Shown: in pieces, positions 1-64,000 of the stretch | Layout of the letters: the number at the start of each line of letters is the position of its first letter | Position numbering within the stretch: the first letter of the stretch is position 1 | Assembly (NCBI RefSeq): GCF_003172875.1 | Contig: NZ_QGKM01000030.1 | Location: forward strand, 1 to 64,000 | Direction of reading: 5' to 3' | Length of the DNA: 64,000 nt | From: Leucothrix pacifica | Lineage (GTDB): Bacteria > Pseudomonadota > Gammaproteobacteria > Thiotrichales > Thiotrichaceae | The notes under the pieces: generated by a model | The model's input: the letters and a program-made list of their open reading frames with translations, nothing else | Databases searched by the model: none | Told to the model about the DNA's origin: nothing | Position numbers and translations under genes: made by a program

Positions 1-2018
1 CTAAATTGTCGTGTACAGAGCGCGCGCATTCCAAACGGTTTCATCCCATAAGCTTCACCTGCCTGACTAAGGCTTTTGTATAAACTCACAACCTGACTAC
101 TGTTGACGTAAATTTCATAACCTAAGTCACCGGTGTAACTGACTCGCTGGATAATGGCATCACATAAACCGACTTCGCCTTGTTTTACATCCAGAAAACG
201 AAAGGCGTCATTGGATACATCAAGGTTGGTCACTTGAGCCAGCACATCACGCGCTTTTGGTCCGGCGATTTGTAAGCCGATGCGTTGATCTGAGATGTTT
301 TTAATGGTGACACCAGTCTCAGGTAAATGTTTTTCAAACCAACGTAAATGATAGGCCTGCGCCCCATAAGAGGAGGTAAGTTGATAATGGTTTTCGGCTA
401 AGCGGGAAATGGTGAAGTCGCCAATAATACGGCCTTTGGAGCTTAACATGGGGGATAAGGTTAAACGCCCGATAGCTGGAATGCGTCCTGCCATAATGAC
501 ATCTAACCACTCTGTTGCCTTGTTACCTGTGAGTTCAAATTTCCCAAAATTGTGAACTTCATTGATGCCGACTGCTTCTCGAACTGCCCGGCACTCTTCG
601 CCAACCGCTTCGAAAGCATTGGATCGATTAAAGCTGGGTGTTTCAAATCGTGGTTCACCGGCTTTTGCAAAATAATTGACATGCTCCATGCCAAAGCCTT
701 GGCCAAATACTGCACCTTGTGCATCCCAAATTTCATAAAGGGGAGTCGTGTGCAGTGGCCGACCTGCCGGTAATTCTTCATTGGGATAGGAGACGGAAAA
801 GCGTTTTTGATAATTCTCGATGACCTTGGTACGAGTATACGCACGGGTACTAAAATTACCGAAACGTGCCACATCCATGGCAAACACATCTCTGGAAGGC
901 TCGCCTTCAACCATCCACTCAGCAAGTGTGAGGCCAACACCACCACCCTGACTGAATCCCGCCATTACGGCACAGGCTGACCAGAAATTGCTTAAACCGG
1001 GTACAGGGCCAACCAGCGGATTACCATCAGGTGCGAAAGTGAAGGGGCCATTGATAATGGTTTTAAGGCCAGCTTCGGCTAGCACCGGAAAGCGATCATA
1101 TGCAATCGCGAGTGAGTCACCAATACGGTCTAAATTATTTTCTAGCAGCTCATGACCAAAATCCCATGAAGTTTTTCCGGTGGCCCAGGGGGTGCAGTTT
1201 TGTTCATAAAAGCCAATTACCAGACCGCGACCTTCCTGCCGTAAATAGCTTTCGCCAGCTGGATCCATCACATGTGGTAGCTCACAGTGATGGTTATAAA
1301 CTTCCGGAATGTCATCAGTGACCAAATACTGGTGCTCCATCGGGTGCAGCGGTAGTTCAATCCCGACCATATGCCCGACTTCACGCGCCCATAAGCCAGC
1401 TGCATTGACGACATGTTCTGCGACGACTGTTCCCTTGTTGGTAACGACATCCCAGCCACCGTCGCTACGCTGATTAAGTTCGTTAACATGGGTATGCAGA
1501 TAAATTTCAGCACCTTGTATCTTTGCGGCATTGGCATAGGCATGAGTAGTACCGGAGGGATCTAAGTGGCCGTCCAATGGGTCATAGAGTGCACCAATGA
1601 CACCGTCGGTATTGGTGATGGGTGAGATTTCACGAATTTCATCAGGGCCGACGATACTAGTATTCAGTCCCATATACTGATGCTTAGCTCGTTCAGCTTT
1701 CAGGTAGTCCATGCGCTCTTTGGTGGTCGCCAGAGTGAGCCCTCCGACGTGGTGCAGTCCGCAGGATTGACCGGAAACTTGCTCCAATTCTTTATACAGC
1801 TCGATCGTGTAACCTTGCAATGCCGACATATTGGTGTCGCCATTGAGCGTATGGAACCCACCGGCTGCGTGCCATGTGGAGCCGGAGGTTAGCTCTGAGC
1901 GTTCAATCAACACTACATCTTTCCAGCCCAGCTTGGTGAGATGATACAACACACTCGCACCGACCACGCCGCCGCCAATAACTGCTACCTGTACATGTGA
2001 TTTCACGCGCTTCTCCAT
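1..2018 (-). CDS. FAD-dependent dimethylglycine/sarcosine dehydrogenase-like protein with GcvT region (3' end outside window)
   Basis: The frame opens at an ATG at 2018 and stays open to the left edge, so about 672 residues are visible and the C-terminus is missing. The N-terminus has a Rossmann FAD motif GGGVVG (residues 15-20) followed by an ERSELTSGSTWHAAGG segment, typical of the dimethylglycine/sarcosine dehydrogenase family. The last visible residues read GEAYGMKPFGMRAL, which matches the folate-binding GcvT half of those enzymes. Such proteins oxidatively demethylate N-methylated glycines and pass the one-carbon unit to tetrahydrofolate. It lies 64 bp downstream of the truncated mttB on the same strand, which suggests a former methylamine/betaine catabolic operon. 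The exact substrate cannot be read from sequence. Loss of the promoter side of mttB may have reduced its expression. Confidence 0.85.
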   Translation of the reverse strand, partial: MEKRVKSHVQVAVIGGGVVGASVLYHLTKLGWKDVVLIERSELTSGSTWHAAGGFHTLNGDTNMSALQGYTIELYKELEQVSGQSCGLHHVGGLTLATTKERMDYLKAERAKHQYMGLNTSIVGPDEIREISPITNTDGVIGALYDPLDGHLDPSGTTHAYANAAKIQGAEIYLHTHVNELNQRSDGGWDVVTNKGTVVAEHVVNAAGLWAREVGHMVGIELPLHPMEHQYLVTDDIPEVYNHHCELPHVMDPAGESYLRQEGRGLVIGFYEQNCTPWATGKTSWDFGHELLENNLDRIGDSLAIAYDRFPVLAEAGLKTIINGPFTFAPDGNPLVGPVPGLSNFWSACAVMAGFSQGGGVGLTLAEWMVEGEPSRDVFAMDVARFGNFSTRAYTRTKVIENYQKRFSVSYPNEELPAGRPLHTTPLYEIWDAQGAVFGQGFGMEHVNYFAKAGEPRFETPSFNRSNAFEAVGEECRAVREAVGINEVHNFGKFELTGNKATEWLDVIMAGRIPAIGRLTLSPMLSSKGRIIGDFTISRLAENHYQLTSSYGAQAYHLRWFEKHLPETGVTIKNISDQRIGLQIAGPKARDVLAQVTNLDVSNDAFRFLDVKQGEVGLCDAIIQRVSYTGDLGYEIYVNSSQVVSLYKSLSQAGEAYGMKPFGMRALCTRQF

Positions 2019-2082
2019 TCGGTTTGACCCAGAAGTCTAATGTTACTCCTGAAGGTATTGTGAAAACGGCAATTAGTGCCGG

Positions 2083-3062
2083 TCAAAAATCAGTGGCGAC
2101 ACCACCTTCTTCCTTTCGTTTCGCAACAAAGCTTGCGAGTTCCTCTGTTATTGCCTCATCAAGAGGTGGTTTCTCATACTCCGCCAACACTTGTTTGTAC
2201 GTTTGATTGGCTTTTTGTAACGCGGTTGGGCTGCCGGCTTCTTGCCAGCTTTCAAAGTTGCGCCAATCTGAAATCAGTGGTGAATAGAATGCATTTTTGT
2301 AGCGAGACATGGTGTGTTCAGTACCAAAAAAATGACCGCCCGGCCCAACATCTTTGACCGCATCCAAGGCTAACGAGGCTTCAGTTATGTCGATACCTTC
2401 TAAATACGCCGCCATCATTTGCAGTAGGTCAGCATCTAATATGAATTTCTCAAAAGAGGCGCTAAGGCCGCCTTCCATCCAACCCGCACCGTGCATAATA
2501 AAATTACTCCCTCCACTGATGGCACCCCACAATGCCATGGTGGATTCATAACCTGACTGGGCATCCATCGAGTTGGCGGCATTCACATTAGACGAGCGAA
2601 AAGGTAGTCCATAACGACGTGCTAATTGCCCGCTAATTTGTGCAGCACGAATATATTCCGGAGTACCAAACGCTGGCGCACCGGATTTCATATCCACATT
2701 GGAGGTAAAGCCTCCGTACACTGCCGGTGCGCCTGAGCGAACCATCTGCGTAAATGCAATACCTGCTAAAGCCTCAGCATTTTGCTGCGCCAGTGCGCCC
2801 GCGATAGTGACGGGTGCCATCGCTCCGGCCAAGGTAAATGGTGTTAGTACCACCGCTTGATTGCGCCGTGACATCTCAATAATCCCTTGCAACATCGGTT
2901 CATCGAGGCGTAGTGGCGAGCTACTGTTAATGATGGTAAATAGACTGGGTTCCTGCTCTAGTTGTTCGTGACTGATACCCCTGGCAATGCGTGCCATTTC
3001 GATGGCATCTTCATTACGCTGTTTACCTAGTGAGTAAGCATGGAAGGGTTTGTCGGTATGAG
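2083..3062 (-). pseudogene. 5'-truncated MttB-family (trimethylamine methyltransferase-like) gene
   Basis: About 325 C-terminal residues of a non-pyrrolysine MttB-superfamily corrinoid methyltransferase remain. Coding sense continues upstream of the ATG at 2997 (DKPFHAYSLGKQRNEDAIE, then MARIARGIS) until it hits the IS inverted repeat at 3063. The family is normally a little over 500 residues, so roughly 190 N-terminal residues have been lost. Conserved segments remain (SGAPAVYGGFTSNVDMKSGAP, GPGGHFFGTEHT). No in-frame amber codon occurs in the remaining part, so it is not a Pyl-containing enzyme over that length. It is probably non-functional. Confidence 0.85.
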
Positions 3063-4183
3063 TAACTGATGTTACGCAGTAAGTGGTATTTCGTATAAAA
3101 TATCAACGCATGACTAAACCTGATATTTTTGATTTATACACAGACTACCTAATTACGTCATTCAGCTATACCACGGCCACCGGACTCTCAGAGCTGGTTG
3201 ATGGTGCAGTGAACCATGACCAGATTACGCGCTTTCTATCTCAGCAAGACTTCACGTCAAAGGAACTCTGGAAAGTCATTAAACGAACCGCTCGTGAGAT
3301 CGAAGCAGATGATGGCGTACTGATTTTCGATGACACCATACAGGCAAAACCTCACAGTAAAGAAAACGAACTGATCTGTTGGCATTTCGATCACACGGTC
3401 AATCGCTCAGTGAAAGGGATTAACCTTCTGAACTGCTTGTATTATGCCAACGAGACAAGCTTGCCTGTGGCCTTTGAGTTGGTTAAAAAGCCTATCCGGT
3501 TTTGTGATGTGAAGACTCAACGTGAGAAACGCATGAGCGAGGTGACTAAAAATGAGCAGCTACGAGGGATGCTTAAAGTCTGTTGTCAAAACCAGCTGAA
3601 ATGGCGCTATGCCTTGGCAGACAGCTGGTTTTCATCCGCTGACAACATGAAGTACATCCATCAAACGCTACAGAAATACTTCATTTTTGCCTTGAAAAGT
3701 AATCGCTTGGTCGCCTTAACCTCTGAAGACAAGGCAAAGGGTCGTTTCACCCGGATTGACTCGATTGAATGGCCAGAAGGTCCCGTACAAGGTTGGGTGA
3801 AAGGATTAACGTTTCCTGTCTTATTTCACCGACAGATTTTTACAAACAAAGATGGCAGTACGGGCACACTTTATCTGATCAGCAATGAGTTAAGCGCCAC
3901 TAAAACAACCCTTGAAACGATCTACCAAAAACGGTGGAAAGTGGAAGTCTTTCACAAGAGCATTAAGTCCAACACGGGTATGGCAAAGTCTCCTGCCAAG
4001 ACAGTCAGAACCCAGAGTAATCACATTTTTATGTCGCTGTATGCGACGGCCAGATTAGAAGGACTCAGCATGAAACAAGGACTGAATAAGTTCGCCATGA
4101 AAACACGACTTTATACAAAAGCGCTGCAGCAAGCCTTTAAAGAATTAAAGGCCTTAAGAGTTTCTACTGCGTAACATCAGTTA
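3063..4183 (+). mobile_element. IS element of the IS4/IS701 superfamily (about 1.1 kb)
   Basis: Perfect inverted repeats (core ACTGATGTTACGCAGTA, 19 bp if the flanking TA is counted) lie at 3063-3081 and 4165-4183 around one transposase gene. The only flanking duplication I can see is TA, which is palindromic and so uninformative. Left and right flanks are the 5'-truncated ends of two different genes, so the element is associated with a deletion or with recombination between two copies. Confidence 0.88.
3110..4174 (+). CDS. Transposase (DDE, Y-R-E-K type, IS4/IS701 superfamily)
   Basis: The 354-residue protein (ATG at 3110; an upstream in-frame GTG at 3083 would add nine residues) shows the three acidic positions of an RNase H-fold transposase. 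They are VLIFDDTIQAKP, ALADSWFSSADNM and the Y(2)R(3)E(6)K signature YQKRWKVEVFHKSIK. It catalyses cut-and-paste movement of the surrounding element. Its stop codon lies inside the right inverted repeat. The reading frame is intact, so the copy could be active. Confidence 0.88.
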   Translation: MTKPDIFDLYTDYLITSFSYTTATGLSELVDGAVNHDQITRFLSQQDFTSKELWKVIKRTAREIEADDGVLIFDDTIQAKPHSKENELICWHFDHTVNRSVKGINLLNCLYYANETSLPVAFELVKKPIRFCDVKTQREKRMSEVTKNEQLRGMLKVCCQNQLKWRYALADSWFSSADNMKYIHQTLQKYFIFALKSNRLVALTSEDKAKGRFTRIDSIEWPEGPVQGWVKGLTFPVLFHRQIFTNKDGSTGTLYLISNELSATKTTLETIYQKRWKVEVFHKSIKSNTGMAKSPAKTVRTQSNHIFMSLYATARLEGLSMKQGLNKFAMKTRLYTKALQQAFKELKALRVSTA

Positions 4184-4975
4184 TTGATAAAGCTGGCATC
4201 ATATCAACTAGCACTGGGGCAAATCATGATGGCGCTCGGTGTTGGGTGCTCTCTCGTTTATCTGTTGATGTTGAAACAAGCAGGTCAGAAAGTGGTGGTT
4301 CGCAGCTTCTTTCTGCGATCAGTCCTGATACGTAATGCCGGTGAGATTATTGCTGCATGCAGCATGTTTGTCGCATTAGCCTTGTCGTCGTTTTCTACCG
4401 TCACAGCCATAATTCAAACATTACCCTTATTGCTCACGCTGTCAGCCGTGTTGTTTCTGGGAGAGCAGGTAGGTATTCATCGCATCGTTGCATTGGTCAT
4501 TGGTTTCATCGGTGTGCTTATCGTGATTCGACCCGGAATGAGTGGTTTTGACCAGTATTCATTAATGGCGCTGCTTGCTGTGGTTGGTATGGCCATGCGT
4601 GATATTGGTGCCAGACTCACCGATTCATCCGTCTCTAGTTTGTTATTGTCATTCTTTTCCGCAATCACTTTAGCAGTGACCGGAGCAATCATGTGGCTGG
4701 TGACAGGAGGTGGCCAGATTCCTGATTTTACGACTGCATTGTATTTAATCGGTTTGGTTATCGCAGCCGCGTCGGGGTTAATGATGGTGACGCAATCTGT
4801 GCGAATCGCTGAAATATCAGTCGTTGCACCGTTTCGCTATGTGCGAATTATCTACGGTATTGGGCTAGGAATAGTAGTGCTGGGTGAGGTGGTTGATCGC
4901 TATACGATAATCGGGTCGCTGATCACTGTTTCTGCGGGATTGTATATTTGGATGCGGGAGAATAAGCGCGCTTAG
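4184..4975 (+). pseudogene. 5'-truncated EamA/DMT-family transporter
   Basis: The open frame begins exactly at the IS boundary with IKLASYQLALGQIM. In EamA transporters this corresponds to the region just after the first membrane helix, so about 25-35 N-terminal residues, the start codon and the promoter are missing. The remaining 263 residues hold about nine hydrophobic helices and the usual EamA landmarks (TAIIQTLPLLLTLSAVLFLGEQVG, then GFIGVLIVIRPG). A TTG at 4184 is the only start at the junction. It may be expressed from the IS, but loss of the first helix makes function doubtful. Confidence 0.72.
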
Positions 4976-5107
4976 TTGTGGATAATGACATAGAGCAGGC
5001 CTCTGGTGTTACTGTCGCTGAGCTTCTTATTGTCTAACTCTAGGAACGATAAGAAAGCGCAGCCTGTGTGAGTAAAGTAAACCGGAGACCGTATTAAAAC
5101 TGAGGGG

Positions 5108-5683
5108 TTACTTAGAATCAGCCTTACCCAAAAACTTCTTCTCTTCCACATGGATACGAATCGTATCGCCAGTAGACACATGCTCAGGAACAGACACCGT
5201 CAGCCCCGTCGTCAAAATAGCTGGCTTAGTGCGTGACGTTGCAGAACCACCCTTAATCGATGGATCCGTCTCAACAATTTCCAACTCAACATTGGTCGGT
5301 AAATCCAGCGCAACCGGCATGTCATCAACAATAATCACCTGAATACCTTCAGTACTTTCAGTGATAAACAGCAGATCATCTTCAATCGTTGATTTTGCCA
5401 GATTATAAGGCGTGTAATCTTCGGTGTTCATAAACACATACTCATCGCCGTCGATGTACGAAAACATCACCGGTACACGCGTCAGGTCAGCCAATTCCAA
5501 CATATCAGAGTCTTTAAACGTCTCGTCGATTTTGCTGTTAGTCACCACGTCGTACATGCGCATGCGGTAGAGGCTTCCACCAGAGCGGCCCTGAGGTACG
5601 GAGCGTTCGATATCTCTGACGATGTAAGTTTGGCCGTTGTAGTTCAGCGCGGTATTTTTCTTGATTTCACTAGCCTTTGGCAT
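5108..5683 (-). CDS. efpL: Elongation factor P-like protein EfpL (YeiP)
   Basis: The 191-residue protein has the three-domain EF-P architecture (KOW-like N-domain, OB domain, C-terminal OB domain with [22 protein letters not shown]). It matches the YeiP/EfpL branch rather than canonical EF-P: it starts [20 protein letters not shown], and the tip of the modified loop carries Arg33 (SVPQGRSGG) in place of the modifiable lysine. EfpL relieves ribosome stalling at proline and other difficult motifs. It is monocistronic, with an ATG at 5683 preceded by a GGATCAAGAC-type leader. Confidence 0.93.
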
Positions 5684-5778
5684 GTCTTGATCCTGAAATG
5701 TATTGCTTATTAGTGTCGCTATTGTAGCCGATGCGAGATAGCTGGGATAGCTGGATTTATTTGCCTAAATAGCCCTGT

Positions 5779-6408
5779 TCAGGCCGTCAAAATATCGGAT
5801 AACTCAGACATGTGCAGGATGGATTGATAGCCCGCCTTGGACTCCCGCTGCATTTTTTTAGGGGTGTAATGAAACACTTGAATACCGGCTGCCAACGCCG
5901 CTTCAACGCCAGTAGGACTGTCCTCAATGATGGCGCATTGCTCGGGTTTGAAGCCCATTTTATCCGCCGCATGCAGAAATAAATCCGGCTTTGGTTTCCA
6001 TGCAGCAATGTCATAAGCACTAAAAACATTTCCATCAAAATGCTCAGTCAGCGAGACGACTTCTAAGGCATGCGCCAGCTTACGCTGAGGGGCGTTTGAG
6101 GCAACACACTTACGTTGTGCTAAGGATGGTAATAACTCTGGAATACCCGGAATCGGCTTAAGCCCACGCTCGAATAAGCCACGAATGTGCTCCCGAAATG
6201 TGTCTTCAAAATCCTCTGGTAAGCTGAGTTTGTAACGTGCTTCGATGTCGCTCACCACTGCTGCGAGCTGCATACCTTCATAACGTTTAATCAGTGACGC
6301 TTGAGACTCCGTTATTTCAGGAAGCAGTTCGGCATAAGCCTGAAAGTTTAATATTTCGCTGTCTACCAGCGTTCCGTCAAGATCGAAAATGACGCATTCC
6401 CATCGCAT
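5779..6408 (-). CDS. HAD-superfamily (IA) phosphatase, YieH/beta-phosphoglucomutase-like
   Basis: The 209-residue protein has HAD motif I FDLDGTLVDSE (residues 8-18), motif II VASNAP, the conserved lysine in AAWKPKPDLF and motif III IIEDSPTGVEAA. A helical cap sits between motifs I and II, as in subfamily IA. The layout and the FSAYDIAAWKPKPDLFLHAA stretch resemble E. coli YieH, a 6-phosphogluconate phosphatase, but the substrate cannot be fixed. Its neighbour efpL is on the same strand, with a 95-bp gap between the two genes. Confidence 0.88.
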   Translation of the reverse strand: MRWECVIFDLDGTLVDSEILNFQAYAELLPEITESQASLIKRYEGMQLAAVVSDIEARYKLSLPEDFEDTFREHIRGLFERGLKPIPGIPELLPSLAQRKCVASNAPQRKLAHALEVVSLTEHFDGNVFSAYDIAAWKPKPDLFLHAADKMGFKPEQCAIIEDSPTGVEAALAAGIQVFHYTPKKMQRESKAGYQSILHMSELSDILTA

Positions 6409-6650
6409 AGTGTGTTCCTGAGTGTGTTATCCGGCTTTTTAAAACATAGCCACATGGTATTTACAAATTATTGTAACTCTAAGCGTCTAGCATACTATGA
6501 TCATATTAAGGATGTGTGTTGATTACAGGTCATTGCACTTACGGTTTAATAAGACAGCCTTATCCGCTTGTCTCTGAACGCGTCAGTGTTACACTGATTC
6601 ATAGAAAAAAAGCCTGTTTCTCGACTCGTTGTAAAATAAATGGAAGAATT

Positions 6651-7511
6651 ATGAGCAGAAAAAATATTCGTTTGCTTCTCGCCTTTACCCTCACTCTACT
6701 CGGTGGCAGTGTGCTTACCGGTTGTTCAATTAACCCTGCTGAACAAATCAATAACTCGCTGACAGAAAATCATTACACTGTGCGTAGCCTGAGTTATGGG
6801 AAATTACCGCGTCAACAAATGGATATTTATCGTCCACGGATTGATCAGGGTAAACCGCCAGTGGTGTTTGTTTACGGTGGTGCGTGGCGTTCGGGCACCA
6901 AAACAGATTTTAAATTCATAGGTCATGCACTGACGCAACTCGGTCATGCGGTGATTATTCCGGATTATCAGTTGTACCCACAGGTGAAATTCCCGGTGTT
7001 TATTGAAGATGTGGCCAAAGCGATCAAGGAGACCGAACTGCGCTCAGATACTTTGCTGGGACGCCCCTTGGATGAGTTTGTACTGATGGGGCATTCTGCC
7101 GGTGCGCATTCCGCTGCGATGCTATTTACCGACCGTAGTTATCTCAATAAGCAACGCGTCAAGGGACGCCCGGTGGGATTTATTGGTTTGGCAGGTCCCT
7201 ACGACCTAACGTTGGAATACCCCGAAATCGTTGGTGTATTTGATGGCGCAGGCAAGCGTTCACAACCCATAGATTATATTACCCCGGGCTTACCGCCTGT
7301 GTTACTGTTGCAGGGAGCTGATGATAAGCGTGTGTTACCTTATCATTCGCGGACATTCTCAGAGGCGTTAGCACTAAGTGGTGCGGATGTTCGTACTCGT
7401 TTTTACCCCAAAACGAATCACATCATGATCATAGGATCAATTGCTCAACCGCTGCGACATATCAACAAAGTGTATGACGATATCGCAGAGTTTTTGGCAA
7501 ACCTACCTTAA
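6651..7511 (+). CDS. Lipoprotein alpha/beta-hydrolase (esterase/lipase-like)
   Basis: I chose the ATG at 6651 because it follows a GGAAG ribosome site and gives a lipoprotein signal, MSRKNIRLLLAFTLTLLGG then the lipobox LTGC. The mature part is a carboxylesterase-type alpha/beta-hydrolase: oxyanion motif VYGGAW, nucleophile elbow GHSAGAHSA, acid in GADDKRVLPY and a candidate histidine in KTNHIM. It is probably a membrane-anchored periplasmic hydrolase. A clear paralogue of the same length lies at 57871-58731. The substrate is unknown. Confidence 0.82.
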   Translation: MSRKNIRLLLAFTLTLLGGSVLTGCSINPAEQINNSLTENHYTVRSLSYGKLPRQQMDIYRPRIDQGKPPVVFVYGGAWRSGTKTDFKFIGHALTQLGHAVIIPDYQLYPQVKFPVFIEDVAKAIKETELRSDTLLGRPLDEFVLMGHSAGAHSAAMLFTDRSYLNKQRVKGRPVGFIGLAGPYDLTLEYPEIVGVFDGAGKRSQPIDYITPGLPPVLLLQGADDKRVLPYHSRTFSEALALSGADVRTRFYPKTNHIMIIGSIAQPLRHINKVYDDIAEFLANLP

Positions 7512-7599
7512 TCAATGGTCTTGGTGTATGTCATAGTGCTGTCATAGGGAGCGATTAAAATCGCGCGACAAAGAATAATCTACTAGGAAGGAACTTGCT

Positions 7600-9567
7600 G
7601 TGAAAATGATGAAACCGTTAAGTAAAGCAATTGCTTTATCACTTTTGCTGGCTTCAGGCGCTAGCTTTGCGGATAGTACAGCTGGCAATGCTCAGCTCAA
7701 ATTGCGTTTGATGGAAACAACAGACATCCACATGAATCTGTTGAATTACAATTACTTCAAAGGTAAGACGGACGAGAAGATTGGTTTGTCAAAGGCAGCG
7801 ACTCTGATTAAAGCAGCGCGCGCAGAAGTGGACAACAGTCTGTTGATTGATAATGGCGATCTGCTACAAGGTAGCCCGATGGGGGACTACATGGCACGCG
7901 CTGGCATCGAAGCTGGCAAAATTCATCCCGCTTATAAAATGATGAATACGCTGGACTATGTGGTTGGTAATATTGGTAATCACGAATTCAACTTTGGTTT
8001 GGACTTCCTGCATCAATCACTAAAGGGCGCTAACTTCCCTTATGTGAGCGCCAATGTGTTTATTGATGATGGCGATAATGATCCAACTAACGATAAACCT
8101 GCTTACCAGCCTTATATTATTGTTGATAAGAACCTGAAAGATGCGGATGGTAAAGAGCATGCCATTAAGGTGGGTTTTATCGGTTTTGTACCGCCTCAAA
8201 TCATGAACTGGGACAAGGCTAATCTGACAGGCAAAGTGATCAGTAAAGACATCATTGAGATGGCTAAGTTTTATGTGCCTAAAATGAAGGCAGCGGGCGC
8301 TGATCTGGTGGTTGCTATTCCTCACTCCGGACTACAGGTTTCCAGCCCTACAGCGATGCAGGAAAACGCTACTTATCACCTGTCTAAAGTTGAGGGTATC
8401 GACGCGATTCTGTTTGGTCACGCACACAACAATTTCCCCGGTGGAAAGGCATACAATGGCTTTGAAGATCAGGGGGTTGATAATGTAAAAGGCAGTATCA
8501 ACGGGATTCCCGCGGTGATGCCAGGCTTCTGGGCCAACCATATTGGTCTGATTGATTTAGACCTGGCACTCGAAGACGGCGAGTGGTCGGTTAAAGGTTT
8601 CAACACTGAGCTGCGTTCAGTAAAAGAGGTCGCAGCCGATGAAGCAGTGGCCGCAACCGTAAAAGAAGAACACGACGCCACCGATAAGTGGGTGAGTGAG
8701 CCATTTGCGAAAATCGCAGCACCGGTAAATAGCTTCTTCGCACTGGCGCAGGATGACCCTTCTATCCAGATCGTGAGCGATGCGCAGGTGTGGTATGGGG
8801 AGCGTTTGATTCAGGGTACCGAGTACGATGGTCTGGCTGTGTTGTCAGCGGCTGCACCGTTCCGTGCGGGTCGTCAGGGAGCCTCTGATTTTACCAATGT
8901 ACCTGCTGGTGATATCGCCTATCGCAATGTGGCGGATATGTATATCTACCCGAACACGCTGCAAATCCTCAAGCTAACGGGCGCACAGGTTCGTGAGTGG
9001 TTGGAAATGTCTGCCGGACAGTTTAATCAGATTGATGCGGACAGCACCGAAACTCAGCAGCTGATTAATACAGACTTCCCGAGCTATAACTTTGATGTTA
9101 TTGATGGTGTGACGTACAAGATCGATGTAACGGAGCCTGCGAAGTACAACAAAGGTGGCTCGGTCGCCAATGCAGACGCTAACCGCATTGTTGATTTGCA
9201 GTACAAGGGTGAAGCGATTGATGACGCCAAAGACTTCCTTGTGGTATCAAACAATTATCGCGCCTCAGGTGGCGGTAACTTCCCGGATGTGAATGGCGAT
9301 AACGTGGCGATTAAAGCGCCAAATGAAAACCGTCAGGTGGTTGCGGATTATATTGCTGAACAGGCTAAAGCTAACAAGGATGGTTTCGATCCTTCGGCTG
9401 ATGGCAACTGGAGCTTCAAGCCAATCAATGACAAAGTGATCGTAACATTACGTTCATCAGCCTCTGAAGATGCGGCCGAGTTTGCCAAGACATTGACGCA
9501 GCTGAGAAACACTGGTGAGAAAGACGCGGACGGATTCGCCATTTTCCAGATTGATTTATCGAAGTAA
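7600..9567 (+). CDS. cpdB: Periplasmic 2',3'-cyclic-nucleotide phosphodiesterase / 3'-nucleotidase
   Basis: The 655-residue precursor starts at GTG 7600, seven bases after AGGAAGGA. It has a Sec signal peptide cut near ASFA/DS (residue 24). The metallophosphoesterase domain shows DIH (42-44), NGDLLQG, GNIGNHEFNFG and GHAHNNFPG. The C-terminal 5'-nucleotidase domain carries the substrate-binding end (NNYRASGGGNFP). Length and order match CpdB, which hydrolyses 2',3'-cyclic nucleotides and 3'-nucleotides for phosphate and nucleoside scavenging. A terminator-like hairpin follows. Confidence 0.93.
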   Translation: MKMMKPLSKAIALSLLLASGASFADSTAGNAQLKLRLMETTDIHMNLLNYNYFKGKTDEKIGLSKAATLIKAARAEVDNSLLIDNGDLLQGSPMGDYMARAGIEAGKIHPAYKMMNTLDYVVGNIGNHEFNFGLDFLHQSLKGANFPYVSANVFIDDGDNDPTNDKPAYQPYIIVDKNLKDADGKEHAIKVGFIGFVPPQIMNWDKANLTGKVISKDIIEMAKFYVPKMKAAGADLVVAIPHSGLQVSSPTAMQENATYHLSKVEGIDAILFGHAHNNFPGGKAYNGFEDQGVDNVKGSINGIPAVMPGFWANHIGLIDLDLALEDGEWSVKGFNTELRSVKEVAADEAVAATVKEEHDATDKWVSEPFAKIAAPVNSFFALAQDDPSIQIVSDAQVWYGERLIQGTEYDGLAVLSAAAPFRAGRQGASDFTNVPAGDIAYRNVADMYIYPNTLQILKLTGAQVREWLEMSAGQFNQIDADSTETQQLINTDFPSYNFDVIDGVTYKIDVTEPAKYNKGGSVANADANRIVDLQYKGEAIDDAKDFLVVSNNYRASGGGNFPDVNGDNVAIKAPNENRQVVADYIAEQAKANKDGFDPSADGNWSFKPINDKVIVTLRSSASEDAAEFAKTLTQLRNTGEKDADGFAIFQIDLSK

Positions 9568-9623
9568 TTTATATCGGTAAATCGTACTGACAGCCCAGAA
9601 AGCTTTCTGACTGATTAGTGAAC

Positions 9624-9674
9624 AGAGCCGGCACGCTTTCATCGAATGTGATGGGGACTGTGTCGGCTCTTTTG
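9624..9674 (+). terminator. Rho-independent terminator after cpdB
   Basis: AGAGCCGGCA (9624-9633) pairs with TGTCGGCTCT (9661-9670) through one G-T wobble. The hairpin is followed by TTTTG. The loop is long (27 nt), so strength is uncertain. Confidence 0.6.
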
Positions 9675-9845
9675 TATTGTGAATAAGATAAGAACAAGTA
9701 ACTGAAGCCTTATAATCTGCGGGTCAGTTTAATCAGTTTGTACTCTCGTGAATGACATAATGAATCTGGAAACGGGGATTAGTTTTTTATAACCGAGGCA
9801 TCAAGATAGTGCGAAACTCATGGGAAAATCAAAAAGGAAAATAAT

Positions 9846-10364
9846 GTGACCGCGGTAATTACCACAGAACGCTTGATATTACGCGCAGCTGAATCTGCGG
9901 ACATAACTGTGCTGTATGAGAATGTGTTCTCTGACCCTGAGGTAATGGCGCAGGCATTTTATGGCAAAACCTTCGACCTTGATGAGGCATCAGATTTCTT
10001 TGAAAGCAACTTTGATTTTAGTGGGACGGGTAAAAAGTTGGGTGTACTGACTTTGAAGGAGTCGGGAGAGATTATCGGATTCTCCGGTTTGTTGCCGTGT
10101 AACGTCTTAGATGAGCAGGACTATGAAATTGGCTTTGTATTGGGACGTAGCCATTGGCGAAAAGGCTACGCCACTGAAATAGGGCAAGCACAGATAAAAT
10201 TCGGTTTTGAAGTATTGGGTCGCCGTCGATTATTAGGCGTAGTGTTGCCTGATAATACAGGCTCCAAGGCGGCCCTGATCAAATCAGGAATGCAATATCA
10301 CGCTACGGTGGACACTGAAACGCGTGGTACGCGTGAGGTTTATAGTCTGAACAATACAAACTAA
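9846..10364 (+). CDS. GNAT N-acetyltransferase (Acetyltransf_3, RimJ/RimL-like)
   Basis: The 172-residue protein starts TTERLILRAAESADITVLYENVFSDPEVM, the usual opening of the RimJ/RimL-type group. The acetyl-CoA loop is seen as LGRSHWRKGYATEIGQA, and a conserved late segment as VVLPDNTGSKAALIKSGM. The start is GTG at 9846, because the ATG two bases earlier runs into a stop; an AAAAGG site lies upstream. The acceptor molecule is unknown. It stands alone between cpdB and glpD. Confidence 0.82.
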   Translation: MTAVITTERLILRAAESADITVLYENVFSDPEVMAQAFYGKTFDLDEASDFFESNFDFSGTGKKLGVLTLKESGEIIGFSGLLPCNVLDEQDYEIGFVLGRSHWRKGYATEIGQAQIKFGFEVLGRRRLLGVVLPDNTGSKAALIKSGMQYHATVDTETRGTREVYSLNNTN

Positions 10365-10400
10365 TCCGCTGCGAAAAAATTGCGTTAAGTTCATTCTACG

Positions 10401-10447
10401 AATAAAACGAAAATAATATTGAATAAGCGAAATAAAACGAAGATAAT
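10401..10447 (+). promoter_or_regulatory. Pair of 17-bp direct repeats upstream of glpD (candidate operator)
   Basis: AATAAAACGAAAATAAT (10401-10417) and AATAAAACGAAGATAAT (10431-10447) differ at one base and are exactly 30 bp apart, about three helical turns. They lie 40-86 bp before glpD. DeoR-type GlpR repressors recognise TTCG/CGAA-containing AT-rich sites, so a GlpR operator is a reasonable inference. No repressor gene is in the window. Confidence 0.45.
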
Positions 10448-10486
10448 TGACTGCATTATGAAACACATTATTTTCCGGAAAGCCTT

Positions 10487-12103
10487 ATGCACTTAAGAAA
10501 CAGTAATATCGAACGCCTTAGAAACGATGATCGTGTGTTTGATGTATTGGTTTTAGGGGGTGGTATAAATGGTGCGGTATCAGCGGCATCGCTATCAGCC
10601 AAAGGGGCACAGGTTGCTTTGATTGATCGTGGTGACTTTGCCGGACTGACCAGCTCCAACTCTTCAAACCTTGCTTGGGGTGGGATCAAATACCTGGAGT
10701 CGCACGAATATTTGTTGGTGAATAAGCTGTGCAAAAGCCGAAATCACCTGATGCGCAGTTATCCTTCCACTGTTAAAGAGATTCGCTTTTTAACGACTAT
10801 TGCCGATGGTTTTCGTTTTCCGTCGTGGTTTGTGTATTTGGGAACAATTTTTTACTGGATGATTGGTCGGTTTTTTACCAAGCGTCCTGACTACATGAGT
10901 GTGGATGAGATTCAAAAACGCGAGCCTGCGATTAATACCGATAATGCGGTAGGTGGTTTTGAGTACTCAGATGCTTACCTCTACGATAATGATGCCCGCT
11001 TTGTGTTTAACTTCATACGCTCCGCCATGAACTACGGCTGCGTGGCGACCAATTATGTGGAGTCCACCGGCTCGGAGCGGGTTAATGGCGTGTGGGTGAC
11101 CACCGCTCGCGACACCATTAGCGGTGAGACCTTCACCATAAAATCCAAAGCCTTGATCAATGCCTGCGGCCCTTATGTGGATAAGCAAAACGAGCTAGTT
11201 GAACAAAAAACCGAGCACCGTCACCTGTTCTCTAAAGGTATCCACTTAATCATCGATCAGGTCACTGAAGAGAAGCGAATCCTTACCTTTTTCGCCAGTG
11301 ATGGCCGTCTGTTTTTTGTGATTCCGATGGGTAATAAAACCTGTGTTGGTACCACCGATACACAGGTGGAAAGTCCTGAGGTTACCGTCACAGAGGAGGA
11401 TCGGGAATTCGTACTAGAGAACATAAACTCCCTGCTCAAACTGGATAAAAAGATTACCAAGGCCGATATCATTTCAGAGCGTTGTGGTGTACGCCCACTT
11501 GCACAAAAGGGCGGTGACGGTATTGCTAACTGGGTGCAGCTGTCGCGTAAACATGCGGTGGATGTGAACCGAGAAGATCAGCACATCAGTATCTTCGGCG
11601 GTAAAACAACTGACTGTATAAACGTCGGTGACGAGATTGCGGACTTGGTACGTGACATGGGCATTGATCTGCCATTCAATAATTTCAAATGGTACGGTGA
11701 AGATGACGATACTGTGCGTGATGAATTCTATCATCAGGCGAAATTGATGAATCTGGATGACTATACCGTGGAGGGTTCTTCTGAGCCGCTGACGCAGCGT
11801 TTATGGCGCCGTTATGGTGGTCGCTCTTTGGAGCTACTGGAAGATATTCGACGCGATCCGCGCCAAGCCGAGCGCTTGATGAAAAATGCAGAATACCTGC
11901 GCTGCGAGATTGAGTATACCGCGCAGTATGAAATGATTACTAAGCTCGAGGATTTCTTACGACGCCGTTCTAAGATTTCTCAGGTGGTCAGGCATGAAGA
12001 TATTATCGATGCGCCGGGCTTGAAAGAGGCGTGTAAGATCTTCTTTGGGGATGAGGCTGAGGCTAAGTTGCAGGAGTATATTGAGGGGGTAGGCGGTCAG
12101 TGA
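10487..12103 (+). CDS. glpD: FAD-dependent glycerol-3-phosphate dehydrogenase
   Basis: The 538-residue protein has the dinucleotide motif LGGGINGA (residues 23-30), the DAO-family IDRGDFAGLTSSNSSNLAWGG loop, and a C-terminal DAO_C-like helical domain with QRLWRRYGGRS. These are hallmarks of aerobic GlpD, a peripheral inner-membrane enzyme that oxidises sn-glycerol-3-phosphate to dihydroxyacetone phosphate and reduces quinone. The ATG at 10487 follows a GGAAAG site. No glpF or glpK is adjacent, and the tandem direct repeats upstream may mediate glycerol control. Confidence 0.92.
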   Translation: MHLRNSNIERLRNDDRVFDVLVLGGGINGAVSAASLSAKGAQVALIDRGDFAGLTSSNSSNLAWGGIKYLESHEYLLVNKLCKSRNHLMRSYPSTVKEIRFLTTIADGFRFPSWFVYLGTIFYWMIGRFFTKRPDYMSVDEIQKREPAINTDNAVGGFEYSDAYLYDNDARFVFNFIRSAMNYGCVATNYVESTGSERVNGVWVTTARDTISGETFTIKSKALINACGPYVDKQNELVEQKTEHRHLFSKGIHLIIDQVTEEKRILTFFASDGRLFFVIPMGNKTCVGTTDTQVESPEVTVTEEDREFVLENINSLLKLDKKITKADIISERCGVRPLAQKGGDGIANWVQLSRKHAVDVNREDQHISIFGGKTTDCINVGDEIADLVRDMGIDLPFNNFKWYGEDDDTVRDEFYHQAKLMNLDDYTVEGSSEPLTQRLWRRYGGRSLELLEDIRRDPRQAERLMKNAEYLRCEIEYTAQYEMITKLEDFLRRRSKISQVVRHEDIIDAPGLKEACKIFFGDEAEAKLQEYIEGVGGQ

Positions 12104-12263
12104 TACAACCAAAACGCTTCACCTGAAAATCCACAAACACCCCCCGCCGGGCTTGTTAGTAGCTATCGTTGTCAGAATAATGATAAATACATCTCGGCGC
12201 TACTTTGTATGCACTCGCAAAGGTATACTGGCCACATTATTTCCCCCGCCTCCGGATGCCGAT

Positions 12264-12815
12264 ATGACTGACAAGATCGATTACAACAACCCGCTGCAAG
12301 GTGTCGGTTTAAAACAAATGCTGACCGAAATCGTCGATCATTATGGCTTTCCAATTTTATTTGCTTATCTAAACATCAACTGTTTTAAAAATAATCCAAG
12401 CATTGCTGCCAGTGTGAAGTTTTTGAAAAAGACCGAATGGGCGCGTCATAAGGTTGAAGTGTTTTATCTGTACCAATATAAAAATTTGCCAAAAGTATCT
12501 TCTGAGCAATTTGCTTTGCCGCCCAGAGAGCGCATTGTGCCAGCGCACCAAAAGCCTCGGGAGCCTGCGGTATTGAGTCTGGAAGATGCTGAAATCCAAA
12601 ATGAAAAGCGGGCTAAAAAAGTCGCACTGAGAGATCAGAACACGGGGGCGCGTCGAGGTTCGAGTAAGGCGTACAACGAGAGGCGAAATGCGGGATTTGG
12701 GAAGTCGCGCAGTAGTGATCCATGGAAGAGTGATAAGAAATCTTCTTCCAGTACTTCAAATGGCCCCGGTAGTGCTGCAGATCCTTGGGGGAATTGGAAA
12801 GGTGGCGGCGACTGA
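12264..12815 (+). CDS. VF530-family DNA-binding-like protein with a long basic C-terminal tail
   Basis: Residues 1-76 (from MTDKIDYNNPLQGVGLKQMLTEI) match the small VF530/DUF2132 fold, including NINCFKNNPSIAASVKFLKKTEWAR. The family usually stops at about 75-80 residues. Here about 105 further residues follow that are rich in Lys, Arg, Ser, Gly and Asn and end DPWGNWKGGGD, so they are probably disordered. I chose ATG 12264 because the fold starts there; an upstream in-frame start would add a Cys/Arg-rich leader with no family match. VF530 has a proposed nucleic-acid role, and the basic tail would fit that. Confidence 0.75.
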   Translation: MTDKIDYNNPLQGVGLKQMLTEIVDHYGFPILFAYLNINCFKNNPSIAASVKFLKKTEWARHKVEVFYLYQYKNLPKVSSEQFALPPRERIVPAHQKPREPAVLSLEDAEIQNEKRAKKVALRDQNTGARRGSSKAYNERRNAGFGKSRSSDPWKSDKKSSSSTSNGPGSAADPWGNWKGGGD

Positions 12816-12859
12816 GTCAGCGATTATCCTGTAGTTCAATCTACTTCTTTCGTTTATTT

Positions 12860-12880
12860 CGTTTAGTGGTATATTAAACG
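12860..12880 (+). promoter_or_regulatory. Inverted repeat before the antitoxin-toxin pair (candidate autoregulatory operator)
   Basis: CGTTTA (12860-12865) and TAAACG (12875-12880) form a palindrome with a 9-bp spacer, about 20 bp ahead of the antitoxin ATG. A further CGTTTATTT at 12851 repeats the left arm. Type II antitoxins usually repress their own promoter through such sites. The assignment is inferred from position and symmetry. Confidence 0.4.
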
Positions 12881-12901
12881 ATAAGACTGAGGAGTTAGAA
12901 C

Positions 12902-13363
12902 ATGCCCAATTCACAAAAATTATTCCCTCTGCCACCATCAGAGGAAGACATTGCTCAAGCTAAAGAGTCCAGTCGGATACTTGCTAAGTATGCCGATATG
13001 GATCGTGTACGCATGACTCTCAAAGGAAATGAAGGTCAGGGTGATGACCTGATTTTGCCCGGCCCTGTAGTTCAGTTATTGTTAAATGTGTTATCCGAAG
13101 TTTCACAGGGTAATGCAGTTAATATCATGCCAATACATGCGGAGCTAAGCACACAAGAAGCCGCGAATATCTTAAATGTAAGTCGCCCGCATCTAGTTAA
13201 ATTACTTGAGCAAGGTGAAATTGATTTTCACAAAGTTGGGACACATCGAAAAGTGTTGGCCAAAAATATTATTGAATATAAGGAAAGAATCACCAAACAA
13301 CGGCATGAGGTATTAGATGAGTTGGTTTCCGTTTCTCAGGAAATGGGGATGGGGTACGACTAA
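12902..13363 (+). CDS. Antitoxin with excisionase-type helix-turn-helix
   Basis: The 153-residue protein has a helix-turn-helix of the MerR/excisionase type near residues 83-125 (AELSTQEAANILNVSRPHLVKLLEQGEIDFHKVGTHRKV, seen in parts). It has an N-terminal region of unknown fold. It is followed three bases later by a PIN-domain gene, the layout of VapB50/VapC50-like pairs. The antitoxin should bind the PIN toxin and repress the operon. The GAGGAG site at 12889 is well spaced from the ATG. Confidence 0.8.
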   Translation: MPNSQKLFPLPPSEEDIAQAKESSRILAKYADMDRVRMTLKGNEGQGDDLILPGPVVQLLLNVLSEVSQGNAVNIMPIHAELSTQEAANILNVSRPHLVKLLEQGEIDFHKVGTHRKVLAKNIIEYKERITKQRHEVLDELVSVSQEMGMGYD

Positions 13364-13366
13364 CAG

Positions 13367-13933
13367 ATGGCAAAATTCTCCGTAGTCCTGGACGCCTGTG
13401 TTTTGTATCCCGCACCGTTGCGTGATTTACTGATGCATCTTGCGGTAACTGACTTGTTTAAAGCCCATTGGACGGATCAGATACATGAAGAATGGATAAA
13501 CGCTTTACTACGTAGAGACGGCTTCGAGCGTGTAAAGCTGGAAAGAGTAAAGGCGTTAATGAATAAGCATGCCACGGATGCACTTGTTACCGGATATGAA
13601 CCGTTGATTGATTCACTGGAATTACCCGACAAGGACGACAGGCATGTGCTAGCCGCAGCAATACGCTGTAATGCAGATGCTATTGTGACTAAAAATTTGA
13701 AAGACTTTCCATCAGACATTTTGAAGCCTTTTTCGATAGAGGCGATTCATCCTGATGACTTTCTTTATTATCAGCTCGAGCTCTCTGCACCGTTATTTTG
13801 TTCAGCATTGAAAAGGATGCGTCAAAGTTTGAAAAATCCTGAGAAGACTGCCGAGGAGCTTCTGTTAATTCTTAGAAAGCAGGAACTGCCTCAGACTTGC
13901 TTAGCGTTGGAAAAATACTCGGAATTTATTTAA
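13367..13933 (+). CDS. PIN-domain toxin, VapC50-like
   Basis: The 188-residue protein has a PIN-domain fold: first acidic residue in VVLDACVLYPAPLRDLLM, then DKDDRHVLAAAIRCNADAIVTKNLKDFP carrying the downstream acidic cluster. It is longer than typical VapC proteins (about 130-140) because of an extra C-terminal helical domain, as in the VapC50 group. Such toxins are Mg-dependent ribonucleases. It starts three bases after the antitoxin stop, so translation is likely coupled. Confidence 0.83.
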   Translation: MAKFSVVLDACVLYPAPLRDLLMHLAVTDLFKAHWTDQIHEEWINALLRRDGFERVKLERVKALMNKHATDALVTGYEPLIDSLELPDKDDRHVLAAAIRCNADAIVTKNLKDFPSDILKPFSIEAIHPDDFLYYQLELSAPLFCSALKRMRQSLKNPEKTAEELLLILRKQELPQTCLALEKYSEFI

Positions 13934-14249
13934 CTTGGTATCAAATAATCACAGTGAGTTTGGTTTTTACTGGGTTATTTCGTAACCCGACTTATAAAAT
14001 TCCAGAGTTAAAGGGTATTTACATCCTCGGTAAGTTTGTCAAAAACAGGTTTTTATTGAATCTGTCCGATGATGATCAGTTAATACACCGTGAAAGTCAT
14101 AATGCCCTAGTTGTGCAGGTGACTTGGTAAATGTTGAAAGTTGTAATATTTGTTCTCCATAAAAGAACAATAATTTCTCAATACCAAACTTTATCCCGCT
14201 ACCAGCAACAGACATACTTAACCCATCACTCATTTGAAAGGAAATGGTT
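13934..14249 (+). other. Intergenic region before pirin
   Basis: No convincing gene lies here. A hairpin GGGTTA-TTTCG-TAACCC (13972-13988) follows the toxin gene but has no T-run, so it is at best a weak terminator. The remainder is AT-rich and probably contains the pirin promoter. A 77-codon open frame starting inside the toxin gene looks non-coding. Confidence 0.5.
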
Positions 14250-15104
14250 ATGAGTTCCCAAACACAACAACTAGTCAAAGCAGTATCCACATCCGATGGT
14301 GCGGGCGTCAGCCTGAAACGTTCTATCGGTACAGCCGCTATTCGTCATCACGACCCGTTTTTAATGCTGGATCATTTCAGTAGCGATGACCCTGATGACT
14401 ATATCGCAGGCTTTCCACCGCACCCACACCGCGGATTTATCACTTTCACCTATATGATTGAGGGCGATATGGCGCACGAAGACAGCATGGGCAATAAGGG
14501 CAACCTTGGCCCCGGTGGTGCGCAATGGATGAAGGCGGCCAGTGGTGTTATTCATTCTGAAATGCCAAAGCAGGAAGATGGCGTGATGCATGGCTTTCAG
14601 CTTTGGATTAACCTGCCTGCGGCCAATAAAATGGATGTACCGGAGTATCAGGAATATACCGCTGATGCGTTCCCGATTGTTAACACTGAGGCTGCTGATG
14701 TGAAAGTGGTCATTGGTGAGTTCAATGGCGTAGTTTCACCCATTCAGGATGAGACGACCGAAGTCAATTATCTGGATGTAACGTTGAGGGCAGATCAGTC
14801 GTTTCAATACGATTTACCAGAATCGAATAACAGTTTTCTGTATGTGTTTGATGGTGAGGTGTTAGTGAATGGCCAGTCTGTGACAGAGGATGAGTTGCTG
14901 ACCTTGCCTAAAGATGTTGATGTTTCAGCGAGTACACAAGGTGCGCGTTTCATCGTTGTCAGCGGTCAGCCAATCAATGAACCCATTGTTCAGGGTGGGC
15001 CTTTTGTGATGAATACCCGTGAAGAGATTGAGCAGGCGGTGCGTGATTATCATGCCAATACGCTGGTACGAGATCGGGCTTCGGTGAATCTTGAGAGAGC
15101 GTAA
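14250..15104 (+). CDS. Pirin-family protein
   Basis: The protein (284 residues from ATG 14250) is a bicupin pirin. It carries the first-cupin metal-binding pattern HPHRGFITFTYMIEG with a preceding FPPHPH, and HEDSMGNKGNLGPGGAQWMKAASGVIHSE. I prefer ATG 14250 over 14244 because AAAGGAAA ends too close to the first ATG. Pirins include quercetinases and regulators, and the function here is open. It is followed 9 bp later by xdhC, so it may be co-transcribed with the purine genes. Confidence 0.88.
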   Translation: MSSQTQQLVKAVSTSDGAGVSLKRSIGTAAIRHHDPFLMLDHFSSDDPDDYIAGFPPHPHRGFITFTYMIEGDMAHEDSMGNKGNLGPGGAQWMKAASGVIHSEMPKQEDGVMHGFQLWINLPAANKMDVPEYQEYTADAFPIVNTEAADVKVVIGEFNGVVSPIQDETTEVNYLDVTLRADQSFQYDLPESNNSFLYVFDGEVLVNGQSVTEDELLTLPKDVDVSASTQGARFIVVSGQPINEPIVQGGPFVMNTREEIEQAVRDYHANTLVRDRASVNLERA

Positions 15105-15113
15105 CGGTAGTTA

Positions 15114-15914
15114 ATGGCCCACTGGATTCAAACATTCCGAGCCGGTTCTGACTGTGAGGCAGCGGTGCTGGTCACGATTGAGCAAATACGTGGCTCAACG
15201 CCGCGTGAGATCGGCACAGCCATGCTCGTCACATCGGATCATTTCTATGGAACGATTGGCGGTGGTAACCTTGAGTATCAAGCGCTGAAACTGGCACGGC
15301 AGCAACTCGCTGAGAATACGCCGGATAAAACGCATCGGTTCCCGCTGGCTGCCAGTTTAGGTCAATGTTGCGGTGGTTGGGTGAGTTTGTCCTTCAACAC
15401 TGTCGCACCAGATCAGGCATGGTGTGAAGCGTATTTGCAACAACAAGAAGCGCAGACCAACAGATTACCCGTGCTTTTATTTGGCGCGGGTCATGTGGGG
15501 TCTGCCTTGGTAGCAGTGTTGCAAAACTTGCCGTTTGATGTCACGTGGGTGGATGAGCGTGAGTCATTATTCCCTGACAGTACTTTGCCTGATGTGAAAG
15601 TTATTTGTCATGATGATCCGGTTGCCGAGGTCATGGATGCACCCGCAAACAGTCGATGCCTGATCATGACGCACAGCCATACGTTGGACTTTGAGCTGGT
15701 TGATGCGGCTCTAAAACGTGGCTTTCCTTACATCGGCCTTATCGGCTCACAAACCAAACGCAAGTCTTTTCGCAAGCGACTTAAACAACGCGGCATGTCA
15801 GAGAGCATGCTGGGTAATCTGATTTGTCCTATCGGCATTGAGGGAATTCAGGATAAAGCGCCGGCGGTCATTGCTGTTTCTGTGGCGGCACAACTTCTCA
15901 CCCTGGCACCATAG
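15114..15914 (+). CDS. xdhC: Xanthine dehydrogenase accessory protein XdhC
   Basis: The 266-residue protein has the XdhC/CoxI N-terminal domain (VTIEQIRGSTPREIGTAMLV, YGTIGGGNLE, LGQCCGGWV with the conserved Cys pair) and a C-terminal Rossmann domain (LLFGAGHVGSALV, then GLIGSQTKRKSFRKRL). XdhC inserts the sulfurated molybdenum cofactor into xanthine dehydrogenase. No xdhA or xdhB is present in the window; the next gene is puuD. This supports a purine-degradation operon whose xanthine dehydrogenase lies elsewhere. Confidence 0.93.
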   Translation: MAHWIQTFRAGSDCEAAVLVTIEQIRGSTPREIGTAMLVTSDHFYGTIGGGNLEYQALKLARQQLAENTPDKTHRFPLAASLGQCCGGWVSLSFNTVAPDQAWCEAYLQQQEAQTNRLPVLLFGAGHVGSALVAVLQNLPFDVTWVDERESLFPDSTLPDVKVICHDDPVAEVMDAPANSRCLIMTHSHTLDFELVDAALKRGFPYIGLIGSQTKRKSFRKRLKQRGMSESMLGNLICPIGIEGIQDKAPAVIAVSVAAQLLTLAP

Positions 15915-16024
15915 GCCACTTTTTTACTCTGGTTTGCTGTCGCTGACGATAAGCGCCAACTGGAGCAAGACAAACGCCCCTAAATCTAATACATTGTGAG
16001 CATTCACCCAAGCTAGGAATCACT

Positions 16025-17236
16025 ATGGAAGCGTATTTACTCGATTGGGCCAATCTATTGATGCGTTGGCTGCATGTAATTGTGGGCATTGCATGGATTG
16101 GTGCTTCATTTTATTTTGTCATGCTCGATAACTCTATTCGCCCATCAAAAAAGGATGAAGATAAAAAGCGCGGTGTACATGGTGAGTTGTGGGCAGTGCA
16201 TGGTGGTGGTTTTTATCACAGTCAAAAGTTCCTGACAGGCCCTAAGGATGAACCCCTCAGCAAAAATCTTCACTGGTCGTATTGGGAGGCCTATAGCACG
16301 TGGCTGTCTGGTATGGGGATGATGCTCATCATCTACTGGATCGGTGCAAAATCATACCTGATTGATAATAGCGTGATGGAGTTAACCAGCACGCAGGCTA
16401 TCTCTATCAGTATTGGTTTTATCGCACTGTCATGGATTGTCTATGATCAGCTTTGCCGCTATCTAGAGGGTAGGGATAAGTTATTAGCCGGACTGGTATT
16501 TGTGCTGATTATTGCGATCGATTACGCCTTGTTCCAAATCTTTAGCGCCCGTGCCGCCTACCTGCATGTTGGTGCCATTATGGGAACGATGATGGTCGCG
16601 AATGTCGCGATGCGGATTATACCCGGACAACGCCGCATGGTGGCTCAGATTCGCGCCGGTGAGCCGGTGGATGGTCGCCCCGGTATCATTGGTAAACAAC
16701 GTTCGGTGCATAACACGTATTTCACGCTGCCAGTGCTTTTCATTATGATCAGTACGCATTACCCCATGACGTTTAGTCACGAGAAAGGCTGGCTGGTGTT
16801 AGCGGTGATTATGTTAGCCGGTGTATTTATTCGTCAATTCTTTGTGTTAAAGCATCAAGGCAAAAAGGTGTGGTTGTACCCTGTGTTTGGTGTAGCGTTA
16901 TTGGTGGCCTTAATTATAGCGATGGCGCCGAATACCTATAAGTCGCCAATGCCGGAAAAGGTTGATCCAAATGCACCGGTCATTTCTGCCGTGAGTGATG
17001 CTGACGTGTTGGCAATCGTTCAAACCCGATGTGCGATGTGTCATGCTGCAAATCCAAATTACCCGGGCTTTTATGCACCACCCAAAGGCATCATTCTGGA
17101 AACGCCGGAGCAGTTAGAACAACACGCTGCATTGGTTGCCAGCACAATTGCCAGTAAGTACATGCCACTGGCTAACTTGAGTAAAATGACCGATGAAGAA
17201 CGCGCTAAGATCGCCTTTTGGGCAGCGGAGCAATAA
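16025..17236 (+). CDS. puuD: Membrane urate hydroxylase with cytochrome c domain
   Basis: The 403-residue protein has about eight hydrophobic helices (opening with WLHVIVGIAWIGASFYFVMLDN) and a C-terminal cytochrome c domain with haem motif CAMCH at residues 336-340 and a downstream KYMPLANLSKM region. This is the PuuD architecture, a membrane urate oxidase that produces 5-hydroxyisourate and passes electrons to the respiratory chain. It is followed four bases later by guaD and preceded by xdhC, in line with the guanine to xanthine to urate order. Confidence 0.93.
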   Translation: MEAYLLDWANLLMRWLHVIVGIAWIGASFYFVMLDNSIRPSKKDEDKKRGVHGELWAVHGGGFYHSQKFLTGPKDEPLSKNLHWSYWEAYSTWLSGMGMMLIIYWIGAKSYLIDNSVMELTSTQAISISIGFIALSWIVYDQLCRYLEGRDKLLAGLVFVLIIAIDYALFQIFSARAAYLHVGAIMGTMMVANVAMRIIPGQRRMVAQIRAGEPVDGRPGIIGKQRSVHNTYFTLPVLFIMISTHYPMTFSHEKGWLVLAVIMLAGVFIRQFFVLKHQGKKVWLYPVFGVALLVALIIAMAPNTYKSPMPEKVDPNAPVISAVSDADVLAIVQTRCAMCHAANPNYPGFYAPPKGIILETPEQLEQHAALVASTIASKYMPLANLSKMTDEERAKIAFWAAEQ

Positions 17237-17239
17237 GCG

Positions 17240-18568
17240 ATGTCTGCGTCAGTGTTAAGGGCTTATCGCGCGTCGATCTTACATTTCACAGCTAACCCTG
17301 CTCAGCAAGGTGATGATGCTCAGTATTATGAGTATTTCGGGGACGGCCTACTGGTAATCAAAAGTGGTCACATCCGTGATTGCGGTGACGCTAAGGAGTT
17401 ATTGGCTAGCTACCAGGCGGCAGGTTTGTCACTTGATGTCACTGATTATTCCGGCAAATTAATCATGCCCGGCTTTATCGATACACATACGCATTATCCG
17501 CAAACGGATGTCATCGGCAGCTACGGCACGCAATTGCTGGACTGGTTAAACACCTACACCTTTCCAATGGAAGCACGCTTTGCTGATCTTGATTTGGCGA
17601 ATGACGTAGCAAACTTCTTCTGTGATGAACTACTGCGCAATGGCACGACCACTGCGATGGTGTTTGCCACGGTGCATGAAAACTCCATCGATGCGATCTT
17701 TAATGCCGCCAATAGCAGAGACATGCGCTTAATTGCCGGTAAAGTGATGATGGATCGTAATGCGCCGGAGAATCTCTGCGATACTGCGCAAATTAGCTAT
17801 CAGCAAAGCCGCGATTTAATCCAAAAATGGCATGGTAAAGATCGTCTAAGTTACGCGATAACACCTCGATTTGCGCCCACATCCACCGAAAAGCAACTGG
17901 AATTAGCTGGCCAACTTTTTGCGGAGTTTGATGATGTCTACCTGCAATCTCATGTTGCAGAAAACACGGATGAGGTGGCTTGGGTTAAAGAATTGTTCCC
18001 ATGGAGTCGCAGTTATCTTGATGTCTATGATCATTACGGTTTGCTGGGAAAGCGGGCGATGTACGCGCACTGTATTTACCTTGACGAACAGGATCGCCAG
18101 CGCATGGCAGATACCCAAACTGCTATGGCATTTTGCCCGACGTCGAACTTGTTTTTGGGCAGCGGACTGTTTGATATGAACACCGCTCAAGTCATGGGTA
18201 TTCCGGTGGGTATGGCGACGGATGTTGGTGGTGGGACGAGCTTTAGCATGTTGCAAACTCTAAACGAAGCCTACAAAGTGCTGCAAATGAATGAGCAGAG
18301 TTTATCGCCGTTTCAGGCGTTTTATCAGGCAACTTTAGGAAGTGCACAATCACTTCAACTGGAGCATAAGATTGGTAATTTTGAAGTCGGTAAGGAAGCT
18401 GACTTCATCGTGCTTGATTTGACAGCGACACCGCTAATGGAGCGACGCATGGCTCATACTCATAATCTCAAAGAGCAGTTATTCGCCTTGATGATCTTAG
18501 GGTCAGACCGCAATATCCAGGCGACTTATACCATGGGTGAGAGTCGCTACCAAAAGCACGCAGCATAA
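17240..18568 (+). CDS. guaD: Guanine deaminase
   Basis: The 442-residue amidohydrolase has the metal-binding start PGFIDTHTHYPQTDVIGSYG, QSHVAEN for the second His, and MAFCPTSNLFLGSGLFD plus TDVGGGTSFSML, all characteristic of GuaD. It deaminates guanine to xanthine and ammonia with a zinc ion. It starts four bases after puuD and is followed after 16 bp by a GlxR-like reductase, so the four genes xdhC-puuD-guaD-reductase appear to be one transcript. Confidence 0.95.
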   Translation: MSASVLRAYRASILHFTANPAQQGDDAQYYEYFGDGLLVIKSGHIRDCGDAKELLASYQAAGLSLDVTDYSGKLIMPGFIDTHTHYPQTDVIGSYGTQLLDWLNTYTFPMEARFADLDLANDVANFFCDELLRNGTTTAMVFATVHENSIDAIFNAANSRDMRLIAGKVMMDRNAPENLCDTAQISYQQSRDLIQKWHGKDRLSYAITPRFAPTSTEKQLELAGQLFAEFDDVYLQSHVAENTDEVAWVKELFPWSRSYLDVYDHYGLLGKRAMYAHCIYLDEQDRQRMADTQTAMAFCPTSNLFLGSGLFDMNTAQVMGIPVGMATDVGGGTSFSMLQTLNEAYKVLQMNEQSLSPFQAFYQATLGSAQSLQLEHKIGNFEVGKEADFIVLDLTATPLMERRMAHTHNLKEQLFALMILGSDRNIQATYTMGESRYQKHAA

Positions 18569-18584
18569 ACACAGGAGCTAAAGC

Positions 18585-19454
18585 ATGATTATCGCACTAC
18601 TCGGAACTGGTTTGATGGGCGCGCCAATGACGCGATGTTTGCAGGCGGCTGGCCATGACATGCATGTGTGGAATCGCAGCATCGAGAAGGCTGAAGCACT
18701 TGCTGATGTGGCCACTGTTCATGTTACGGCTGAGGATGCAGTGAAACACGCTGAAGTTGTTATTAGCATGCTGGCCGATGGTGAAATTACCCGACTGGTG
18801 CTGGATAAAAATAATGTCATTAATGCTGCACCGGACAGTGCAATCATCATCAATATGGGGTCTGTCGAACCGGCTTGTGATATTGAGTTAGCGAGTCTGG
18901 CGGCCAGTTTGAATAAACGCTATCTGGATGCGCCTGTGTCCGGAGGTGTGAAAGGTGCAGCCGATGCTACCTTGACGATTTTTGTAGGTGGTGAGGCCGA
19001 GGTAATGGAAGCGGCTCGCCCTGCATTGGAAGCAATGGGACGGCCTAACTTGATTGGCCCGACTGGCTCCGGGCAGACTGCAAAACTAGCGAACCAGTTG
19101 ATTGTGGCAATCACCATCGGTGCGGTATCAGAAGCGTTTAAACTGGCCGAAGGAGCGGGTTGTGATCTTGCCGTGTTGCAACAAGCCCTGCAGGGTGGGT
19201 TTGCAGATAGCACGATTTTAAAGCAGCATGGATTGCGCATGGTGAATCGGGATTTTGAACCGGGTGGCCGCAGTCAGTCGCAGTTAAAAGATATTCGCAA
19301 TGCCATGGATTTAGCGGAGCAATCACAGCTGGATTTACCATTATCCCAAACTGTCGAGGCAGGCTTTAAAAGTTTGGTGGATGATTACGACGGTGCTGAG
19401 CTGGATCATTCTGCGTATTACTTGTGGCTGGAAAAACAAGCATCTGCCAAGTAG
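18585..19454 (+). CDS. NAD(P)-dependent beta-hydroxyacid dehydrogenase, GlxR/tartronate-semialdehyde-reductase-like
   Basis: The 289-residue protein has the Rossmann start IIALLGTGLMGAPMTRCL, the substrate segment LDAPVSGGVKGA and the catalytic-lysine region GQTAKLANQLIV, which define the 3-hydroxyisobutyrate dehydrogenase family. Purine breakdown ends in glyoxylate, which enters central metabolism through tartronate semialdehyde, so a GlxR role fits the operon. The exact substrate is inferred from context. The ATG at 18585 follows an AGGAG site. A strong terminator-like hairpin follows at 19661. Confidence 0.82.
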   Translation: MIIALLGTGLMGAPMTRCLQAAGHDMHVWNRSIEKAEALADVATVHVTAEDAVKHAEVVISMLADGEITRLVLDKNNVINAAPDSAIIINMGSVEPACDIELASLAASLNKRYLDAPVSGGVKGAADATLTIFVGGEAEVMEAARPALEAMGRPNLIGPTGSGQTAKLANQLIVAITIGAVSEAFKLAEGAGCDLAVLQQALQGGFADSTILKQHGLRMVNRDFEPGGRSQSQLKDIRNAMDLAEQSQLDLPLSQTVEAGFKSLVDDYDGAELDHSAYYLWLEKQASAK

Positions 19455-19660
19455 TTTATAATTAAGCGTCTGTTTTATCAGTGTTTATAATATTTTTTAA
19501 TTTATCTGAAAATATTTGAGCTGTTTTTGACCTCGTTTGCGCCTATGTGTTTAAGCGGGGATACCATTTCATGGCGTGCTAATCACTTAGTGCCTTGTTT
19601 TGGTATAAAGCCAAAAGCAGATCGATCCACTTATAACGGACGGCTGACACAGAAAACACT

Positions 19661-19699
19661 AATGCCTTCTCGCGTTTGCGGAGGGCATTTTATTTTTTA
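19661..19699 (+). terminator. Rho-independent terminator ending the purine operon
   Basis: AATGCCTTC (19661-19669) pairs with GGAGGGCATT with one mismatch, and TTTATTTTTT follows. This is the main feature of the 373-bp gap between the reductase stop and the IS5-like transposase; the remainder (19455-19660) shows no gene. That stretch may hold the original araC promoter. Confidence 0.75.
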
Positions 19700-19719
19700 G
19701 GCTTGCTGAGACTTAAGTA

Positions 19720-21229
19720 GTCGACCCTGAATAATATTTAACCTATTGATATTATTTGATAAAATAGCCATTCAACGCAGCCAATCTCTCACTATTTGCT
19801 GCGCTCAGCCTAATAAGTTGCAGAATGAGTGTGTTTTATGAAGCCTAAACCCACTGTCAATGATCCTCAGGACGATCTCTTTAAGACCCGGCTCAGTGAT
19901 TTGATCAACCCAAATCATGCGCTGTGTCGTCTGGCTCATCAAATAGATTGGGCACTGTTGGAGAGGCATATTGCTCCCCACTTTAGTAACTCCGGTGCCG
20001 CCGCTTTACCGGTGCGATTGGTGGCCGGTCTGTTGTATCTGGAGCATGCGTTTAAGGTCTCCGATGAGCGTGTGGTTGAACAATGGTTAGAGTCACCTTA
20101 CTGGCAGTATTTCTGCGGCGAAACGTTTTTCCAGCATGAGTTCCCTTGTAACCCCAGTTCCCTAACCCGTTGGCGACAACGCTTGGGCGAAGAAGGCTGT
20201 GAGTGGTTATTAACGGCCACCATTGATGCGGGCCTCAAGAGCAAACTGGTTAAACCCTCTAGCCTAAAACGGGTAGTGATCGACACCACCGTTCAGGAGA
20301 AAAACATCCGCTTCCCAACCGATAGTCAGCTACAAAATCAGTCACGCAAGCAGTTAGTGACATTGGCCCATGAACTCGGCATATCCTTACGTCAAACCTA
20401 TCAGAAACAGGCCCGCTTTTTGTTGCCAAAGATTGGGCGTTACGCGCATGTCAGGCAGTTTAAACGGATGCGAAAGGTACTGAAAAAGATCAAAAATGCG
20501 CTGGGTTGTGTCTACCGTGATTTACTACGGAAAATAACGCCTGATATACACCTCAGTAAGGCGCAGGTGAAAGTGCTGTTCTATGCAGAACGGTTGTTGA
20601 ACCAACAAAAACATAGCAAGCACAAGCTTCACAGCCTGCACGCACCGGAAACGGAATGTTTGAGCAAAGGTAAGACCCATAAGCGTTATGAATTTGGTGT
20701 AAAAGCCAGCTTCGCGACCACACTTAGGGAATGTTTTGTGGTCGGTGCCCGTAGTTTTGCCGGTAACCCATACGATGGGCACACCTTAAGCGAGCAACTG
20801 GAGCAGGTTAAGACACTGTGCAATGACAAGCCCATTGATGAGGCCTATGTCGATAGGGGGTATCGAGGCAGTGGCTATGAGGGAGATGCCACGATTATTA
20901 TCGCCGGACAAAAACGCGGAATCAGTCAATTGCAACAACGGCGACTGAATCGGCGAAACAGCATTGAGCCCATCATTGGCCATATGAAACAAGATGGGAA
21001 GCTGGGTCGTTGCTATCTGAAAGGCCAAACAGGTGATGCGATCAATGTCATTCTATGTGGTGCCGGGCAGAACATCCGCAAGCTACTCAAGTGGCTTTGT
21101 TTTGCTTGGTATTTGCTAAGCACTCGACAACGACAATGGCTTTTCTCGTCAGGAGTAAAGCTACAATCAGATACTGATGCCCGTCACTCAGAGAGTTTGG
21201 CTGCTTAAAGTCTATTAATCAGGGACGAC
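19720..21229 (+). mobile_element. IS5-family-like insertion sequence (about 1.5 kb)
   Basis: Imperfect terminal inverted repeats (GTCGACCCTGAATAAT at the left and the complement of ATTAATCAGGGACGAC at the right) bracket a 456-residue transposase. The direct repeat TAAGTAG abuts both ends (19714-19720 and 21230-21236), so a target duplication of 6-7 bp is likely. The precise boundary is uncertain by one or two bases because the repeat and the termini share bases. The right end lies 12 bp before the araC start codon. Confidence 0.82.
19838..21208 (+). CDS. IS5-family-like transposase
   Basis: The 456-residue protein (ATG 19838) opens with the DUF772-type domain (DPQDDLFKTRLSDLINPNHAL, ALPVRLVAGLLYLEHAF). 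It carries the DDE positions VVIDTTVQEK, YVDRGYRGSGYEG and RRNSIEPIIGHMKQDGKLGR. It is full length with no frameshift, so the element may be mobile. It is placed in the long IS5-like transposase group by overall pattern. Confidence 0.88.
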   Translation: MKPKPTVNDPQDDLFKTRLSDLINPNHALCRLAHQIDWALLERHIAPHFSNSGAAALPVRLVAGLLYLEHAFKVSDERVVEQWLESPYWQYFCGETFFQHEFPCNPSSLTRWRQRLGEEGCEWLLTATIDAGLKSKLVKPSSLKRVVIDTTVQEKNIRFPTDSQLQNQSRKQLVTLAHELGISLRQTYQKQARFLLPKIGRYAHVRQFKRMRKVLKKIKNALGCVYRDLLRKITPDIHLSKAQVKVLFYAERLLNQQKHSKHKLHSLHAPETECLSKGKTHKRYEFGVKASFATTLRECFVVGARSFAGNPYDGHTLSEQLEQVKTLCNDKPIDEAYVDRGYRGSGYEGDATIIIAGQKRGISQLQQRRLNRRNSIEPIIGHMKQDGKLGRCYLKGQTGDAINVILCGAGQNIRKLLKWLCFAWYLLSTRQRQWLFSSGVKLQSDTDARHSESLAA

Positions 21230-21241
21230 TAAGTAGAACCC

Positions 21242-22111
21242 ATGATGATCCCTGACATCGCTTTCACTCCCGGAAACGGTCGCAGCATTGAAATTATCGA
21301 CCTGCAGTCATTGCAACAGCGAAAATCCGGACTCAACCACAACCCTGAAGCATCACACCGAGTCGAATTCTATCTCCTGATACAGATAGAACTAGGGCAG
21401 GGCGAACATTTCATCGATTTCAAAAAATACCGCTTCGGACCAGATAGCTTGATTTTCGTCAACAAACATCAGGTACATGCCCTCGATTTTAGTCAGCCAC
21501 TACAAGGTAGACTGATGATGTTTACTGATGATTTCATTGAGCAAGTACAGACCAATACACGCACCCCACTATTCTCTCCGTTTTACCTCACCTCACAGTG
21601 GCAGCCTGTATTCACACCTGCATCAGACTTGCAAGAACGCTGTAAAACACTGCTTAATGAAGCGGCCTTGGAGTTAGCTGATCCGCAGTGTCAGGAGGTA
21701 GTGATCATGTTGTTATTCTCTGCCTTACTGATGATTGTTATGCGCGAAAAAACGGGTGTGGCGGATGTGAAAAACCAGAAACAATTAGCGACTTTCAATC
21801 GTTTTGCCGAGTTATTGGAGGCACGTTTTACTCAGACCCGCGATGCGAATAATTACGCGGATTGGTTAAATATCACCTACAAAACCCTGAACCAATTATG
21901 CAAACAAGTCAGCCAGCAAACCGCTAAACAGGTCATCGACAATTACACCATTTTAGAAGCTAAGCGCCGCCTGACGCTCCACGACCAACCCGGTCAGCAA
22001 CTAGCCTACGAACTAGGCTTTGATGAACCCACCAATTTTGTAAAATATTTCAAAAAACATACCCAGCTCACTCCATCGCAGTTTAAACAGCAAAATAAAG
22101 TCCTCTCCTGA
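21242..22111 (+). CDS. AraC-family transcriptional regulator
   Basis: The 289-residue protein has a cupin-like N-terminal sensing domain and a C-terminal AraC double helix-turn-helix (residues about 195-285, ending GQQLAYELGFDEPTNFVKYFKKHTQLTPSQFK). It probably controls the adjacent secreted NTF2-like gene. The start (ATG ATG at 21242/21245) has no visible ribosome site. The IS5-like element sits immediately upstream, so native transcription has been interrupted and expression probably depends on the IS. Confidence 0.88.
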   Translation: MMIPDIAFTPGNGRSIEIIDLQSLQQRKSGLNHNPEASHRVEFYLLIQIELGQGEHFIDFKKYRFGPDSLIFVNKHQVHALDFSQPLQGRLMMFTDDFIEQVQTNTRTPLFSPFYLTSQWQPVFTPASDLQERCKTLLNEAALELADPQCQEVVIMLLFSALLMIVMREKTGVADVKNQKQLATFNRFAELLEARFTQTRDANNYADWLNITYKTLNQLCKQVSQQTAKQVIDNYTILEAKRRLTLHDQPGQQLAYELGFDEPTNFVKYFKKHTQLTPSQFKQQNKVLS

Positions 22112-22237
22112 AGTAACAACCACCGTATTCAGCAAAAGGTTCGATATTTACCATTTTCCGGTTTACATCTACCTGCCTCGTCCGCCTCGCTTCTCTTAAA
22201 GTTCAGTTACCGAATCAAACAGAGAGCAAACCTCATT

Positions 22238-22729
22238 ATGAAACGTTTATTAAGCACATTGATTAGCAGCACCCTGTTAGGCGGGGCGATTCTGACCACG
22301 CCACTTACCAGCTATGCCGACAGCACGACAACGACTCAGGAGCAAACCAAAATGGCAGTGACGAATAAAGACAAAGCAGTCGCTTTACTACACAGCATCG
22401 AGACAGGCGATCAAACTCCGGTTAGTTATGTCAATGCGGAAAAATACACGCAACACAACCTCTTAATCGCCGATGGCTTAGCCGGTTTTGGTACTGCCTT
22501 GCAGGCACTGGATGGCAAAGGTAAAGCCAAGGTCGTGCGCGCTTTTAGCGACGGCGATTATGTTTTTACCCATACTGATTATGACTTCTTCGGCCCGAAA
22601 GTCGGTTTTGACATCTTCCGCTTTGAGGACGGCAAGATTGTTGAACATTGGGATAATTTACAAGAAACCGCCAGCACTACCGCTTCCGGCAGAACTCAGA
22701 TTGATGGCCCGACTGACGTGGTTGATTAG
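22238..22729 (+). CDS. Secreted SnoaL/NTF2-like protein, first domain (ends at in-frame amber codon)
   Basis: The 163-residue product has a signal peptide (MKRLLSTLISSTLLGGAILTT, ending SYA/DS) and one NTF2/SnoaL-like domain with YTQHNLLIADGLAGF, FTHTDYDFFGPKVGFDIFRFEDGKIVEHWDNLQ. It stops at TAG (22727-22729), but the same frame continues for 131 more codons with a second homologous domain. The intact ancestor was therefore a two-domain secreted protein of about 295 residues. The enzymatic role is unknown. It may be regulated by the upstream AraC protein. Confidence 0.75.
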   Translation: MKRLLSTLISSTLLGGAILTTPLTSYADSTTTTQEQTKMAVTNKDKAVALLHSIETGDQTPVSYVNAEKYTQHNLLIADGLAGFGTALQALDGKGKAKVVRAFSDGDYVFTHTDYDFFGPKVGFDIFRFEDGKIVEHWDNLQETASTTASGRTQIDGPTDVVD

Positions 22730-23125
22730 GATAAAACAGCTGCGAATAAAGCACTGATCAAAGGCTTTGTGGATGATGTATTGCTGGGCAAAAATCCCGG
22801 TAAAATTACCGATTACGTCTCTACAGAAACCTATCATCAACATAACCCGGTGGTAGCTGATGGATTGGATGCATTAGGTGGCGCGATGAAAGCAATGGCA
22901 GATGCCGGTACACCGATGACATACACTAAAAATCATGTCATTTTGGGTGAAGGCAACTTTGTACTGACTGTCTCTGAGGGGCAGTTCCTCGGTAAGCACA
23001 CGTCGTTTTATGATTTGTTTCGAATTGCAGACGGCAAGATTGTTGAGCATTGGGATACGCTTGAAACGATTCCACCTGAAAGTGAGTGGAAGCATGATAA
23101 TGGTAAATTTGGTTGTTTGAAGTAA
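22730..23125 (+). pseudogene. Second NTF2-like domain downstream of the in-frame amber stop
   Basis: In the same frame as the preceding gene, directly after TAG, the sequence reads DKTAANKALIKGFVDDVLLGKNP and then a full NTF2-like domain ([23 protein letters not shown] to FRIADGKIVEHWDTLETIPPESEWKHDNGKFGCLK, read in parts) to a stop at 23125. Without readthrough it has no good start (the first in-frame ATG, at 22769 by alternative start, lacks a ribosome site). It is most simply the severed C-terminal half of the upstream gene. Confidence 0.72.
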
Positions 23126-23356
23126 GCTGTGCGAAATGCAAGACCGCATCCGGTCGGAGATCGGCAGGATGCTCACGGTTTATTTAGGAAAGCATATCTA
23201 CCTATAGAGGCGCATCAATTACTGTGCATTATGCTGACGACACGCACACTTGCTGTAGAACCTCTCCAAGTATCAACTCCATATCTGCATGACCGTCCAT
23301 GGGGACATACAACCTAAGTATCTTCAAGTCTAAGGTCCCTTAAAGTAAAAAAGTGC

Positions 23357-23369
23357 TACACTTTGTGTA
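23357..23369 (+). promoter_or_regulatory. Palindrome TACACTTTGTGTA before the Phd remnant
   Basis: TACAC-TTT-GTGTA is a perfect inverted repeat 21 bp before a short open frame that looks like the start of a Phd/YefM antitoxin. Such antitoxins repress through short palindromes overlapping their promoter, so this is a likely relic operator. Confidence 0.4.
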
Positions 23370-23390
23370 CCTATTTAAAAGGTTTTTCCT

Positions 23391-23447
23391 ATGCAAGCCG
23401 TTGATGTATTCACAGTCAGAGATTTGCGCAACTGTGTCGCTCATTAG
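23391..23447 (+). pseudogene. Remnant of a Phd/YefM-type antitoxin
   Basis: The frame from ATG 23391 reads MQAVDVFTVRDLRNCVAH and then stops. The first 13 residues match the start of prevent-host-death antitoxins (VFTVRDLR), and an AAAAGG ribosome site precedes the ATG. The rest of the antitoxin and any toxin are missing. The surrounding 578-bp gap (23126-23703) otherwise holds only the palindromes listed here. Confidence 0.5.
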
Positions 23448-23628
23448 GCAATGGTTTACTGGCAGTCAAACAGTCCCAGTATATTGAAATTGTCAGACTC
23501 ATCTCAAATGAGAGAAAATTTCTACTTGCTTCAGCTCATTGAAGCTTGTACCGTAATATGCGACTAAGTTGCAGTCGGCTACAGGATCTTCGTGTCCTAC
23601 CTTATACCGCTCCCCTCTAATGCACGGG

Positions 23629-23678
23629 AGGTTTCAACTGCAAACCGTATTAATACGGTTCATTATTTTGTGAAACCT
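23629..23678 (+). promoter_or_regulatory. Nested palindrome in the leader of the pVip operon
   Basis: An outer perfect 8-bp inverted repeat, AGGTTTCA (23629-23636) and TGAAACCT (23671-23678), encloses a perfect 18-bp palindrome AACCGTATTAATACGGTT (23643-23660). It ends 25 bp before the start codon of the 809-residue protein, and a GGAG ribosome site follows. It could be an operator for a dimeric regulator or a leader RNA structure. It is asymmetrically spaced (6 and 10 bp), so two separate sites are possible. Confidence 0.55.
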
Positions 23679-23703
23679 AAACCCTATTTATTTTGGAGTA
23701 TCC

Positions 23704-26133
23704 ATGTGCAACAAAGATCCGTTACTTGACGTAGCGAACCACGATGAAAAATCCGATCCTAAAGAACAATTCTTGCAAGCGCTTGAAGAGTATGGGGTTA
23801 AAATTAATGATGAAATTCAACTAGCTGCTGAACATCTATTTAGTGGATGGTTGCAGCAAAAAAGAGATCAGGATTTTTTGGATTCTGGTTTTGATTTTAG
23901 CTATAACAGTATATTTAATCTGTTTGATTATCGTAAAAGCTCTCCAAGTATAGGCTTTTCGCCATTTGAAATTTCGGCCAATATAGCAAAAAAATACTTT
24001 CCGACATCGCCCTATGATCTCTTCGAAACGGGATTGGGAAAAGCCTTGGGGCTTGAGCAGCACTTCAATTTTTTCGTTCTTGCTGTATATGGAGAAAATT
24101 TTTTCTTCTCACAAGCACTTTTCGATGAAAAAGCATTAACGTCATTGGAGCCATCCGAAAGGCGAAGAATTCTTTGGAGGTTTTTTGGTCTACTGCTCAA
24201 TAAAGACTGTGCTTTCCATATGCCTTTCGTTATTGGCTTTGATTCTGGTATTGAGCTCAAAAGCCTTACTTCAGCAGCTTTATTAAACCTACTTCCCGGG
24301 CCTCCAACTGAAAACACACATGGCCTTTTACAAGGTATTGAGTTTCTTAAAGCATGGATTAGATATGATGCTGAGGCAAACCGATTAACATCTCATCGTT
24401 TGGAGTTGTTGGGTGAAATTCAATTTTTATGGAAGAAGCTAGGAGAGGAGCTGACGAATGCTGAACAAGATTTATCGCCGGAAGTGCTCAAGACGGCTCA
24501 AAGGTGGCTTGATGAAACCAAACGAGAATTATTTTTCTTGCTCTATCTATATACCAACTTGGCAGAGCTTTCAGGCGAAAAGACTAAATTTTGGGCTAAT
24601 GAGTTAGACCAATTTTATTGGGAGTATTGTGAGAAAAATGACGACAATACTGATAGCTTATCTGAAAATGAGAAAACAGCTCGCAGAAACGATGTTCTCG
24701 AGCAGTTTTGCGTACAACTAACACTACAACAAGTAGAAACTTGGGCTAAGTATGCTGCTTATGAGTCTGCTGTTAGCTTTCTAAAGCATGATGCATATTT
24801 TGATCCGAGTACCCTTTTATTTTATTTTGGTGAAAGGTGGTGGGATACAAATCACTTCAGCATCTGGAAGAAAGGTTTCGAGGAAGGGCTTTCTAGCCTA
24901 AATAGCGAAGAAAGATTTTACACCCTATCTAATTACTTGAAGCTTCTGAAACAAGTATCTTATTCAAAACAGAGCAACTCATGTCTTAATGGTATAGATG
25001 AAGCACTTGTTTGTCTGGGCCAAAGATTTACTGAAAGAGATAAAGATTGGCAGGAAAGTTATTGGAATTGGTGTTATAGCCTTCTAATTGATTTGCATAA
25101 AGATAGTAATTTTCCGGAGAAACTAATGCCGGAATGGACGCTATTGGCCAACGGGCGATTAAGTGGTGAATTACGCCTTCCAGCCATAGAAAAAAGTATT
25201 GAAGTTATCTTTAGGGAGTTCACTGGGGATTTAGAATTTTCGCGGGCCTCTCAGCTTAAAGAACTATTAGAGCTGATAGAGTATTCAGAACCCACAAAAA
25301 ACCTCCGGTATACAGATAAAGGCATTGGACTTCTGCGGGGCAAGCTTTCCAAACTACCGGTAAGTGAAGAGTCGGTAGAAAGAGATGGTCATGAGTTACT
25401 GTCAGACTTATTGCAAAAGCTAGATGCTGTGGAGCCTGTTAAAGCCCTTCGTCACCGCCTAATATTGTTACGCTCATCCCAAGCACCATTTTCTGATAAA
25501 TCAGTTTACCGAGGCGATGAATCAGGTATTAGTACACTGCACGTAAACTGGAATTCACCTTTCGCAGCACTTGCCCATCACTTTGCCGAAGACTGGCTCA
25601 GGCACAGCCAATTTGATGACCCTGAAAAACGTGAAAAATGGCTTAGCCGGTATCAATATAAACGCTCTGAAGATCAACTTCTTAGCTATGGCGAAGTGGA
25701 AGAATGGAAACGTTTAATGGCTTTCTCCCAGGAGTTGACCGAATTCTGCTTAAACCGTCTTCGTCTTCGAAAAGGAGAGAGGACAAGTGAGGGTAAATAT
25801 ACTGAAGAACAAGTAATCGAAAGATCATCAATCTGGCGTAAGGGTTATTTAAGGGCTTTAACAGAACTAGGGTTCGACCTAGGTGGAAAAGTGCATAAAA
25901 CGGTAAATTTTACCAAACAGTATGACCCGGATGAATCCGTTCGAACGACTGCCAAGGAATGTTACCGTGCAGTCCGCCGTGACAAAAAAACAAAGCGTTC
26001 AATTCAAGGTTTGAAGCGCGGTATTATCGCTGCCGAGTGGTGGTTACTCGTCTGCCAACGCAGAGAACTCGGCTTAGAAATATCAACTGAAGGAGCTCGT
26101 AGAACCCGACGCAATTTATTGCGCAACCCATAA
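23704..26133 (+). CDS. Unrecognised 809-residue protein, first gene of the pVip operon
   Basis: The ATG at 23704 is six bases after GGAG, and the frame runs intact for 809 codons. I recognise no domain. It is rich in charged residues and Trp, appears almost entirely alpha-helical, and has no signal peptide or membrane segment, so it is probably cytoplasmic. The last 75 residues are strongly basic (RAVRRDKKTKRSIQGLKRG and then RRTRRNLLRN), consistent with nucleic-acid binding. I see no P-loop, no nuclease motif and no clear HEPN motif. Its codon composition is more AT-rich than the flanking metabolic genes, which suggests horizontal acquisition. It is followed 129 bp later by prokaryotic viperin on the same strand, so a role in the same antiviral function is inferred. 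Confidence 0.8.
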   Translation: MCNKDPLLDVANHDEKSDPKEQFLQALEEYGVKINDEIQLAAEHLFSGWLQQKRDQDFLDSGFDFSYNSIFNLFDYRKSSPSIGFSPFEISANIAKKYFPTSPYDLFETGLGKALGLEQHFNFFVLAVYGENFFFSQALFDEKALTSLEPSERRRILWRFFGLLLNKDCAFHMPFVIGFDSGIELKSLTSAALLNLLPGPPTENTHGLLQGIEFLKAWIRYDAEANRLTSHRLELLGEIQFLWKKLGEELTNAEQDLSPEVLKTAQRWLDETKRELFFLLYLYTNLAELSGEKTKFWANELDQFYWEYCEKNDDNTDSLSENEKTARRNDVLEQFCVQLTLQQVETWAKYAAYESAVSFLKHDAYFDPSTLLFYFGERWWDTNHFSIWKKGFEEGLSSLNSEERFYTLSNYLKLLKQVSYSKQSNSCLNGIDEALVCLGQRFTERDKDWQESYWNWCYSLLIDLHKDSNFPEKLMPEWTLLANGRLSGELRLPAIEKSIEVIFREFTGDLEFSRASQLKELLELIEYSEPTKNLRYTDKGIGLLRGKLSKLPVSEESVERDGHELLSDLLQKLDAVEPVKALRHRLILLRSSQAPFSDKSVYRGDESGISTLHVNWNSPFAALAHHFAEDWLRHSQFDDPEKREKWLSRYQYKRSEDQLLSYGEVEEWKRLMAFSQELTEFCLNRLRLRKGERTSEGKYTEEQVIERSSIWRKGYLRALTELGFDLGGKVHKTVNFTKQYDPDESVRTTAKECYRAVRRDKKTKRSIQGLKRGIIAAEWWLLVCQRRELGLEISTEGARRTRRNLLRNP

Positions 26134-26262
26134 AACCGATTCAACTATTCAACTTAACTTATTTGGTGTACTGGAGCCTGATGCTCCTACTCTGACGTTA
26201 AACGTCCACCATGTAAAAACTTCACTTCCTGCGAAGAGCAGGTATTGTCAAGGAATATACGC

Positions 26263-27231
26263 ATGCACACGAAAAACTCTATTGTCGGAAACAACTCAAA
26301 TCCGATCACTTCATCCACTATCCATCAGGTAGAGGATCTTACTATTAACTGGCATATCACTGAGGCGTGTAACTACCGTTGTCAGTATTGCTACGCTCAC
26401 TGGAAAGATCAGCCAGATCGGCGTGAATTGTTTCATCACCCTGATCGTACTATCGACTTGTTGGAACACGTATTCCGGTTCTTTCACCCTGAAAACACCC
26501 AAAACCCATTAAGAAAAACGCTTTCATGGAAATCGGTTCGCCTGAATATTGCGGGGGGTGAGCCTTCAATTCTTAATGGTCGCTTAGTTGAGATCGCTCG
26601 GGCAGCCCGTGAGATTGGGTTTCGGCTGTCCATTATCAGCAACGGCTCTAAACTTTCGCATGAGGCACTCCAATTATTAGCGCCAGACCTGACTTGTCTG
26701 GGGATTAGTTTGGATTCAAACGACCCGGCGATCAACCGGGCAATTGGCCGAAACGATAGGCACGGAAAGTTACTCAACGTAAATGAACTGATAGAAAATT
26801 TACGCTCAGCACGATTTCTAAACCCCTTAATGACCATAAAGCTCAATACAGTGGTAAACCGCCTGAATGCAGGAGAAGACCTGAGTCATTTGGTTGAACA
26901 GGTTCAGCCGGATCGTTGGAAGGTTCTGCGTATGTTGCCGGTTCTTGATACATCTCTGGCTATTAGTGACAAGCAATTTGCAGCCTATGTTCGCAGGCAT
27001 GAGGCTTTCGCTTCGATCCAATGCATTGAAGATCACGAGGATATGTGCGAATCATATCTTATGATCGACCCCTTTGGCCGCTTTTTCCAGAATCGTCCCA
27101 CACTGTCAAGCGATGGATACGTCTATAGTAAACCTATTCTGTCAGTCGGAGCTGGAGCTGCATTCTCCGAAATGGCGTTCAACCCAATTGGTTTTCAATC
27201 GCGTTACACCGATGGGCAAGGTCAGTCATGA
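26263..27231 (+). CDS. Prokaryotic viperin (pVip), radical SAM 3'-deoxy-3',4'-didehydro-nucleotide synthase
   Basis: From ATG 26263 (AAGGA nine bases upstream) a 322-residue radical SAM protein is encoded. The cluster-binding motif is ACNYRCQYCYAHW, with Cys36, Cys40 and Cys43. Viperin-type landmarks follow in order: RLNIAGGEPSIL (GGE at 98-100), SIISNGSKL, CLGISLDSNDPAINRAIGR, LNTVVNRLNAGEDL, VQPDRWKVLRMLPV and ESYLMIDPFGRFFQN. These match viperin and pVips better than MoaA-like enzymes. pVips make ddh-ribonucleotides that terminate phage transcription. An upstream in-frame TTG at 26245 is less likely. It overlaps the next gene by four bases. Confidence 0.9.
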   Translation: MHTKNSIVGNNSNPITSSTIHQVEDLTINWHITEACNYRCQYCYAHWKDQPDRRELFHHPDRTIDLLEHVFRFFHPENTQNPLRKTLSWKSVRLNIAGGEPSILNGRLVEIARAAREIGFRLSIISNGSKLSHEALQLLAPDLTCLGISLDSNDPAINRAIGRNDRHGKLLNVNELIENLRSARFLNPLMTIKLNTVVNRLNAGEDLSHLVEQVQPDRWKVLRMLPVLDTSLAISDKQFAAYVRRHEAFASIQCIEDHEDMCESYLMIDPFGRFFQNRPTLSSDGYVYSKPILSVGAGAAFSEMAFNPIGFQSRYTDGQGQS

Positions 27232-27416
27232 GAAAATATAGTTCAGATAAAGACTGGAATGTAGAAATCAGGAAGCTTGTTAAGCTTGGCTGGGTATACA
27301 AGCGTGGAGGTAAACATGCTCGTCTTATAAGTCCCGATGACTCTCAAGGGCTGGTTATTCCAACCTCTCCGAGTGATCGCCGGAGTTTGCATAACTTCAG
27401 GCGTTTACTGAGATGA
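27228..27416 (+). CDS. HicA-like small protein overlapping pVip
   Basis: The 62-residue protein reads RKLVKLGWVYKRGGKHARL then a short strand and basic helix (SDRRSLHNFRRLLR). This resembles the HicA/YcfA double-stranded-RNA-binding-like fold, including a His at the place of the HicA catalytic residue (GKHARL). It overlaps the pVip stop in an ATGA, so translation is coupled. No HicB antitoxin follows. It may be an RNA-binding accessory to viperin or a toxin relic; the fold call is moderate. Confidence 0.65.
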   Translation: MRKYSSDKDWNVEIRKLVKLGWVYKRGGKHARLISPDDSQGLVIPTSPSDRRSLHNFRRLLR

Positions 27417-27437
27417 ACTTGCTTCAGTAATTACAAC

Positions 27438-27468
27438 GGCCGGTGAATATCTCACTCGGCCATTTTTT
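27438..27468 (+). terminator. Rho-independent terminator closing the pVip operon
   Basis: GGCCG-GTGA pairs with TCAC-T-CGGCC (one bulged base) across a five-base loop, and ATTTTTTG follows. It lies 21 bp after the HicA-like stop, which marks the three-gene unit as complete. Confidence 0.75.
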
Positions 27469-27671
27469 GTCAGATTGCTGTCTGTCATGAGACACATAGT
27501 TTTCCTACGTGATGACTGGCAGCCAGCAGCCTGATAAAGACTCAGTCATTCAGAGAGCCATATACAAGCATTCACCCCATACCCCGCAACAACACCGCAG
27601 GCTGCACACTTATCCGCCGATGCAAATACTGCCCCCAATTACCAGCATCGACACATTCACCACCAACGCCG

Positions 27672-28080
27672 TCAACAACCCCACCCAAACCAGATCAGCA
27701 GCAGGAATTCCAGATACAAACTTTTGCGGATCACCGATAGGCGCGCACCCAGCACATTTAACACCGAAGCCTCATACACCTGACTCGCCTGCCCAAGTAA
27801 TTCACGGGCGCCGGCAGCAATACGCTTTTGTGCCAGCACATCCTGACCATCATTCAACCACGCCGGCCCCACATAACGCTCAATTGAAGTTCCCAGCGCA
27901 CCATCAGCGACAATCCCTTCAAACCAGAAACGGGTTTGCACACCCTTCTGGCGATGAATCGCGGCGATATTGAATTCCAGCGTTTTACCGGCGACCGCAT
28001 AGCTAATCCGGTCACCGATATTAATCCCGATACGACGCGCCTCCCGGTCTTCCATCGACATATCAGGTATCGACTGATCC
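27672..28080 (-). pseudogene. Fragments of an FtsX-like permease and a second membrane protein (possibly DUF4400)
   Basis: On the minus strand one open frame joins pieces with different origins. Near 28080 to about 27900 it reads SMEDREARRIGINIGDRISYAVAGKTLEF and GVQTRFWFEGIVADGAL, like the periplasmic part of FtsX/YbbP-type ABC permeases. From there to 27672 it reads SIERYVGPAWLNDGQDVLAQKRIAAGARELLGQASQVYEASVLNVLGARLSV. This recalls the DUF4400 membrane proteins of integrative conjugative elements, which is a tentative call. Neither is complete, so this is decayed mobile or accessory DNA. Confidence 0.55.
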
Positions 28081-28315
28081 GCCTGATCCTGCCCCTCCGG
28101 CCAGATTTGATGGGTATGCAACGCTACTAAATCACCCTCCGCTATCGCTCTGACAAACTCAATTTGCTTGCCCGGATAATCCCTTGCCTTGCCATTTCGG
28201 TGAAGTAATCAATAAATGCCTGCTTGCCATCAGCGACTACCGGATTATGCTGTATGTACTCAGCCCCGACATACTGCTCCACCGCTTTAGCTGGCTCACC
28301 AAGATAGGCCGCTTC
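28081..28315 (-). pseudogene. Fragment of an NTF2/SnoaL-like gene with a 5-bp duplication frameshift
   Basis: The minus strand reads [41 protein letters not shown] and, after a frame change, [30 protein letters not shown]. The break coincides with a tandem duplication CTTGC-CTTGC (28183-28192 on the plus strand); removing one copy restores a continuous domain. It is the same family as the secreted protein at 22238-23125. Both ends are fused to unrelated gene fragments. Confidence 0.65.
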
Positions 28316-28524
28316 AGCCATGCTAGCTAACTGAGTCAGGATATGCCCATGCTCTTCACGTTGTGCAGCATCGGGATCAACATAAACACCACATGCAGTG
28401 ATAAACCTTTTAAGTGAGCCGGTGTCAGATCGATTTCCAGCATAGAAGTCGTCGAGCCAATCTGACCATTTAACGCCGCCGCTTCAAACGACTTCGTCAT
28501 ATTCTCGCCACCGACCTTCTGCGC
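28316..28524 (-). pseudogene. Fragment of a zinc-type alcohol dehydrogenase gene
   Basis: The minus strand from about 28524 reads [55 protein letters not shown]. After a frameshift it continues [17 protein letters not shown]. This order matches the C-terminal half of MDR-family alcohol dehydrogenases. Several bases are missing at the frameshift. It runs directly into the NTF2-like fragment. The 160 bp to its right (28525-28684) contain nothing I recognise. Confidence 0.5.
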
Positions 28525-28684
28525 GAGCTATCAAAGCGATAGCAGGGTAATGATCATCTGCTAATTTTGGACGTTCGAAAATTCAGAAAATCCTCCAGAT
28601 CAGCACACGCTATTCAGAACTACAGGCTACTCAATTGAAGCTTTAATGATGGCTGTTTGGTCTAGTTAGAATTGCTGCTAAATA

Positions 28685-29101
28685 TTACTTAGGAACAGTT
28701 ATGCGTGGCGCAAGCCCTAAACGTTTCACGCGCCTTGCAAACTTGCGGTCGTCAAATGATGCCATTGCTTCACAGTCTTGATAATGCGCATGATGAAGGG
28801 CATCTGCAAAATCAAGGCCATCGGCTAGCCCTGATATTGCTTGTTCGATTTCCTGTTGAGACTCAACAGAAATGTGTGGCTGACTCAGTAAATTTTGAAA
28901 AACTGCAATAATGTCTTCGGGGTTAAACTGATAGAAACCACGTAAGATCCACTCAAACTCCAGAATCACCGTCTTACTGACTTTTAGTGATTGCCCAGAT
29001 TCGAAAAGGCGCTTTGCGGCCAATTGTTGCTTGTTCGCTTCCTTGTCATCTTCATCATGAATGTAATAGCGAGCGAGGACGTTGGTATCTAAACCAATCA
29101 T
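28685..29101 (-). CDS. vapC: PIN-domain toxin VapC
   Basis: The 138-residue PIN protein starts MIGLDTNVLARYYIHD (first acidic residue Asp5) and has the conserved KTVILEFEWILRGFY helix and late acidic residues in GLDFADALHHAHY and MASFDDRKFAR. It is a Mg-dependent ribonuclease toxin. Its ATG overlaps the antitoxin stop in an ATGA, so the pair is translationally coupled. It appears intact, unlike the other vapBC nearby. Confidence 0.9.
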   Translation of the reverse strand: MIGLDTNVLARYYIHDEDDKEANKQQLAAKRLFESGQSLKVSKTVILEFEWILRGFYQFNPEDIIAVFQNLLSQPHISVESQQEIEQAISGLADGLDFADALHHAHYQDCEAMASFDDRKFARRVKRLGLAPRITVPK

Positions 29102-29334
29102 GGTTTAGCCAACAAGCTGGCAACGTCAAAATCTACGGGTACTGCTTTCCTTTTGCTTTTAAGCATACCAAAACCACTATTTAAAACAGGTTTCGGGTTT
29201 TCTTTGACAACCAATTGGATAAGTCCATCTACTAGAGAAAAGGTAACTTTACTGCCTTTGCGAATGCCTAGTTCTTGCCGGATTTTAAGTGGTATTGTCA
29301 CCTGACCTTTGCTTGTAACTGAGGTTGTTTCCAT
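29098..29334 (-). CDS. vapB: AbrB/MazE-type antitoxin VapB
   Basis: The 78-residue protein opens TTSVTSKGQVTIPLKIRQELGIRKGSKVTF, the SpoVT-AbrB swapped-hairpin DNA-binding domain, with a C-terminal tail that would wrap the toxin (GMLKSKRKAVPVDFDVASLLAKP). It precedes vapC with a four-base overlap. It probably represses its own promoter in the AT-rich gap 29335-29439. Confidence 0.9.
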   Translation of the reverse strand: METTSVTSKGQVTIPLKIRQELGIRKGSKVTFSLVDGLIQLVVKENPKPVLNSGFGMLKSKRKAVPVDFDVASLLAKP

Positions 29335-29645
29335 AGGTTTGACTCCTTAAAAGTATTACTAAGTAAGAATATCATAATGGTTTTTAGTTCCACAAGGCCA
29401 TTGTTTTGCTTTTTTCTGAATCAGTAGTTATGTTGGTATATGCCAAGACATATGCTGGAGGATGTTATGCAAGCTCAGGGAGTAAATACTGAACAACGCG
29501 AAGTGCGTCTGTTTCGCAATGACAGTAATCAGGAGATTCTTATCCCACGCGAGTTTGAACTACCGGGCGAATCAGTCGTGCTGAGGCGTGAAGGTAATCG
29601 ATTGATTATAGAAGCGATCCCGGTTGAGCCGTTGCTGTCCTTTTT

Positions 29646-30929
29646 CACTAGTGTCCGGTTAAGTATACTGCATCTCAAGTTGTTGATTAGTAATTACTTT
29701 ATCAGGCTTTGGTTTGCTCAAGGCTATACCTACGAGTTCGCTAATCGATTTTCGATGAAATATATTGGTCGATATCAGTTGACCAATAGCCCGCAAGGAT
29801 AGGGCGCCCACTGGATAATTGCTCTTAATCAATCGCAACAAAAAATAGGCAATCATCGCCACCAAAACCTGGATCAATACTGCATTTTCCGACGTGCCAA
29901 GATAGCGTTTAATCCGTAGATTTTGCTTGATCCATTTGAAGAAAAGTTCAATCTGCCAGCGTTGTTTGTAAAGCCCCATAATAACCGTCGCCTCGCTTTT
30001 TAAATCATTGGAAATCAATACAATTTCTTTTTTATCTTCGGCGCGGATAAAGCGGATTCTCCGAAGTTCAATCGGGCAGTTCTTCCCTTTTTCAGAGGTT
30101 AAGCGGATGGCCTGATCCTCCAATACATTGCCTTCACAAGCAAACGTTTGAGTGACCCCAAACACGGCATTGCTTTTCATTCGTCCAACAAATCGGTTGC
30201 CGTTCAAGTGTAGCTGTTCGTAGTACCAGCGGTAATCGTTGTAGGCCCGATCAAAAACGTAGGTTGCGTGCTTAATCAATGGCAGATGGTTGGCGGCTTT
30301 CCTGTCATTCACTTTGGCCGACGTCAGGTTAAAGAAAGTCGGCACTTCCAGCGTTGGGTCGTAAACAACGTGTAGTTTAATTCCCCCTTTTCCTGTTCGA
30401 AAATGAGCCCATGAGAATTGTTTTTTGTTGAGGTCAATAGTCGTGGAATCAATCAAGCGAATGGCTTGTGACGCCTCTGTGCCAACGGAGGTACGCACCT
30501 TCCCCAGAAGATCATAGAACAACTCTTTATAAAGCCCGACAGGTCGATTTTCATTGGCATCAGCCAGGGTTGAGCGACGAATTGGCTGTGTGCCAAGATG
30601 GTAATGATGATTAGCATGACTGTTAAAAGCGAGCTCAAGATCACGTAGCGACTGCCGATGTGTCAGTTGACCGTAAAGCAGGGCAATAAACTGCGTCCAG
30701 CAGTTGAGGGTTCGTACCCGGTAATCGCCTTGATGTCGCTTCACAGCCTTATCGAAAAGTGGTCTGGATATTTGCTTTAAAACATCATGAAAAACGGTGT
30801 TAGTATGCTTCATCGTCTGGGCCTTCTGTTGGGGGGTAAATATGCTGTCTCGACAACTCATATTTTACCCTAAACCTGATAGGCTCAGGCGTTTAGCCTT
30901 ATGATGAAATTCTTAACCGGACACTAGTG
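29646..30929 (-). mobile_element. IS4-family insertion sequence, 1,284 bp, with 9-bp target duplication
   Basis: Perfect 18-bp terminal inverted repeats (CACTAGTGTCCGGTTAAG) bound the element. The 9-bp direct repeat GTCCTTTTT flanks it exactly at 29637-29645 and 30930-30938. The clean duplication shows simple transposition into vapB rather than a rearrangement, and suggests a fairly recent insertion. Confidence 0.95.
29659..30813 (-). CDS. IS4-family transposase
   Basis: From ATG 30813 (AGAAGG site upstream) the 384-residue protein starts MKHTNTVFHDVLKQISRPLF, a DUF4372-type N-terminus. It carries DDE positions in RLIDSTTIDL and VFDRAYNDYRWYY, and the Y(2)R(3)E(6)K signature YKQRWQIELFFKWIK. 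An upstream in-frame ATG at 30861 would add 16 residues with no family match. The stop codon lies within the terminal inverted repeat. The frame is intact. Confidence 0.92.
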   Translation of the reverse strand: MKHTNTVFHDVLKQISRPLFDKAVKRHQGDYRVRTLNCWTQFIALLYGQLTHRQSLRDLELAFNSHANHHYHLGTQPIRRSTLADANENRPVGLYKELFYDLLGKVRTSVGTEASQAIRLIDSTTIDLNKKQFSWAHFRTGKGGIKLHVVYDPTLEVPTFFNLTSAKVNDRKAANHLPLIKHATYVFDRAYNDYRWYYEQLHLNGNRFVGRMKSNAVFGVTQTFACEGNVLEDQAIRLTSEKGKNCPIELRRIRFIRAEDKKEIVLISNDLKSEATVIMGLYKQRWQIELFFKWIKQNLRIKRYLGTSENAVLIQVLVAMIAYFLLRLIKSNYPVGALSLRAIGQLISTNIFHRKSISELVGIALSKPKPDKVITNQQLEMQYT

Positions 30930-31001
30930 GTCCTTTTTACAAAACTGTAAGCCGTTAGATGTTGTTTTTCCGGATATTGATGACTTACCACCACATTGAT
31001 A

Positions 31002-31060
31002 ATGTTGGGGAGATTGAGCGGGTAGCGGGTTTGAGAGTGGAGAATTGGCTTGTTGATTGA
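31002..31060 (+). pseudogene. 3' scrap of a vapC toxin gene
   Basis: Directly after the vapB remnant the plus strand reads NVGEIER and, after a one-base shift, VAGLRVENWLVD and a stop at 31060. This is the characteristic C-terminus of VapC toxins. The other 110 or so residues of the toxin have been deleted. The deletion removes the toxin while leaving its tail next to the antitoxin stop. Confidence 0.6.
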
Positions 31061-31106
31061 ATAGAAATGCTACAATCGGCTGACCACCACCTCTGGAGTC
31101 AGATGT

Positions 31107-33962
31107 ATGTCAAAGGTTTTCATTAGTTATAGCCACGATTCAGATACACACCGTGAGCAGGTATTAGCCTTATCCAATCATTTGCGGGGGGATGGTGTTG
31201 ACTGCTGGATTGACCAGTATGAGCCAGCACCGCCTGAAGGCTGGCCACGCAAGATGGACAGGGGTATTCGGGAGGCTGATTTTGTACTCATGGTGTGTAC
31301 CGAAATCTATCTGAAGCGGTTGCAGCTGGAAGAGGAGGAAGGTAAAGGCCTTGGTGTAGCGTGGGAAGGCTCGTTAATTTACAACACGCTGTATCGTGAT
31401 CGGACGCTCAACCATAAATTTATCCCCGTGCTGTTCTCCTCAGATGACAAAGCCTTTATTCCCACCATTTTATTCGGTAACAGTCATTACGACCTGAGTT
31501 TGCCTCGTGGATACGATCACCTGTACCGCCATTTGCGTGGCGAATTAGGCGAAACAATGCCTCCGCTGGGTAAAAAGCGCTTTGTTCGTACCATTCATTC
31601 TGATGCTTTGCCAACGGTTGAAGGTGAGTTGTTTGGTCGTAAGGATGAGTTGGCGCTGCTGGATGAGGCTTTGCTGGATGCGGATACCCATGTTGTACAG
31701 TTTGTGGCCTCTGGTGGTACGGGGAAAACCAAATTATTGCGGCATTGGTTGGATGATAACCACGACAAGATTGAAGCACTGATTGCGTGGTCGTTTTATT
31801 CGCAAGGCTCCAGTGAGGATAAACAGATTTCCGCGACACCCTTTTTCATCCAGGCATTGAAATCGCTGCGGGCCGATAAAGACATTTCTGATTTTAATAC
31901 GGAGGAAGAGAAGGGCGAGTATATCGCTGATTTACTGCGTGAGCGGCGGTGCTTGCTGGTGCTGGATGGTTTAGAGCCCTTGCAGCAGGTGGGGCGCGGT
32001 ATGCGGGGTGAATTGAAGGATCGGGCGATTCGGAAAATGCTGCGTTGTCTGATGGGGGATCATAGCAGCTTGTGCATTATTACGACGCGCTTGCCGGTGC
32101 GTGAGCTGAAAGGACGACGGCGGGTGGTGCAGCATGATTTGCAGAATCTTGCGCCGGAAGATGGAGTGGCTTTATTGCGTTCGTTTACTGAACCTTATCC
32201 GGTGCATGGGCGTGATGTAGATATGCTGGCGGCGGTGGAAGAATATGGGCGGCATGCTTTGGCACTGCATTTGCTGGGGAATGCGCTGGCGACTTATCTG
32301 GATGGGGATGTGCGGAAGCGGGATACGCTGGGTGAGTTGATTGGTGATTATGATGATGTGGAGCGGCATGCGTTTAAGGTGATGCAGGCTTATGAGCAGT
32401 GGCTGGAGGGGACGGTTGAGCTGAAGTTGTTGTATCTGCTGGGGTTGTTTGACCATCCGGTGGAGCAGGACGTTTTGGAGGTGCTTTGGGAGGCTGGGAT
32501 TCCGGGGTTGACTGAAGGTGTGGATAAGAAGGCTTGGTTGGTGGCGCGGCGGGATTTGTTGGGTAAGTTTCAGATGATGTCGGAGCATGAGGGGCGGGAT
32601 GATTTGTTTGATTGTCATCCGTTGATTCGGGAGTATTTTGGACGGCAGTTGCAGGAGAATGAGGGGGAAGCTTGGCGGCAGGCGCATACGGTTTTGTATG
32701 AATATTATAAGGGGTTGCCGGAGAAGCTTTGGGGGAAGTATTTGCCGGATACTCTGGAAGAGATGCAGCCGTTGTTTCGGGCGGTGGTGCATGGGTGTTT
32801 AGCGGGTGATATGAGTGAAAGCTTCCATGAAATTTATTTCATGAGGATTGAGCGCGGGACGAAAATATACCTAAAAAATCAGCCTACTGAACGGTTGCAA
32901 TTACTTAGTCTTTTTTTTGAAGTAGCTTGGAGCCAATTCTCATCAAAACTTGATCCAGCAACTAGCTCCGTAATAGCAGAATGGAGTGGCATGGAGCTTT
33001 GGAGGTTAGGTAGGCCACGCGAATCGATACCTCTTTTAACATCACGTTTAGATTTTGGTTACAAGCACCAAAATCATGACATCATTGTGGGCATCACGAC
33101 CAATTTGGTTGAAATATATAATTGTCTTGGATTCTTAAAGAAAGCCATATCATTAGCGAATGCATTTGACTCTTACTTAGGAGGCATCAAATACGAAATC
33201 GACTTTAAAAACATTACTGCTTTGTGCTCTAAAGCAGAAACACTTCATAAACTGGGGAAGCATAAAGAGTCTCAGGCGCTCTTTGAAGCAGCCTCAGGAA
33301 TTCAAGCAAATAGAGAAGGAAAAGATAGACCAAAAGAGCTACTATCGTTTCAAGGCTTTCAATACTGCCAATTATTGATCGACCTTAGACAATATGAAGA
33401 AGCATACAGTTTATCCAAATCAATAATTTCAATAGCTTCTAACCATAGAGACCATAACGATGCCTGCTTAGGTGCTATTTGTGCTGGTGCAATACTCACC
33501 AGAGCACCTTATGGAAACCGTAGAGCAGCAATAGAGCAATTAAATTTTTCTATTGATACATTTAAATTGCTAGACCAGTCCCACGACTGGTGGCCTTATG
33601 CGTTGATCTACCGCTCAGAATACTTTAGATGTGACTTCAATTATGAAGCAGCAAAAAATGATCTTTTAGAAACCTACGAAATCGCCGAACCCTCCGGCAT
33701 GCGCCTCCACCTAACCGACTATCACCTGGAAATGGCCCGCCTAATCCTAGCCATAGAAGCCGACCCCGATCAATACAAAGAAGCCACCCCAGACCGAGAA
33801 CAAAGAACCCTCCCCACAGAACTAGCCGACCCGGACGAACCCGGCATCCTAACCCTCGAAGGACATATCCAAGCAGCCGACAAACTAATCCAAGACACCG
33901 GCTATCACCGCCGCGATGCAGAGCTAGCCGAACTCAAACAACAGGCAGGCATGTCATGCTAA
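31107..33962 (+). CDS. SEFIR-STAND NTPase-TPR protein, probable antiphage sensor
   Basis: The 951-residue protein has an N-terminal SEFIR/TIR-like domain (residues about 1-150, starting SKVFISYSHDSDTHREQVLALSNHL). A STAND NTPase core follows, with Walker A ASGGTGKT at 201-208 and Walker B CLLVLDGLEPL near 287. A winged-helix-like region follows, then a helical TPR-like array (about 580-900). In known bacterial STAND defence proteins the repeats sense a phage component and the N-terminal domain acts as effector, often on NAD. Composition changes sharply inside the gene: G-rich to about 32800, AT-rich to about 33660, C-rich at the end. This suggests module exchange. Function is inferred from architecture. 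Confidence 0.87.
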   Translation: MSKVFISYSHDSDTHREQVLALSNHLRGDGVDCWIDQYEPAPPEGWPRKMDRGIREADFVLMVCTEIYLKRLQLEEEEGKGLGVAWEGSLIYNTLYRDRTLNHKFIPVLFSSDDKAFIPTILFGNSHYDLSLPRGYDHLYRHLRGELGETMPPLGKKRFVRTIHSDALPTVEGELFGRKDELALLDEALLDADTHVVQFVASGGTGKTKLLRHWLDDNHDKIEALIAWSFYSQGSSEDKQISATPFFIQALKSLRADKDISDFNTEEEKGEYIADLLRERRCLLVLDGLEPLQQVGRGMRGELKDRAIRKMLRCLMGDHSSLCIITTRLPVRELKGRRRVVQHDLQNLAPEDGVALLRSFTEPYPVHGRDVDMLAAVEEYGRHALALHLLGNALATYLDGDVRKRDTLGELIGDYDDVERHAFKVMQAYEQWLEGTVELKLLYLLGLFDHPVEQDVLEVLWEAGIPGLTEGVDKKAWLVARRDLLGKFQMMSEHEGRDDLFDCHPLIREYFGRQLQENEGEAWRQAHTVLYEYYKGLPEKLWGKYLPDTLEEMQPLFRAVVHGCLAGDMSESFHEIYFMRIERGTKIYLKNQPTERLQLLSLFFEVAWSQFSSKLDPATSSVIAEWSGMELWRLGRPRESIPLLTSRLDFGYKHQNHDIIVGITTNLVEIYNCLGFLKKAISLANAFDSYLGGIKYEIDFKNITALCSKAETLHKLGKHKESQALFEAASGIQANREGKDRPKELLSFQGFQYCQLLIDLRQYEEAYSLSKSIISIASNHRDHNDACLGAICAGAILTRAPYGNRRAAIEQLNFSIDTFKLLDQSHDWWPYALIYRSEYFRCDFNYEAAKNDLLETYEIAEPSGMRLHLTDYHLEMARLILAIEADPDQYKEATPDREQRTLPTELADPDEPGILTLEGHIQAADKLIQDTGYHRRDAELAELKQQAGMSC

Positions 33963-34041
33963 AATTAACTCCGATCCGGAAATGGCAGTTATTTCACCTG
34001 AAAAATAACGTATTACCCTCAACTATGAACAGATTAAAACC

Positions 34042-34134
34042 ATGAGTAAACTACTCAACGAACTCAGCCAGAAGAAAAAACAGATCGAAGCCTCGTGCCG
34101 GAAATACGGTACAAGACGTATTCAAGTAAACTAA
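34042..34134 (+). pseudogene. N-terminal scrap of an MntA-like nucleotidyltransferase antitoxin
   Basis: The 30-codon frame reads MSKLLNELSQKKKQIEASCRKYGTRRIQVN and stops. The first 28 residues resemble the start of minimal nucleotidyltransferases of MNT/HEPN toxin-antitoxin pairs (pattern IxxLCRRxGxRRLxxFGS), but the catalytic GSxxR region and the HEPN partner are absent. It lies just after the SEFIR gene. Confidence 0.45.
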
Positions 34135-34160
34135 TCGATTCATCATAAAGGATGCCTATT

Positions 34161-34397
34161 ATGAAAAAAATGAAGAACGAAAAAGAGATGGTTAAAAAAG
34201 CAATCACGGAGGGTATGAAATACGGTGTAGAACGTGGGGTTGTAGAGTTTGAACCGACGGATTCACAGGCCGATAAAATCGAATATATTTACCGCCTGTT
34301 AGTACACGATAAGATCATTCAACCACTACCGAATGACCAGATTTCACAGCTCTCAATGAAGCATCGTATTGCGATTTGGGCGTCTAAATTGAAGTAG
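34161..34397 (+). CDS. DUF5062-family small protein
   Basis: The 78-residue protein from ATG 34161 (AAAGGA eight bases upstream) is charged and helical. It contains KIEYIYRLLVHDKIIQPLP and SMKHRIAIWASKL, a pattern I associate with DUF5062 of gammaproteobacteria. Function is unknown. A start at 34152 would overlap the ribosome site. The gap before it (33963-34160) holds only the nucleotidyltransferase scrap. Confidence 0.6.
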   Translation: MKKMKNEKEMVKKAITEGMKYGVERGVVEFEPTDSQADKIEYIYRLLVHDKIIQPLPNDQISQLSMKHRIAIWASKLK

Positions 34398-34446
34398 TTC
34401 GACAGGTTGTTATCGCGAGGTGAGAGAGGCGATTAAGGAGGAATAA

Positions 34447-34986
34447 ATGAGTCTACATATTCGTCAGGCAGTCCTTGGCGATGCCGATATTTTGTATTAC
34501 TGGGATGAGAAGCCTCATGTCAAAAAGGCCGTCAGTAACGATGGCACAACATCTTTTGAGGCTGACTGGGAAGATGAGTTAGCGAGTCAGGATGACAGCA
34601 TGGAGTTTCTGATCGCGGAGCTGGATGGCAACCCCATTGGCGCGATGCAAATTATCAACCCAGCCACAGAGCCTAGCCATTATTGGGGGCATGATGTGCC
34701 ACCTAATTTACGGGCGATGGATATCTGGATTGGCGAAGAAGCTTATCTTGGCCATGGTTATGGCGCACAGATGATGACGTTTGCGATCAATCGTTGTTTT
34801 GATGAGGCCGAGGTGGAAGCTATCTTGATCGATCCCCTAGCCAACAACCAAGACGCTCACCGCTTCTATAAACGTCTTGGTTTCGTGTTTGTTGAACAAA
34901 GACAGTTTGATGAAGACAGTGACTGCTTTGTGTTCCGTTTAAATCGTGAAGCTTGGGAGCTGCGTAGTAACAAGTTACTAGCTTAA
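34447..34986 (+). CDS. GNAT acetyltransferase of the AAC(6')/Acetyltransf_8 type
   Basis: The 179-residue protein starts MSLHIRQAVLGDADILYYWDEKPHV and has the acetyl-CoA region IWIGEEAYLGHGYGAQMM and the late motif DPLANNQDAHRFYKRLGF. The overall plan resembles AAC(6')-type and siderophore acetyltransferases. The likeness does not by itself show aminoglycoside resistance. The ATG at 34447 follows AAGGAGGAA, a strong ribosome site. Confidence 0.8.
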   Translation: MSLHIRQAVLGDADILYYWDEKPHVKKAVSNDGTTSFEADWEDELASQDDSMEFLIAELDGNPIGAMQIINPATEPSHYWGHDVPPNLRAMDIWIGEEAYLGHGYGAQMMTFAINRCFDEAEVEAILIDPLANNQDAHRFYKRLGFVFVEQRQFDEDSDCFVFRLNREAWELRSNKLLA

Positions 34987-35025
34987 ACTCATAGAGTTGG
35001 CGGGCATAAATACTTCTCTAGACAT

Positions 35026-35196
35026 CTAAGACTGCTTATTTCGATTGATGACATCCGTAACACTCACTTCAACAATAGCAGAACGATCCGCTTTCATACC
35101 CGGCATAAGTTCTTCCCGTAGTGTCATCCATGTATTAGCTTCCTTGTACCGCATATCCTGTAGAACAAGATCCCGCAGATACTCGCTGGCCGTTTC
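35026..35196 (-). pseudogene. C-terminal remnant of a ParD-like antitoxin
   Basis: The minus strand reads LETASEYLRDLVLQDMRYKEANTW followed by a charged tail ending NRNKQS and a stop at 35026. ASEYLRDLV is the signature helix of ParD/CopG-type antitoxins. The N-terminal DNA-binding strand is missing because the 3' end of the DUF4143 gene is joined to it in another frame. No ParE toxin follows. Confidence 0.5.
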
Positions 35197-36355
35197 AAGC
35201 AAACACCTCAGCAACCTGATCATAAGGAATAGCGCTAACACCATCACTGAATTCAATACGCTCGCCACTATACGCCACTAACGACTGATAAAGCGGTGAG
35301 TTTTTCTCTGAAAAATGCACCAAGCCTTTCTTAAAGCGATGATGCCATGTGGAAGCTGCTTTAATTTCGATACCGACAATGTCACGACCCGACTTAAACA
35401 ACAGGTCAATTTCATTGCCAGCCGAATCGCGAAAGTAATAAAGGTTAGGACTAAGCCCTTGGTTATAACGGGTCTTGAGTGCTTCGAGTGCCACAAGGTT
35501 TTCAAACATATTACCCATTAACGGATCACGTCGTACTTGCTTAACGGTTTCAATATCAAGCAAGTAACACAACAACCCTGTATCAGTGAAATAATACTTC
35601 GGTGACTTAATCACTCGCTTACCAAAATTTTCAAAGTACGGCGGTAGCTTAAAAATAACAAACGACGCTTCCAAAATAGACAACCAATGCTTGATCGTTT
35701 TGCTATCCACGCCTACATCATTAGCAAGCGACTGGTAGTTTGCCAACTGCCCAACTCGCCCCGCCAACAACTTAATGAATTTCTCAAACAAGGTGACATC
35801 TTTTAAATTAATTAACTGCCTGACATCACGCTCAAGATACGTTTGGTAGTAGTTGGCGTAGGCGGTATGAGGCCGTTGGTTTTGGTCATACACACGGGGC
35901 ATAAACCCGTTGAACAAGTAATCTTCGAAGTCTTCGAACTGAATGTTGGCTGCACTTAACTCAGAGATGGTTAGCGGCAGCAAATGCAATATTCCTGTCC
36001 GTCCTGCCAACGACTGAGAAATGGAAGCTCTTAACTCTAGCTGATGTGAACCCGTTAAAACGAACTGCCCGTTTTCCGAACGCTCATCCACCATGCCTTG
36101 CAGGTAGCTCAACAAGTGTGGGGCGCGCTGGACTTCGTCAAAGATCACTTTGTTGTCATAGCGCTTTAGGAAAGCCTTTGGGTCTTCGGTAGCAATCTGT
36201 CGATTTTCAGGATGCTCAAGACTCACGTACTCGTAGTCAGTCAGCACCGCTTTTGTCAGAGTTGTTTTTCCTGACTGGCGCGGCCCGAGAACAGTGACTA
36301 TCGGGTATTCTTTGAGTTGGTTGAGCAGCTCTGGTGTTATATTTCTTGGAATCAT
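35195..36355 (-). CDS. AAA-family ATPase with DUF4143 domain
   Basis: The 386-residue protein has an N-terminal AAA_14 ATPase: Walker A GPRQSGKTTL (residues about 24-33), Walker B VIFDEVQRAP and sensor VLTGSHQLEL. Its C-terminal DUF4143 domain is nuclease-like (NLYYFRDSAGNEIDLLFKSGRDIVGIEIKAA, with the E-D-EIK pattern of restriction-like folds). Such proteins are common in accessory islands and their biological role is poorly known. The C-terminus overlaps the ParD-like remnant. Confidence 0.88.
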   Translation of the reverse strand: MIPRNITPELLNQLKEYPIVTVLGPRQSGKTTLTKAVLTDYEYVSLEHPENRQIATEDPKAFLKRYDNKVIFDEVQRAPHLLSYLQGMVDERSENGQFVLTGSHQLELRASISQSLAGRTGILHLLPLTISELSAANIQFEDFEDYLFNGFMPRVYDQNQRPHTAYANYYQTYLERDVRQLINLKDVTLFEKFIKLLAGRVGQLANYQSLANDVGVDSKTIKHWLSILEASFVIFKLPPYFENFGKRVIKSPKYYFTDTGLLCYLLDIETVKQVRRDPLMGNMFENLVALEALKTRYNQGLSPNLYYFRDSAGNEIDLLFKSGRDIVGIEIKAASTWHHRFKKGLVHFSEKNSPLYQSLVAYSGERIEFSDGVSAIPYDQVAEVFA

Positions 36356-36370
36356 GCACTAACGATATTT

Positions 36371-36405
36371 CATGTAAATCAGGAGTTCAAGTCCTGATTT
36401 ACATG
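36371..36405 (+). repeat. Perfect 14-bp inverted repeat with 7-base loop
   Basis: CATGTAAATCAGGA (36371-36384) and TCCTGATTTACATG (36392-36405) are exact complements around GTTCAAG. It lies 16 bp upstream of the DUF4143 start codon, on the outer edge of the island. There is no T-run on either side, so it is not a standard terminator. It could be an operator, an RNA hairpin or the trace of a mobile element. Confidence 0.6.
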
Positions 36406-36484
36406 GTTTGCCATCTGAAATAGGAATTGGCTTTGCATCTCAAAGCCTCAAGTCGTTCTCTTTTACACATCTAATCTGACAAAC

Positions 36485-37522
36485 TTAAGCTGCCGCAAAT
36501 ACGATCTGTGTTTTCATTGCCTGTTGTCGGTCGTTGGCAATGATAAATGCTTCCAGCGCCTGATCCATTGGTAAGGAGTGTGAAATCAACGGCTTCACAT
36601 CGACCCGACCCGATTTCATTAGACTCACGGCAATTTCAAATTCCTCATGGAAACGGAAAGAACCGCGAATTTCTAGTTCTTTCGCGGTAATTGCCATCAT
36701 TGGCACAGGCATATCACCGCTCAAACCAAGCTGCATAATCACGCCACGAGGTCGCATCGCAGGAATCGCACCCGCTAGTGCATGGTGTGAGCCAGTGCAT
36801 TCAAACAACACGTCGAAGGTGCCTTTACCAGCGCAATACTCCTCCAGGCCGTCCGGGGTATCGCTCATATTAATGACCTTGTCAGCACCGGCAGCTTTTG
36901 CATATTCCAAAGCGTTATCTACCAGATCAGTCACCACAATCTCTGTTGCCCCCGCACTTTTGGCTGCGACGACGGCTAAGGCTCCAATCGGACCACAACC
37001 GGTAACTAGCACACGTTTACCTAATAATTCACCAGCACGTCTGGCAGCATGCAAGCACACTGAAAATGGTTCAGCCATGGCCGCTTCGCCAGCGCTTAAA
37101 CCGGTCGCATCAACACATTGGCTTGCATCGACAATCAGCTCTTCCTGAAAGCCACCTTGTATATGCGGGAAGGGCATGGCTGAGCCATAGAAGCGCATAT
37201 TCATGCAGTGATTACGTGCGCCTTCGTCACAATATTCGCAATCGCCACAGGGGCGAGAGGGGCAAATCGCAATTAACTGGTCTTGTTCGAAACCAGTCAC
37301 ACCTTCGCCTAGCTCTTCTACGAAACCTGAAAACTCATGTCCCGGTACCATCGGTTGCTTGAGGCGCACTGTGCCAAAGCCTGCGTTATTGTAGTAGTGC
37401 AAATCAGAGCCACAGATGCCACCACTGGCAACGCGAATACGGATTTGTCCGGCCTGAGGTGAAGGGCACTCACGCTCTTCGACTCGTAAATCTTTTGCAT
37501 CATGGATGACTAGTGCGCGCAT
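36485..37522 (-). CDS. idnD: L-idonate 5-dehydrogenase (zinc-dependent MDR)
   Basis: The 345-residue medium-chain dehydrogenase has catalytic-zinc residues in GGICGSDLHYY and PGHEF, the structural-zinc cysteines in CGDCEYCDEGARNHC, and the NAD fold GCGPIGALAVV. The NAGFGTVRLKQPMVPGHEFSG stretch is typical of L-idonate dehydrogenase. It converts L-idonate to 5-ketogluconate. It is divergent from idnO and gluconokinase genes, which supports the assignment. Confidence 0.86.
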   Translation of the reverse strand: MRALVIHDAKDLRVEERECPSPQAGQIRIRVASGGICGSDLHYYNNAGFGTVRLKQPMVPGHEFSGFVEELGEGVTGFEQDQLIAICPSRPCGDCEYCDEGARNHCMNMRFYGSAMPFPHIQGGFQEELIVDASQCVDATGLSAGEAAMAEPFSVCLHAARRAGELLGKRVLVTGCGPIGALAVVAAKSAGATEIVVTDLVDNALEYAKAAGADKVINMSDTPDGLEEYCAGKGTFDVLFECTGSHHALAGAIPAMRPRGVIMQLGLSGDMPVPMMAITAKELEIRGSFRFHEEFEIAVSLMKSGRVDVKPLISHSLPMDQALEAFIIANDRQQAMKTQIVFAAA

Positions 37523-37546
37523 GGTGATTTCCTTGTGTTCTCGAAT

Positions 37547-38494
37547 TTAGTTTACAGGGGTCAATAAATCACGCCCTTCAAAATGAGCGAGTAAGTTGTT
37601 GCGTACCAGATCGCCCATCGCTTCACGTGTCTCGACCGTGCCTGAGCCTTGGTGAGGTTGCAACAGTACATTGTCCAGTGCGAAGAAACGCTCATTAATC
37701 ACTGGCTCGCCCTCAAATACATCAAGTGCAGCTGATCCTAATGCGCCACTTTCCAGAGCATCCAATAAGGCTTCTTCATCAATATTGGCGGCGCGGCTGA
37801 TATTGATAATCATGCCGGTGCTACCCATTGCTTCGATCACTTCTTTACTGACGATGTGACGGGTTTCAGCATTAGCGGCAAGTGCAACAAATAAGAAGTC
37901 AGAGGCTTCAGCCAGTGCCACGGGGTCAGCAATAAAGTTCCAATCAGCAGCTTCCGGTTTTGCACTGCGACTGGAGTAATTGATCTCCATATCGAATGCG
38001 GCAAGCCGTTTGGCAATCTCAAACCCAATCCGACCTAAACCTAACACTCCGACACGCTTACCGTGTACCCGACTGGTTAGTCCATAGCCGCCAGTATTAC
38101 CCCAGTTGCCGGAACGAACCCAGTCAGAGGCCCCCACAATGGCACGTGACTGAGCTAACATCATCGCGACGGCATAGTCTGCAACATCACCGGTTAATAC
38201 ATCGGGTGTATTGGACATGCGCAAGTCTCTGGCAATGACCCGGTCCATATCAACACCATCATAACCAACGCCGTAAACTGCAATCATTTCCAGCGCGGGT
38301 AAGGCATCAATCAGCTCACCTTCAACCCGTAAATCGCCGCGTGTGCCAATGGCTTTAATGTTGGCAGCGTGCTGTTTTAAAAAGGCCTCTTTGTCATCGA
38401 CTTCAAAAAAACGATGCATCACGAAGTGTTCATTAAGAAGCGCTTCGTCCCGCTCGGAGTAAGCACCCAATTGCAGTATTTCTGGTTTATTCAC
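37547..38494 (-). CDS. D-isomer-specific 2-hydroxyacid dehydrogenase (2-ketogluconate/hydroxypyruvate reductase-like)
   Basis: The 315-residue protein has the NAD motif VGVLGLGRIGFEIA and the catalytic Arg (NISRAANIDEEAL), Glu (DVFEGEP) and His (LQPHQGSG) triad of the family. Next to idonate and gluconate genes, reduction of a keto-sugar acid such as 2-ketogluconate is plausible, but hydroxypyruvate or glyoxylate are equally possible. It sits 24 bp upstream of idnD on the same strand, so the two form an operon. Confidence 0.85.
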   Translation of the reverse strand: MNKPEILQLGAYSERDEALLNEHFVMHRFFEVDDKEAFLKQHAANIKAIGTRGDLRVEGELIDALPALEMIAVYGVGYDGVDMDRVIARDLRMSNTPDVLTGDVADYAVAMMLAQSRAIVGASDWVRSGNWGNTGGYGLTSRVHGKRVGVLGLGRIGFEIAKRLAAFDMEINYSSRSAKPEAADWNFIADPVALAEASDFLFVALAANAETRHIVSKEVIEAMGSTGMIINISRAANIDEEALLDALESGALGSAALDVFEGEPVINERFFALDNVLLQPHQGSGTVETREAMGDLVRNNLLAHFEGRDLLTPVN

Positions 38495-38628
38495 GCTGAT
38501 TCCTCTGGCTCGGTTGACATTCCAAGTGTTATCGATAACATTGCTAAATGCAAGTCATTATCTCAGAGCCTACACCCCATCGCAGACCATTACAGTCTGT
38601 GGTTCTGCAACTATCGAGGAGTCATTTT

Positions 38629-39402
38629 TTGGATACCAAAACAACTATTTTTGACCTGACAGGCAAGCGCGCATTAATCACCGGTTCGAGTCAGGGAATT
38701 GGTTATATGTTGGCCAAAGGTTTGTCAGAGGCTGGTGCTGATGTGGTGATTAATGGCCGTGATGTTGGCAAGTTGCAGAAAGCAGCGGATGAACTCAAGG
38801 CGATGGGAATTGAAGCGTACCAACTGCCATTTGATGTGACGGATCACGCCGCTGTTGCAGAGGCGGTAAATGACTTTGAAGCCAATGTCGGGCCGATTGA
38901 TATTTTGGTGAATAACGCAGGTATGCAGCACCGTACGCCGCTGGAGGATTTTGATCCCGCTGACTTTGAGCGGCTCATGAACACCAATGTAACGTCAGTG
39001 TTTAATGTGGGTCAGGCAGTGGCAAAGCACATGATCAAACGTGGTGCCGGTAAAATCGTGAATGTTGCTTCGGTACAGACATCATTAGCGCGCCCCGGAA
39101 TAGCGCCATACACCGCGTCTAAAGGTGCAGTGTCTAACCTGACCAAGGGCATGACGACTGACTGGGCTAAGTATGGTTTGCAGGTGAATGCTTTGGCTCC
39201 GGGCTACTTTGATACACCATTAAATGCAGCATTAGTCAGCGATCCTGAGTTCAGTGAATGGTTGTGTAAGCGCACACCGACAGGCCGCTGGGGACAGTTG
39301 GAAGAGTTGGTTGGGGCCTGCGTCTTCTTATCATCCGGTGCGTCTAGCTTTGTCAACGGGCAGACATTGTATGTGGATGGTGGTATTACTGCCTGCATCT
39401 AG
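38629..39402 (+). CDS. idnO: SDR-family gluconate 5-dehydrogenase
   Basis: I chose the TTG at 38629 because GAGGAG lies seven bases upstream and the product (257 residues, MDTKTTIFDLTGKRALITGSS) matches family length. The SDR motifs are GSSQGIGYMLA, NNAGMQ, and Tyr-Lys in YTASKGA with the preceding VASVQTS. It interconverts 5-ketogluconate and gluconate, the step after IdnD. It is divergently transcribed from the idnD pair, and both promoters must lie in 38495-38628. Confidence 0.87.
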   Translation: MDTKTTIFDLTGKRALITGSSQGIGYMLAKGLSEAGADVVINGRDVGKLQKAADELKAMGIEAYQLPFDVTDHAAVAEAVNDFEANVGPIDILVNNAGMQHRTPLEDFDPADFERLMNTNVTSVFNVGQAVAKHMIKRGAGKIVNVASVQTSLARPGIAPYTASKGAVSNLTKGMTTDWAKYGLQVNALAPGYFDTPLNAALVSDPEFSEWLCKRTPTGRWGQLEELVGACVFLSSGASSFVNGQTLYVDGGITACI

Positions 39403-39421
39403 AGTAAACGGAACTGATCGC

Positions 39422-39958
39422 GTGAGTGACCCTGAAATAATGGCGAACACACCCAGACTGATTATTGTGATGGGGGTGTGCGGCAGTGGAAAATCAACTA
39501 TTGCCAAGATGTTGGCTAATGCGTTAAACGCAGATTTTCTGGATGCTGATGATTATCATCCCGCAGCTAATGTCGCGAAGATGAGCAGGGGTGATGCCTT
39601 AAATGATGAGGATCGCTGGCCGTGGTTGAAGGACTTTGCACAGGCGATGGCCAGTCAGTCCGACGTTTGTGTTGGAGCATGTTCTGCACTCAAAAAATCC
39701 TATCGGGATAGCTTGTACTCCGAGGCTAATGAGTCCGTATTATTCGTACACCTAGACGGTAACAAGCCGTTACTGATGGAGCGCATGTCAGCGCGTACAG
39801 AACATTTTATGCCTACCGCATTATTGGATAGCCAGCTGGCTACTTTAGAGATGCCGGGGAGTGATGAATGCGCTATTTCCGTCGATATTAGCGGTACACC
39901 ACAACAGATTATTCAGCTGATACAGCAACAAATAAAAGAGAACGGTTATGACAAGTAA
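39422..39958 (+). CDS. idnK: Gluconokinase
   Basis: The product (178 residues from GTG 39422; ATG 39440 is an alternative) has the P-loop VMGVCGSGKSTIAK and the gluconate-kinase hallmarks LDADDYHPAANVAKMSRGDALNDEDRWPWL and CSALKKSYRD. It phosphorylates gluconate to 6-phosphogluconate. It follows idnO by 19 bp and overlaps the next gene by 11 bases, so it belongs to the same transcript. idnK or gntK cannot be told apart. Confidence 0.9.
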   Translation: MSDPEIMANTPRLIIVMGVCGSGKSTIAKMLANALNADFLDADDYHPAANVAKMSRGDALNDEDRWPWLKDFAQAMASQSDVCVGACSALKKSYRDSLYSEANESVLFVHLDGNKPLLMERMSARTEHFMPTALLDSQLATLEMPGSDECAISVDISGTPQQIIQLIQQQIKENGYDK

Positions 39959-40824
39959 AGTAGCGTTGATTGGCGCAGGTGTAATGGGTGGGGCGATTGG
40001 CACTCGATTGCTGGAAACCGGAAATCAACTGGCGGTGTCTGATCCGAATCCGCCAAAAGTTGCGGTACTGACCGACTTGGGCGCGACGGCTGCAAGCTCT
40101 GCCGCTGATGCCGCCTCGCAAGCTGACTTTGTCTTTTTAAGTCTTAATTCCGCTAATATTGTTGAGAAGGCAGTGTTTGGTGAGAATGGCGTGGCGGCAG
40201 GTGCTAAACAGGGCACCTTGATTATTGATATGTCATCGATTGATCCTGCATCTACTCAGGCATTGGCGAGTCGTGCGCAGGAGCAAGGATTGCGTTGGTT
40301 GGATTGCCCATTATCCGGTGGTGCACCTAAAGCATTATTAGGCACATTAGCGGTAATGGCTGGTGGTGATGCGGATGATTTTGAAGACTCAAAAGTGGTG
40401 ATGGATCAGCTTTGCAGCAACTACACATTGATGGGCCCATCCGGTGCGGGGCAGACGACCAAACTGATTAATCAGGTGTTGTGTGCGCTGAACTTTGTCG
40501 CCGTTGCCGAAGCTACAAAACTGGCTCAGGATGCCGGTGTTGATGCTACAAAAATTCCTCAGGCATTGGCAGGGGGGGCGTGCGGATAGTGCGATTCTGC
40601 AGGAGTTTATGGGCAAGATGGCTGAGCGTGATTACAGCCCAACCGGACGCATTGATAATATGGTGAAGGACTTAAATGGTGTTCAGGATCTGGCGCGTTC
40701 AACCAATACTGCCATGCCATTAACGGCGGCGTGTGCAGAGATTCATCGCTTATTTGCGAGTGCGGGCATTGGTGATGCAGACAATGCTGCACTGATGAAG
40801 TTTTATGATGGTGATATGAGTTAG
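39948..40824 (+). pseudogene. 3-hydroxyisobutyrate dehydrogenase-family gene with a poly-G frameshift
   Basis: The first frame (39948-40589) encodes a normal N-terminal half, GAGVMGGAIGTRL, CPLSGGAPKALLGT and GQTTKLINQVL. It then runs out of frame at a run of seven G (40572-40578). Dropping one G continues the family as LAGGRADSAILQEFMGKMAERDY to a stop at 40824, giving a full 291-residue enzyme. It may be a true inactivating mutation, a slippage-based switch or a sequencing error. Context suggests a sugar-acid oxidoreductase. Confidence 0.82.
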
Positions 40825-40943
40825 GCAAACGCTAAAAATCCCCGCCGTTTTTTTAGAGGCAGCCAATTAGTTTACAGCATAATTTCTAGCGCATAGACTC
40901 AGGGTTTTCATATAGACGACTTTGATCGTAACTCAGGATTATT

Positions 40944-41342
40944 ATGGACCGCAAACTGATCTCTTCTGGCTCTGAATTTGAGCAAAAAATCGGATATTCC
41001 CGTGCTGTTGTTGATGGTGACTACGTGTTTGTTTCCGGCACCACTGGCTACAACTACGATGAAATGTCGATCTCTGATAATGTGGTTGAGCAGGCAGAGC
41101 AGTGCTTTATCAATATCGCTAAAGCATTGGAAGAGGCTGGTAGTAGTCTGGATCAAGCGGTACGTGTTCATTACATCTTCCCTGATAAAGCTGACTTCGA
41201 ACCTTGCTGGCCGACTTTTAGCAAATACTTAGGAACTGCCAAGCCTGCAGCGACCGTATTTGTGGCGGGCCTGCTGGATGATGCGATGAAGCTTGAAATT
41301 GAAATTACAGCGCGTATTAGCAAGAAAGAATACTCCTTCTAA
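40944..41342 (+). CDS. RidA-family protein
   Basis: The 132-residue protein has the RidA/YjgF fold, with SRAVVDGDYVFVSGTTGYN at the start, QAEQCFINIAKALEEAGSSLDQAVRV, and PAATVFVAGLLDDAMKLEIEITA near the end. RidA enzymes hydrolyse reactive enamine/imine intermediates; members near sugar or amino-acid catabolic genes often have related roles. An AGGATT site precedes the ATG. A terminator follows at 41413. Confidence 0.88.
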   Translation: MDRKLISSGSEFEQKIGYSRAVVDGDYVFVSGTTGYNYDEMSISDNVVEQAEQCFINIAKALEEAGSSLDQAVRVHYIFPDKADFEPCWPTFSKYLGTAKPAATVFVAGLLDDAMKLEIEITARISKKEYSF

Positions 41343-41412
41343 AGACCAAATAACGCGATAAAACCTTTGATAGCGTCATAAACCAAGACCTATCCTGAGG
41401 TTAAGAACTTAG

Positions 41413-41439
41413 CAGCCTGCCAGTTTGCGCAGGCTGTTT
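41413..41439 (+). terminator. Rho-independent terminator after the RidA gene
   Basis: CAGCCTGC (41413-41420) pairs perfectly with GCAGGCTG (41429-41436), and TTTG follows. The short T-run makes it moderate. Confidence 0.65.
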
Positions 41440-41592
41440 GCATTATGTCTAGTCACTAAACACTCCGTCCCACTTGTCTTCAGAGACTGACCGCCAGTAC
41501 AGTCGGCGATGCCGCTTTGTTTCCGATATCTCTATAAAAGCCAGATACATACTTAAAATCAGGCGATGCCAAAAATAATCGGAGCCCCACGC

Positions 41593-44500
41593 ATGAATAC
41601 CTCGGTTAATCTAACCTTGCGAGTCTTATGGCTATGCGTTCTACCGCTGTTACTACTTTGGAGTAATCCAGGCTTTTCAGCACAACCCACAGCCTTTGAT
41701 AGCTGGGCAAAAACAGCAAAAGTCGGTGGAGCTGCTCTTTATGTCGGCATCAGCACGGCTGAGTTAGAGCAGGTTCTGGATGATATGGTGGCGCAGAATG
41801 TCACCGTAGTAGAAGCGGATTCAGACCTTTCTAATTACCAGTCCGATGCCCAGTTTGAGTTAGAGCTTGCCTTGATGCGTCAGGTTGCTGACGCTTCGCA
41901 CAAGCGCGGTCTGCGCGTGGTCTGGTACATTCCCGCCTTGGAAATGATCACCATCAACGGTGCAAATATTCCAAATACCATGGCAAAGGATCATCCTGAC
42001 TGGGTACAGTTGGGGCTCGATGGGCAGCAAAATGTCTTTTATGGCGGTGGCGGTCAGGTGTTCTGGGTAGAGACGGATGCGGAAAGTGCGTGGATGTCAC
42101 CAAGTTCTGAGGGCTATCGTAATTACTTCTTCAGCCGTATCGCTAAAATGGCAGAAACCGGCATTGATGGCGTGTGGGCTGATGTGCCAATTTATGCAGA
42201 CTTTGGACCCACCAAGTGGGCGGATTTCAACCCTGCAGCGATTGCCCGCTTTGAAAGTGATACCGGTATGTCGATTCCGACTGCCGAGGACTGGAATGAT
42301 CCGGCTTGGCGACGTTGGATTCACTGGCGGCACGAAGAGTTGGCGCGTTTCCTGACCGATATGACGGCGACAGCACGTGCAGTTGATCCTGAGTTTGTCA
42401 TCATTGCTGAGACACTGCCAACAGACTATAACGGTGGCACCATTTACGGTTTGGATGCAGGCTTTACCAAGTCGGTAGAGGGCCTGACCGCAGTTTATGA
42501 AGTCGATACCATGAGTAACAACGTGGGCATGCGTAATGCACGTGAAGACGATTGGATTTCGTTTATCTCTGCTCTGAAATATTCACGTGCGGCAACCGGT
42601 GAAAAGCCATCATGGACCTTTACTTACGGTGTGAATCAGGATGATGCGCAGCAGGTGATGGCGCAGGCCTTGATTGCCGGTAATAATCCCTATGAACTGA
42701 AAGTACCGGAAATGGCAACCACGGTTGATCCGGCCTTCAGAGCGCGTATGTTTAACTGGAGTAAGGTGAATGCGCCTTACTTGTTTGAGAGTGAGTCAAC
42801 GGCCAATACTGGTATTTTATTCTCCTCACCTAGTCGTGATTATGTTGATCAGTTCACTGGTTTAGGTATGTTTGCAACCACGGATGATGGTGGTGATGAC
42901 CTGTGGTGGGCTGCTGGCGAAATCGATAGTGTTTATCAGCGTAATTACTTAGCGGAACACCGCGGTGTGCTCAAAGTGCTGGTGAATGAGCATATCCCGT
43001 TCAATATTTTGGTAGTACCGGATCAGGATGAATTAAACCGCTATCAGACGGTGATGATGCCAAATATTGAAGCGATTTCTGATGAAGAAGCCAATCGTCT
43101 CAGAGTGTTTGTGCAGCAGGGTGGACGCTTGGTGATTACCGGACCGAATCCAACCTTACTCGATGAATATGGTATCGCTCGCAGTAATTATGCTTTGGCA
43201 GACCTGCTAGGCTTTAACTACGGTGACTCGGTTCCTGCGTCAAATGTGCAGTCTTATGGTTCCGGGGAGACTTATTACTTTGCAGATCGCTTAGGTAAGG
43301 ACTATCTGGTTAACGAAACAGCGGCTGCGCGTAATAGCCTTGCTAACGCGGTGCGTGGTGCTTCAACCATTACCGTGAACGCTAGTGCTGACGACAATGT
43401 GTATATGGAAACATCACGTCTTGGTCAGCAGGAGATTATTCAGTTCACAAACTTTATTGGTTTGAATGGTTCGTTCTCAGTTGTTCCAACATCGGTATCA
43501 GTGAACTACACCATACCAAACGGTGAAACGGTGACGGGTCTTACAGTCACTAATCCTGACACGACTAATACCACACCAACGACGCTGAACTACACGCAAA
43601 GTGGCAATCAGATTAGCTTTAATGTGCCGCTAACACAGTATGCTTTAGTGGTTGTGTCATTGTCTGGTGCGCAGGCTCCGGTGGTTAATCAAACACCGGC
43701 TGCGGGTAAGGATAATTACCAGACTGATATCAGTACCTCGCTGGATATCAATACATCCGCGCTATTAGCGAATGATGGTGACTTGGATGCCGGTGACACG
43801 CTGAGCATTGGTGGCGTGTATGCTTCATCGGCAACGCGTGGTTCTGTAACTAGTTTGGGTGGTGGTAATTATCGTTACACACCTCCGACAGGTTTTAGTG
43901 GTTCAGACACGCTGACTTATACCTTATTCGACAGTAATGGTGGGCAGGCTAATGGCACGATTGCTATCAAAGTAGCGCCACCTACCGGCTACTATCATCC
44001 CGAGAGTGTCAGTCTGACCGTTGGTGGTGTTGATAGTACAGATTTGAGTTATTTCCAAAGTGTTGATGGGGATACTTATGATATTGCCTCGGTGAGTTCA
44101 GGCGGTAGCCGTGTCACAGATTGGTATGTCACGACGACTATTACGGAAGACACGTCTGCGATCAGTGAAATCAAGGTACTACAACTCGGTCATTATTCAC
44201 TGGCTGGTGTCAGTCAGACGGTCTATATCTATAATTACCAGAGTGCTAACTGGGAACTTGTTGATACCGCGACAGTTGGTAATGAAAGTAACTACCCGGC
44301 AGTTCATACGATTTCGAATAATATCGGTAACTATGTCTCTGGCAGCAAAGAAATGCGTCTGCGTGTTCGTGCAGAGCTTGGCAGTGGTGCCTTTGATAGC
44401 TGGACGGAGCAGATTGTTTGGGAAGTGGTTCCGGTAATTGTTCAAAGTAATAATCCACCAGTTGCGAGTTCGCAGAATGTGACCGCAACGGAAAATATCA

Positions 44501-47163
44501 GTACTTCAATCACCCTGAGTGCATCCGATGCAGATGGTCAATCACTGCAATACCGGGTGGTTTCTGGCCCTGCTAATGGTCAGCTCTCAGGGACTGCGCC
44601 AAACTTACAGTATCAACCTAATACGGATTACACCGGAAGTGATAGCTTCACGTTTGTGGCTAATGACGGCACCACTGATAGTGCTGTGGCGACGATCAAC
44701 ATTACGGTTGTAGATGATGGCTCAAACAACGGTGGTTATACCGGTGGCGCTATCAGCAATGCAGTCAGTGATGGCAGTATTAGTCTTGATGGGAACTTAA
44801 GTGATTGGAGTAGTGTGCCGTCGTTAGGGCGTGAAGCACCATCAATCGCTCAGGCTAATGCACAAGTTGATTTCATCGAAGGCTGGCTTGCACATGACGC
44901 TAGTAATTTGTTCATCGCTTATTTAAATAATGGCGATATTAATACAGAGACATGGTGGCCTTGGCAGGTTTATCTGGATACCGATGGCAATACTGCATCG
45001 GGGTATCAGGTCAATGGATCACTGGGCGCAGAGTATATGCTGCAAGGCTCTGGTTTGTTCCAATACGCCGGAAGCGGTAGTGACTGGACATGGAATTACT
45101 TAGGCAGCATGGCACACTCTGTCAGCGGTGCTCAGGCTGAGTTCCAGATTCCTAGAAGCGTGATTGGTAATCCTGAGACTGCACGAGCATTGTTTATGGG
45201 ACGAAATGGTGTGTTTACGGGTGATTATTCGGATGCGAGTCGCGATTATTACCCGGCAGCCTATTCTTTAATACCGATGCATTATGGCTTGCTGCATGGC
45301 CAGTATTCTATCTATGAAGAAACGGGTGGCACGCTGTCTATGAAGGTCACTGCATCAGCGGCAACCGGAGCAACCACACTATTCTTAGATGGTAATTATC
45401 CCTTGCAGGACGGTCAGTTGATTACTTACTTGTCGTATGACGGTGAGTATTACACGCTGCCAATCACCAGCGTGTCGGGTTCTACTTTGACCTTAGCGAA
45501 GCCGCTACCAGCCGTGATTGGTGCAGGTCAGGATGTATGGAATTTCTATGACAACGGCAGTCATCCCAACTGGTTTGGTTATCGCGCAATTGCTGACTTT
45601 GGTTTGCGTACATTGAGTGATCAAAACCTGAATCAAGGTCGTCATGTATTGCTAGGTGATAGTTGGTTCTCAAGCAGTGGCTTTGAGGGACGTTTGAATG
45701 AGCGTTTACCTAACGCGAGTGCGATAATTAATCAGGGAATTAGTGGCAATACTTCAGCACAAATGCTGGCACGGTTTGATGCTGATATCGCCAGCCAGAA
45801 TCCGGATTATGTCTGGGTCATTGGTGGGGTGAATGACTATTTCACGGGAGTTACCCCGGAGCAATACAGCACGAATGTACGAGCTATTATCGCCAAGATC
45901 AGATCGATTGGTGCTGAGCCAATTATCTTCGATGCGCCAGTTGCTCAACTTGTTTCCGGAAGTGATGAAATTACTCAGATTTCGCATCAGTATGCCGCTT
46001 TGATGGCATCGTCAGATTACGTTGAGTATAACTTGGGTGAAAGTGCTGGTTCAGGTGTTGTGCTAACGCCTGTGTCCAATGTTGATGTGCTGACAATAGA
46101 TGGTGATTTGTCGGATTGGTCAGGTCTCCAGTCGTTTGGTATTGATGGTAATGATATCACTCTGGCCAACTCGGAAGCTGACATGCTCGAAGGTTGGATG
46201 GCGCACAATGGCGTGTATTTGTATGTCGCTTATCGTAATGATGGGGATATCAATACTTCTTTAACTTGGCCTTGGCAGGTATTTTTAGATACGGATAAAA
46301 GCACTTCAACAGGCTATCAGGCTGGCAATGATGTTGGTGCTGAGTTCATGTTGCAAGGGGATGGGCTTTACCAATATATCGGTGCAGGCAGTGATTGGTC
46401 TTGGCAGTATGTACCCGGCGCTAGTGGCGTGATCAGTGGTGACATTGGTGAGTATCAAATTGAATTATCCGCGCTTGGTAATCCCGAATCACTACACGCG
46501 ACGTATATTGCCCGAAATGGAATTTTCACCGGTGATTATAGCGAAGCAGGTATCGACCGTTATCCAAACGCGGGTCTTGGCTATTTGACCTATGACTTGG
46601 GTGGCAGCAACTCGAATCCGGTTGATACAGGTGTGATGAGCATGGATGCAAACTACACGGACTGGATCAGCATTCAGTCATTGGGTCGGGATGGTGATGA
46701 TATAGCTGTAGCCGGTGCTCAGGCTGACTGGATTGAAGCCCGTATCGCGCATGATATCGATAACCTCTACTTCTTCTATGAAAACGATGGTGCAATTAAC
46801 ACTGCTACATGGTGGCCCTGGCAGATTTATATCGACACCGATAATAACCCTGATACCGGCTTCAAAGTGACTGGTGGCGTGGGTGCTGAGTTTGTGATTG
46901 AGGGTTCGGTATTGCAGCAATATACCGGTACTGGCACGAACTGGTCATGGTCATCGGTAGATACAGCTGAAGCGGCAACCAGTACAGTGTTTGCTGAGAT
47001 GAGATTGCCGCGTGCATCGATTGGTGATCCTGCGGAAATGCGTATTGTGTATAAGGCAGTCAATGCAGCCTTTACCGGTAGCTATGCTGAGGAAGGTTAT
47101 GACTACTTCCCAAGCAATGCAGCGACCAGCAATAGTGGCTATTTCACTTATTCCACGCAGTAA
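41593..47163 (+). CDS. Giant secreted protein: glycosidase-like barrel, Ig/cadherin-like domains, SGNH-like domain and three CBM9-like repeats
   Basis: The 1,856-residue protein (ATG 41593, GGAG upstream) has a Sec signal ending GFSA/QP. Residues about 35-430 look like a TIM-barrel glycoside hydrolase (GVWADVPIYADFGP, IIAETLP), followed by a beta-galactosidase trimerisation-like segment (VFVQQGGRLVITGPN). Cadherin/Ig-like domains lie at about 693-795 and 953-1046. CBM9-like repeats begin with DGNLSDW (about 1065), DGDLSDW (about 1502) and DANYTDW (about 1684). Between the first and second repeats is an SGNH-like domain with LGDSWF (about 1354) and GGVNDY (about 1412). The terminal DxxH of SGNH esterases is not evident. 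It is probably a polysaccharide-degrading exoenzyme. Confidence 0.82.
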   Translation: MNTSVNLTLRVLWLCVLPLLLLWSNPGFSAQPTAFDSWAKTAKVGGAALYVGISTAELEQVLDDMVAQNVTVVEADSDLSNYQSDAQFELELALMRQVADASHKRGLRVVWYIPALEMITINGANIPNTMAKDHPDWVQLGLDGQQNVFYGGGGQVFWVETDAESAWMSPSSEGYRNYFFSRIAKMAETGIDGVWADVPIYADFGPTKWADFNPAAIARFESDTGMSIPTAEDWNDPAWRRWIHWRHEELARFLTDMTATARAVDPEFVIIAETLPTDYNGGTIYGLDAGFTKSVEGLTAVYEVDTMSNNVGMRNAREDDWISFISALKYSRAATGEKPSWTFTYGVNQDDAQQVMAQALIAGNNPYELKVPEMATTVDPAFRARMFNWSKVNAPYLFESESTANTGILFSSPSRDYVDQFTGLGMFATTDDGGDDLWWAAGEIDSVYQRNYLAEHRGVLKVLVNEHIPFNILVVPDQDELNRYQTVMMPNIEAISDEEANRLRVFVQQGGRLVITGPNPTLLDEYGIARSNYALADLLGFNYGDSVPASNVQSYGSGETYYFADRLGKDYLVNETAAARNSLANAVRGASTITVNASADDNVYMETSRLGQQEIIQFTNFIGLNGSFSVVPTSVSVNYTIPNGETVTGLTVTNPDTTNTTPTTLNYTQSGNQISFNVPLTQYALVVVSLSGAQAPVVNQTPAAGKDNYQTDISTSLDINTSALLANDGDLDAGDTLSIGGVYASSATRGSVTSLGGGNYRYTPPTGFSGSDTLTYTLFDSNGGQANGTIAIKVAPPTGYYHPESVSLTVGGVDSTDLSYFQSVDGDTYDIASVSSGGSRVTDWYVTTTITEDTSAISEIKVLQLGHYSLAGVSQTVYIYNYQSANWELVDTATVGNESNYPAVHTISNNIGNYVSGSKEMRLRVRAELGSGAFDSWTEQIVWEVVPVIVQSNNPPVASSQNVTATENISTSITLSASDADGQSLQYRVVSGPANGQLSGTAPNLQYQPNTDYTGSDSFTFVANDGTTDSAVATINITVVDDGSNNGGYTGGAISNAVSDGSISLDGNLSDWSSVPSLGREAPSIAQANAQVDFIEGWLAHDASNLFIAYLNNGDINTETWWPWQVYLDTDGNTASGYQVNGSLGAEYMLQGSGLFQYAGSGSDWTWNYLGSMAHSVSGAQAEFQIPRSVIGNPETARALFMGRNGVFTGDYSDASRDYYPAAYSLIPMHYGLLHGQYSIYEETGGTLSMKVTASAATGATTLFLDGNYPLQDGQLITYLSYDGEYYTLPITSVSGSTLTLAKPLPAVIGAGQDVWNFYDNGSHPNWFGYRAIADFGLRTLSDQNLNQGRHVLLGDSWFSSSGFEGRLNERLPNASAIINQGISGNTSAQMLARFDADIASQNPDYVWVIGGVNDYFTGVTPEQYSTNVRAIIAKIRSIGAEPIIFDAPVAQLVSGSDEITQISHQYAALMASSDYVEYNLGESAGSGVVLTPVSNVDVLTIDGDLSDWSGLQSFGIDGNDITLANSEADMLEGWMAHNGVYLYVAYRNDGDINTSLTWPWQVFLDTDKSTSTGYQAGNDVGAEFMLQGDGLYQYIGAGSDWSWQYVPGASGVISGDIGEYQIELSALGNPESLHATYIARNGIFTGDYSEAGIDRYPNAGLGYLTYDLGGSNSNPVDTGVMSMDANYTDWISIQSLGRDGDDIAVAGAQADWIEARIAHDIDNLYFFYENDGAINTATWWPWQIYIDTDNNPDTGFKVTGGVGAEFVIEGSVLQQYTGTGTNWSWSSVDTAEAATSTVFAEMRLPRASIGDPAEMRIVYKAVNAAFTGSYAEEGYDYFPSNAATSNSGYFTYSTQ

Positions 47164-47175
47164 GCTGTGATGTTT

Positions 47176-47217
47176 ACCTCTACTCCGATGGGTTGATTTA
47201 GCCTATCGGGTAGAGGT
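47176..47217 (+). terminator. Hairpin between converging genes (bidirectional terminator)
   Basis: ACCTCTAC-TCCGATGGG pairs imperfectly with the complement ending GGGTAGAGGT (stem start 47176, end 47217). It lies between the giant gene and the convergent EamA gene. The T-runs are weak, so confidence is moderate. Confidence 0.5.
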
Positions 47218-47270
47218 GATAATTTGAGGTCACTACATCAATGATTCCAGGCTTTAAATGGTTCCAGACC

Positions 47271-48167
47271 TTATTTGGCTGAGGCAGGTTTCTTCAGTAC
47301 CAAATAAACCCCAAGCACCGTTAATACACTCGCGGCAATCGCCAATGGCGGCAGATCCTCGTCAAACAACAACCAAGCCTCAACGCAAGCCACCAGCGGC
47401 ACCAGATAAAAATAGGCAGCGACTTTAGAAGCTTCGCCTTCTCGAATCATATACATCAGCAATAACACTGCACTGACTGATAAGCCAAACACCAACCATC
47501 CCAGCGCCAGAATTAATTGAATATCCCAAGTTACTTCACGTGTTTCAAAGCTCCAGGCTAACACCGCCATTAGCACAGCAGTGCTCACATACTGCCAGAC
47601 AGAACCTGTTAGTAAATCTACCCCGCCACTAAAGCGCTTCTGGTAGAGCGTACCAATAGAAATTCCTAATAATGCAGCGATTGAAGCAATCAGTGCTGGC
47701 CAGGTCAGGCTAACCTCATCTTGTAACTGAGTGCTAAATACCACCACCACGACCCCAACCAAACCAAGGCCCAAGCCCAGCCATTGCATTGGGCGCAACG
47801 CGTCACTGAATAATTGCCAGCTGATTAATGCAGTTAGTATCGGTTGAATGCCAACAATGATCGCTGCGACACCAGCGGGCATTCCTAATTTTATCGCAGC
47901 AAAAACACCACCAAGATAGACCCCATGAATCAATGCACCGGAGACCATTTGGTGACCGGCCAAACGCATGGGTGGCCACTTTGCTTTAAACAGCAGACAC
48001 AGTGCCAGAAACACAAAAATGGTGAGCACCATGCGCAGAAATAATAAATAAAATGGTTCAACAAAGGGCAGTGCGTATTTAGCACCGATGAAGCCCGTAC
48101 TCCACAGGAAGACAAAAAGCAGCGGGATCATCCGAATCAGAGTGGGATGAGTATTTTGCATCGGCAT
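47271..48167 (-). CDS. EamA/DMT-family transporter
   Basis: The 298-residue protein has about ten hydrophobic helices in two EamA repeats, with conserved glycine-rich ends (LLFVFLWSTGFIGAKYALPFVEPF in the first helix; LALGWLVFGLSVSAVLL and VPLVACVEAWLLFDEDLPPL near the end). It probably exports a small metabolite or amino acid; the substrate is unknown. Unlike the EamA gene at 4184 it is full length. It is monocistronic. Confidence 0.88.
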   Translation of the reverse strand: MPMQNTHPTLIRMIPLLFVFLWSTGFIGAKYALPFVEPFYLLFLRMVLTIFVFLALCLLFKAKWPPMRLAGHQMVSGALIHGVYLGGVFAAIKLGMPAGVAAIIVGIQPILTALISWQLFSDALRPMQWLGLGLGLVGVVVVVFSTQLQDEVSLTWPALIASIAALLGISIGTLYQKRFSGGVDLLTGSVWQYVSTAVLMAVLAWSFETREVTWDIQLILALGWLVFGLSVSAVLLLMYMIREGEASKVAAYFYLVPLVACVEAWLLFDEDLPPLAIAASVLTVLGVYLVLKKPASAK

Positions 48168-48503
48168 GGTCTTAATAATCCGTGGTTAAGGGAGAGTACT
48201 TTACAGCGTTTATTGCGCTGACGGAGTTGCTGCCTGTGGCGGCATAAGAAGATTGATTCTGTTTGGGCTGTCGGAGTTAGTCAATAAAAGTATTGTATCC
48301 ATAACAATGTGAGGCCCCGTCCCGACTTGTTTTCAGAGCGGTGGATAAATACAAATTGGTGCAAAACAGCGTAATAAAATCAATAAGCTGCACCAGCATA
48401 AAGCGATTCAATACTCAAACCGCAAAGCATTGGGTATTTCTAATATTCATGTAATAATCGGCTCGTCAATATTTTGATACAACCGTTAAAGGAGATGCGA
48501 AGG
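48168..48503 (+). other. Intergenic region before the BMP-family gene
   Basis: No gene is visible in these 336 bp. It contains a 24-bp element (48315-48338) that also occurs upstream of the giant secreted gene. A possible sigma-70 promoter is TTGGGT (48430) with TAATAA 16 bp later. An inverted repeat TGGTGCA/TGCACCA spans about 48358-48402. Confidence 0.45.
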
Positions 48504-49586
48504 ATGATATCAACCACCAAGCTAAAGCGTACGCTGAGTACGGCATTGCTATCGACAGGGCTGGCTTTTGCCGCTGTGTCTGCCAATGCAGATGACCTGA
48601 AAGTAGGTTTTGTTTATGTTGGCCCAACGGGGGATCACGGCTGGACATACCGCCATGATGAAGGCCGTAAGGCGATTGAGGAACTGGAAGGTGTCAGCAC
48701 GACGTTTGTTGAAAGTGTGGCAGAAGGCGCGGATGCTGAGCGTGTTATTCGTAAATTAGCCAGTAGTGGCCATGATCTGATTTTCACGACGTCATTCGGT
48801 TATATGAACCCGACACTGAAGGTTGCCAAGCAGTTCCCAAAGGTTAAATTTGAGCATGCAACGGGCTATAAGCGTGCTGATAATGTAAGTACTTACTCAG
48901 GCCGTTTTTATGAAGGTCGCGCTATCCTTGGAACGATTGCAGGTCACATGACTAAGAGTAATGTGGTGGGCTACATTGCGTCTATGCCGATTCCTGAGGT
49001 TGTGCGTGGCATTAACGCATTCACGATCGCCATGCGCAAAGTAAACCCGAAAGCTGAAGTAAAAGTGATCTGGGTGAACTCTTGGTATGATCCGGGCAAA
49101 GAAGGGGATGCAGCAAAAGCATTGATCGATCAGGGTGCAGATATCATCACACAACACACTGACTCACCAGCACCGCTGCAGGTTGCTGAGAAGCGCGGCG
49201 TACTTGGTTTTGGTCAGGCATCTGATATGTCGGCATTTGCACCAAAAGCACAGTTAACTGCGATTGTTGATGACTGGGGTCCTTACTACATTGCGCGTAC
49301 TAAAGCGGCTATGGATGGTACATGGGAGTCTATGGATACATGGGATGGTATTAAAGCGGGCATGGTTCACATGTCAGACTACAGTGAATTAGTCCCAGAA
49401 GACGTACAGAAAGCAGCTGATGAAGTGAAAGCGGGTATTGTCGACGGAACACTTCATCCATTCGCTGGCCCAATCAAAAACCAGGAAGGTGAGGTTGTGG
49501 TCAAAGAAGGTGAGACATTGGAAGATGGCGCACTGCTAGGCATGGACTGGTATGTTGAAGGTGTACAGGGCAAATTACCTAAGTAA
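48504..49586 (+). CDS. BMP-family ABC transporter substrate-binding protein (purine-nucleoside type)
   Basis: The 360-residue precursor starts at ATG 48504 (AAGGAG nine bases upstream). It has a signal peptide ending SANA/DD and the PnrA/BMP fold, with KVGFVYVGPTGDHGWTYRHDEGR, HATGYKRADNVSTYSGRFYEGRAILG and FGQASDMSAFAPKAQLTAIVDDWGPYY. BMP proteins bind nucleosides for ABC import. No permease or ATPase gene is adjacent, so it is an orphan binding protein or uses a remote transporter. The purine genes at 15-19 kb may be functionally linked. Confidence 0.9.
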   Translation: MISTTKLKRTLSTALLSTGLAFAAVSANADDLKVGFVYVGPTGDHGWTYRHDEGRKAIEELEGVSTTFVESVAEGADAERVIRKLASSGHDLIFTTSFGYMNPTLKVAKQFPKVKFEHATGYKRADNVSTYSGRFYEGRAILGTIAGHMTKSNVVGYIASMPIPEVVRGINAFTIAMRKVNPKAEVKVIWVNSWYDPGKEGDAAKALIDQGADIITQHTDSPAPLQVAEKRGVLGFGQASDMSAFAPKAQLTAIVDDWGPYYIARTKAAMDGTWESMDTWDGIKAGMVHMSDYSELVPEDVQKAADEVKAGIVDGTLHPFAGPIKNQEGEVVVKEGETLEDGALLGMDWYVEGVQGKLPK

Positions 49587-49668
49587 ATCAGGCGTTGACC
49601 ATAAAGCTGAGTCATTGCTAACAAGCAATGCAAGATAGACGATATTATCGAATATGACTTAGCAGCCA

Positions 49669-49705
49669 AACCCGTCGGGAATGATTGTTTCCGGCGGGTT
49701 TTTTA
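49669..49705 (+). terminator. Rho-independent terminator after the BMP-family gene
   Basis: AACCCGTCGGGAA and TTCCGGCGGGTT form a stem (one mismatch and one bulge) followed by TTTTATT. It is the clearest terminator in this part. The remaining gap up to 50000 (about 295 bp) is AT-rich, with no gene seen, and must hold the promoter for the aminotransferase. Confidence 0.82.
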
Positions 49706-50000
49706 TTGTCCCGGACACCACCGTTTTAGCTGGCTCCAGAATTAGATTTCAACTGGTCTTATAGCAATGCTTCGAGGTGAACTTACTTTGAATAAATCGC
49801 TATTTGTTGTTATTTGATATGGTATTGTTAGTTACTGCTTTTATTGGCGGTTAGTTTTTACATTAATCGAATCAGGCCCTGATGTTTTTCTATTCACTAA
49901 CAGATGGATCATCATTTGCTATCAACGGTCTGTAGTTTTTCCTAGTTGCTACCACAAGCATCTGCCGTTACATTTGTCTAATTCGACTGAGGGTATTTTT

Positions 50001-50852
50001 ATGAGCAGAATAGTGTATGTGAACGGTGAGTTTGTTCCTGAAGAGGACGCAAAGGTATCCGTGTTTGATCGTGGTTTTATGTTTGCCGATGGTGTCTACG
50101 AGGTTTCCTCAGTGATTCGTGGCAAGTTAATTGATAACGAAGGGCACATGGTGCGTTTGCAGCGTTCTATGAATGAGCTGGATATGCCGGCACCTGCGAC
50201 GAATGAAGAAATTGAAGCGATTCAAAAGCAGCTGATTGAGAATAATGATCTTGATGAAGGGTTGATATATCTGCAAGTGACGCGTGGCCCTGCGGATCGT
50301 GATTTTGCATACCCTAAAGAGCCAAAGCCGAGCCTGGTTTTGTTTACTCAGAAAAAGAACGTTATCGATAATCCAATTGCTGAAACTGGTATCTCAGTCA
50401 TTACAGTTGAAGATATTCGCTGGGCACGACGTGATATTAAAACAGTGGGTTTGCTGGCGCCGTGTATGGCAAAGATGCAGGCGAAAGCTGCGGGTGCTGA
50501 TGACGCTTGGTTAGTAGAAGATGGTTCGGTCACTGAGGGTAGTTCAAACAATGCCTATATCGTCACTAAAGACGGAACGATTGTGACGCGCTATGTAGGG
50601 AATCAGATTCTGAATGGCATAACCCGTCGTGCTGTATTGGCCTTGGCTAAAGAGCATGATTACAACATCGAAGAGCGCCTATTCTCTGTCGAAGAGTGTT
50701 ATGAGGCTGCTGAGGCGTTTGTCACATCAGCAACCATGTTTGTGCAAGGTGTGGTGAAGATTGACGGCAAGCAGATTGGTGATGGTAAGCCTGGACCGGT
50801 TGCAAAAAAACTACGTGAATACTACGTAGAAATGGCACTGGCTGAGGCGTAA
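50001..50852 (+). CDS. dat: D-amino-acid aminotransferase (class IV PLP enzyme)
   Basis: The 283-residue protein from ATG 50001 (GAGGG upstream) has the class IV landmarks: VSVFDRGFMFADGVYEV, the PLP lysine in RRDIKTVGLLAPCMAK, and VEDGSVTEGSSNNAYIV. The pattern SVFDRGFMFADGVYE and DIKTVGLL is that of D-alanine transaminase. It makes D-glutamate and D-alanine for cell-wall precursors. An upstream in-frame start would add nine residues without similarity. Confidence 0.9.
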   Translation: MSRIVYVNGEFVPEEDAKVSVFDRGFMFADGVYEVSSVIRGKLIDNEGHMVRLQRSMNELDMPAPATNEEIEAIQKQLIENNDLDEGLIYLQVTRGPADRDFAYPKEPKPSLVLFTQKKNVIDNPIAETGISVITVEDIRWARRDIKTVGLLAPCMAKMQAKAAGADDAWLVEDGSVTEGSSNNAYIVTKDGTIVTRYVGNQILNGITRRAVLALAKEHDYNIEERLFSVEECYEAAEAFVTSATMFVQGVVKIDGKQIGDGKPGPVAKKLREYYVEMALAEA

Positions 50853-50878
50853 TAAACCCACCTGCTGGTCATCCAGCT

Positions 50879-51487
50879 TTAGATAAATGGGCCGTCGTTT
50901 GCTTCTATCAGTGGAATATCCTGTAATAAACGACGGCTGCTGATATACGGGTGATATCGCATCGCCCGTAATATCGCTTGTTTCGCAAGCTTGGTTTCAC
51001 CTTGTTCCAAATGAATTACACCTCTTCCTGACAACGCACCGAAGTGGCGTGGTTCCAGCTTCAGTGTGGTAGCGATGTCTTTCAGTGAGGCTTCAAAGTT
51101 ACGTAACTGAAAGTGTGCCAATGCGCGTTGATTCCACACTTCGGCATATTTTGGGTAGCGCTCGATAATGTCATCAAACATTTCAACCGAGACCTCATAT
51201 TCTGCATTACGTACTTTATCAATTGCAGCGTCCATCAGTTTGCGTAGTGTCTTATCTTCAGGGGCAATCCAGATACGCCAGATTTCACGCTCGTGACTGA
51301 GTGCTTCAACCTCGCTTTTGGCGTGGCGTAAGGAGTCAAACAGGGTATCGAGTTGGCGGTGTTGCACAGCATTCAAGCCGCGATTTGGTTTAACGGCAAA
51401 GGCTTCATTATCTTCAGCATAAGCAGCGCTGTGGATAAACGATACGCTCAGAACAAGAGCCATCATTATCGTTGTTAGTTGTTTCAT
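50879..51487 (-). CDS. Periplasmic TPR-repeat protein
   Basis: The 202-residue precursor has a signal peptide (MKQLTTIMMALVLSVSFIHSAAYA/ED). About three TPR units follow (SVEMFDDIIERYPKYAEVWNQRALAHFQLRNFEASLKDIATTLKLEPRHFGAL...GVIHLEQGETKLAKQAILRAMRYHP, read in parts). TPRs mediate protein contacts; the partner is unknown. It converges with the aminotransferase, with a 26-bp gap, and is divergent from speA. Confidence 0.85.
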   Translation of the reverse strand: MKQLTTIMMALVLSVSFIHSAAYAEDNEAFAVKPNRGLNAVQHRQLDTLFDSLRHAKSEVEALSHEREIWRIWIAPEDKTLRKLMDAAIDKVRNAEYEVSVEMFDDIIERYPKYAEVWNQRALAHFQLRNFEASLKDIATTLKLEPRHFGALSGRGVIHLEQGETKLAKQAILRAMRYHPYISSRRLLQDIPLIEANDGPFI

Positions 51488-51694
51488 AAGCTCCCACCTG
51501 ACAGTTATCGTTAATTTAGTATAGAAGACAAATCATGCTATCCGCTAATTAACAATAAGAAAAATAAGTTACTGACCTTATTTCTTGTATACGGAATCCC
51601 AAATATTTGGTGATACAATCCACAGTGCATTCAGATGCGAAGGGGCGAGCTGAGGTCGCCGTTTTATCAGTCTATTTTATGGAAATATTGCTTA

Positions 51695-53614
51695 ATGACT
51701 GAATTGCCAGAGACAACGGATTGGTCCGTTGAGCAAAGTGCAGAGCTGTATGGTGTAAGGCACTGGGGAGCAGGGTATTTTGACTTATCAGCAGAGGGCG
51801 ATGCGACGGTCACTGTTGATATAGAGGGGAGGTCAATAGCGGTTCCTATCATCGATATCGTGCAGGGAATGCAGGAACGAGGCCTGGAGATGCCTTGTGT
51901 GCTGCGTGTTGAAAACTTGCTGGATTATCGTATCCAACAGCTAAATGAAGCATTCTCCCGTGCCATCAGGCAGTCAGAGTATCAGAATCATTATCGTGGT
52001 GTATTTCCGATTAAAGTGAATCAGCAATGTCACGTTATTGAGGAAATTGCGGACTTCGGGCAGAACTATCATCATGGGCTGGAAGCGGGTAGTAAGGCCG
52101 AGCTAATTATTGCTTTGTCGCAACTACGGGATACCGAAAGCCTGATTATCTGTAATGGTTACAAAGACGCTGAATTTATAGAGTTGGGTTTGTATGCCAG
52201 ACAGATGGGCGTGCGCTGTTTCTTTGTACTGGAAACGCCTACAGAGTTACCCATCATTATCGAACGCAGTCAGGCGCTGGGCATTGAACCGTTGATTGGT
52301 GTGCGCTTGCGCTTATCCACCACGGTTGACGGGCATTGGCAGGAAGACAGTGGTGATCGCTCTATCTTTGGCTTATCGACGTCTGCTTTGCTAGATGTCG
52401 TGGAGAAGCTGAAAGCCCATAATATGTTGCATTGTCTGCAAATGCTGCACAGTCATCTAGGCTCGCAAATTCCTAATATCCGAAACGTGCGTACCGGTGT
52501 GGCAGAGGCTTGTCGCTTCTATAGCGGCCTTGTGTCAGAAGGTGCGCCAATGGGCTACCTCGATTTAGGTGGCGGACTGGCCGTGGACTATGAGGGCAGT
52601 AGCAGTAACAGCACGCATAGTATGAATTATCAGCTGGATGAGTATTGCGTAAATATCGTGGAAACGGTGCGTGATACCTTGGATGAGATGGATATAGCGC
52701 ATCCTGTTTTGGTGTCAGAATCAGGCCGTGCCACGGTGGCTTACTCGTCGATGTTGTTGTTTAATATTTTGGATGTACGCGATCACAAGCCCAGAAAATT
52801 GCCTGAGCAACTGCCGGATGATTGCCCCGATGTACTGAAGAATCTGTTTTCAGTATTGGGCACGGTGACCAGTCAGAACTTTCAGGAGTGTTACAACGAC
52901 GCGCTGTACTACCGCGATGAAGTTCGGGAGATGTTCCATCGCGGGCATGCGACCCTGCGTGACCGAGCCTTAGCGGAGAATATCAATCTTGCTATCTTAG
53001 GGCAGATTGCGGCTTTATTACCGAGCATTAGTCGAGTGCCATCAGAGCTTGAGAATCTGCCAGAACTGCTCTCCGATATTTATTACGGCAACTTCAGTTT
53101 GTTCCAATCACTGCCGGATGTGTGGGCGATTGATCAGTTATTACCGATTATGCCGGTGCATCGTTTGGATGAAAAACCAACGCGTGATGCCATTATTGCC
53201 GACATCACTTGCGATTGTGACGGTAAAATAGACAACTTCGCACTACCAGATGGTCATAGCAAAACCATCCCATTGCACCCGATGAAAGATGATGAAGAAT
53301 ATTACCTCGGCGTGTTCTTGGTCGGGGCTTATCAGGAAACATTGGGTGATTTACACAACTTATTTGGTGATACCAATGTGGTGAGTGTGAAAATTAATGC
53401 AGACGCCAGTTTTGACTTTCAGCGTGAGTTTGAAGGTGACAGTATTTCGGATGTATTGAGCTATGTGGAATACAGTCCGAATACGGTGCAGGAGCAATTA
53501 CGTAAGAAAGCGGAAGCAGCAGTAAGGCAGGGCAAAATTTCAGTTGCCATGCGTAAGCAGATGTTAAAAGCATTTAGAGACAGTTTACAGGGTTATACCT
53601 ATTTTGAGCGCTAG
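51695..53614 (+). CDS. speA: Biosynthetic arginine decarboxylase
   Basis: The protein (639 residues from ATG 51695, chosen to match family length) is a fold-III PLP decarboxylase. It has the PLP-lysine region YRGVFPIKVNQQ, GLEAGSKAELIIAL, HLGSQIPNIRNVRTGVAEA, and LDLGGGLAVDYEGS, typical of SpeA. It decarboxylates arginine to agmatine in polyamine synthesis. The carboxynorspermidine genes are about 1.8 kb downstream. A defence-like two-gene cassette lies between them. Confidence 0.95.
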   Translation: MTELPETTDWSVEQSAELYGVRHWGAGYFDLSAEGDATVTVDIEGRSIAVPIIDIVQGMQERGLEMPCVLRVENLLDYRIQQLNEAFSRAIRQSEYQNHYRGVFPIKVNQQCHVIEEIADFGQNYHHGLEAGSKAELIIALSQLRDTESLIICNGYKDAEFIELGLYARQMGVRCFFVLETPTELPIIIERSQALGIEPLIGVRLRLSTTVDGHWQEDSGDRSIFGLSTSALLDVVEKLKAHNMLHCLQMLHSHLGSQIPNIRNVRTGVAEACRFYSGLVSEGAPMGYLDLGGGLAVDYEGSSSNSTHSMNYQLDEYCVNIVETVRDTLDEMDIAHPVLVSESGRATVAYSSMLLFNILDVRDHKPRKLPEQLPDDCPDVLKNLFSVLGTVTSQNFQECYNDALYYRDEVREMFHRGHATLRDRALAENINLAILGQIAALLPSISRVPSELENLPELLSDIYYGNFSLFQSLPDVWAIDQLLPIMPVHRLDEKPTRDAIIADITCDCDGKIDNFALPDGHSKTIPLHPMKDDEEYYLGVFLVGAYQETLGDLHNLFGDTNVVSVKINADASFDFQREFEGDSISDVLSYVEYSPNTVQEQLRKKAEAAVRQGKISVAMRKQMLKAFRDSLQGYTYFER

Positions 53615-53689
53615 GTAGCGACCATCTTTAGAGTTGTTTTGTAATGTGAGTTATACTGCAACCCATAGCCAAATTTCAGTGTGGATATC

Positions 53690-54625
53690 ATGCCTTTAGT
53701 CCAATCAGTTCACTTTTCAAATTACCGTAATTTCACTGACTTTACGATGGATGGTCTTCAGCGGATTAATCTGATTGTGGGTGACAGTAATGTAGGTAAA
53801 ACTGGGTTGTTGGAAGGTTTAGTAACACTCTGGGGGAACGAAGAACAATTTAAGGCTTTGCCAAATACTTTCAGAATGAGCTACGGTGATTATACTACAT
53901 CACTAGACAGTTTTTGGAGTTGGCTTCACCCCCAGAGAAATCATAGTCTAACTATGATATTGAGGTCCACTGACATTGATAATCTAATGAGGGCCGTTAG
54001 ATATGAAGATCATGTAAGGTATGACCGTGATTCAGTAGAACGTAGTTTGCAAAAAACACCCTACAAAATCAATATTCTACCTATAGGAATTGGGAATTAT
54101 GAGTTTCAGGTTGATCTATTTAACCAATTAGCTAATACAAAAAATGGTAAGGAAAGCCTTGTAAGTTCGCTCCAGGTTATTGAACCTCGTTTGAAAGGTT
54201 TAGATTATCTGAAGCTACCATCCTCAAACCATGCAATGGTTTATGCTGATGTTGATTTAGATTATAAAATTCCTACTACTCAATTTGGCCATGGTTTCAC
54301 TCGATCAATGGAAATGCTTTCAAACCTGATTCTTTCTGGTTCCGACATTATGATTGCTGATGAAATCGAAAATGGTATTCACTACTCAGCCCTTGGTTCT
54401 GTTTGGAAAGCTATCATCGATTATGCAGTAAAAAATGATGTTCAGGTTTTCGCGACAACACACAGTCGGGAGTGTATTGCTGCCGCTCATGAGGCAATGT
54501 CAGAGCAGGAAAACTACGAACTCAATGTCATCCGGTTGCAGAACCGGAAAGGTGAGGTGGTAGCGATCAATCATAATAAAGAAGATATTGAAACTGCTTT
54601 CGATCTTGGTTTGCCATTACGATAA
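53690..54625 (+). CDS. AAA_15/AAA_21-type ATPase of an OLD/PARIS-like two-gene cassette
   Basis: The 311-residue ATPase starts MPLVQSVHFSNYRNFTDF and has Walker A GDSNVGKT (residues 31-38), Walker B IMIADEIENGIHYSAL and a H-loop FATTHSRECIAAAHE. This is the SMC-like ATPase module of OLD, PARIS and related systems. ATG 53690 is preferred over an upstream GTG at 53681. It overlaps the next gene by one base (TAATG), so translation is coupled. Its AT-rich composition differs from the flanking speA, in keeping with horizontal gain. The partner is a TOPRIM-like DUF3226 protein. Confidence 0.85.
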   Translation: MPLVQSVHFSNYRNFTDFTMDGLQRINLIVGDSNVGKTGLLEGLVTLWGNEEQFKALPNTFRMSYGDYTTSLDSFWSWLHPQRNHSLTMILRSTDIDNLMRAVRYEDHVRYDRDSVERSLQKTPYKINILPIGIGNYEFQVDLFNQLANTKNGKESLVSSLQVIEPRLKGLDYLKLPSSNHAMVYADVDLDYKIPTTQFGHGFTRSMEMLSNLILSGSDIMIADEIENGIHYSALGSVWKAIIDYAVKNDVQVFATTHSRECIAAAHEAMSEQENYELNVIRLQNRKGEVVAINHNKEDIETAFDLGLPLR

Positions 54626-55275
54626 TGAGTTCTGAAATGCCTAAACTACTGGAAATAAGCAAGCCTTTTATCGTGTTGGTAGAAGGCAAAGACGATGCAG
54701 AGATGCTTTACTCTTTGACTCATTCGATGGGTATGCCAAAAGACGAATTTCAGGTACTCCAATACGGAGGGAAGCAGAAATTCCCGTCTTTTTTAAAACA
54801 GATAACTAATTTTCCTGAGTTTGAAATGGTAACGAAGTTAGCTATATTCAGAGATGCTGATGAAAATAGCCAGTCTGCATTTCAGAGCATCGAGCATCAT
54901 CTCAAGAGTAGTGATTTAATACCTCAGGACTCTGTTCCTACTCACTCTGGTGAAGTGAAAAAGTCAGATTCAGGCTTTGCCGTTGGTATCTATATAACAC
55001 CTGACTGTTCGAATAAAGGGGCATTAGAGACTCTTTTGTTGGACTCACTAACAAGTGAAATGAAGTCTGAAATTGAAACCTATGTTACACAAGCAGAAAA
55101 GTCTTTAAGTACGGACAGAGCGCGCGATAAGTACAAGAATTCAACTAAAAGTAGGACATATGCTTACTCAGCATTGTTTGAAAATGCTAGTTTTCACGAT
55201 ACGTTTAATAAACGTCTTTGGGATTGGAGTCATCCGACGTTTAATCAATTAAAGACATTCCTCCAAGCATTCTAA
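54625..55275 (+). CDS. DUF3226 TOPRIM-like protein, partner of the upstream ATPase
   Basis: The 216-residue protein has the TOPRIM-like pattern LVEGKDDAEML (Glu20), QVLQYGGKQKF, and IFRDADENS (Asp77 and Asp79), followed by GIYITPDCSNKGALETLLLDSL. That is the DUF3226 arrangement. TOPRIM domains in OLD-type nucleases use the same acidic residues for metal binding and strand cleavage, so a phage-triggered nuclease is plausible. PARIS uses a similar ATPase/TOPRIM pair with a different TOPRIM family (DUF4435), so this is related but not identical. Confidence 0.83.
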   Translation: MSSEMPKLLEISKPFIVLVEGKDDAEMLYSLTHSMGMPKDEFQVLQYGGKQKFPSFLKQITNFPEFEMVTKLAIFRDADENSQSAFQSIEHHLKSSDLIPQDSVPTHSGEVKKSDSGFAVGIYITPDCSNKGALETLLLDSLTSEMKSEIETYVTQAEKSLSTDRARDKYKNSTKSRTYAYSALFENASFHDTFNKRLWDWSHPTFNQLKTFLQAF

Positions 55276-55371
55276 ATCAAGTGAACTAATCAACGAGGTT
55301 TGCCAGCTTCACTACATTTCAAAAACAGTTAAGAGGCGTCAATACCCAAGACGTCATGTGGGAGTATAGCT

Positions 55372-56607
55372 ATGTCTAAAGTTATGATTATTGGTGCCGG
55401 CGGTGTCGGTGGTGTGGTAACGCATAAATGCGCGCAGTTACCGGAAATTTTTAGTGAAATCGTTTTGGCCAGTCGCACGGAGTCAAAGTGTCAGGCGATT
55501 GCTGATCAAATTGATCGGCCGATTAGCACGGCACAAGTTGATGCGGATAATGTGCCAGAGTTGACTGCCTTGTTAGAAAAAGAGCGTCCATCTCTGGTGA
55601 TTAATGTCGCGCTTCCTTATCAAGACCTGACCATTATGGATGCGTGCTTAGCAGCGGGTATCGATTATATGGATACGGCAAATTATGAGCCTTTGGACAC
55701 TGCTAAGTTTGAATACAGCTGGCAGTGGGCGTATCACGATCGCTTTAAAGAAGCAGGTTTGACGGCATTATTAGGTAGTGGTTTTGATCCCGGTGCGACT
55801 AATGTTTTTACGGCCTACATCGCTAAGCATTACTTCGATGAGATTCATGAGTTGGATATTATTGATGTCAATGGTGGTGATCATGGCTACCCGTTTGCCA
55901 CCAACTTCAACCCTGAAATCAATATTCGCGAAGTTACCGCGGAATGTCGTCATTGGGAAAACGGTGAGTTTGTAGAAACACCGGCGATGTCGAAAAAGGC
56001 TAGTTTTGCCTGCCCCGAAGGTGTCGGCACTTACAATATTTACCGCATGTACCACGAGGAGCTGGAGTCGCTGACTAAGCATTTCCCTACTATTAAGCGT
56101 GCGCAGTTCTGGATGAGTTTTGGTGATAGCTACCTCAAGCATCTGGAAGTATTGGGTAATGTCGGCATGTTGGGCATCGAGCCGATTACTTACAATGGGC
56201 AAGAGATTGTGCCGATTCAGTTGCTGGCGCAGATGCTGCCAGATCCTTCCAGTTTAGGCCCAAGAACTAAAGGCCGTACCTGTATCGGTTGTGTGGTGCG
56301 TGGTCTGAAGGATGGTAAGGAGCGCATTATTTATTTATACAACACCTGTGATCATCAGGCCTGTTATGAAGAGGTGCAGTCGCAGGCGATTTCGTACACC
56401 ACCGGTGTGCCCGCTATGATCGGTGCGAAAATGATCTTGGAAGGTAAGTGGAAAGCAGCAGGCGTTAACAATATCGAGCAGTTCGACCCTGATCCGTTTA
56501 TGGAAGACATGAACAAATACGGTTTGCCATGGAAAGTGATTGAGCTGGATGCGTTTGACTTGGATGACCCAAGCAAAACGCAAGTGGCTGAAGGCAAGGC
56601 AGTTTAA
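55372..56607 (+). CDS. Carboxynorspermidine/carboxyspermidine dehydrogenase (saccharopine-dehydrogenase family)
   Basis: The 411-residue protein starts MSKVMIIGAGGVGGVVTHKCAQL (Rossmann) and has SGFDPGATNVFTAYIAKHYFDEIHELDIIDVNGGDHGYPFATNFNPEINIRE, read in parts. It ends in the catalytic region YNTCDHQACYEEVQSQAISYTTGVPAM. This matches the enzyme that condenses aspartate semialdehyde with a diamine and reduces the product. It is followed two bases later by the decarboxylase. Norspermidine or spermidine is the product class. Confidence 0.93.
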   Translation: MSKVMIIGAGGVGGVVTHKCAQLPEIFSEIVLASRTESKCQAIADQIDRPISTAQVDADNVPELTALLEKERPSLVINVALPYQDLTIMDACLAAGIDYMDTANYEPLDTAKFEYSWQWAYHDRFKEAGLTALLGSGFDPGATNVFTAYIAKHYFDEIHELDIIDVNGGDHGYPFATNFNPEINIREVTAECRHWENGEFVETPAMSKKASFACPEGVGTYNIYRMYHEELESLTKHFPTIKRAQFWMSFGDSYLKHLEVLGNVGMLGIEPITYNGQEIVPIQLLAQMLPDPSSLGPRTKGRTCIGCVVRGLKDGKERIIYLYNTCDHQACYEEVQSQAISYTTGVPAMIGAKMILEGKWKAAGVNNIEQFDPDPFMEDMNKYGLPWKVIELDAFDLDDPSKTQVAEGKAV

Positions 56608-56609
56608 TA

Positions 56610-57773
56610 GTGCAGTTTACTGACTTTGGCAAGTTGGATTTATCCCGCTTGCCTTCGCCGTGCTTTGTGGTGGATGAGGTTGCCGTGGAGCGTAATCTCA
56701 CCATCCTAAAAAGTGTTGCCGATGCCTCTGGCGCTAAAATACTGGCTGCCCTAAAAGCCTTTTCCATGTGGCATTTAGCACCACTGACTGCTCGTTATTT
56801 GAGTGGTACTTGTGCCAGTGGTTTGCATGAAGCGCGTTTGGGTCATGAGGAATATGGCGGGGAAGTGCATGTGTTCTCTGCGGCTTTTTCGGAAGCGGAT
56901 CTAAGCGAATTACTGACGTTTGCTGATCACATTGTGTTTAATTCACAATCCCAATGGCAGCGATTTCAGCCGCACATTCAAAAGGCATTGGAGTCACGAC
57001 CTATTGATTTTGGTTTACGAATCAATCCCGAGCACTCCGAAGGCACAACACCCATTTATGATCCTTGCGCACCGGGTTCTCGCTTAGGGATTCCACTGTC
57101 GCAGTTGGATGAGTCGATGCTTGATGGAATTAGTGGCTTGCATTTTCATACGCTTTGCGAACAGAACTTCGCCCCATTATCACGTACCTTAGACGCAGTT
57201 GAGGAAAAATTCGGACATTTACTGCCACAAATGAAATGGGTGAATTTTGGTGGTGGGCATCACATCACTGCACCGGATTATGATCGCGATGGCTTGATTG
57301 CTCGTATCAAAGCGTTCTCAGCAAAATACGATGTGCAGGTCTATCTGGAGCCGGGTGAAGCGGTGGCGATTGGTACGGGTGTATTGGTTAGCGAAGTGTT
57401 GGATATTAGCTGGAATCAGGTGAATCAGGCGATATTGGATACTTCAGCAACTTGCCATATGCCGGATACTTTAGAGATGCCGTATCGGCCTGATATTACA
57501 GGGGCGGGTGAGGCTGATGAATACCCGCACACCTACCGTTTGGGTGGCTTGACCTGCTTATCTGGCGATATTATTTCTGATTATAGTTTTAGCGAGCCTT
57601 TGCAGGTTGGGCAGCGTTTGATGTTTGAAGACATGAGCCATTACACCATGGTGAAAACATCTACCTTTAATGGCACGCATTTGCCAGCTTTGGCTGTCTG
57701 GAATTCTGAGACGGATGCGTTGGAGATTGTGAAGCAGTTTGGTTATGAGGATTTTAAAGGGCGGTTGTCCTGA
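56610..57773 (+). CDS. nspC: Carboxynorspermidine decarboxylase
   Basis: The 387-residue protein starts at GTG 56610, directly after the dehydrogenase stop. It carries the PLP-lysine segment AKILAALKAFSMWHLAPL, ASGLHEARLGHEEYGGEVH and the fold-III substrate region LEPGEAVAIGTGVLVSEVLDI. This is the alanine-racemase-fold decarboxylase of the carboxynorspermidine pathway. It gives norspermidine (or spermidine) as the last step. Expression is coupled to the upstream gene. Confidence 0.94.
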   Translation: MQFTDFGKLDLSRLPSPCFVVDEVAVERNLTILKSVADASGAKILAALKAFSMWHLAPLTARYLSGTCASGLHEARLGHEEYGGEVHVFSAAFSEADLSELLTFADHIVFNSQSQWQRFQPHIQKALESRPIDFGLRINPEHSEGTTPIYDPCAPGSRLGIPLSQLDESMLDGISGLHFHTLCEQNFAPLSRTLDAVEEKFGHLLPQMKWVNFGGGHHITAPDYDRDGLIARIKAFSAKYDVQVYLEPGEAVAIGTGVLVSEVLDISWNQVNQAILDTSATCHMPDTLEMPYRPDITGAGEADEYPHTYRLGGLTCLSGDIISDYSFSEPLQVGQRLMFEDMSHYTMVKTSTFNGTHLPALAVWNSETDALEIVKQFGYEDFKGRLS

Positions 57774-57806
57774 ACAAAGAACGCCCATAAAAATAGAAAA
57801 GTGCAG

Positions 57807-57833
57807 AGCAGGGAATCCAATTTGATCCCTGCT
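57807..57833 (+). terminator. Hairpin after nspC (possible terminator)
   Basis: AGCAGGGA (57807-57814) pairs perfectly with TCCCTGCT (57826-57833). No T-run follows on this strand, so it may stop transcription weakly or stabilise the 3' end. The next gene begins 37 bp later. Confidence 0.35.
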
Positions 57834-57870
57834 GTCGTAAAAAAGATGTACATAGACATCGGACGTTCTT

Positions 57871-58731
57871 ATGAAGCTGCGAATCACACACCTGCCTTTT
57901 CTGATAATACTTGCCTTCGCATTGCTGAGTAGCGGTTGTGCCAATGTCAAAAAGACCACTGCCATCAACTTGCTTGTCCCATCGGACGGTTACACCAAAC
58001 GACAACTGAGTTATGGCAGTGACAGACAGCAATCGTTTGATCTCTACCTACCAAAGACCGCGTCACCAAAAATTCCCGTCGTGTATATCTATGGAAGTGC
58101 TTGGCGAAAGAAGTTTAATAAATCAGATTTTGTCTTTGTTGCTCAGGCATTAACAAGCCTCGGACATCCCGTGATTGTGCCGGAGCATCGCCGCTTTCCC
58201 GAGATTAAATTCCCTGTATTTGTCGAAGATATTGCAGATGCTATCCGCTATGTTGATAGCAATGACATCGGCCTTCCGAAGCCATTCACCAAATACATCC
58301 TGATGGGGCATTCTTCGGGAGCACACACCGCCGCATTGTTGGCGACTGACACGAGATATCTGAAACAGCGTAATATAAAAGCACGGTTAGCAGGCTTTAT
58401 CGGTATGTCCGGGCCTTATGATTTACCGCTGGATGACTCGGAAGTTGCACCTATTTTTAGTACTGCCAATTCACAACGTGCTAAGCCTGTGTTGAATGTG
58501 CGTCGCGGTGTGCCACCAGCATTATTGCTGCATGGTTTAGCCGATCCGCGTGTGCCGTCTTACCATACGACACGGTTTAGAGACGCGTTGTTGAGGAGTG
58601 GAAATTCAGTGACGATGAAGTTATATCCGGGTGTTGATCATGAAAAGCTGTTGGGTGGAATTGCGCTGCCACTGCGATTTATGAGTAATAGTTTTGTGGA
58701 TGTTCGAGACTTTTTGAGACGGTATGATTGA
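57871..58731 (+). CDS. Lipoprotein alpha/beta-hydrolase (second copy)
   Basis: The 286-residue precursor has a lipobox (MKLRITHLPFLIILAFALLS then SGC at residue 23). It is a paralogue of the protein at 6651-7511, equal in length and colinear. Shared features include GHSSGAHTA (nucleophile), LADPRVPSY (acid), DHEKLLGG (His) and LGHPVIVPEHRRFPEIKFPVFVEDIADAI (read in parts). The oxyanion segment is YGSAW instead of YGGAW. A membrane-anchored hydrolase is likely. The substrate is unknown. Confidence 0.82.
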   Translation: MKLRITHLPFLIILAFALLSSGCANVKKTTAINLLVPSDGYTKRQLSYGSDRQQSFDLYLPKTASPKIPVVYIYGSAWRKKFNKSDFVFVAQALTSLGHPVIVPEHRRFPEIKFPVFVEDIADAIRYVDSNDIGLPKPFTKYILMGHSSGAHTAALLATDTRYLKQRNIKARLAGFIGMSGPYDLPLDDSEVAPIFSTANSQRAKPVLNVRRGVPPALLLHGLADPRVPSYHTTRFRDALLRSGNSVTMKLYPGVDHEKLLGGIALPLRFMSNSFVDVRDFLRRYD

Positions 58732-58955
58732 AGCAGAGCTGCTAGGTGAGAGGCTAAATTAGTAGCAAAGAACGTTGCTAAGTAAGCGACTTAGTCTGTA
58801 GCACTAGCAATCTATTGACGGCAATAGCCATAGCTGAGGCAGTGTAGATCATTATGATGCCGGATATCGATCTGCACAAATCCTGCAAAAAATCCCTGCC
58901 AAATTAACAAAGCCATCGCATTGTAATTTCATCTGAATCAAGGACAATTCGTCCT

Positions 58956-59471
58956 ATGAAATCACTGTTTTTACTCGCAATTTTAATATTCCTCCTAGGC
59001 TTTCTCCCCAAAGAATCCCGCGTCATGCCTGTGGACGGCGCAACGGTGGTAGACTGGAATCCGAAGTCATTCTGGTATTACCCGTGGGGCCGCTCCGGTG
59101 TGCACAAAGGCATCGATATATTCGCACCGATAGGCACTACGGTTCGTGCCACTACCAGCGGCATCGTGTTGTATAGTGGGAACTATGGATTAGGCGGAAA
59201 GGTGGTTTATATGTTGGGCGCGAATTGGCGATTTCATTATTATGCACATTTAAACAGCATCGAAGTGTCCTCATTTACGCCGGTGTCAGCAGGACAGGTC
59301 ATTGGTCAGGTAGGCACTTCAGGAAACGCTGCGGGTAAATCGCCACATCTTCATTACACCATCAAAAGTGCATTCCCCCGTTTTTGGAAATATCGCAGCA
59401 GTCATTACTCGGCTTGGCGACGTACCTTTTATATCGATCCCGGCAAGTTTCTGCGAGGTATCCCGCAATGA
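58956..59471 (+). CDS. M23-family (LytM) metallopeptidase
   Basis: The 171-residue protein has an N-terminal hydrophobic segment (MKSLFLLAILIFLLGFLP, signal or anchor). A compact LytM domain follows, with the zinc pattern VHKGIDIFAP (His and Asp) and SPHLHYTIK (HxH). It probably cuts peptidoglycan cross-bridges or acts as an activator in the envelope. It overlaps the response-regulator start by four bases (ATGA), so expression is linked to a two-component system. Confidence 0.87.
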   Translation: MKSLFLLAILIFLLGFLPKESRVMPVDGATVVDWNPKSFWYYPWGRSGVHKGIDIFAPIGTTVRATTSGIVLYSGNYGLGGKVVYMLGANWRFHYYAHLNSIEVSSFTPVSAGQVIGQVGTSGNAAGKSPHLHYTIKSAFPRFWKYRSSHYSAWRRTFYIDPGKFLRGIPQ

Positions 59472-60166
59472 GTCATAAAAAAATACTGGTCGTGGATGAT
59501 GATCCGCACATTCGTGAAGTGATTAGCTTTGCACTGGAAAAAGCTGAAATGTCAGTTGCCATCGCAGAAAATGGCCAACAAGCACTGGATCTATTTACCA
59601 AATCTCCCAGCGATCTAATCGTGCTGGATATCAATATGCCAGAGATGGATGGCTTGGCGTGTTGTCGGGAAATCCGCAAACAATCTGAGGTGCCGATTCT
59701 GTTTTTATCCTCGCGTGATGATGAGATTGATCGCATTCTGGGCTTGGAAATTGGTGGGGATGACTACGTGACCAAGCCATTTAGCCCACGTGAATTAGTT
59801 GCCCGCATCAACGCTATTCTCAAGCGAACACAAGCGCAACAGGTGCCAGAAGAAACGAGCGACTCCTGTTTAAGGCAAGGATTGCTGACAATGAATACCG
59901 AGGAGCACACTGTTTCGTGGAATGAGGAGAGTGTTCATCTGACTGCAACCGAATTTGCGATTCTTGCACAGTTTATGCAGCAACCTTCACGCGTATTTAC
60001 CCGTGACAGCATTATGAGTAGTGCTTATCAGTTTAATATACATGTCAGTGACCGAACCATTGATAGCCATATTCGCCACATTCGAAGCAAGTTAGCAGCA
60101 GTTGGCTGCAAAAGCGTTATAGAAACCTTGCACAGTGTCGGTTACAAACTTGCCCCATGCGAATAA
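59468..60166 (+). CDS. OmpR-type response regulator
   Basis: The 232-residue protein (ATG 59468, overlapping the peptidase stop) has the receiver features KILVVDDDPHIREV, the phospho-Asp in LIVLDINMPEMDG, and LFLSSRDDE and VTKPFSPREL. A winged-helix DNA-binding domain follows (TATEFAILAQFMQQPSRVF to DRTIDSHIRHIRSKL, read in parts). It is paired with the kinase that follows. The target genes are unknown; the M23 gene is an obvious candidate. Confidence 0.93.
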   Translation: MSHKKILVVDDDPHIREVISFALEKAEMSVAIAENGQQALDLFTKSPSDLIVLDINMPEMDGLACCREIRKQSEVPILFLSSRDDEIDRILGLEIGGDDYVTKPFSPRELVARINAILKRTQAQQVPEETSDSCLRQGLLTMNTEEHTVSWNEESVHLTATEFAILAQFMQQPSRVFTRDSIMSSAYQFNIHVSDRTIDSHIRHIRSKLAAVGCKSVIETLHSVGYKLAPCE

Positions 60167-61845
60167 ATGCCCGCCATCGTAGCCGTCGGTTATTCCGGCT
60201 GCGAACGATTCTATTAGTGGTGATGCTGTCGGTGCTGGTGTTGCCGATTGCCAGTGTGTTTTTGTTTCGCTTTTATGAAAATGAGCTGGTCAGGCGCACT
60301 GAAGAGCAGTTAATTGCTCAGGCAGCGGTGATGGCTGCGACTTATCGGGAGCTACTGCAGCCAAGTAGCCTATCTTCACCCTCTGATGTATCGGATAATA
60401 ATACGACAAACAACGCCAGTAACCGGATTTTGAATTCTCATTGGGGGCGTACTCAACAATCCTATTACACGCCCATTACACCTACGCTTGAGTTGGCGGG
60501 TTACGACATATTGCCGAGGCGAGAGGAAGTGATTCCGGCGAAACAGGCTATTGCTCAGGATGCCTGGCAGGCAGGCCACCGCATGCAATCAATTTTACTG
60601 GCTAGCCAACGCATTACCTTGGCAGGTATGCGCATACTGGATCAGTATGGCACGGTGATTGCGGGGCGTACTGAGTTGGGTGGGTCACTCCGGCATGTGC
60701 AGGAGGTCAAGCAGGCACTTGCCGGACAATATAGCGCGGTGATTCGTGAACGTATCTCCGATCAACCTCAACCGCCATTGGCTTCATTGAGTCGGGGCAC
60801 GGGAATCCGGGTATTTGTGGCGCTGCCGGTGAAGCACGAAGGCAAAGTGATTGGTGTCGTGTATCTGTCGCGTACGCCACAAAATATCCTTAAACATATG
60901 TACCAGATTCGGGGGAAATTACTGCTGCTTGGGTTGATGTTGGTGTTGGTCACTGGCTTACTGGTATTGTTTATTTCCTCTCGCTTGTCCCGTCCGATTC
61001 GTGAATTGATTGGGCAAACGCAGTTATTAACCAAGGGCGAGCAAACCACCATCACCGCAATCAATCAGCCTGGTACTTATGAGCTGGCGCAGCTGTCACA
61101 AAGCTTTGCGGAAATGTCCGAAGCACTGCACGAGCGATCCACTTATATTGACCGCTTTGCTTCTCACGTATCGCATGAATTTAAAACGCCATTAACCTCA
61201 ATGCAGGGTGCACTGGAATTACTTCAGGAGCATGCGGACGATATGCCTGCTGAGCAGCGGCAGCGCTTTTTGGATAATTTATATGAGGATACGCAACGCC
61301 TGCGCCGTCTGGTTAATCGCTTATTAGAACAGGCTCGAGCAGATGCCTTACAGCCGTCTAATGAGCGGACTGATTTGTATCCCATATTGGCACAGCAGAA
61401 GAGTAACTTTGCAGATCGTGGACTGCTGATTCACTATTCTGGCACTGGCACTGGCACTGGCACTGGCACTGGCACTGGCACTGGGGAGAATTCCGCTCCA
61501 GTTTTACGGTTGAATATCGCCCCTGTAGCGCTGGAAACCGTGTTAAATAACTTATTCGAAAATAGCCTGCAACATGGTGCTGACAGAATTATGATTGATG
61601 TTGAGAAGGAGAACTCTCAATGCCAAATAATAGTGCAAGACAATGGCTCGGGAATATCCAAAGCCAATCGGGAAAACATCTTCACACCATTCTTTACCAC
61701 ACAGCGCGATAAAGGTGGGACAGGCTTGGGGCTAGGCATTGTTCAATCCTTGCTACAAACCTGGAATGGCTCGATTGAGTTATTGCCGAGTGAGCAGGGC
61801 GCTTGTTTTAGAATTACACTCGCCACTCGTATCGGTGTACTGTAA
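60157..61845 (+). CDS. Membrane sensor histidine kinase
   Basis: The 562-residue protein overlaps the regulator gene by 10 bases. It has a first membrane helix (LRTILLVVMLSVLVLPIASVF), a periplasmic region of about 220 residues with a dCACHE/PAS-like character, a second helix (LLLGLMLVLVTGLLVLFI) and a HAMP segment. The kinase core has H-box SHVSHEFKTPLTSMQ, N-box NLFENSLQHG, G1 DNGSGIS, F-box FTPFF and G2 GGTGLGLGI. A Gly-Thr repeat encoded by seven GGCACT units lies just before the ATPase domain. Confidence 0.92.
   Translation: MRINARHRSRRLFRLRTILLVVMLSVLVLPIASVFLFRFYENELVRRTEEQLIAQAAVMAATYRELLQPSSLSSPSDVSDNNTTNNASNRILNSHWGRTQQSYYTPITPTLELAGYDILPRREEVIPAKQAIAQDAWQAGHRMQSILLASQRITLAGMRILDQYGTVIAGRTELGGSLRHVQEVKQALAGQYSAVIRERISDQPQPPLASLSRGTGIRVFVALPVKHEGKVIGVVYLSRTPQNILKHMYQIRGKLLLLGLMLVLVTGLLVLFISSRLSRPIRELIGQTQLLTKGEQTTITAINQPGTYELAQLSQSFAEMSEALHERSTYIDRFASHVSHEFKTPLTSMQGALELLQEHADDMPAEQRQRFLDNLYEDTQRLRRLVNRLLEQARADALQPSNERTDLYPILAQQKSNFADRGLLIHYSGTGTGTGTGTGTGTGENSAPVLRLNIAPVALETVLNNLFENSLQHGADRIMIDVEKENSQCQIIVQDNGSGISKANRENIFTPFFTTQRDKGGTGLGLGIVQSLLQTWNGSIELLPSEQGACFRITLATRIGVL
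61441..61482 (+). repeat. Hexanucleotide microsatellite (GGCACT x7) inside the kinase gene
   Basis: Seven perfect GGCACT copies encode alternating Gly and Thr in the linker between the helical dimerisation domain and the ATPase domain. Because the unit is six bases, changes in copy number alter linker length without shifting the frame. Confidence 0.9.
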
Positions 61846-61855
61846 ATCAGTAAGC

Positions 61856-62905
61856 TTACTGATGATTCGCCACCGTAGGCGGAACTGTATTAGCACTCGC
61901 CTGCAAATCCAACGCCTCCGGATGTTTCTGATAATGCTGACGAATCTCAATCGCGAGCGACTGCTTCACCGTAGTATCAATCTTACTACCACCTAACTCA
62001 CCCTGAGCATCTGGCGTATAGGCAATCAAGCGTTTCAATAACTCATCTTGTGGTTCAGTCATATTAGGTAGCCATGACTCCAGCAATGCCTTATCAACCT
62101 GTGCAGGCAGCGATCCCAATATACCAATATCATTTTGATCATGAATTAGCAGGCCGGAGGTGGTCCCTCTGTCTAGTGTCAGCACCTGCAGGAAATAAAG
62201 CGTGTGGTAGGCCAGTTGCTGTTTGAAATCATCCTGCTTGGGCATCGGATTATTATCAATCGCCTGACTCAGAATATCCGCGTAGGTATCGATAATCCGA
62301 CTAATCACCCGCTCGGCTAACTGGATGTCAGCACTGGCATCAGCCGTGTGATAGTTCTCAAGATAAAAATGGCAGACGCCGCGATGACGATCGAGGGCAG
62401 GGATAAAGAAATAACGATTTCCCTGTGCTTCGGCTTCAGCAAATTGCTCAGGCGCGGCTTCTTCCAAACAGCGGCGGAATTGCGCGGTTGCATCCGGACT
62501 TTCAATGGCAGGGTTTAAGTCCGCCATAATGCGCCAGTAACCTTGACCGTTCTTCAACTCCGTCCAACTGACGTGTAAATGTACTGAGGGAGCAAGCGGA
62601 TTGCGCGGGTGAATGATGCTGGACAATGCCGTGGCAGAGCCCAGTGATTTCATATCATCGTCTTCGTATTGCACTTGCGATACATTGACAGAGCCGCGAT
62701 TAAATACCGCCTCATCATTTGCAACGTAGCGTACACCACCACCGTGTCGGCCTTCTGCACGAAACCACTCGACCGGTTCAAATGCGCTGTTAGTTCCAGC
62801 GGCCTGACTGATCAACTCCATGCGTTTCACTAGCTGCTGCTGTAAGGCATTCACTAACTCATAGGCACGCTGAGCCGATGGCGATTGTGCTTCAATCCGT
62901 TGCAT
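61856..62905 (-). CDS. hemF: Oxygen-dependent coproporphyrinogen III oxidase-like protein
   Basis: The 349-residue protein has the HemF series: EWFRAEGRHGGGVRYVANDEAVFNRGSVNVSQV, IIHPRNPLAPSVHLHVSW and FYLENYHTADASADI, read in parts, and RGTTSGLLIHDQNDIGILGS near the end. It decarboxylates coproporphyrinogen III to protoporphyrinogen IX with molecular oxygen. It is 25 bp downstream of the FKBP gene and probably shares its transcript. The call is by pattern and not checked against a database. Confidence 0.85.
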   Translation of the reverse strand: MQRIEAQSPSAQRAYELVNALQQQLVKRMELISQAAGTNSAFEPVEWFRAEGRHGGGVRYVANDEAVFNRGSVNVSQVQYEDDDMKSLGSATALSSIIHPRNPLAPSVHLHVSWTELKNGQGYWRIMADLNPAIESPDATAQFRRCLEEAAPEQFAEAEAQGNRYFFIPALDRHRGVCHFYLENYHTADASADIQLAERVISRIIDTYADILSQAIDNNPMPKQDDFKQQLAYHTLYFLQVLTLDRGTTSGLLIHDQNDIGILGSLPAQVDKALLESWLPNMTEPQDELLKRLIAYTPDAQGELGGSKIDTTVKQSLAIEIRQHYQKHPEALDLQASANTVPPTVANHQ

Positions 62906-62930
62906 CAGATTCCCTCTTTAAATAAACGAA

Positions 62931-63668
62931 TTACTTAACTTGTTCTACTTCAGTTGTTGCTTCTGCTTCTGCTTCTGCATCAGCAGCAGGCTTTACGATT
63001 TCGAGAAGCTCAACTTCAAAAATCAATGTCTCGCTTGGACCAATACTCGCACCAGCACCACGTGTGCCATAAGCCAACTCAGAAGGAATAACGAAGCGGT
63101 ACTTACTGCCCACATTCATTAACTGAACCCCTTCAGTCCATCCCGGAATAACCTGATTCAAACCAAACTCAGCAGGCTGGCCACGCTCGTAAGAGCTATC
63201 AAAGGTGGTTCCGTCCAATAGCGTGCCTTTATAGTGTACTTTGACGATATCAGTCGCTTTTGGCTTATCACCTTCAGCAGCAGTCATTACTTCATACTGA
63301 AGACCGCTTTCCGTCACACTCACACCTTCGCGTGCTTTGTTTTCTTCTAAATAGGCTTTACCAGCCTTGATTGCATCTTCTGCAGCTGCGGCCATTGCGC
63401 GGTCTTCACTCGCCTGCATCTCCGCATGCGCTTCATCCATTGTCAGAACCGTCGGCTCACCTTTGTGCTGTGAACGGATACCTTCCAACATAATGTAGTA
63501 GTTGATATCTTCGGTGTATTCTTTAAGAATTCTGTCCCCAATCAACATGCCCAAGCTGTAGCTCAGACGCTCGTCCTGAGTCATTTGCTTAGTGCCTGCT
63601 GTCTCTGCCATTACACTTCCGGTCATTATTACCGAAGCTACACACGCAGCGATCAGTGTCTTTTTCAT
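62931..63668 (-). CDS. FKBP-type peptidyl-prolyl isomerase, Mip/FklB-like
   Basis: The 245-residue precursor has a signal peptide (ending SVMA/ET), an N-terminal helical dimerisation segment (MTQDERLSYSLGMLIGDRILKEY) and a C-terminal FKBP domain (KVHYKGTLLDGTTFDSSYERG, IPGWTEGVQLM, SELAYGTRGAGASIGPSETLIFEVELL, read in parts). This is the Mip/FkpA arrangement of periplasmic folding catalysts. A low-complexity tail follows, AEAEAEATTEVEQVK. Confidence 0.92.
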   Translation of the reverse strand: MKKTLIAACVASVIMTGSVMAETAGTKQMTQDERLSYSLGMLIGDRILKEYTEDINYYIMLEGIRSQHKGEPTVLTMDEAHAEMQASEDRAMAAAAEDAIKAGKAYLEENKAREGVSVTESGLQYEVMTAAEGDKPKATDIVKVHYKGTLLDGTTFDSSYERGQPAEFGLNQVIPGWTEGVQLMNVGSKYRFVIPSELAYGTRGAGASIGPSETLIFEVELLEIVKPAADAEAEAEATTEVEQVK

Positions 63669-63799
63669 ATTGTTTTCCTGTAAATAATGGTGTTCTGTTC
63701 ACTACTGTGTGCCGTTGCATCAGCCACAATAATCGTTAGTTTGACAATAAAATGTCGTTTAAACCACACCCTCACTGGTCAGAGTGTAGTCCAAATGAA

Positions 63800-64000
63800 T
63801 CAGGATGGCTCAACCAATTTGCCCCACAGGTCATGTTCATCCGCATGTGTAATATCGACTTCAACAAACTGGCCAGGTTCCAACATTTCGCCTTCCAGAT
63901 AAACCACACCATCAATTTCCGGTGCATCCATCTTACTGCGGGCAATCGTCAGATCCTCTGCCACATCGTCGGTCAATACCGTCATGCGCTGGCCGATACG
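63800..64000 (-). CDS. rimO: Ribosomal protein S12 methylthiotransferase RimO, C-terminal part (5' end outside window)
   Basis: The last 66 residues are visible. They form the TRAM domain of Rim[19 protein letters not shown], then [25 protein letters not shown] and the stop. RimO adds a methylthio group to Asp89 of ribosomal protein S12. The catalytic radical SAM part lies beyond the right edge. Confidence 0.88.

Follow-up and report, generated by a model that had tools for sequence, protein, structure and literature searches.

The window, a 64,000-nucleotide stretch of the Leucothrix pacifica genome (contig NZ_QGKM01000030.1), carries a plus-strand operon in which the gene for an 809-residue protein precedes a prokaryotic viperin (pVip) gene and a gene for a small HicA-like protein. 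The 809-residue family is a dedicated partner of pVip. The operon is a conserved unit with strongly conserved non-coding segments, moderate covariation within these segments, and a different effector end in Vibrio. The viperin-HicA part is already known, and the novelty is the 809-residue family and two putative RNAs, for which the libraries and papers searched offer no counterpart. Tentatively, and with somewhat less than even confidence, we read the operon as a multi-part anti-phage system, where the 809-residue protein, predicted to be a solenoid, and the two RNAs would form a regulatory or sensing front end, and viperin and the HicA-like protein an effector pair.

Operon layout and expression signals

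The following features were located (window coordinates, all on the plus strand):

23526..23554, plus strand, sigma-70-like promoter (TTGCTT, 17 nt, TACCGT), position kept in relatives
23570..23703, plus strand, putative structured leader RNA (model R2; the window scores 83 bits, E 3e-23)
23643..23660, plus strand, variable leader hairpin AACCGTATTAATACGGTT, a palindrome, stem rebuilt with other sequences in relatives
23704..26133, plus strand, gene of the 809-residue family (family A), an open reading frame; full-length homologues share its Met-Cys start in the alignment
25687..26130, plus strand, basic, strongly conserved C-terminal domain of the 809-residue protein (residues 662-809, 148 residues), from conservation and pI (about 10)
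26160..26262, plus strand, putative structured spacer RNA (model R1), reaching up to the pVip start codon; three-way junction and variable hairpin
26164..26211, plus strand, spacer three-way junction, closing helix TGGTG/CACCA, hairpins GGAGC/GCTCC and GACGT/ACGTC
26228..26242, plus strand, spacer variable hairpin CCTGC-GAAGA-GCAGG, immediately 5' of the pVip ribosome-binding site
26263..27231, plus strand, pVip gene, radical SAM enzyme of 322 residues with the corrected start, from profiles and motifs
27228..27416, plus strand, gene for the HicA-like small protein (62 residues), ATGA overlap with pVip, conserved His30
27438..27461, plus strand, terminator hairpin followed by TTTTTT (-15 kcal/mol, z -2.8)

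The initial annotation had described three plus-strand genes, a four-base overlap of the 62-residue gene with the viperin gene and a terminator after the former, and all of these were found. No further operon gene lies between the HicA-like gene and the terminator. The pVip start was moved from TTG 26245 to ATG 26263, behind AAGGA, because the spacer RNA and the ribosome-binding site reach 26262 in all homologues.

The promoter of the window is weak (6/12 consensus match), and all relatives have TTGAC with TANNNT. Predicted promoters and terminators in the window were not more numerous than in shuffled sequences, and the promoter call was accepted solely because its position is conserved in relatives: it lies 171-184 nt upstream of the start codon of the 809-like gene, with the same spacing, in 12/12 loci examined. 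The operon transcript probably starts near 23561, and the leader is expected to be transcribed because the conserved promoter lies upstream of it.

The viperin gene

The radical SAM protein scored 328 bits against NF038283 (cut-off 180), 315 bits against the PADLOC pVip model, and only 63 bits against the MoaA profile (cut-off 284). Its identification as a viperin rather than a MoaA-like protein, claimed in the initial annotation, was upheld by these profile scores. Solved viperins and viperin-like enzymes matched the window pVip at E 1e-18 to 1e-23. Its motifs are the Fe-S motif CNYRCQYC (radical SAM CxxxCxxC) and the viperin-typical NIAGGEP (NxAGGEP), and the three cysteines and GGE were invariant across the eight pVips compared.

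In a tree made up of 83 pVips only, the window pVip fell within a clade of eight (support 100/99). This clade comprises 8 of the 10 pVips of the 809 type then known, the window's included, and all eight are accompanied by hicA. Of the Vibrio pVips, the two in the tree grouped with those of Pseudoalteromonas and Idiomarina (100/98), apart from the window clade. The genome of the window has a second pVip beside a 648-aa gene; the latter was tested for homology to the 809-residue protein, and none was found.

Distribution of the 809-residue family

The 809-residue protein had no credible match in Pfam, NCBIfam, PADLOC, PHROGs or PDB sequences. Single-sequence searches of plasmids, phages, viral contigs, genome contigs, 63 family genomes and a 369-genome class sample returned no relative beyond its own genome. 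The family was detected solely by a neighbourhood search starting from pVip. For this, 80 pVip loci (one genome per species) and two more from viral contigs were collected, and their flanks were searched. In nine of these loci, from five Marinobacter, Stutzerimonas nitrititolerans, Atopomonas hussainii and two Vibrio, a homologue (31-34% identity, E below 1e-100) immediately preceded pVip in the same orientation.

Whole-genome searching with the family profile alone gave three more homologues, in the genus Vibrio and in the families of Marinobacter and Stutzerimonas, and all three were then seen to have pVip and a small gene next to them. Class-wide (369 genomes) and phylum-wide (398 genomes) profile searches added no further homologue. 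The initial annotation had named co-occurrence of the large gene with pVip in other genomes as the check on its reading, and the gene stands directly before pVip in 13/13 genomes where it was found, the window included (Marinobacteraceae, Pseudomonadaceae and Vibrio); no stand-alone copy was seen among the 13 genes. The trio cannot be put down to chance, since it recurs in 13 genomes (three with a different third gene) and the inspected flanking genes vary by locus, with internal order and spacing fixed. The Marinobacter mobilis copy is split across two contig ends (locus L018, with the leader and N-terminus on L113), and interruption by a repeat element may be the cause.

It could be argued that pVip, together with HicA, is a self-sufficient defence pair with the 809-like gene as a merely frequent neighbour. 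Many sampled pVips do have hicA without an 809-like gene, and published pVips reportedly protect alone in heterologous hosts. Against this, the 809-like gene was never found apart from pVip, and its order and spacing stay fixed as the inspected flanks vary, which leaves this explanation very improbable in our judgement.

Fold and domains of the 809-residue protein

The AlphaFold2 model of the protein is an all-helical solenoid (pLDDT 67; the C-terminal part alone pLDDT 76, pTM 0.77). The best fold-search scores were Z 7.2 for the whole model and 8.6 for the C-terminal model, both of a generic HEAT/ARM-like kind and equalled by many unrelated helical repeats. The models revealed no recognisable RNA-binding fold: the fold searches returned generic HEAT/ARM-like solenoids only. 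They gave no match to a nuclease or other enzyme fold either, and such generic hits cannot exclude one. Of the composite viperin operon proposed in the initial annotation, the recurrent gene set stands, but the nuclease or immunity fold suggested for the large protein was not found, and the protein models as a helical solenoid.

The C-terminal domain has a pI of 9-10, compared with about 5.7 for the whole protein. Between the window and Marinobacter changyiensis, identity was 31% in the N-terminal part, 64% in the C-terminal part and 64% in pVip; between the window and Vibrio splendidus, the respective values were 28%, 60% and 40%. By these identities, the N-terminal part evolves fast. The C-terminal domain is more conserved than pVip in the Vibrio comparison, which suggests that in Vibrio the effector end was swapped or that the front end was transferred to a different pVip lineage.

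Putative leader and spacer RNAs

The two non-coding segments are more conserved than the genes they adjoin. Between the window and V. splendidus, DNA identity was 74% for the leader and 77% for the spacer, compared with 49% for the 809 gene and 47% for pVip; at third codon positions it was 38% and 32% for the two genes, respectively. The palindrome that the initial annotation had noted in the leader (23643-23660) is real, but it is only the variable hairpin of a larger predicted leader RNA with five helices, and the spacer RNA had been overlooked. Both segments contain invariant unpaired stretches. The stem of the variable spacer hairpin differs by clade, being CCTGC/GCAGG in the window, TCCGT/ACGGA in most Marinobacter, GGCCTAC/GTAGGCC in Vibrio and GACCGCA/TGCGGTC in Pseudomonadaceae.

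RNAalifold on plain alignments detected almost no covariation because the variable hairpins were misaligned, and model-based alignments and per-sequence folds were used instead. In alignments fitted to the structures, from about five distinct clades and with most helix positions never varying, covariation was 0.119 for the spacer (0.067 shuffled, at most 0.054 slid) and 0.106 for the leader (0.050 shuffled, at most 0.040 slid; 99.7% of cells paired). Covariance models found each RNA in 13/13 operons of the 809 type and neither in about 75 other pVip loci; the spacer RNA was present in one copy per genome in 13 genomes. Rfam gave no matches at E up to 1 over 23300-27700. These alignments lend moderate support to the reading of the leader and the spacer as conserved RNA structures.

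Occlusion of the pVip ribosome-binding site by RNA was considered as well; the predicted pairing was high but not above that of shuffled-upstream controls, which gives no support to simple occlusion of the site.

Repressor sites are often conserved, several of the segments are inverted repeats, and GAGC(C/T)TGATGCTC occurs in both non-coding segments in many of these operons. The segments might thus be DNA operators, inverted repeats bound by a regulator, rather than RNA structures. However, the conserved promoter precedes both, and the spacer is internal to the operon. In some helices the sequence varies and the pairing is kept; conservation extends to loops and junctions; and each segment includes a hairpin for which the relatives share no sequence. 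We regard DNA operators as improbable and keep to the reading as RNA.

A stronger contender, though one that we still hold to be unlikely, is that the RNAs are protein-free, riboswitch-like leaders, which would respond to an infection signal, a nucleotide or some other, by controlling the 809 gene and pVip; the 809-residue protein would then act later, as a scaffold or activator of viperin or the HicA-like protein. The positions suit such a role, since the RNAs lie in 5' leaders, one preceded by the conserved promoter and the other adjoining the pVip ribosome-binding site, and the invariant unpaired stretches suit it too. Viperin handles CTP, GTP and UTP, so a nucleotide signal is plausible. 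On the other hand, the RNAs never occur without an 809-like gene, although pVips with the other partner types and solo pVips would need control too, and a metabolite switch would not normally involve two distinct RNAs in the same operon. The RNAs could nevertheless act without the 809-residue protein.

The HicA-like protein and the third gene

The 62-residue protein scored 94 bits against the PADLOC HicA-like model and 25.0 bits against Pfam HicA (PF07927), just under the cut-off of 27. His30 of the HicA fold is invariant in 55/55 pVip-linked homologues. Among HicB families, PF15919 (HicB_lk_antitox) was searched for, and it had no match in the whole genome.

The window's clade has hicA in all eight members, but in all three Vibrio operons the third gene encodes an unrelated 118-aa protein with CxxC pairs, which replaces hicA. 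The protein and the RNAs are kept there, the C-terminal domain of the 809-like protein is 60% identical to the window's compared with 40% for pVip, and the two Vibrio pVips placed in the tree belong to another, well-supported clade. The protein and RNAs therefore look like one module that was re-paired with different effectors.

A structured RNA adjoining a defence toxin has precedents in AbiF with RCd22 (PMC12373285) and in type III toxin-antitoxin pairs, and the RNAs here might likewise be antitoxins against a toxic protein of the operon. The invariant His of the HicA-like protein (55/55) and the lack of a PF15919 antitoxin in the genome would fit. But the RNAs are kept in Vibrio without HicA and are missing from many pVip-hicA loci of the other types. 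With the RNAs kept where HicA is gone, the toxin would need to be the 809-like protein or pVip, and we consider an antitoxin role distinctly unlikely.

Other large partners of pVip

Two other partner types were found in the sampled pVip loci. Type B, seen at 27 loci, is an ankyrin protein of about 900 aa whose gene is divergently oriented; type C, seen at 11 loci, is an upstream protein of about 630 aa with no credible Pfam or PADLOC match. No sampled pVip had more than one type of large partner next to it. The profiles of the 809, B and C partners do not align with one another, and no homology among them was found. The small gene hicA accompanies pVips of all three types, and many pVip-hicA loci have no 809-like gene.

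Proposed mechanism

In the anti-phage system that we favour, the 809-residue solenoid would bind both RNA elements through its basic C-terminal domain and would keep the synthesis of itself and of the effectors low. Infection, read by the fast-evolving N-terminal part, would lift the repression. The effectors would then be viperin, which makes chain-terminating ddh-nucleotides, and the HicA-like protein, putatively of a dsRNA-binding and RNase type. We infer the RNA binding, the direction of regulation, the phage trigger and the HicA activity from the arrangement and conservation of the parts.

A bolder form of the proposal, to which we give slightly less credence, is that the operon represents a new type of viperin immune system, where the solenoid and its two cognate RNAs may be a transferable sensor or regulator module that switches on viperin and a small RNase-type effector during infection. 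If so, it would be the first RNA-controlled viperin system to our knowledge, and viperin would be served by three or more unrelated partner types, this one included (809-like, ankyrin and about 630 aa).

The present set suggests that some bacterial viperins work within a controlled system of several parts and not as lone enzymes. It makes the control of viperin directly testable, as the partner gene and pVip each have one of the putative RNAs placed precisely in their leader. The viperins of this group are also modular: one front end is combined with either of two pVip lineages and either of two third genes. The large partner, too, is a different one at other pVip-hicA loci.

Comparison with known systems

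The literature search found no description of the 809-residue family or of the RNAs, in a body of text that excluded most subscription papers and preprints. The initial annotation had known of no description of the trio. This holds for the 809-residue family, which is unrecognised in the libraries searched, but not for the pVip-hicA pair, which is described as HicA class 10 (PMC10865869) and for which PADLOC has a HicA-like model. Its account of pVips as usually stand-alone or kinase-linked genes is incomplete, as the hicA adjacency is already described and an ankyrin partner (PADLOC PDLC02908) is already modelled.

By profile score and motifs, the second gene is a full member of pVip (NCBIfam NF038283, PADLOC pVip). 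What sets it apart is its place in an operon of fixed layout, beside a dedicated large protein and two putative structured RNAs.

The placement of hicA directly downstream of pVip is class 10 of HicA (Gerdes, mBio 2024, PMC10865869), where the adjacency is credited to Bernheim 2021. The gene order and the conserved His are shared with class 10, and no adjacent HicB was seen here. The accessible text of the class 10 account has neither the 809-residue family nor the RNAs, and three of the present operons have another third gene.

The ankyrin-type loci (PADLOC PDLC02908 'Ankyrin', type B) likewise combine pVip-hicA with one large partner. That partner differs in being unrelated in sequence to the 809-residue protein (hhalign probability 0.2%) and transcribed in the opposite direction, in loci with neither RNA; the 809-residue protein had no match among the PADLOC models, PDLC02908 included.

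In AbiF, the adjacent ncRNA RCd22 neutralises as an antitoxin (PMC12373285). The likeness is that of a defence gene beside a conserved structured RNA that controls it; the AbiF system differs in its protein families and in having one antitoxin RNA, whereas here two RNAs with a putative regulatory role flank the first gene.

Genes following pVip

The slot after the prokaryotic viperin (pVip) gene, filled by hicA in the window, is occupied in three Vibrio operons by a gene for a 118-aa protein that is unrelated to HicA, carries several CxxC motifs, and matches PHROG families of unknown function with its C-terminus. In Pseudoalteromonas megaplasmids, HicA is replaced by a DUF4145 protein, and the third slot therefore seems to be generally exchangeable.

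L090 and L094 (Vibrio), 10981-11337: 118-aa protein gene
L109 (Vibrio), 3536-3889, minus strand: 118-aa protein gene
L011 (Pseudoalteromonas), 7951-9258: DUF4145 protein gene, overlapping the pVip stop
L012 (Pseudoalteromonas), 7954-9261: DUF4145 protein gene, overlapping the pVip stop

Large partner proteins

In the region of residues ~483-535, the 809-aa protein of the window (gene 23704-26133, plus strand) contains an insertion of ~42 aa, which weakly resembles the segment after it (local score 51 vs. at most 42 for shuffles) and is perhaps a duplicated helical hairpin. Another partner, the uncharacterised type C protein (~630 aa), is encoded directly upstream of pVip in 11 loci, of which 2 are partial and one of the 11 is on a viral contig, among them L028, L031, L035, L037, L043, L046, L051, L056, and L095; no credible match to it was found in Pfam or PADLOC.

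Intergenic elements

The hairpin GAGC(C/T)TGATGCTC is common to the leader and spacer RNAs (23570-23703 and 26160-26262 in the window; loci L015, L017, L020, and L110) in many operons of the 809 type. At its site, the leaders of the window and of Vibrio have another sequence. Type B loci, in which the partner is a divergent ankyrin protein, have C-run/G-run inverted repeats between the ankyrin gene and pVip, e.g., GTACCCCCC..GGGGGGTAC followed by TTTCAT. These repeats, located within ~130 nt upstream of pVip (L063, L068, L052, L034, and L062), are possibly another conserved regulatory element.

Surrounding defence genes and the second pVip locus

The region 3' of the viperin operon in the window is a small defence patch, where two features are surrounded by transposase genes:

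28685-29334: PIN-domain/AbrB-like toxin-antitoxin pair
31107-33962: TIR/SEFIR - NB-ARC - TPR protein (PADLOC bSEFIR, 169 bits)

The same genome carries a second pVip locus (L009, 8176-11060), in which pVip is cut by the end of contig C67. For the divergent 648-aa gene next to it, the match to the ankyrin-type partner in PADLOC covers the first two thirds of that partner, and the product of the 648-aa gene lacks the ankyrin repeats.

What the first reader, a model, noticed from the sequence alone, without database searches (positions are those of the whole stretch)
53690..55275. ATPase plus DUF3226 TOPRIM cassette inserted between polyamine genes
The pair shows Walker A, ADEIENG Walker B and THS in the first protein and Glu20, Asp77/Asp79 TOPRIM residues in the second, with a one-base TAATG overlap. 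The layout mirrors OLD and PARIS systems, but the TOPRIM partner is DUF3226 and not DUF4435. It splits speA from the carboxynorspermidine genes, which belong to the same pathway. This suggests it was inserted as a cassette.
Basis: partly seen in the sequence, partly recalled or inferred. Interest (0 to 1): 0.7.

Follow-up and report, generated by a model that had tools for sequence, protein, structure and literature searches.

The report
Two-gene phage-defence cassette with swappable parts
A two-gene cassette (an ATPase and a small nuclease-like protein) sits between polyamine genes; it belongs to a widespread, already catalogued but untested type of candidate phage-defence system, and in related bacteria its sensing and cutting parts have been exchanged separately while the neighbouring genes stayed the same.

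Summary
A 311-aa OLD/RecF-like ABC ATPase (53690-54625) and a 216-aa DUF3226 TOPRIM protein (54625-55275) overlap by one base between speA and the carboxynorspermidine genes.

The pairing is not new. DUF3226 has a homologous ATPase next to it at 43 of 45 loci found by domain search, and PADLOC already lists the pair as candidate PDC-M38, with AbiLi the best single model for the ATPase. It is not PARIS.

The insertion reading is supported. A congener (G003) has speA and CANSDH about 48 bp apart, and the sister species (G006) has an orthologous pair. The pair is 38.7% GC against 47% in its neighbours. Synonymous sites are as diverged as in the flanking genes, so this is an old resident.

The most informative result lies outside the window. 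In a sister genus, 12 of 16 genomes carry the pair at one slot before rep. Between genomes with 99-100% identical Rep, the ATPase arm, the TOPRIM, or both are replaced by alleles of 21-47% identity. One further genome keeps only a deletion scar.

Best reading: an AbiL/PDC-M38-type, PARIS-like immune module, with the ATPase as sensor and the TOPRIM as nuclease effector.

The parts
51635..53614 (+). speA, biosynthetic arginine decarboxylase (left flank)
   Evidence: NCBIfam PRK05354 E 3e-244, TIGR01273
53628..53689 (+). leader shared with the G006 copy (about 80% DNA identity), absent from the empty G003 gap; -10-like TATACT, no significant promoter consensus
   Evidence: alignment; promoter scan not above chance
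53690..54625 (+). OLD/RecF-like ABC ATPase (AbiLi / PDC-M38A family), 311 aa
   Evidence: Walker A 31-38, signature-like FGHG 199-202, Walker B ADE 223-225, H258, C-terminal Arg311
53933..54235 (+). variable arm of the ATPase, residues about 82-182, inserted between P-loop and signature; the putative sensor
   Evidence: 46% aa identity and dN 0.55 against G006, versus 94% and 0.05 for residues 183-311
54625..55275 (+). DUF3226 TOPRIM protein (PDC-M38B family), 216 aa; E20, D77, D79, E135, K175
55276..55371 (+). 96-bp intergenic stretch with the conserved leader of carboxynorspermidine synthase; no terminator found
55372..56607 (+). carboxynorspermidine synthase (CANSDH), right flank
   Evidence: NF043000 E 2e-125, below its cut-off
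56610..57773 (+). nspC, carboxynorspermidine decarboxylase
   Evidence: TIGR01047 E 1e-145

Best explanation
The pair is a solitary two-gene immune module of the AbiL/PDC-M38 kind (a split OLD system). It was inserted between speA and the carboxynorspermidine genes on the branch leading to G000 and G006 and has been inherited since. Proposed mechanism (inferred): the ABC ATPase assembles on its conserved P-loop and Walker B core and holds the TOPRIM protein inactive. A phage product recognised by the fast-changing arm triggers release or activation of the TOPRIM protein, a two-metal nuclease (E20/D77/D79) that cuts an essential nucleic acid (tRNA as in AriB, or DNA as in OLD/GajA) and aborts the infection. 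Shown: the composition, near-obligate pairing, conserved catalytic residues, insertion against an empty congener site, and rapid divergence or replacement of arm and TOPRIM with a conserved ATPase core. Inferred: sensing, activation, nuclease activity, target, abortive infection. The polyamine genes are most likely bystanders.
For: Defence-catalogue matches: AbiLi 9e-48, PDC-M38A 5e-40, PDC-M38B 1e-16; family-wide, PDC-M38A in 55/55 and PDC-M38B in up to 49/55. Solved relatives by profile: ATPase to PtuA, OLD, GajA, AriA, retron Eco8 OLD; TOPRIM to PH0156 E 1e-5 and weakly AriB E 0.02, aligned over the catalytic-Glu motif LLVEG. Empty site G003, occupied G006, tree (G003,(G000,G006)) with 85% support. 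Core conserved, arm and TOPRIM fast. Sister-genus slot: mean identity Rep 92, P-loop end 95, arm 26, core 70, TOPRIM 53 over 66 genome pairs. Allele replacement in nearly identical backgrounds: L165/L170 both parts, L164/L166 TOPRIM only, L167/L168 arm only. Deletion scar in G421. A related second pair in the same genome lies in a type I R-M locus, and another DUF3226 pair is followed by a type III-like Res endonuclease. Toxicity of one AbiLii in E. coli (PMC3985639).
Against: No activity was tested. PDC-M38 is a catalogue candidate; [quoted passage not shown] Neighbours of 80 homologous loci are mostly housekeeping genes, with few defence genes (no control set). TOPRIM-ATPase proteins can serve the cell instead: Cran1 in an archaeon (PMC12796447). 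The AbiLi antitoxin role failed in the one published test.
Confidence: 0.68

Rival explanations
1. A cellular regulator or repair factor (Cran1-like OLD protein, or a stress toxin-antitoxin pair) rather than an anti-phage system.
For: Solitary placement beside housekeeping genes; a cellular OLD precedent (PMC12796447); long residence at one site in two genera.
Against: Patchy presence (9/369 in the class), an empty congener site, a deletion scar and repeated allele replacement of arm and TOPRIM in otherwise near-identical genomes are typical of immune or conflict loci, not of cell-cycle genes.
Confidence: 0.17
2. A selfish addiction cassette kept by toxicity of the TOPRIM protein rather than by protection.
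For: Compact two-gene form with overlapping start; F. nucleatum AbiLii is toxic in E. coli (PMC3985639).
Against: AbiLi did not neutralise AbiLii in that test; the slot has been emptied in G421 and lacks the pair in G025; sensor-like arm diversification is not expected of a plain addiction pair.
Confidence: 0.08
3. The pair is functionally tied to polyamine synthesis and co-regulated with speA and nspC.
For: Same strand, short gaps, no terminator found, retained at the same place in G000 and G006.
Against: G003 keeps speA-CANSDH-nspC without the pair; homologues elsewhere sit beside rep, purL, lepA, hydrogenase or asnB genes.
Confidence: 0.04
4. A member of PARIS (AriA/AriB).
For: ATPase hits AriA models at 1e-15, TOPRIM profile aligns weakly with AriB around the catalytic Glu.
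Against: AbiLi and PDC-M38A score far higher (1e-48, 1e-40); the TOPRIM falls in DUF3226, with no AriB hit for the window protein.
Confidence: 0.03

Closest known systems
PADLOC candidate PDC-M38 (PDC-M38A ATPase + PDC-M38B)
   Same: Both proteins match, in the same order and size; nearly all homologous pairs match.
   Different: Only a catalogue candidate as far as found: no paper naming it and none mentioning DUF3226 was found in the library.
AbiL (AbiLi/AbiLii), lactococcal abortive infection
   Same: Two-gene ATPase + small partner; ATPase matches AbiLi best of all models (9e-48). AbiL is listed among ATPase-TOPRIM systems in PMC12409363.
   Different: The TOPRIM partner matches AbiLii only weakly (1e-4; 9 of 55 relatives). 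The prototype sequences could not be compared directly.
PARIS (AriA + AriB; OLD class 4)
   Same: ATPase and TOPRIM on separate adjacent genes; weak sequence relation of both subunits.
   Different: DUF3226 rather than the AriB TOPRIM; much shorter ATPase (311 versus 464 aa in the solved AriA).
Gabija GajA/GajB and class 1 OLD
   Same: Same ATPase superfamily and TOPRIM chemistry. In the sister genus the pair precedes a UvrD/Rep helicase gene, superficially like GajA-GajB.
   Different: ATPase and TOPRIM are split; the helicase there is resident Rep, present as well in genomes without the pair.

Membership tests
DUF3226 (PF11536) | Pfam score above the curated cut-off (27 bits) | tested here: met
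   111.7 bits over residues 16-215
PDC-M38 (PADLOC candidate) | PDC-M38A ATPase adjacent to PDC-M38B protein | tested here: met
   E 5e-40 and 1e-16, overlapping genes; PADLOC's own system rules were not run
PDC-M38 (PADLOC candidate) | anti-phage activity | not testable with these tools
   no experiment
AbiL | AbiLi-type ATPase | tested here: met
   PADLOC AbiLi E 9e-48
AbiL | AbiLii partner | tested here: inconclusive
   E 1e-4, partial, 125-aa model; 9 of 55 relatives match, best 1.5e-13
PARIS | AriA ATPase best match | tested here: not met
   AriA 1e-15 versus AbiLi 9e-48
PARIS | AriB effector | tested here: not met
   no AriB hit for the window protein up to E 1; 7 of 55 relatives weakly, best 9e-6
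Gabija / OLD class 1-2 | ATPase and TOPRIM in one polypeptide | tested here: not met
   two ORFs
two-metal TOPRIM nuclease | conserved Glu and DxD | tested here: met
   E20 and D77 in 55/55, position 79 D/E in 54/55
two-metal TOPRIM nuclease | nuclease activity and substrate | not testable with these tools
   no biochemistry; structure prediction switched off

The most novel reading that the evidence does not exclude
ATPase/DUF3226 pairs behave as fixed-slot immune loci whose sensor block (P-loop end, arm, signature/Walker B core) and effector block (ATPase C-terminal tail plus TOPRIM) are exchanged independently by recombination, much as HsdS domains are shuffled in type I R-M. The ATPase tail, which ends in a near-invariant C-terminal acidic-hydrophobic-Arg, would dock the TOPRIM and travel with it.
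Probability: 0.4. Interest if true: 0.68.

Novelty: new member of a known kind. Interest (0 to 1): 0.5.

Why it matters
DUF3226 is annotated 'unknown function', and PDC-M38 appears to be an untested candidate. The near-obligate pairing and the natural allele replacements in genomes with 99-100% identical Rep make a clean experiment possible: which part decides the phage trigger (arm) and which part decides the target (TOPRIM). That would test whether split OLD systems are built from separable, swappable sensors and effectors. It also shows that such systems can sit alone, next to housekeeping genes, where defence-island searches would tend to miss them.

Tried and rejected
1) Recent gene conversion as the reason for the conserved ATPase core in G000/G006: rejected; four-fold sites differ at 24/47 in the core, 80/145 in CANSDH and 129/215 in speA.
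2) Own promoter or terminator: scans not above chance.
3) C-terminal E-V-R as a hidden ribosome-binding site of the TOPRIM gene: rejected for the Arg, which uses all six codons; the Glu codon is partly biased to GAG.
4) Gabija-like functional link with the Rep helicase in the sister genus: rejected as primary; Rep is present also where the pair is missing.
5) Carriage by plasmids or phages: DUF3226 had no match in plasmid or phage records. The ATPase alone matched distant ATPases at under 60% identity. Of 30 viral-contig relatives of the ATPase, 20 have an adjacent DUF3226-like ORF, about half of them convincing.
6) Defence-island enrichment: batch scan of 128 neighbours gave few defence families and there is no control.
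No fold search was possible.
8) DUF3226 profile scan of viral contigs: not conserved enough for patterns.
9) Literature: 'DUF3226' and 'PDC-M38' return no paper in the library.

Full report
WHAT IS THERE. The two ORFs, their motifs and the one-base overlap are as described. The ATPase (P0001) is an OLD/RecF-type ABC ATPase. Profile search of solved structures places it with PtuA, class 1 OLD, GajA, AriA and the retron Eco8 OLD nuclease. P0002 is DUF3226. Its family profile finds Pyrococcus PH0156 (2p62) at E 1e-5 and, weakly, AriB (8ux9, E 0.02) over the LLVEG catalytic-Glu motif. Flanks are speA on the left and carboxynorspermidine synthase and nspC on the right. There is no second system, integrase or transposase in the gap.

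IS DUF3226 AN ODD PARTNER? No. Starting from DUF3226 by domain search in the class, family and phylum samples, 43 of 45 distinct loci have the homologous ATPase within 1.5 kb; of the two exceptions, one is a truncated contig-edge hit and one a weak match with stops. Starting from the ATPase in 84,980 genomes, 58 of the best 80 loci have a DUF3226-like ORF directly downstream, most often with -4 or -1 overlaps. They cover Verrucomicrobia, Chloroflexi, cyanobacteria, Bacteroidetes, Campylobacterota and archaea. All 54 partners that were aligned hit the independent Pfam DUF3226 model. PADLOC calls the two proteins PDC-M38A and PDC-M38B, with AbiLi the best single model for the ATPase. So the pair is a member of a known, catalogued kind. 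The literature describes TOPRIM-linked OLD ATPases as a broad class (PMC12839542; PMC10568477) and says most PDCs await validation (PMC12988326).

CONSERVED PARTS. Over 55 pairs (window plus 54), K37, G200, D224, E225, Q252 and H258 of the ATPase and E20, D77 and K175 of the TOPRIM are invariant; position 79 is D or E in 54. The ATPase ends in Arg as its very last residue in 49 of 55, usually as E-V/I/M-R. All six Arg codons are used, so the constraint is on the protein. The window protein ends in P-L-R.

INSERTION OR RESIDENT? Both. In the same genus G003 has speA and CANSDH adjacent (about 48 bp), while G006 has the pair at the same place. In a tree of four proteins G000 and G006 are sisters and G003 is outside (85% bootstrap), so one insertion on their common branch is the simplest account; loss in G003 is not excluded, and no scar is evident there. 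The pair is 38.7% GC against about 47% in the flanks, and the G006 copy is equally low. Yet four-fold sites are as diverged as in the flanks: ATPase core 24/47, CANSDH 80/145, speA 129/215. It is therefore an old acquisition kept by selection. Amino-acid change is very uneven: dN is 0.05 for ATPase residues 183-311, 0.55 for residues 81-182 (the arm between P-loop and signature) and 0.42 for the TOPRIM. The two copies are each other's nearest relatives by far (74% identity; the next best in public genomes is about 35%).

THE SISTER GENUS SHOWS THE PROCESS. In genus g2 of the same family 12 of 16 genomes carry a pair of this kind at one slot, between a divergent thioredoxin/amidase pair and the resident rep helicase gene. 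Mean identities over the 66 genome pairs are Rep 92%, the ATPase P-loop end 95%, arm 26%, core 70%, TOPRIM 53%. Three comparisons with Rep at least 99% identical isolate events. L165/L170: arm 23%, TOPRIM 47%; DNA identity runs unbroken into the ATPase P-loop, collapses, and resumes at the rep ATG. L164/L166: arm 99%, TOPRIM 45%. L167/L168: arm 21%, TOPRIM 88%. Mantel correlations separate two blocks. P-loop end, arm and Walker B core vary together (rho 0.59-0.66, p 0.001). The ATPase tail varies with the TOPRIM (rho 0.50-0.54, p 0.006) but not with the arm (rho 0.03). Physical linkage alone could give the tail-TOPRIM correlation. The slot also turns over: G421 keeps only the ATPase leader and the last few codons of the TOPRIM gene (a deletion scar), G025 shows no remnant, and G422 holds an unrelated reverse-strand ORF. 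G006 has a second pair of this subfamily at another place, so the cassette is not bound to one site.

MECHANISM. The best model is PARIS-like: an ATPase sensor, with the fast-changing arm as trigger-binding part and a conserved nucleotide engine, controls a TOPRIM nuclease effector. Established for PARIS: AriA holds AriB, phage proteins trigger release, and AriB cuts tRNA (PMC12409363). For AbiL: one AbiLii homologue is toxic in E. coli, without neutralisation by its AbiLi (PMC3985639). For this pair the sensing, activation, nuclease step and target are inference. DNA and RNA targets are about equally likely on present evidence. Polyamine synthesis is most likely incidental: G003 has the pathway without the pair and relatives sit beside unrelated housekeeping genes.

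LIMITS. No structure could be predicted. Only three genomes of the window's genus carry the CANSDH locus. The neighbourhood survey has no control set, and its few defence neighbours are only suggestive. Prototype AbiL sequences were not compared directly.

Noticed in passing
L052 6458-8040 (same genome, G000:C85 about 86.5-88.0 kb): A second ATPase plus small 186-aa protein pair lies between a SNF2 helicase and divergent hsdM/hsdS genes, i.e. inside a type I R-M-like locus.
   Followed up: partly
   Followed up: yes
L190 (G421), just upstream of rep: Deletion scar: ATPase leader joined to the last few codons of the TOPRIM gene.
   Followed up: yes
L192 (G422), between thioredoxin and rep: The same slot holds an unrelated reverse-strand ORF, so it may be a general insertion spot.
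   Followed up: no
ATPase C-terminus, window 54614-54622, and 54 homologues: The last residue is Arg in 49 of 55 ATPases, usually acidic-hydrophobic-Arg, with all Arg codons used; possible docking tail.
   Followed up: partly
L172, L173 (sister genus): Another ATPase/DUF3226 subfamily sits next to purL and a PIN-domain toxin-like gene in two genomes; in L173 an extra 525-aa ORF splits the pair.
   Followed up: no
L205 and L212 (G596:C199): Two DUF3226 pairs in tandem, 1.7 kb apart.
   Followed up: no
L003 333-1495 (G006): nspC of G006 reads as two overlapping ORFs (frameshift or sequencing error).
   Followed up: no
L046 426-6687 (G251:C126): A DUF3226 pair followed by another AAA_21 ATPase, a 189-aa partner and a type III-like Res endonuclease: a small defence cluster.
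   Followed up: no
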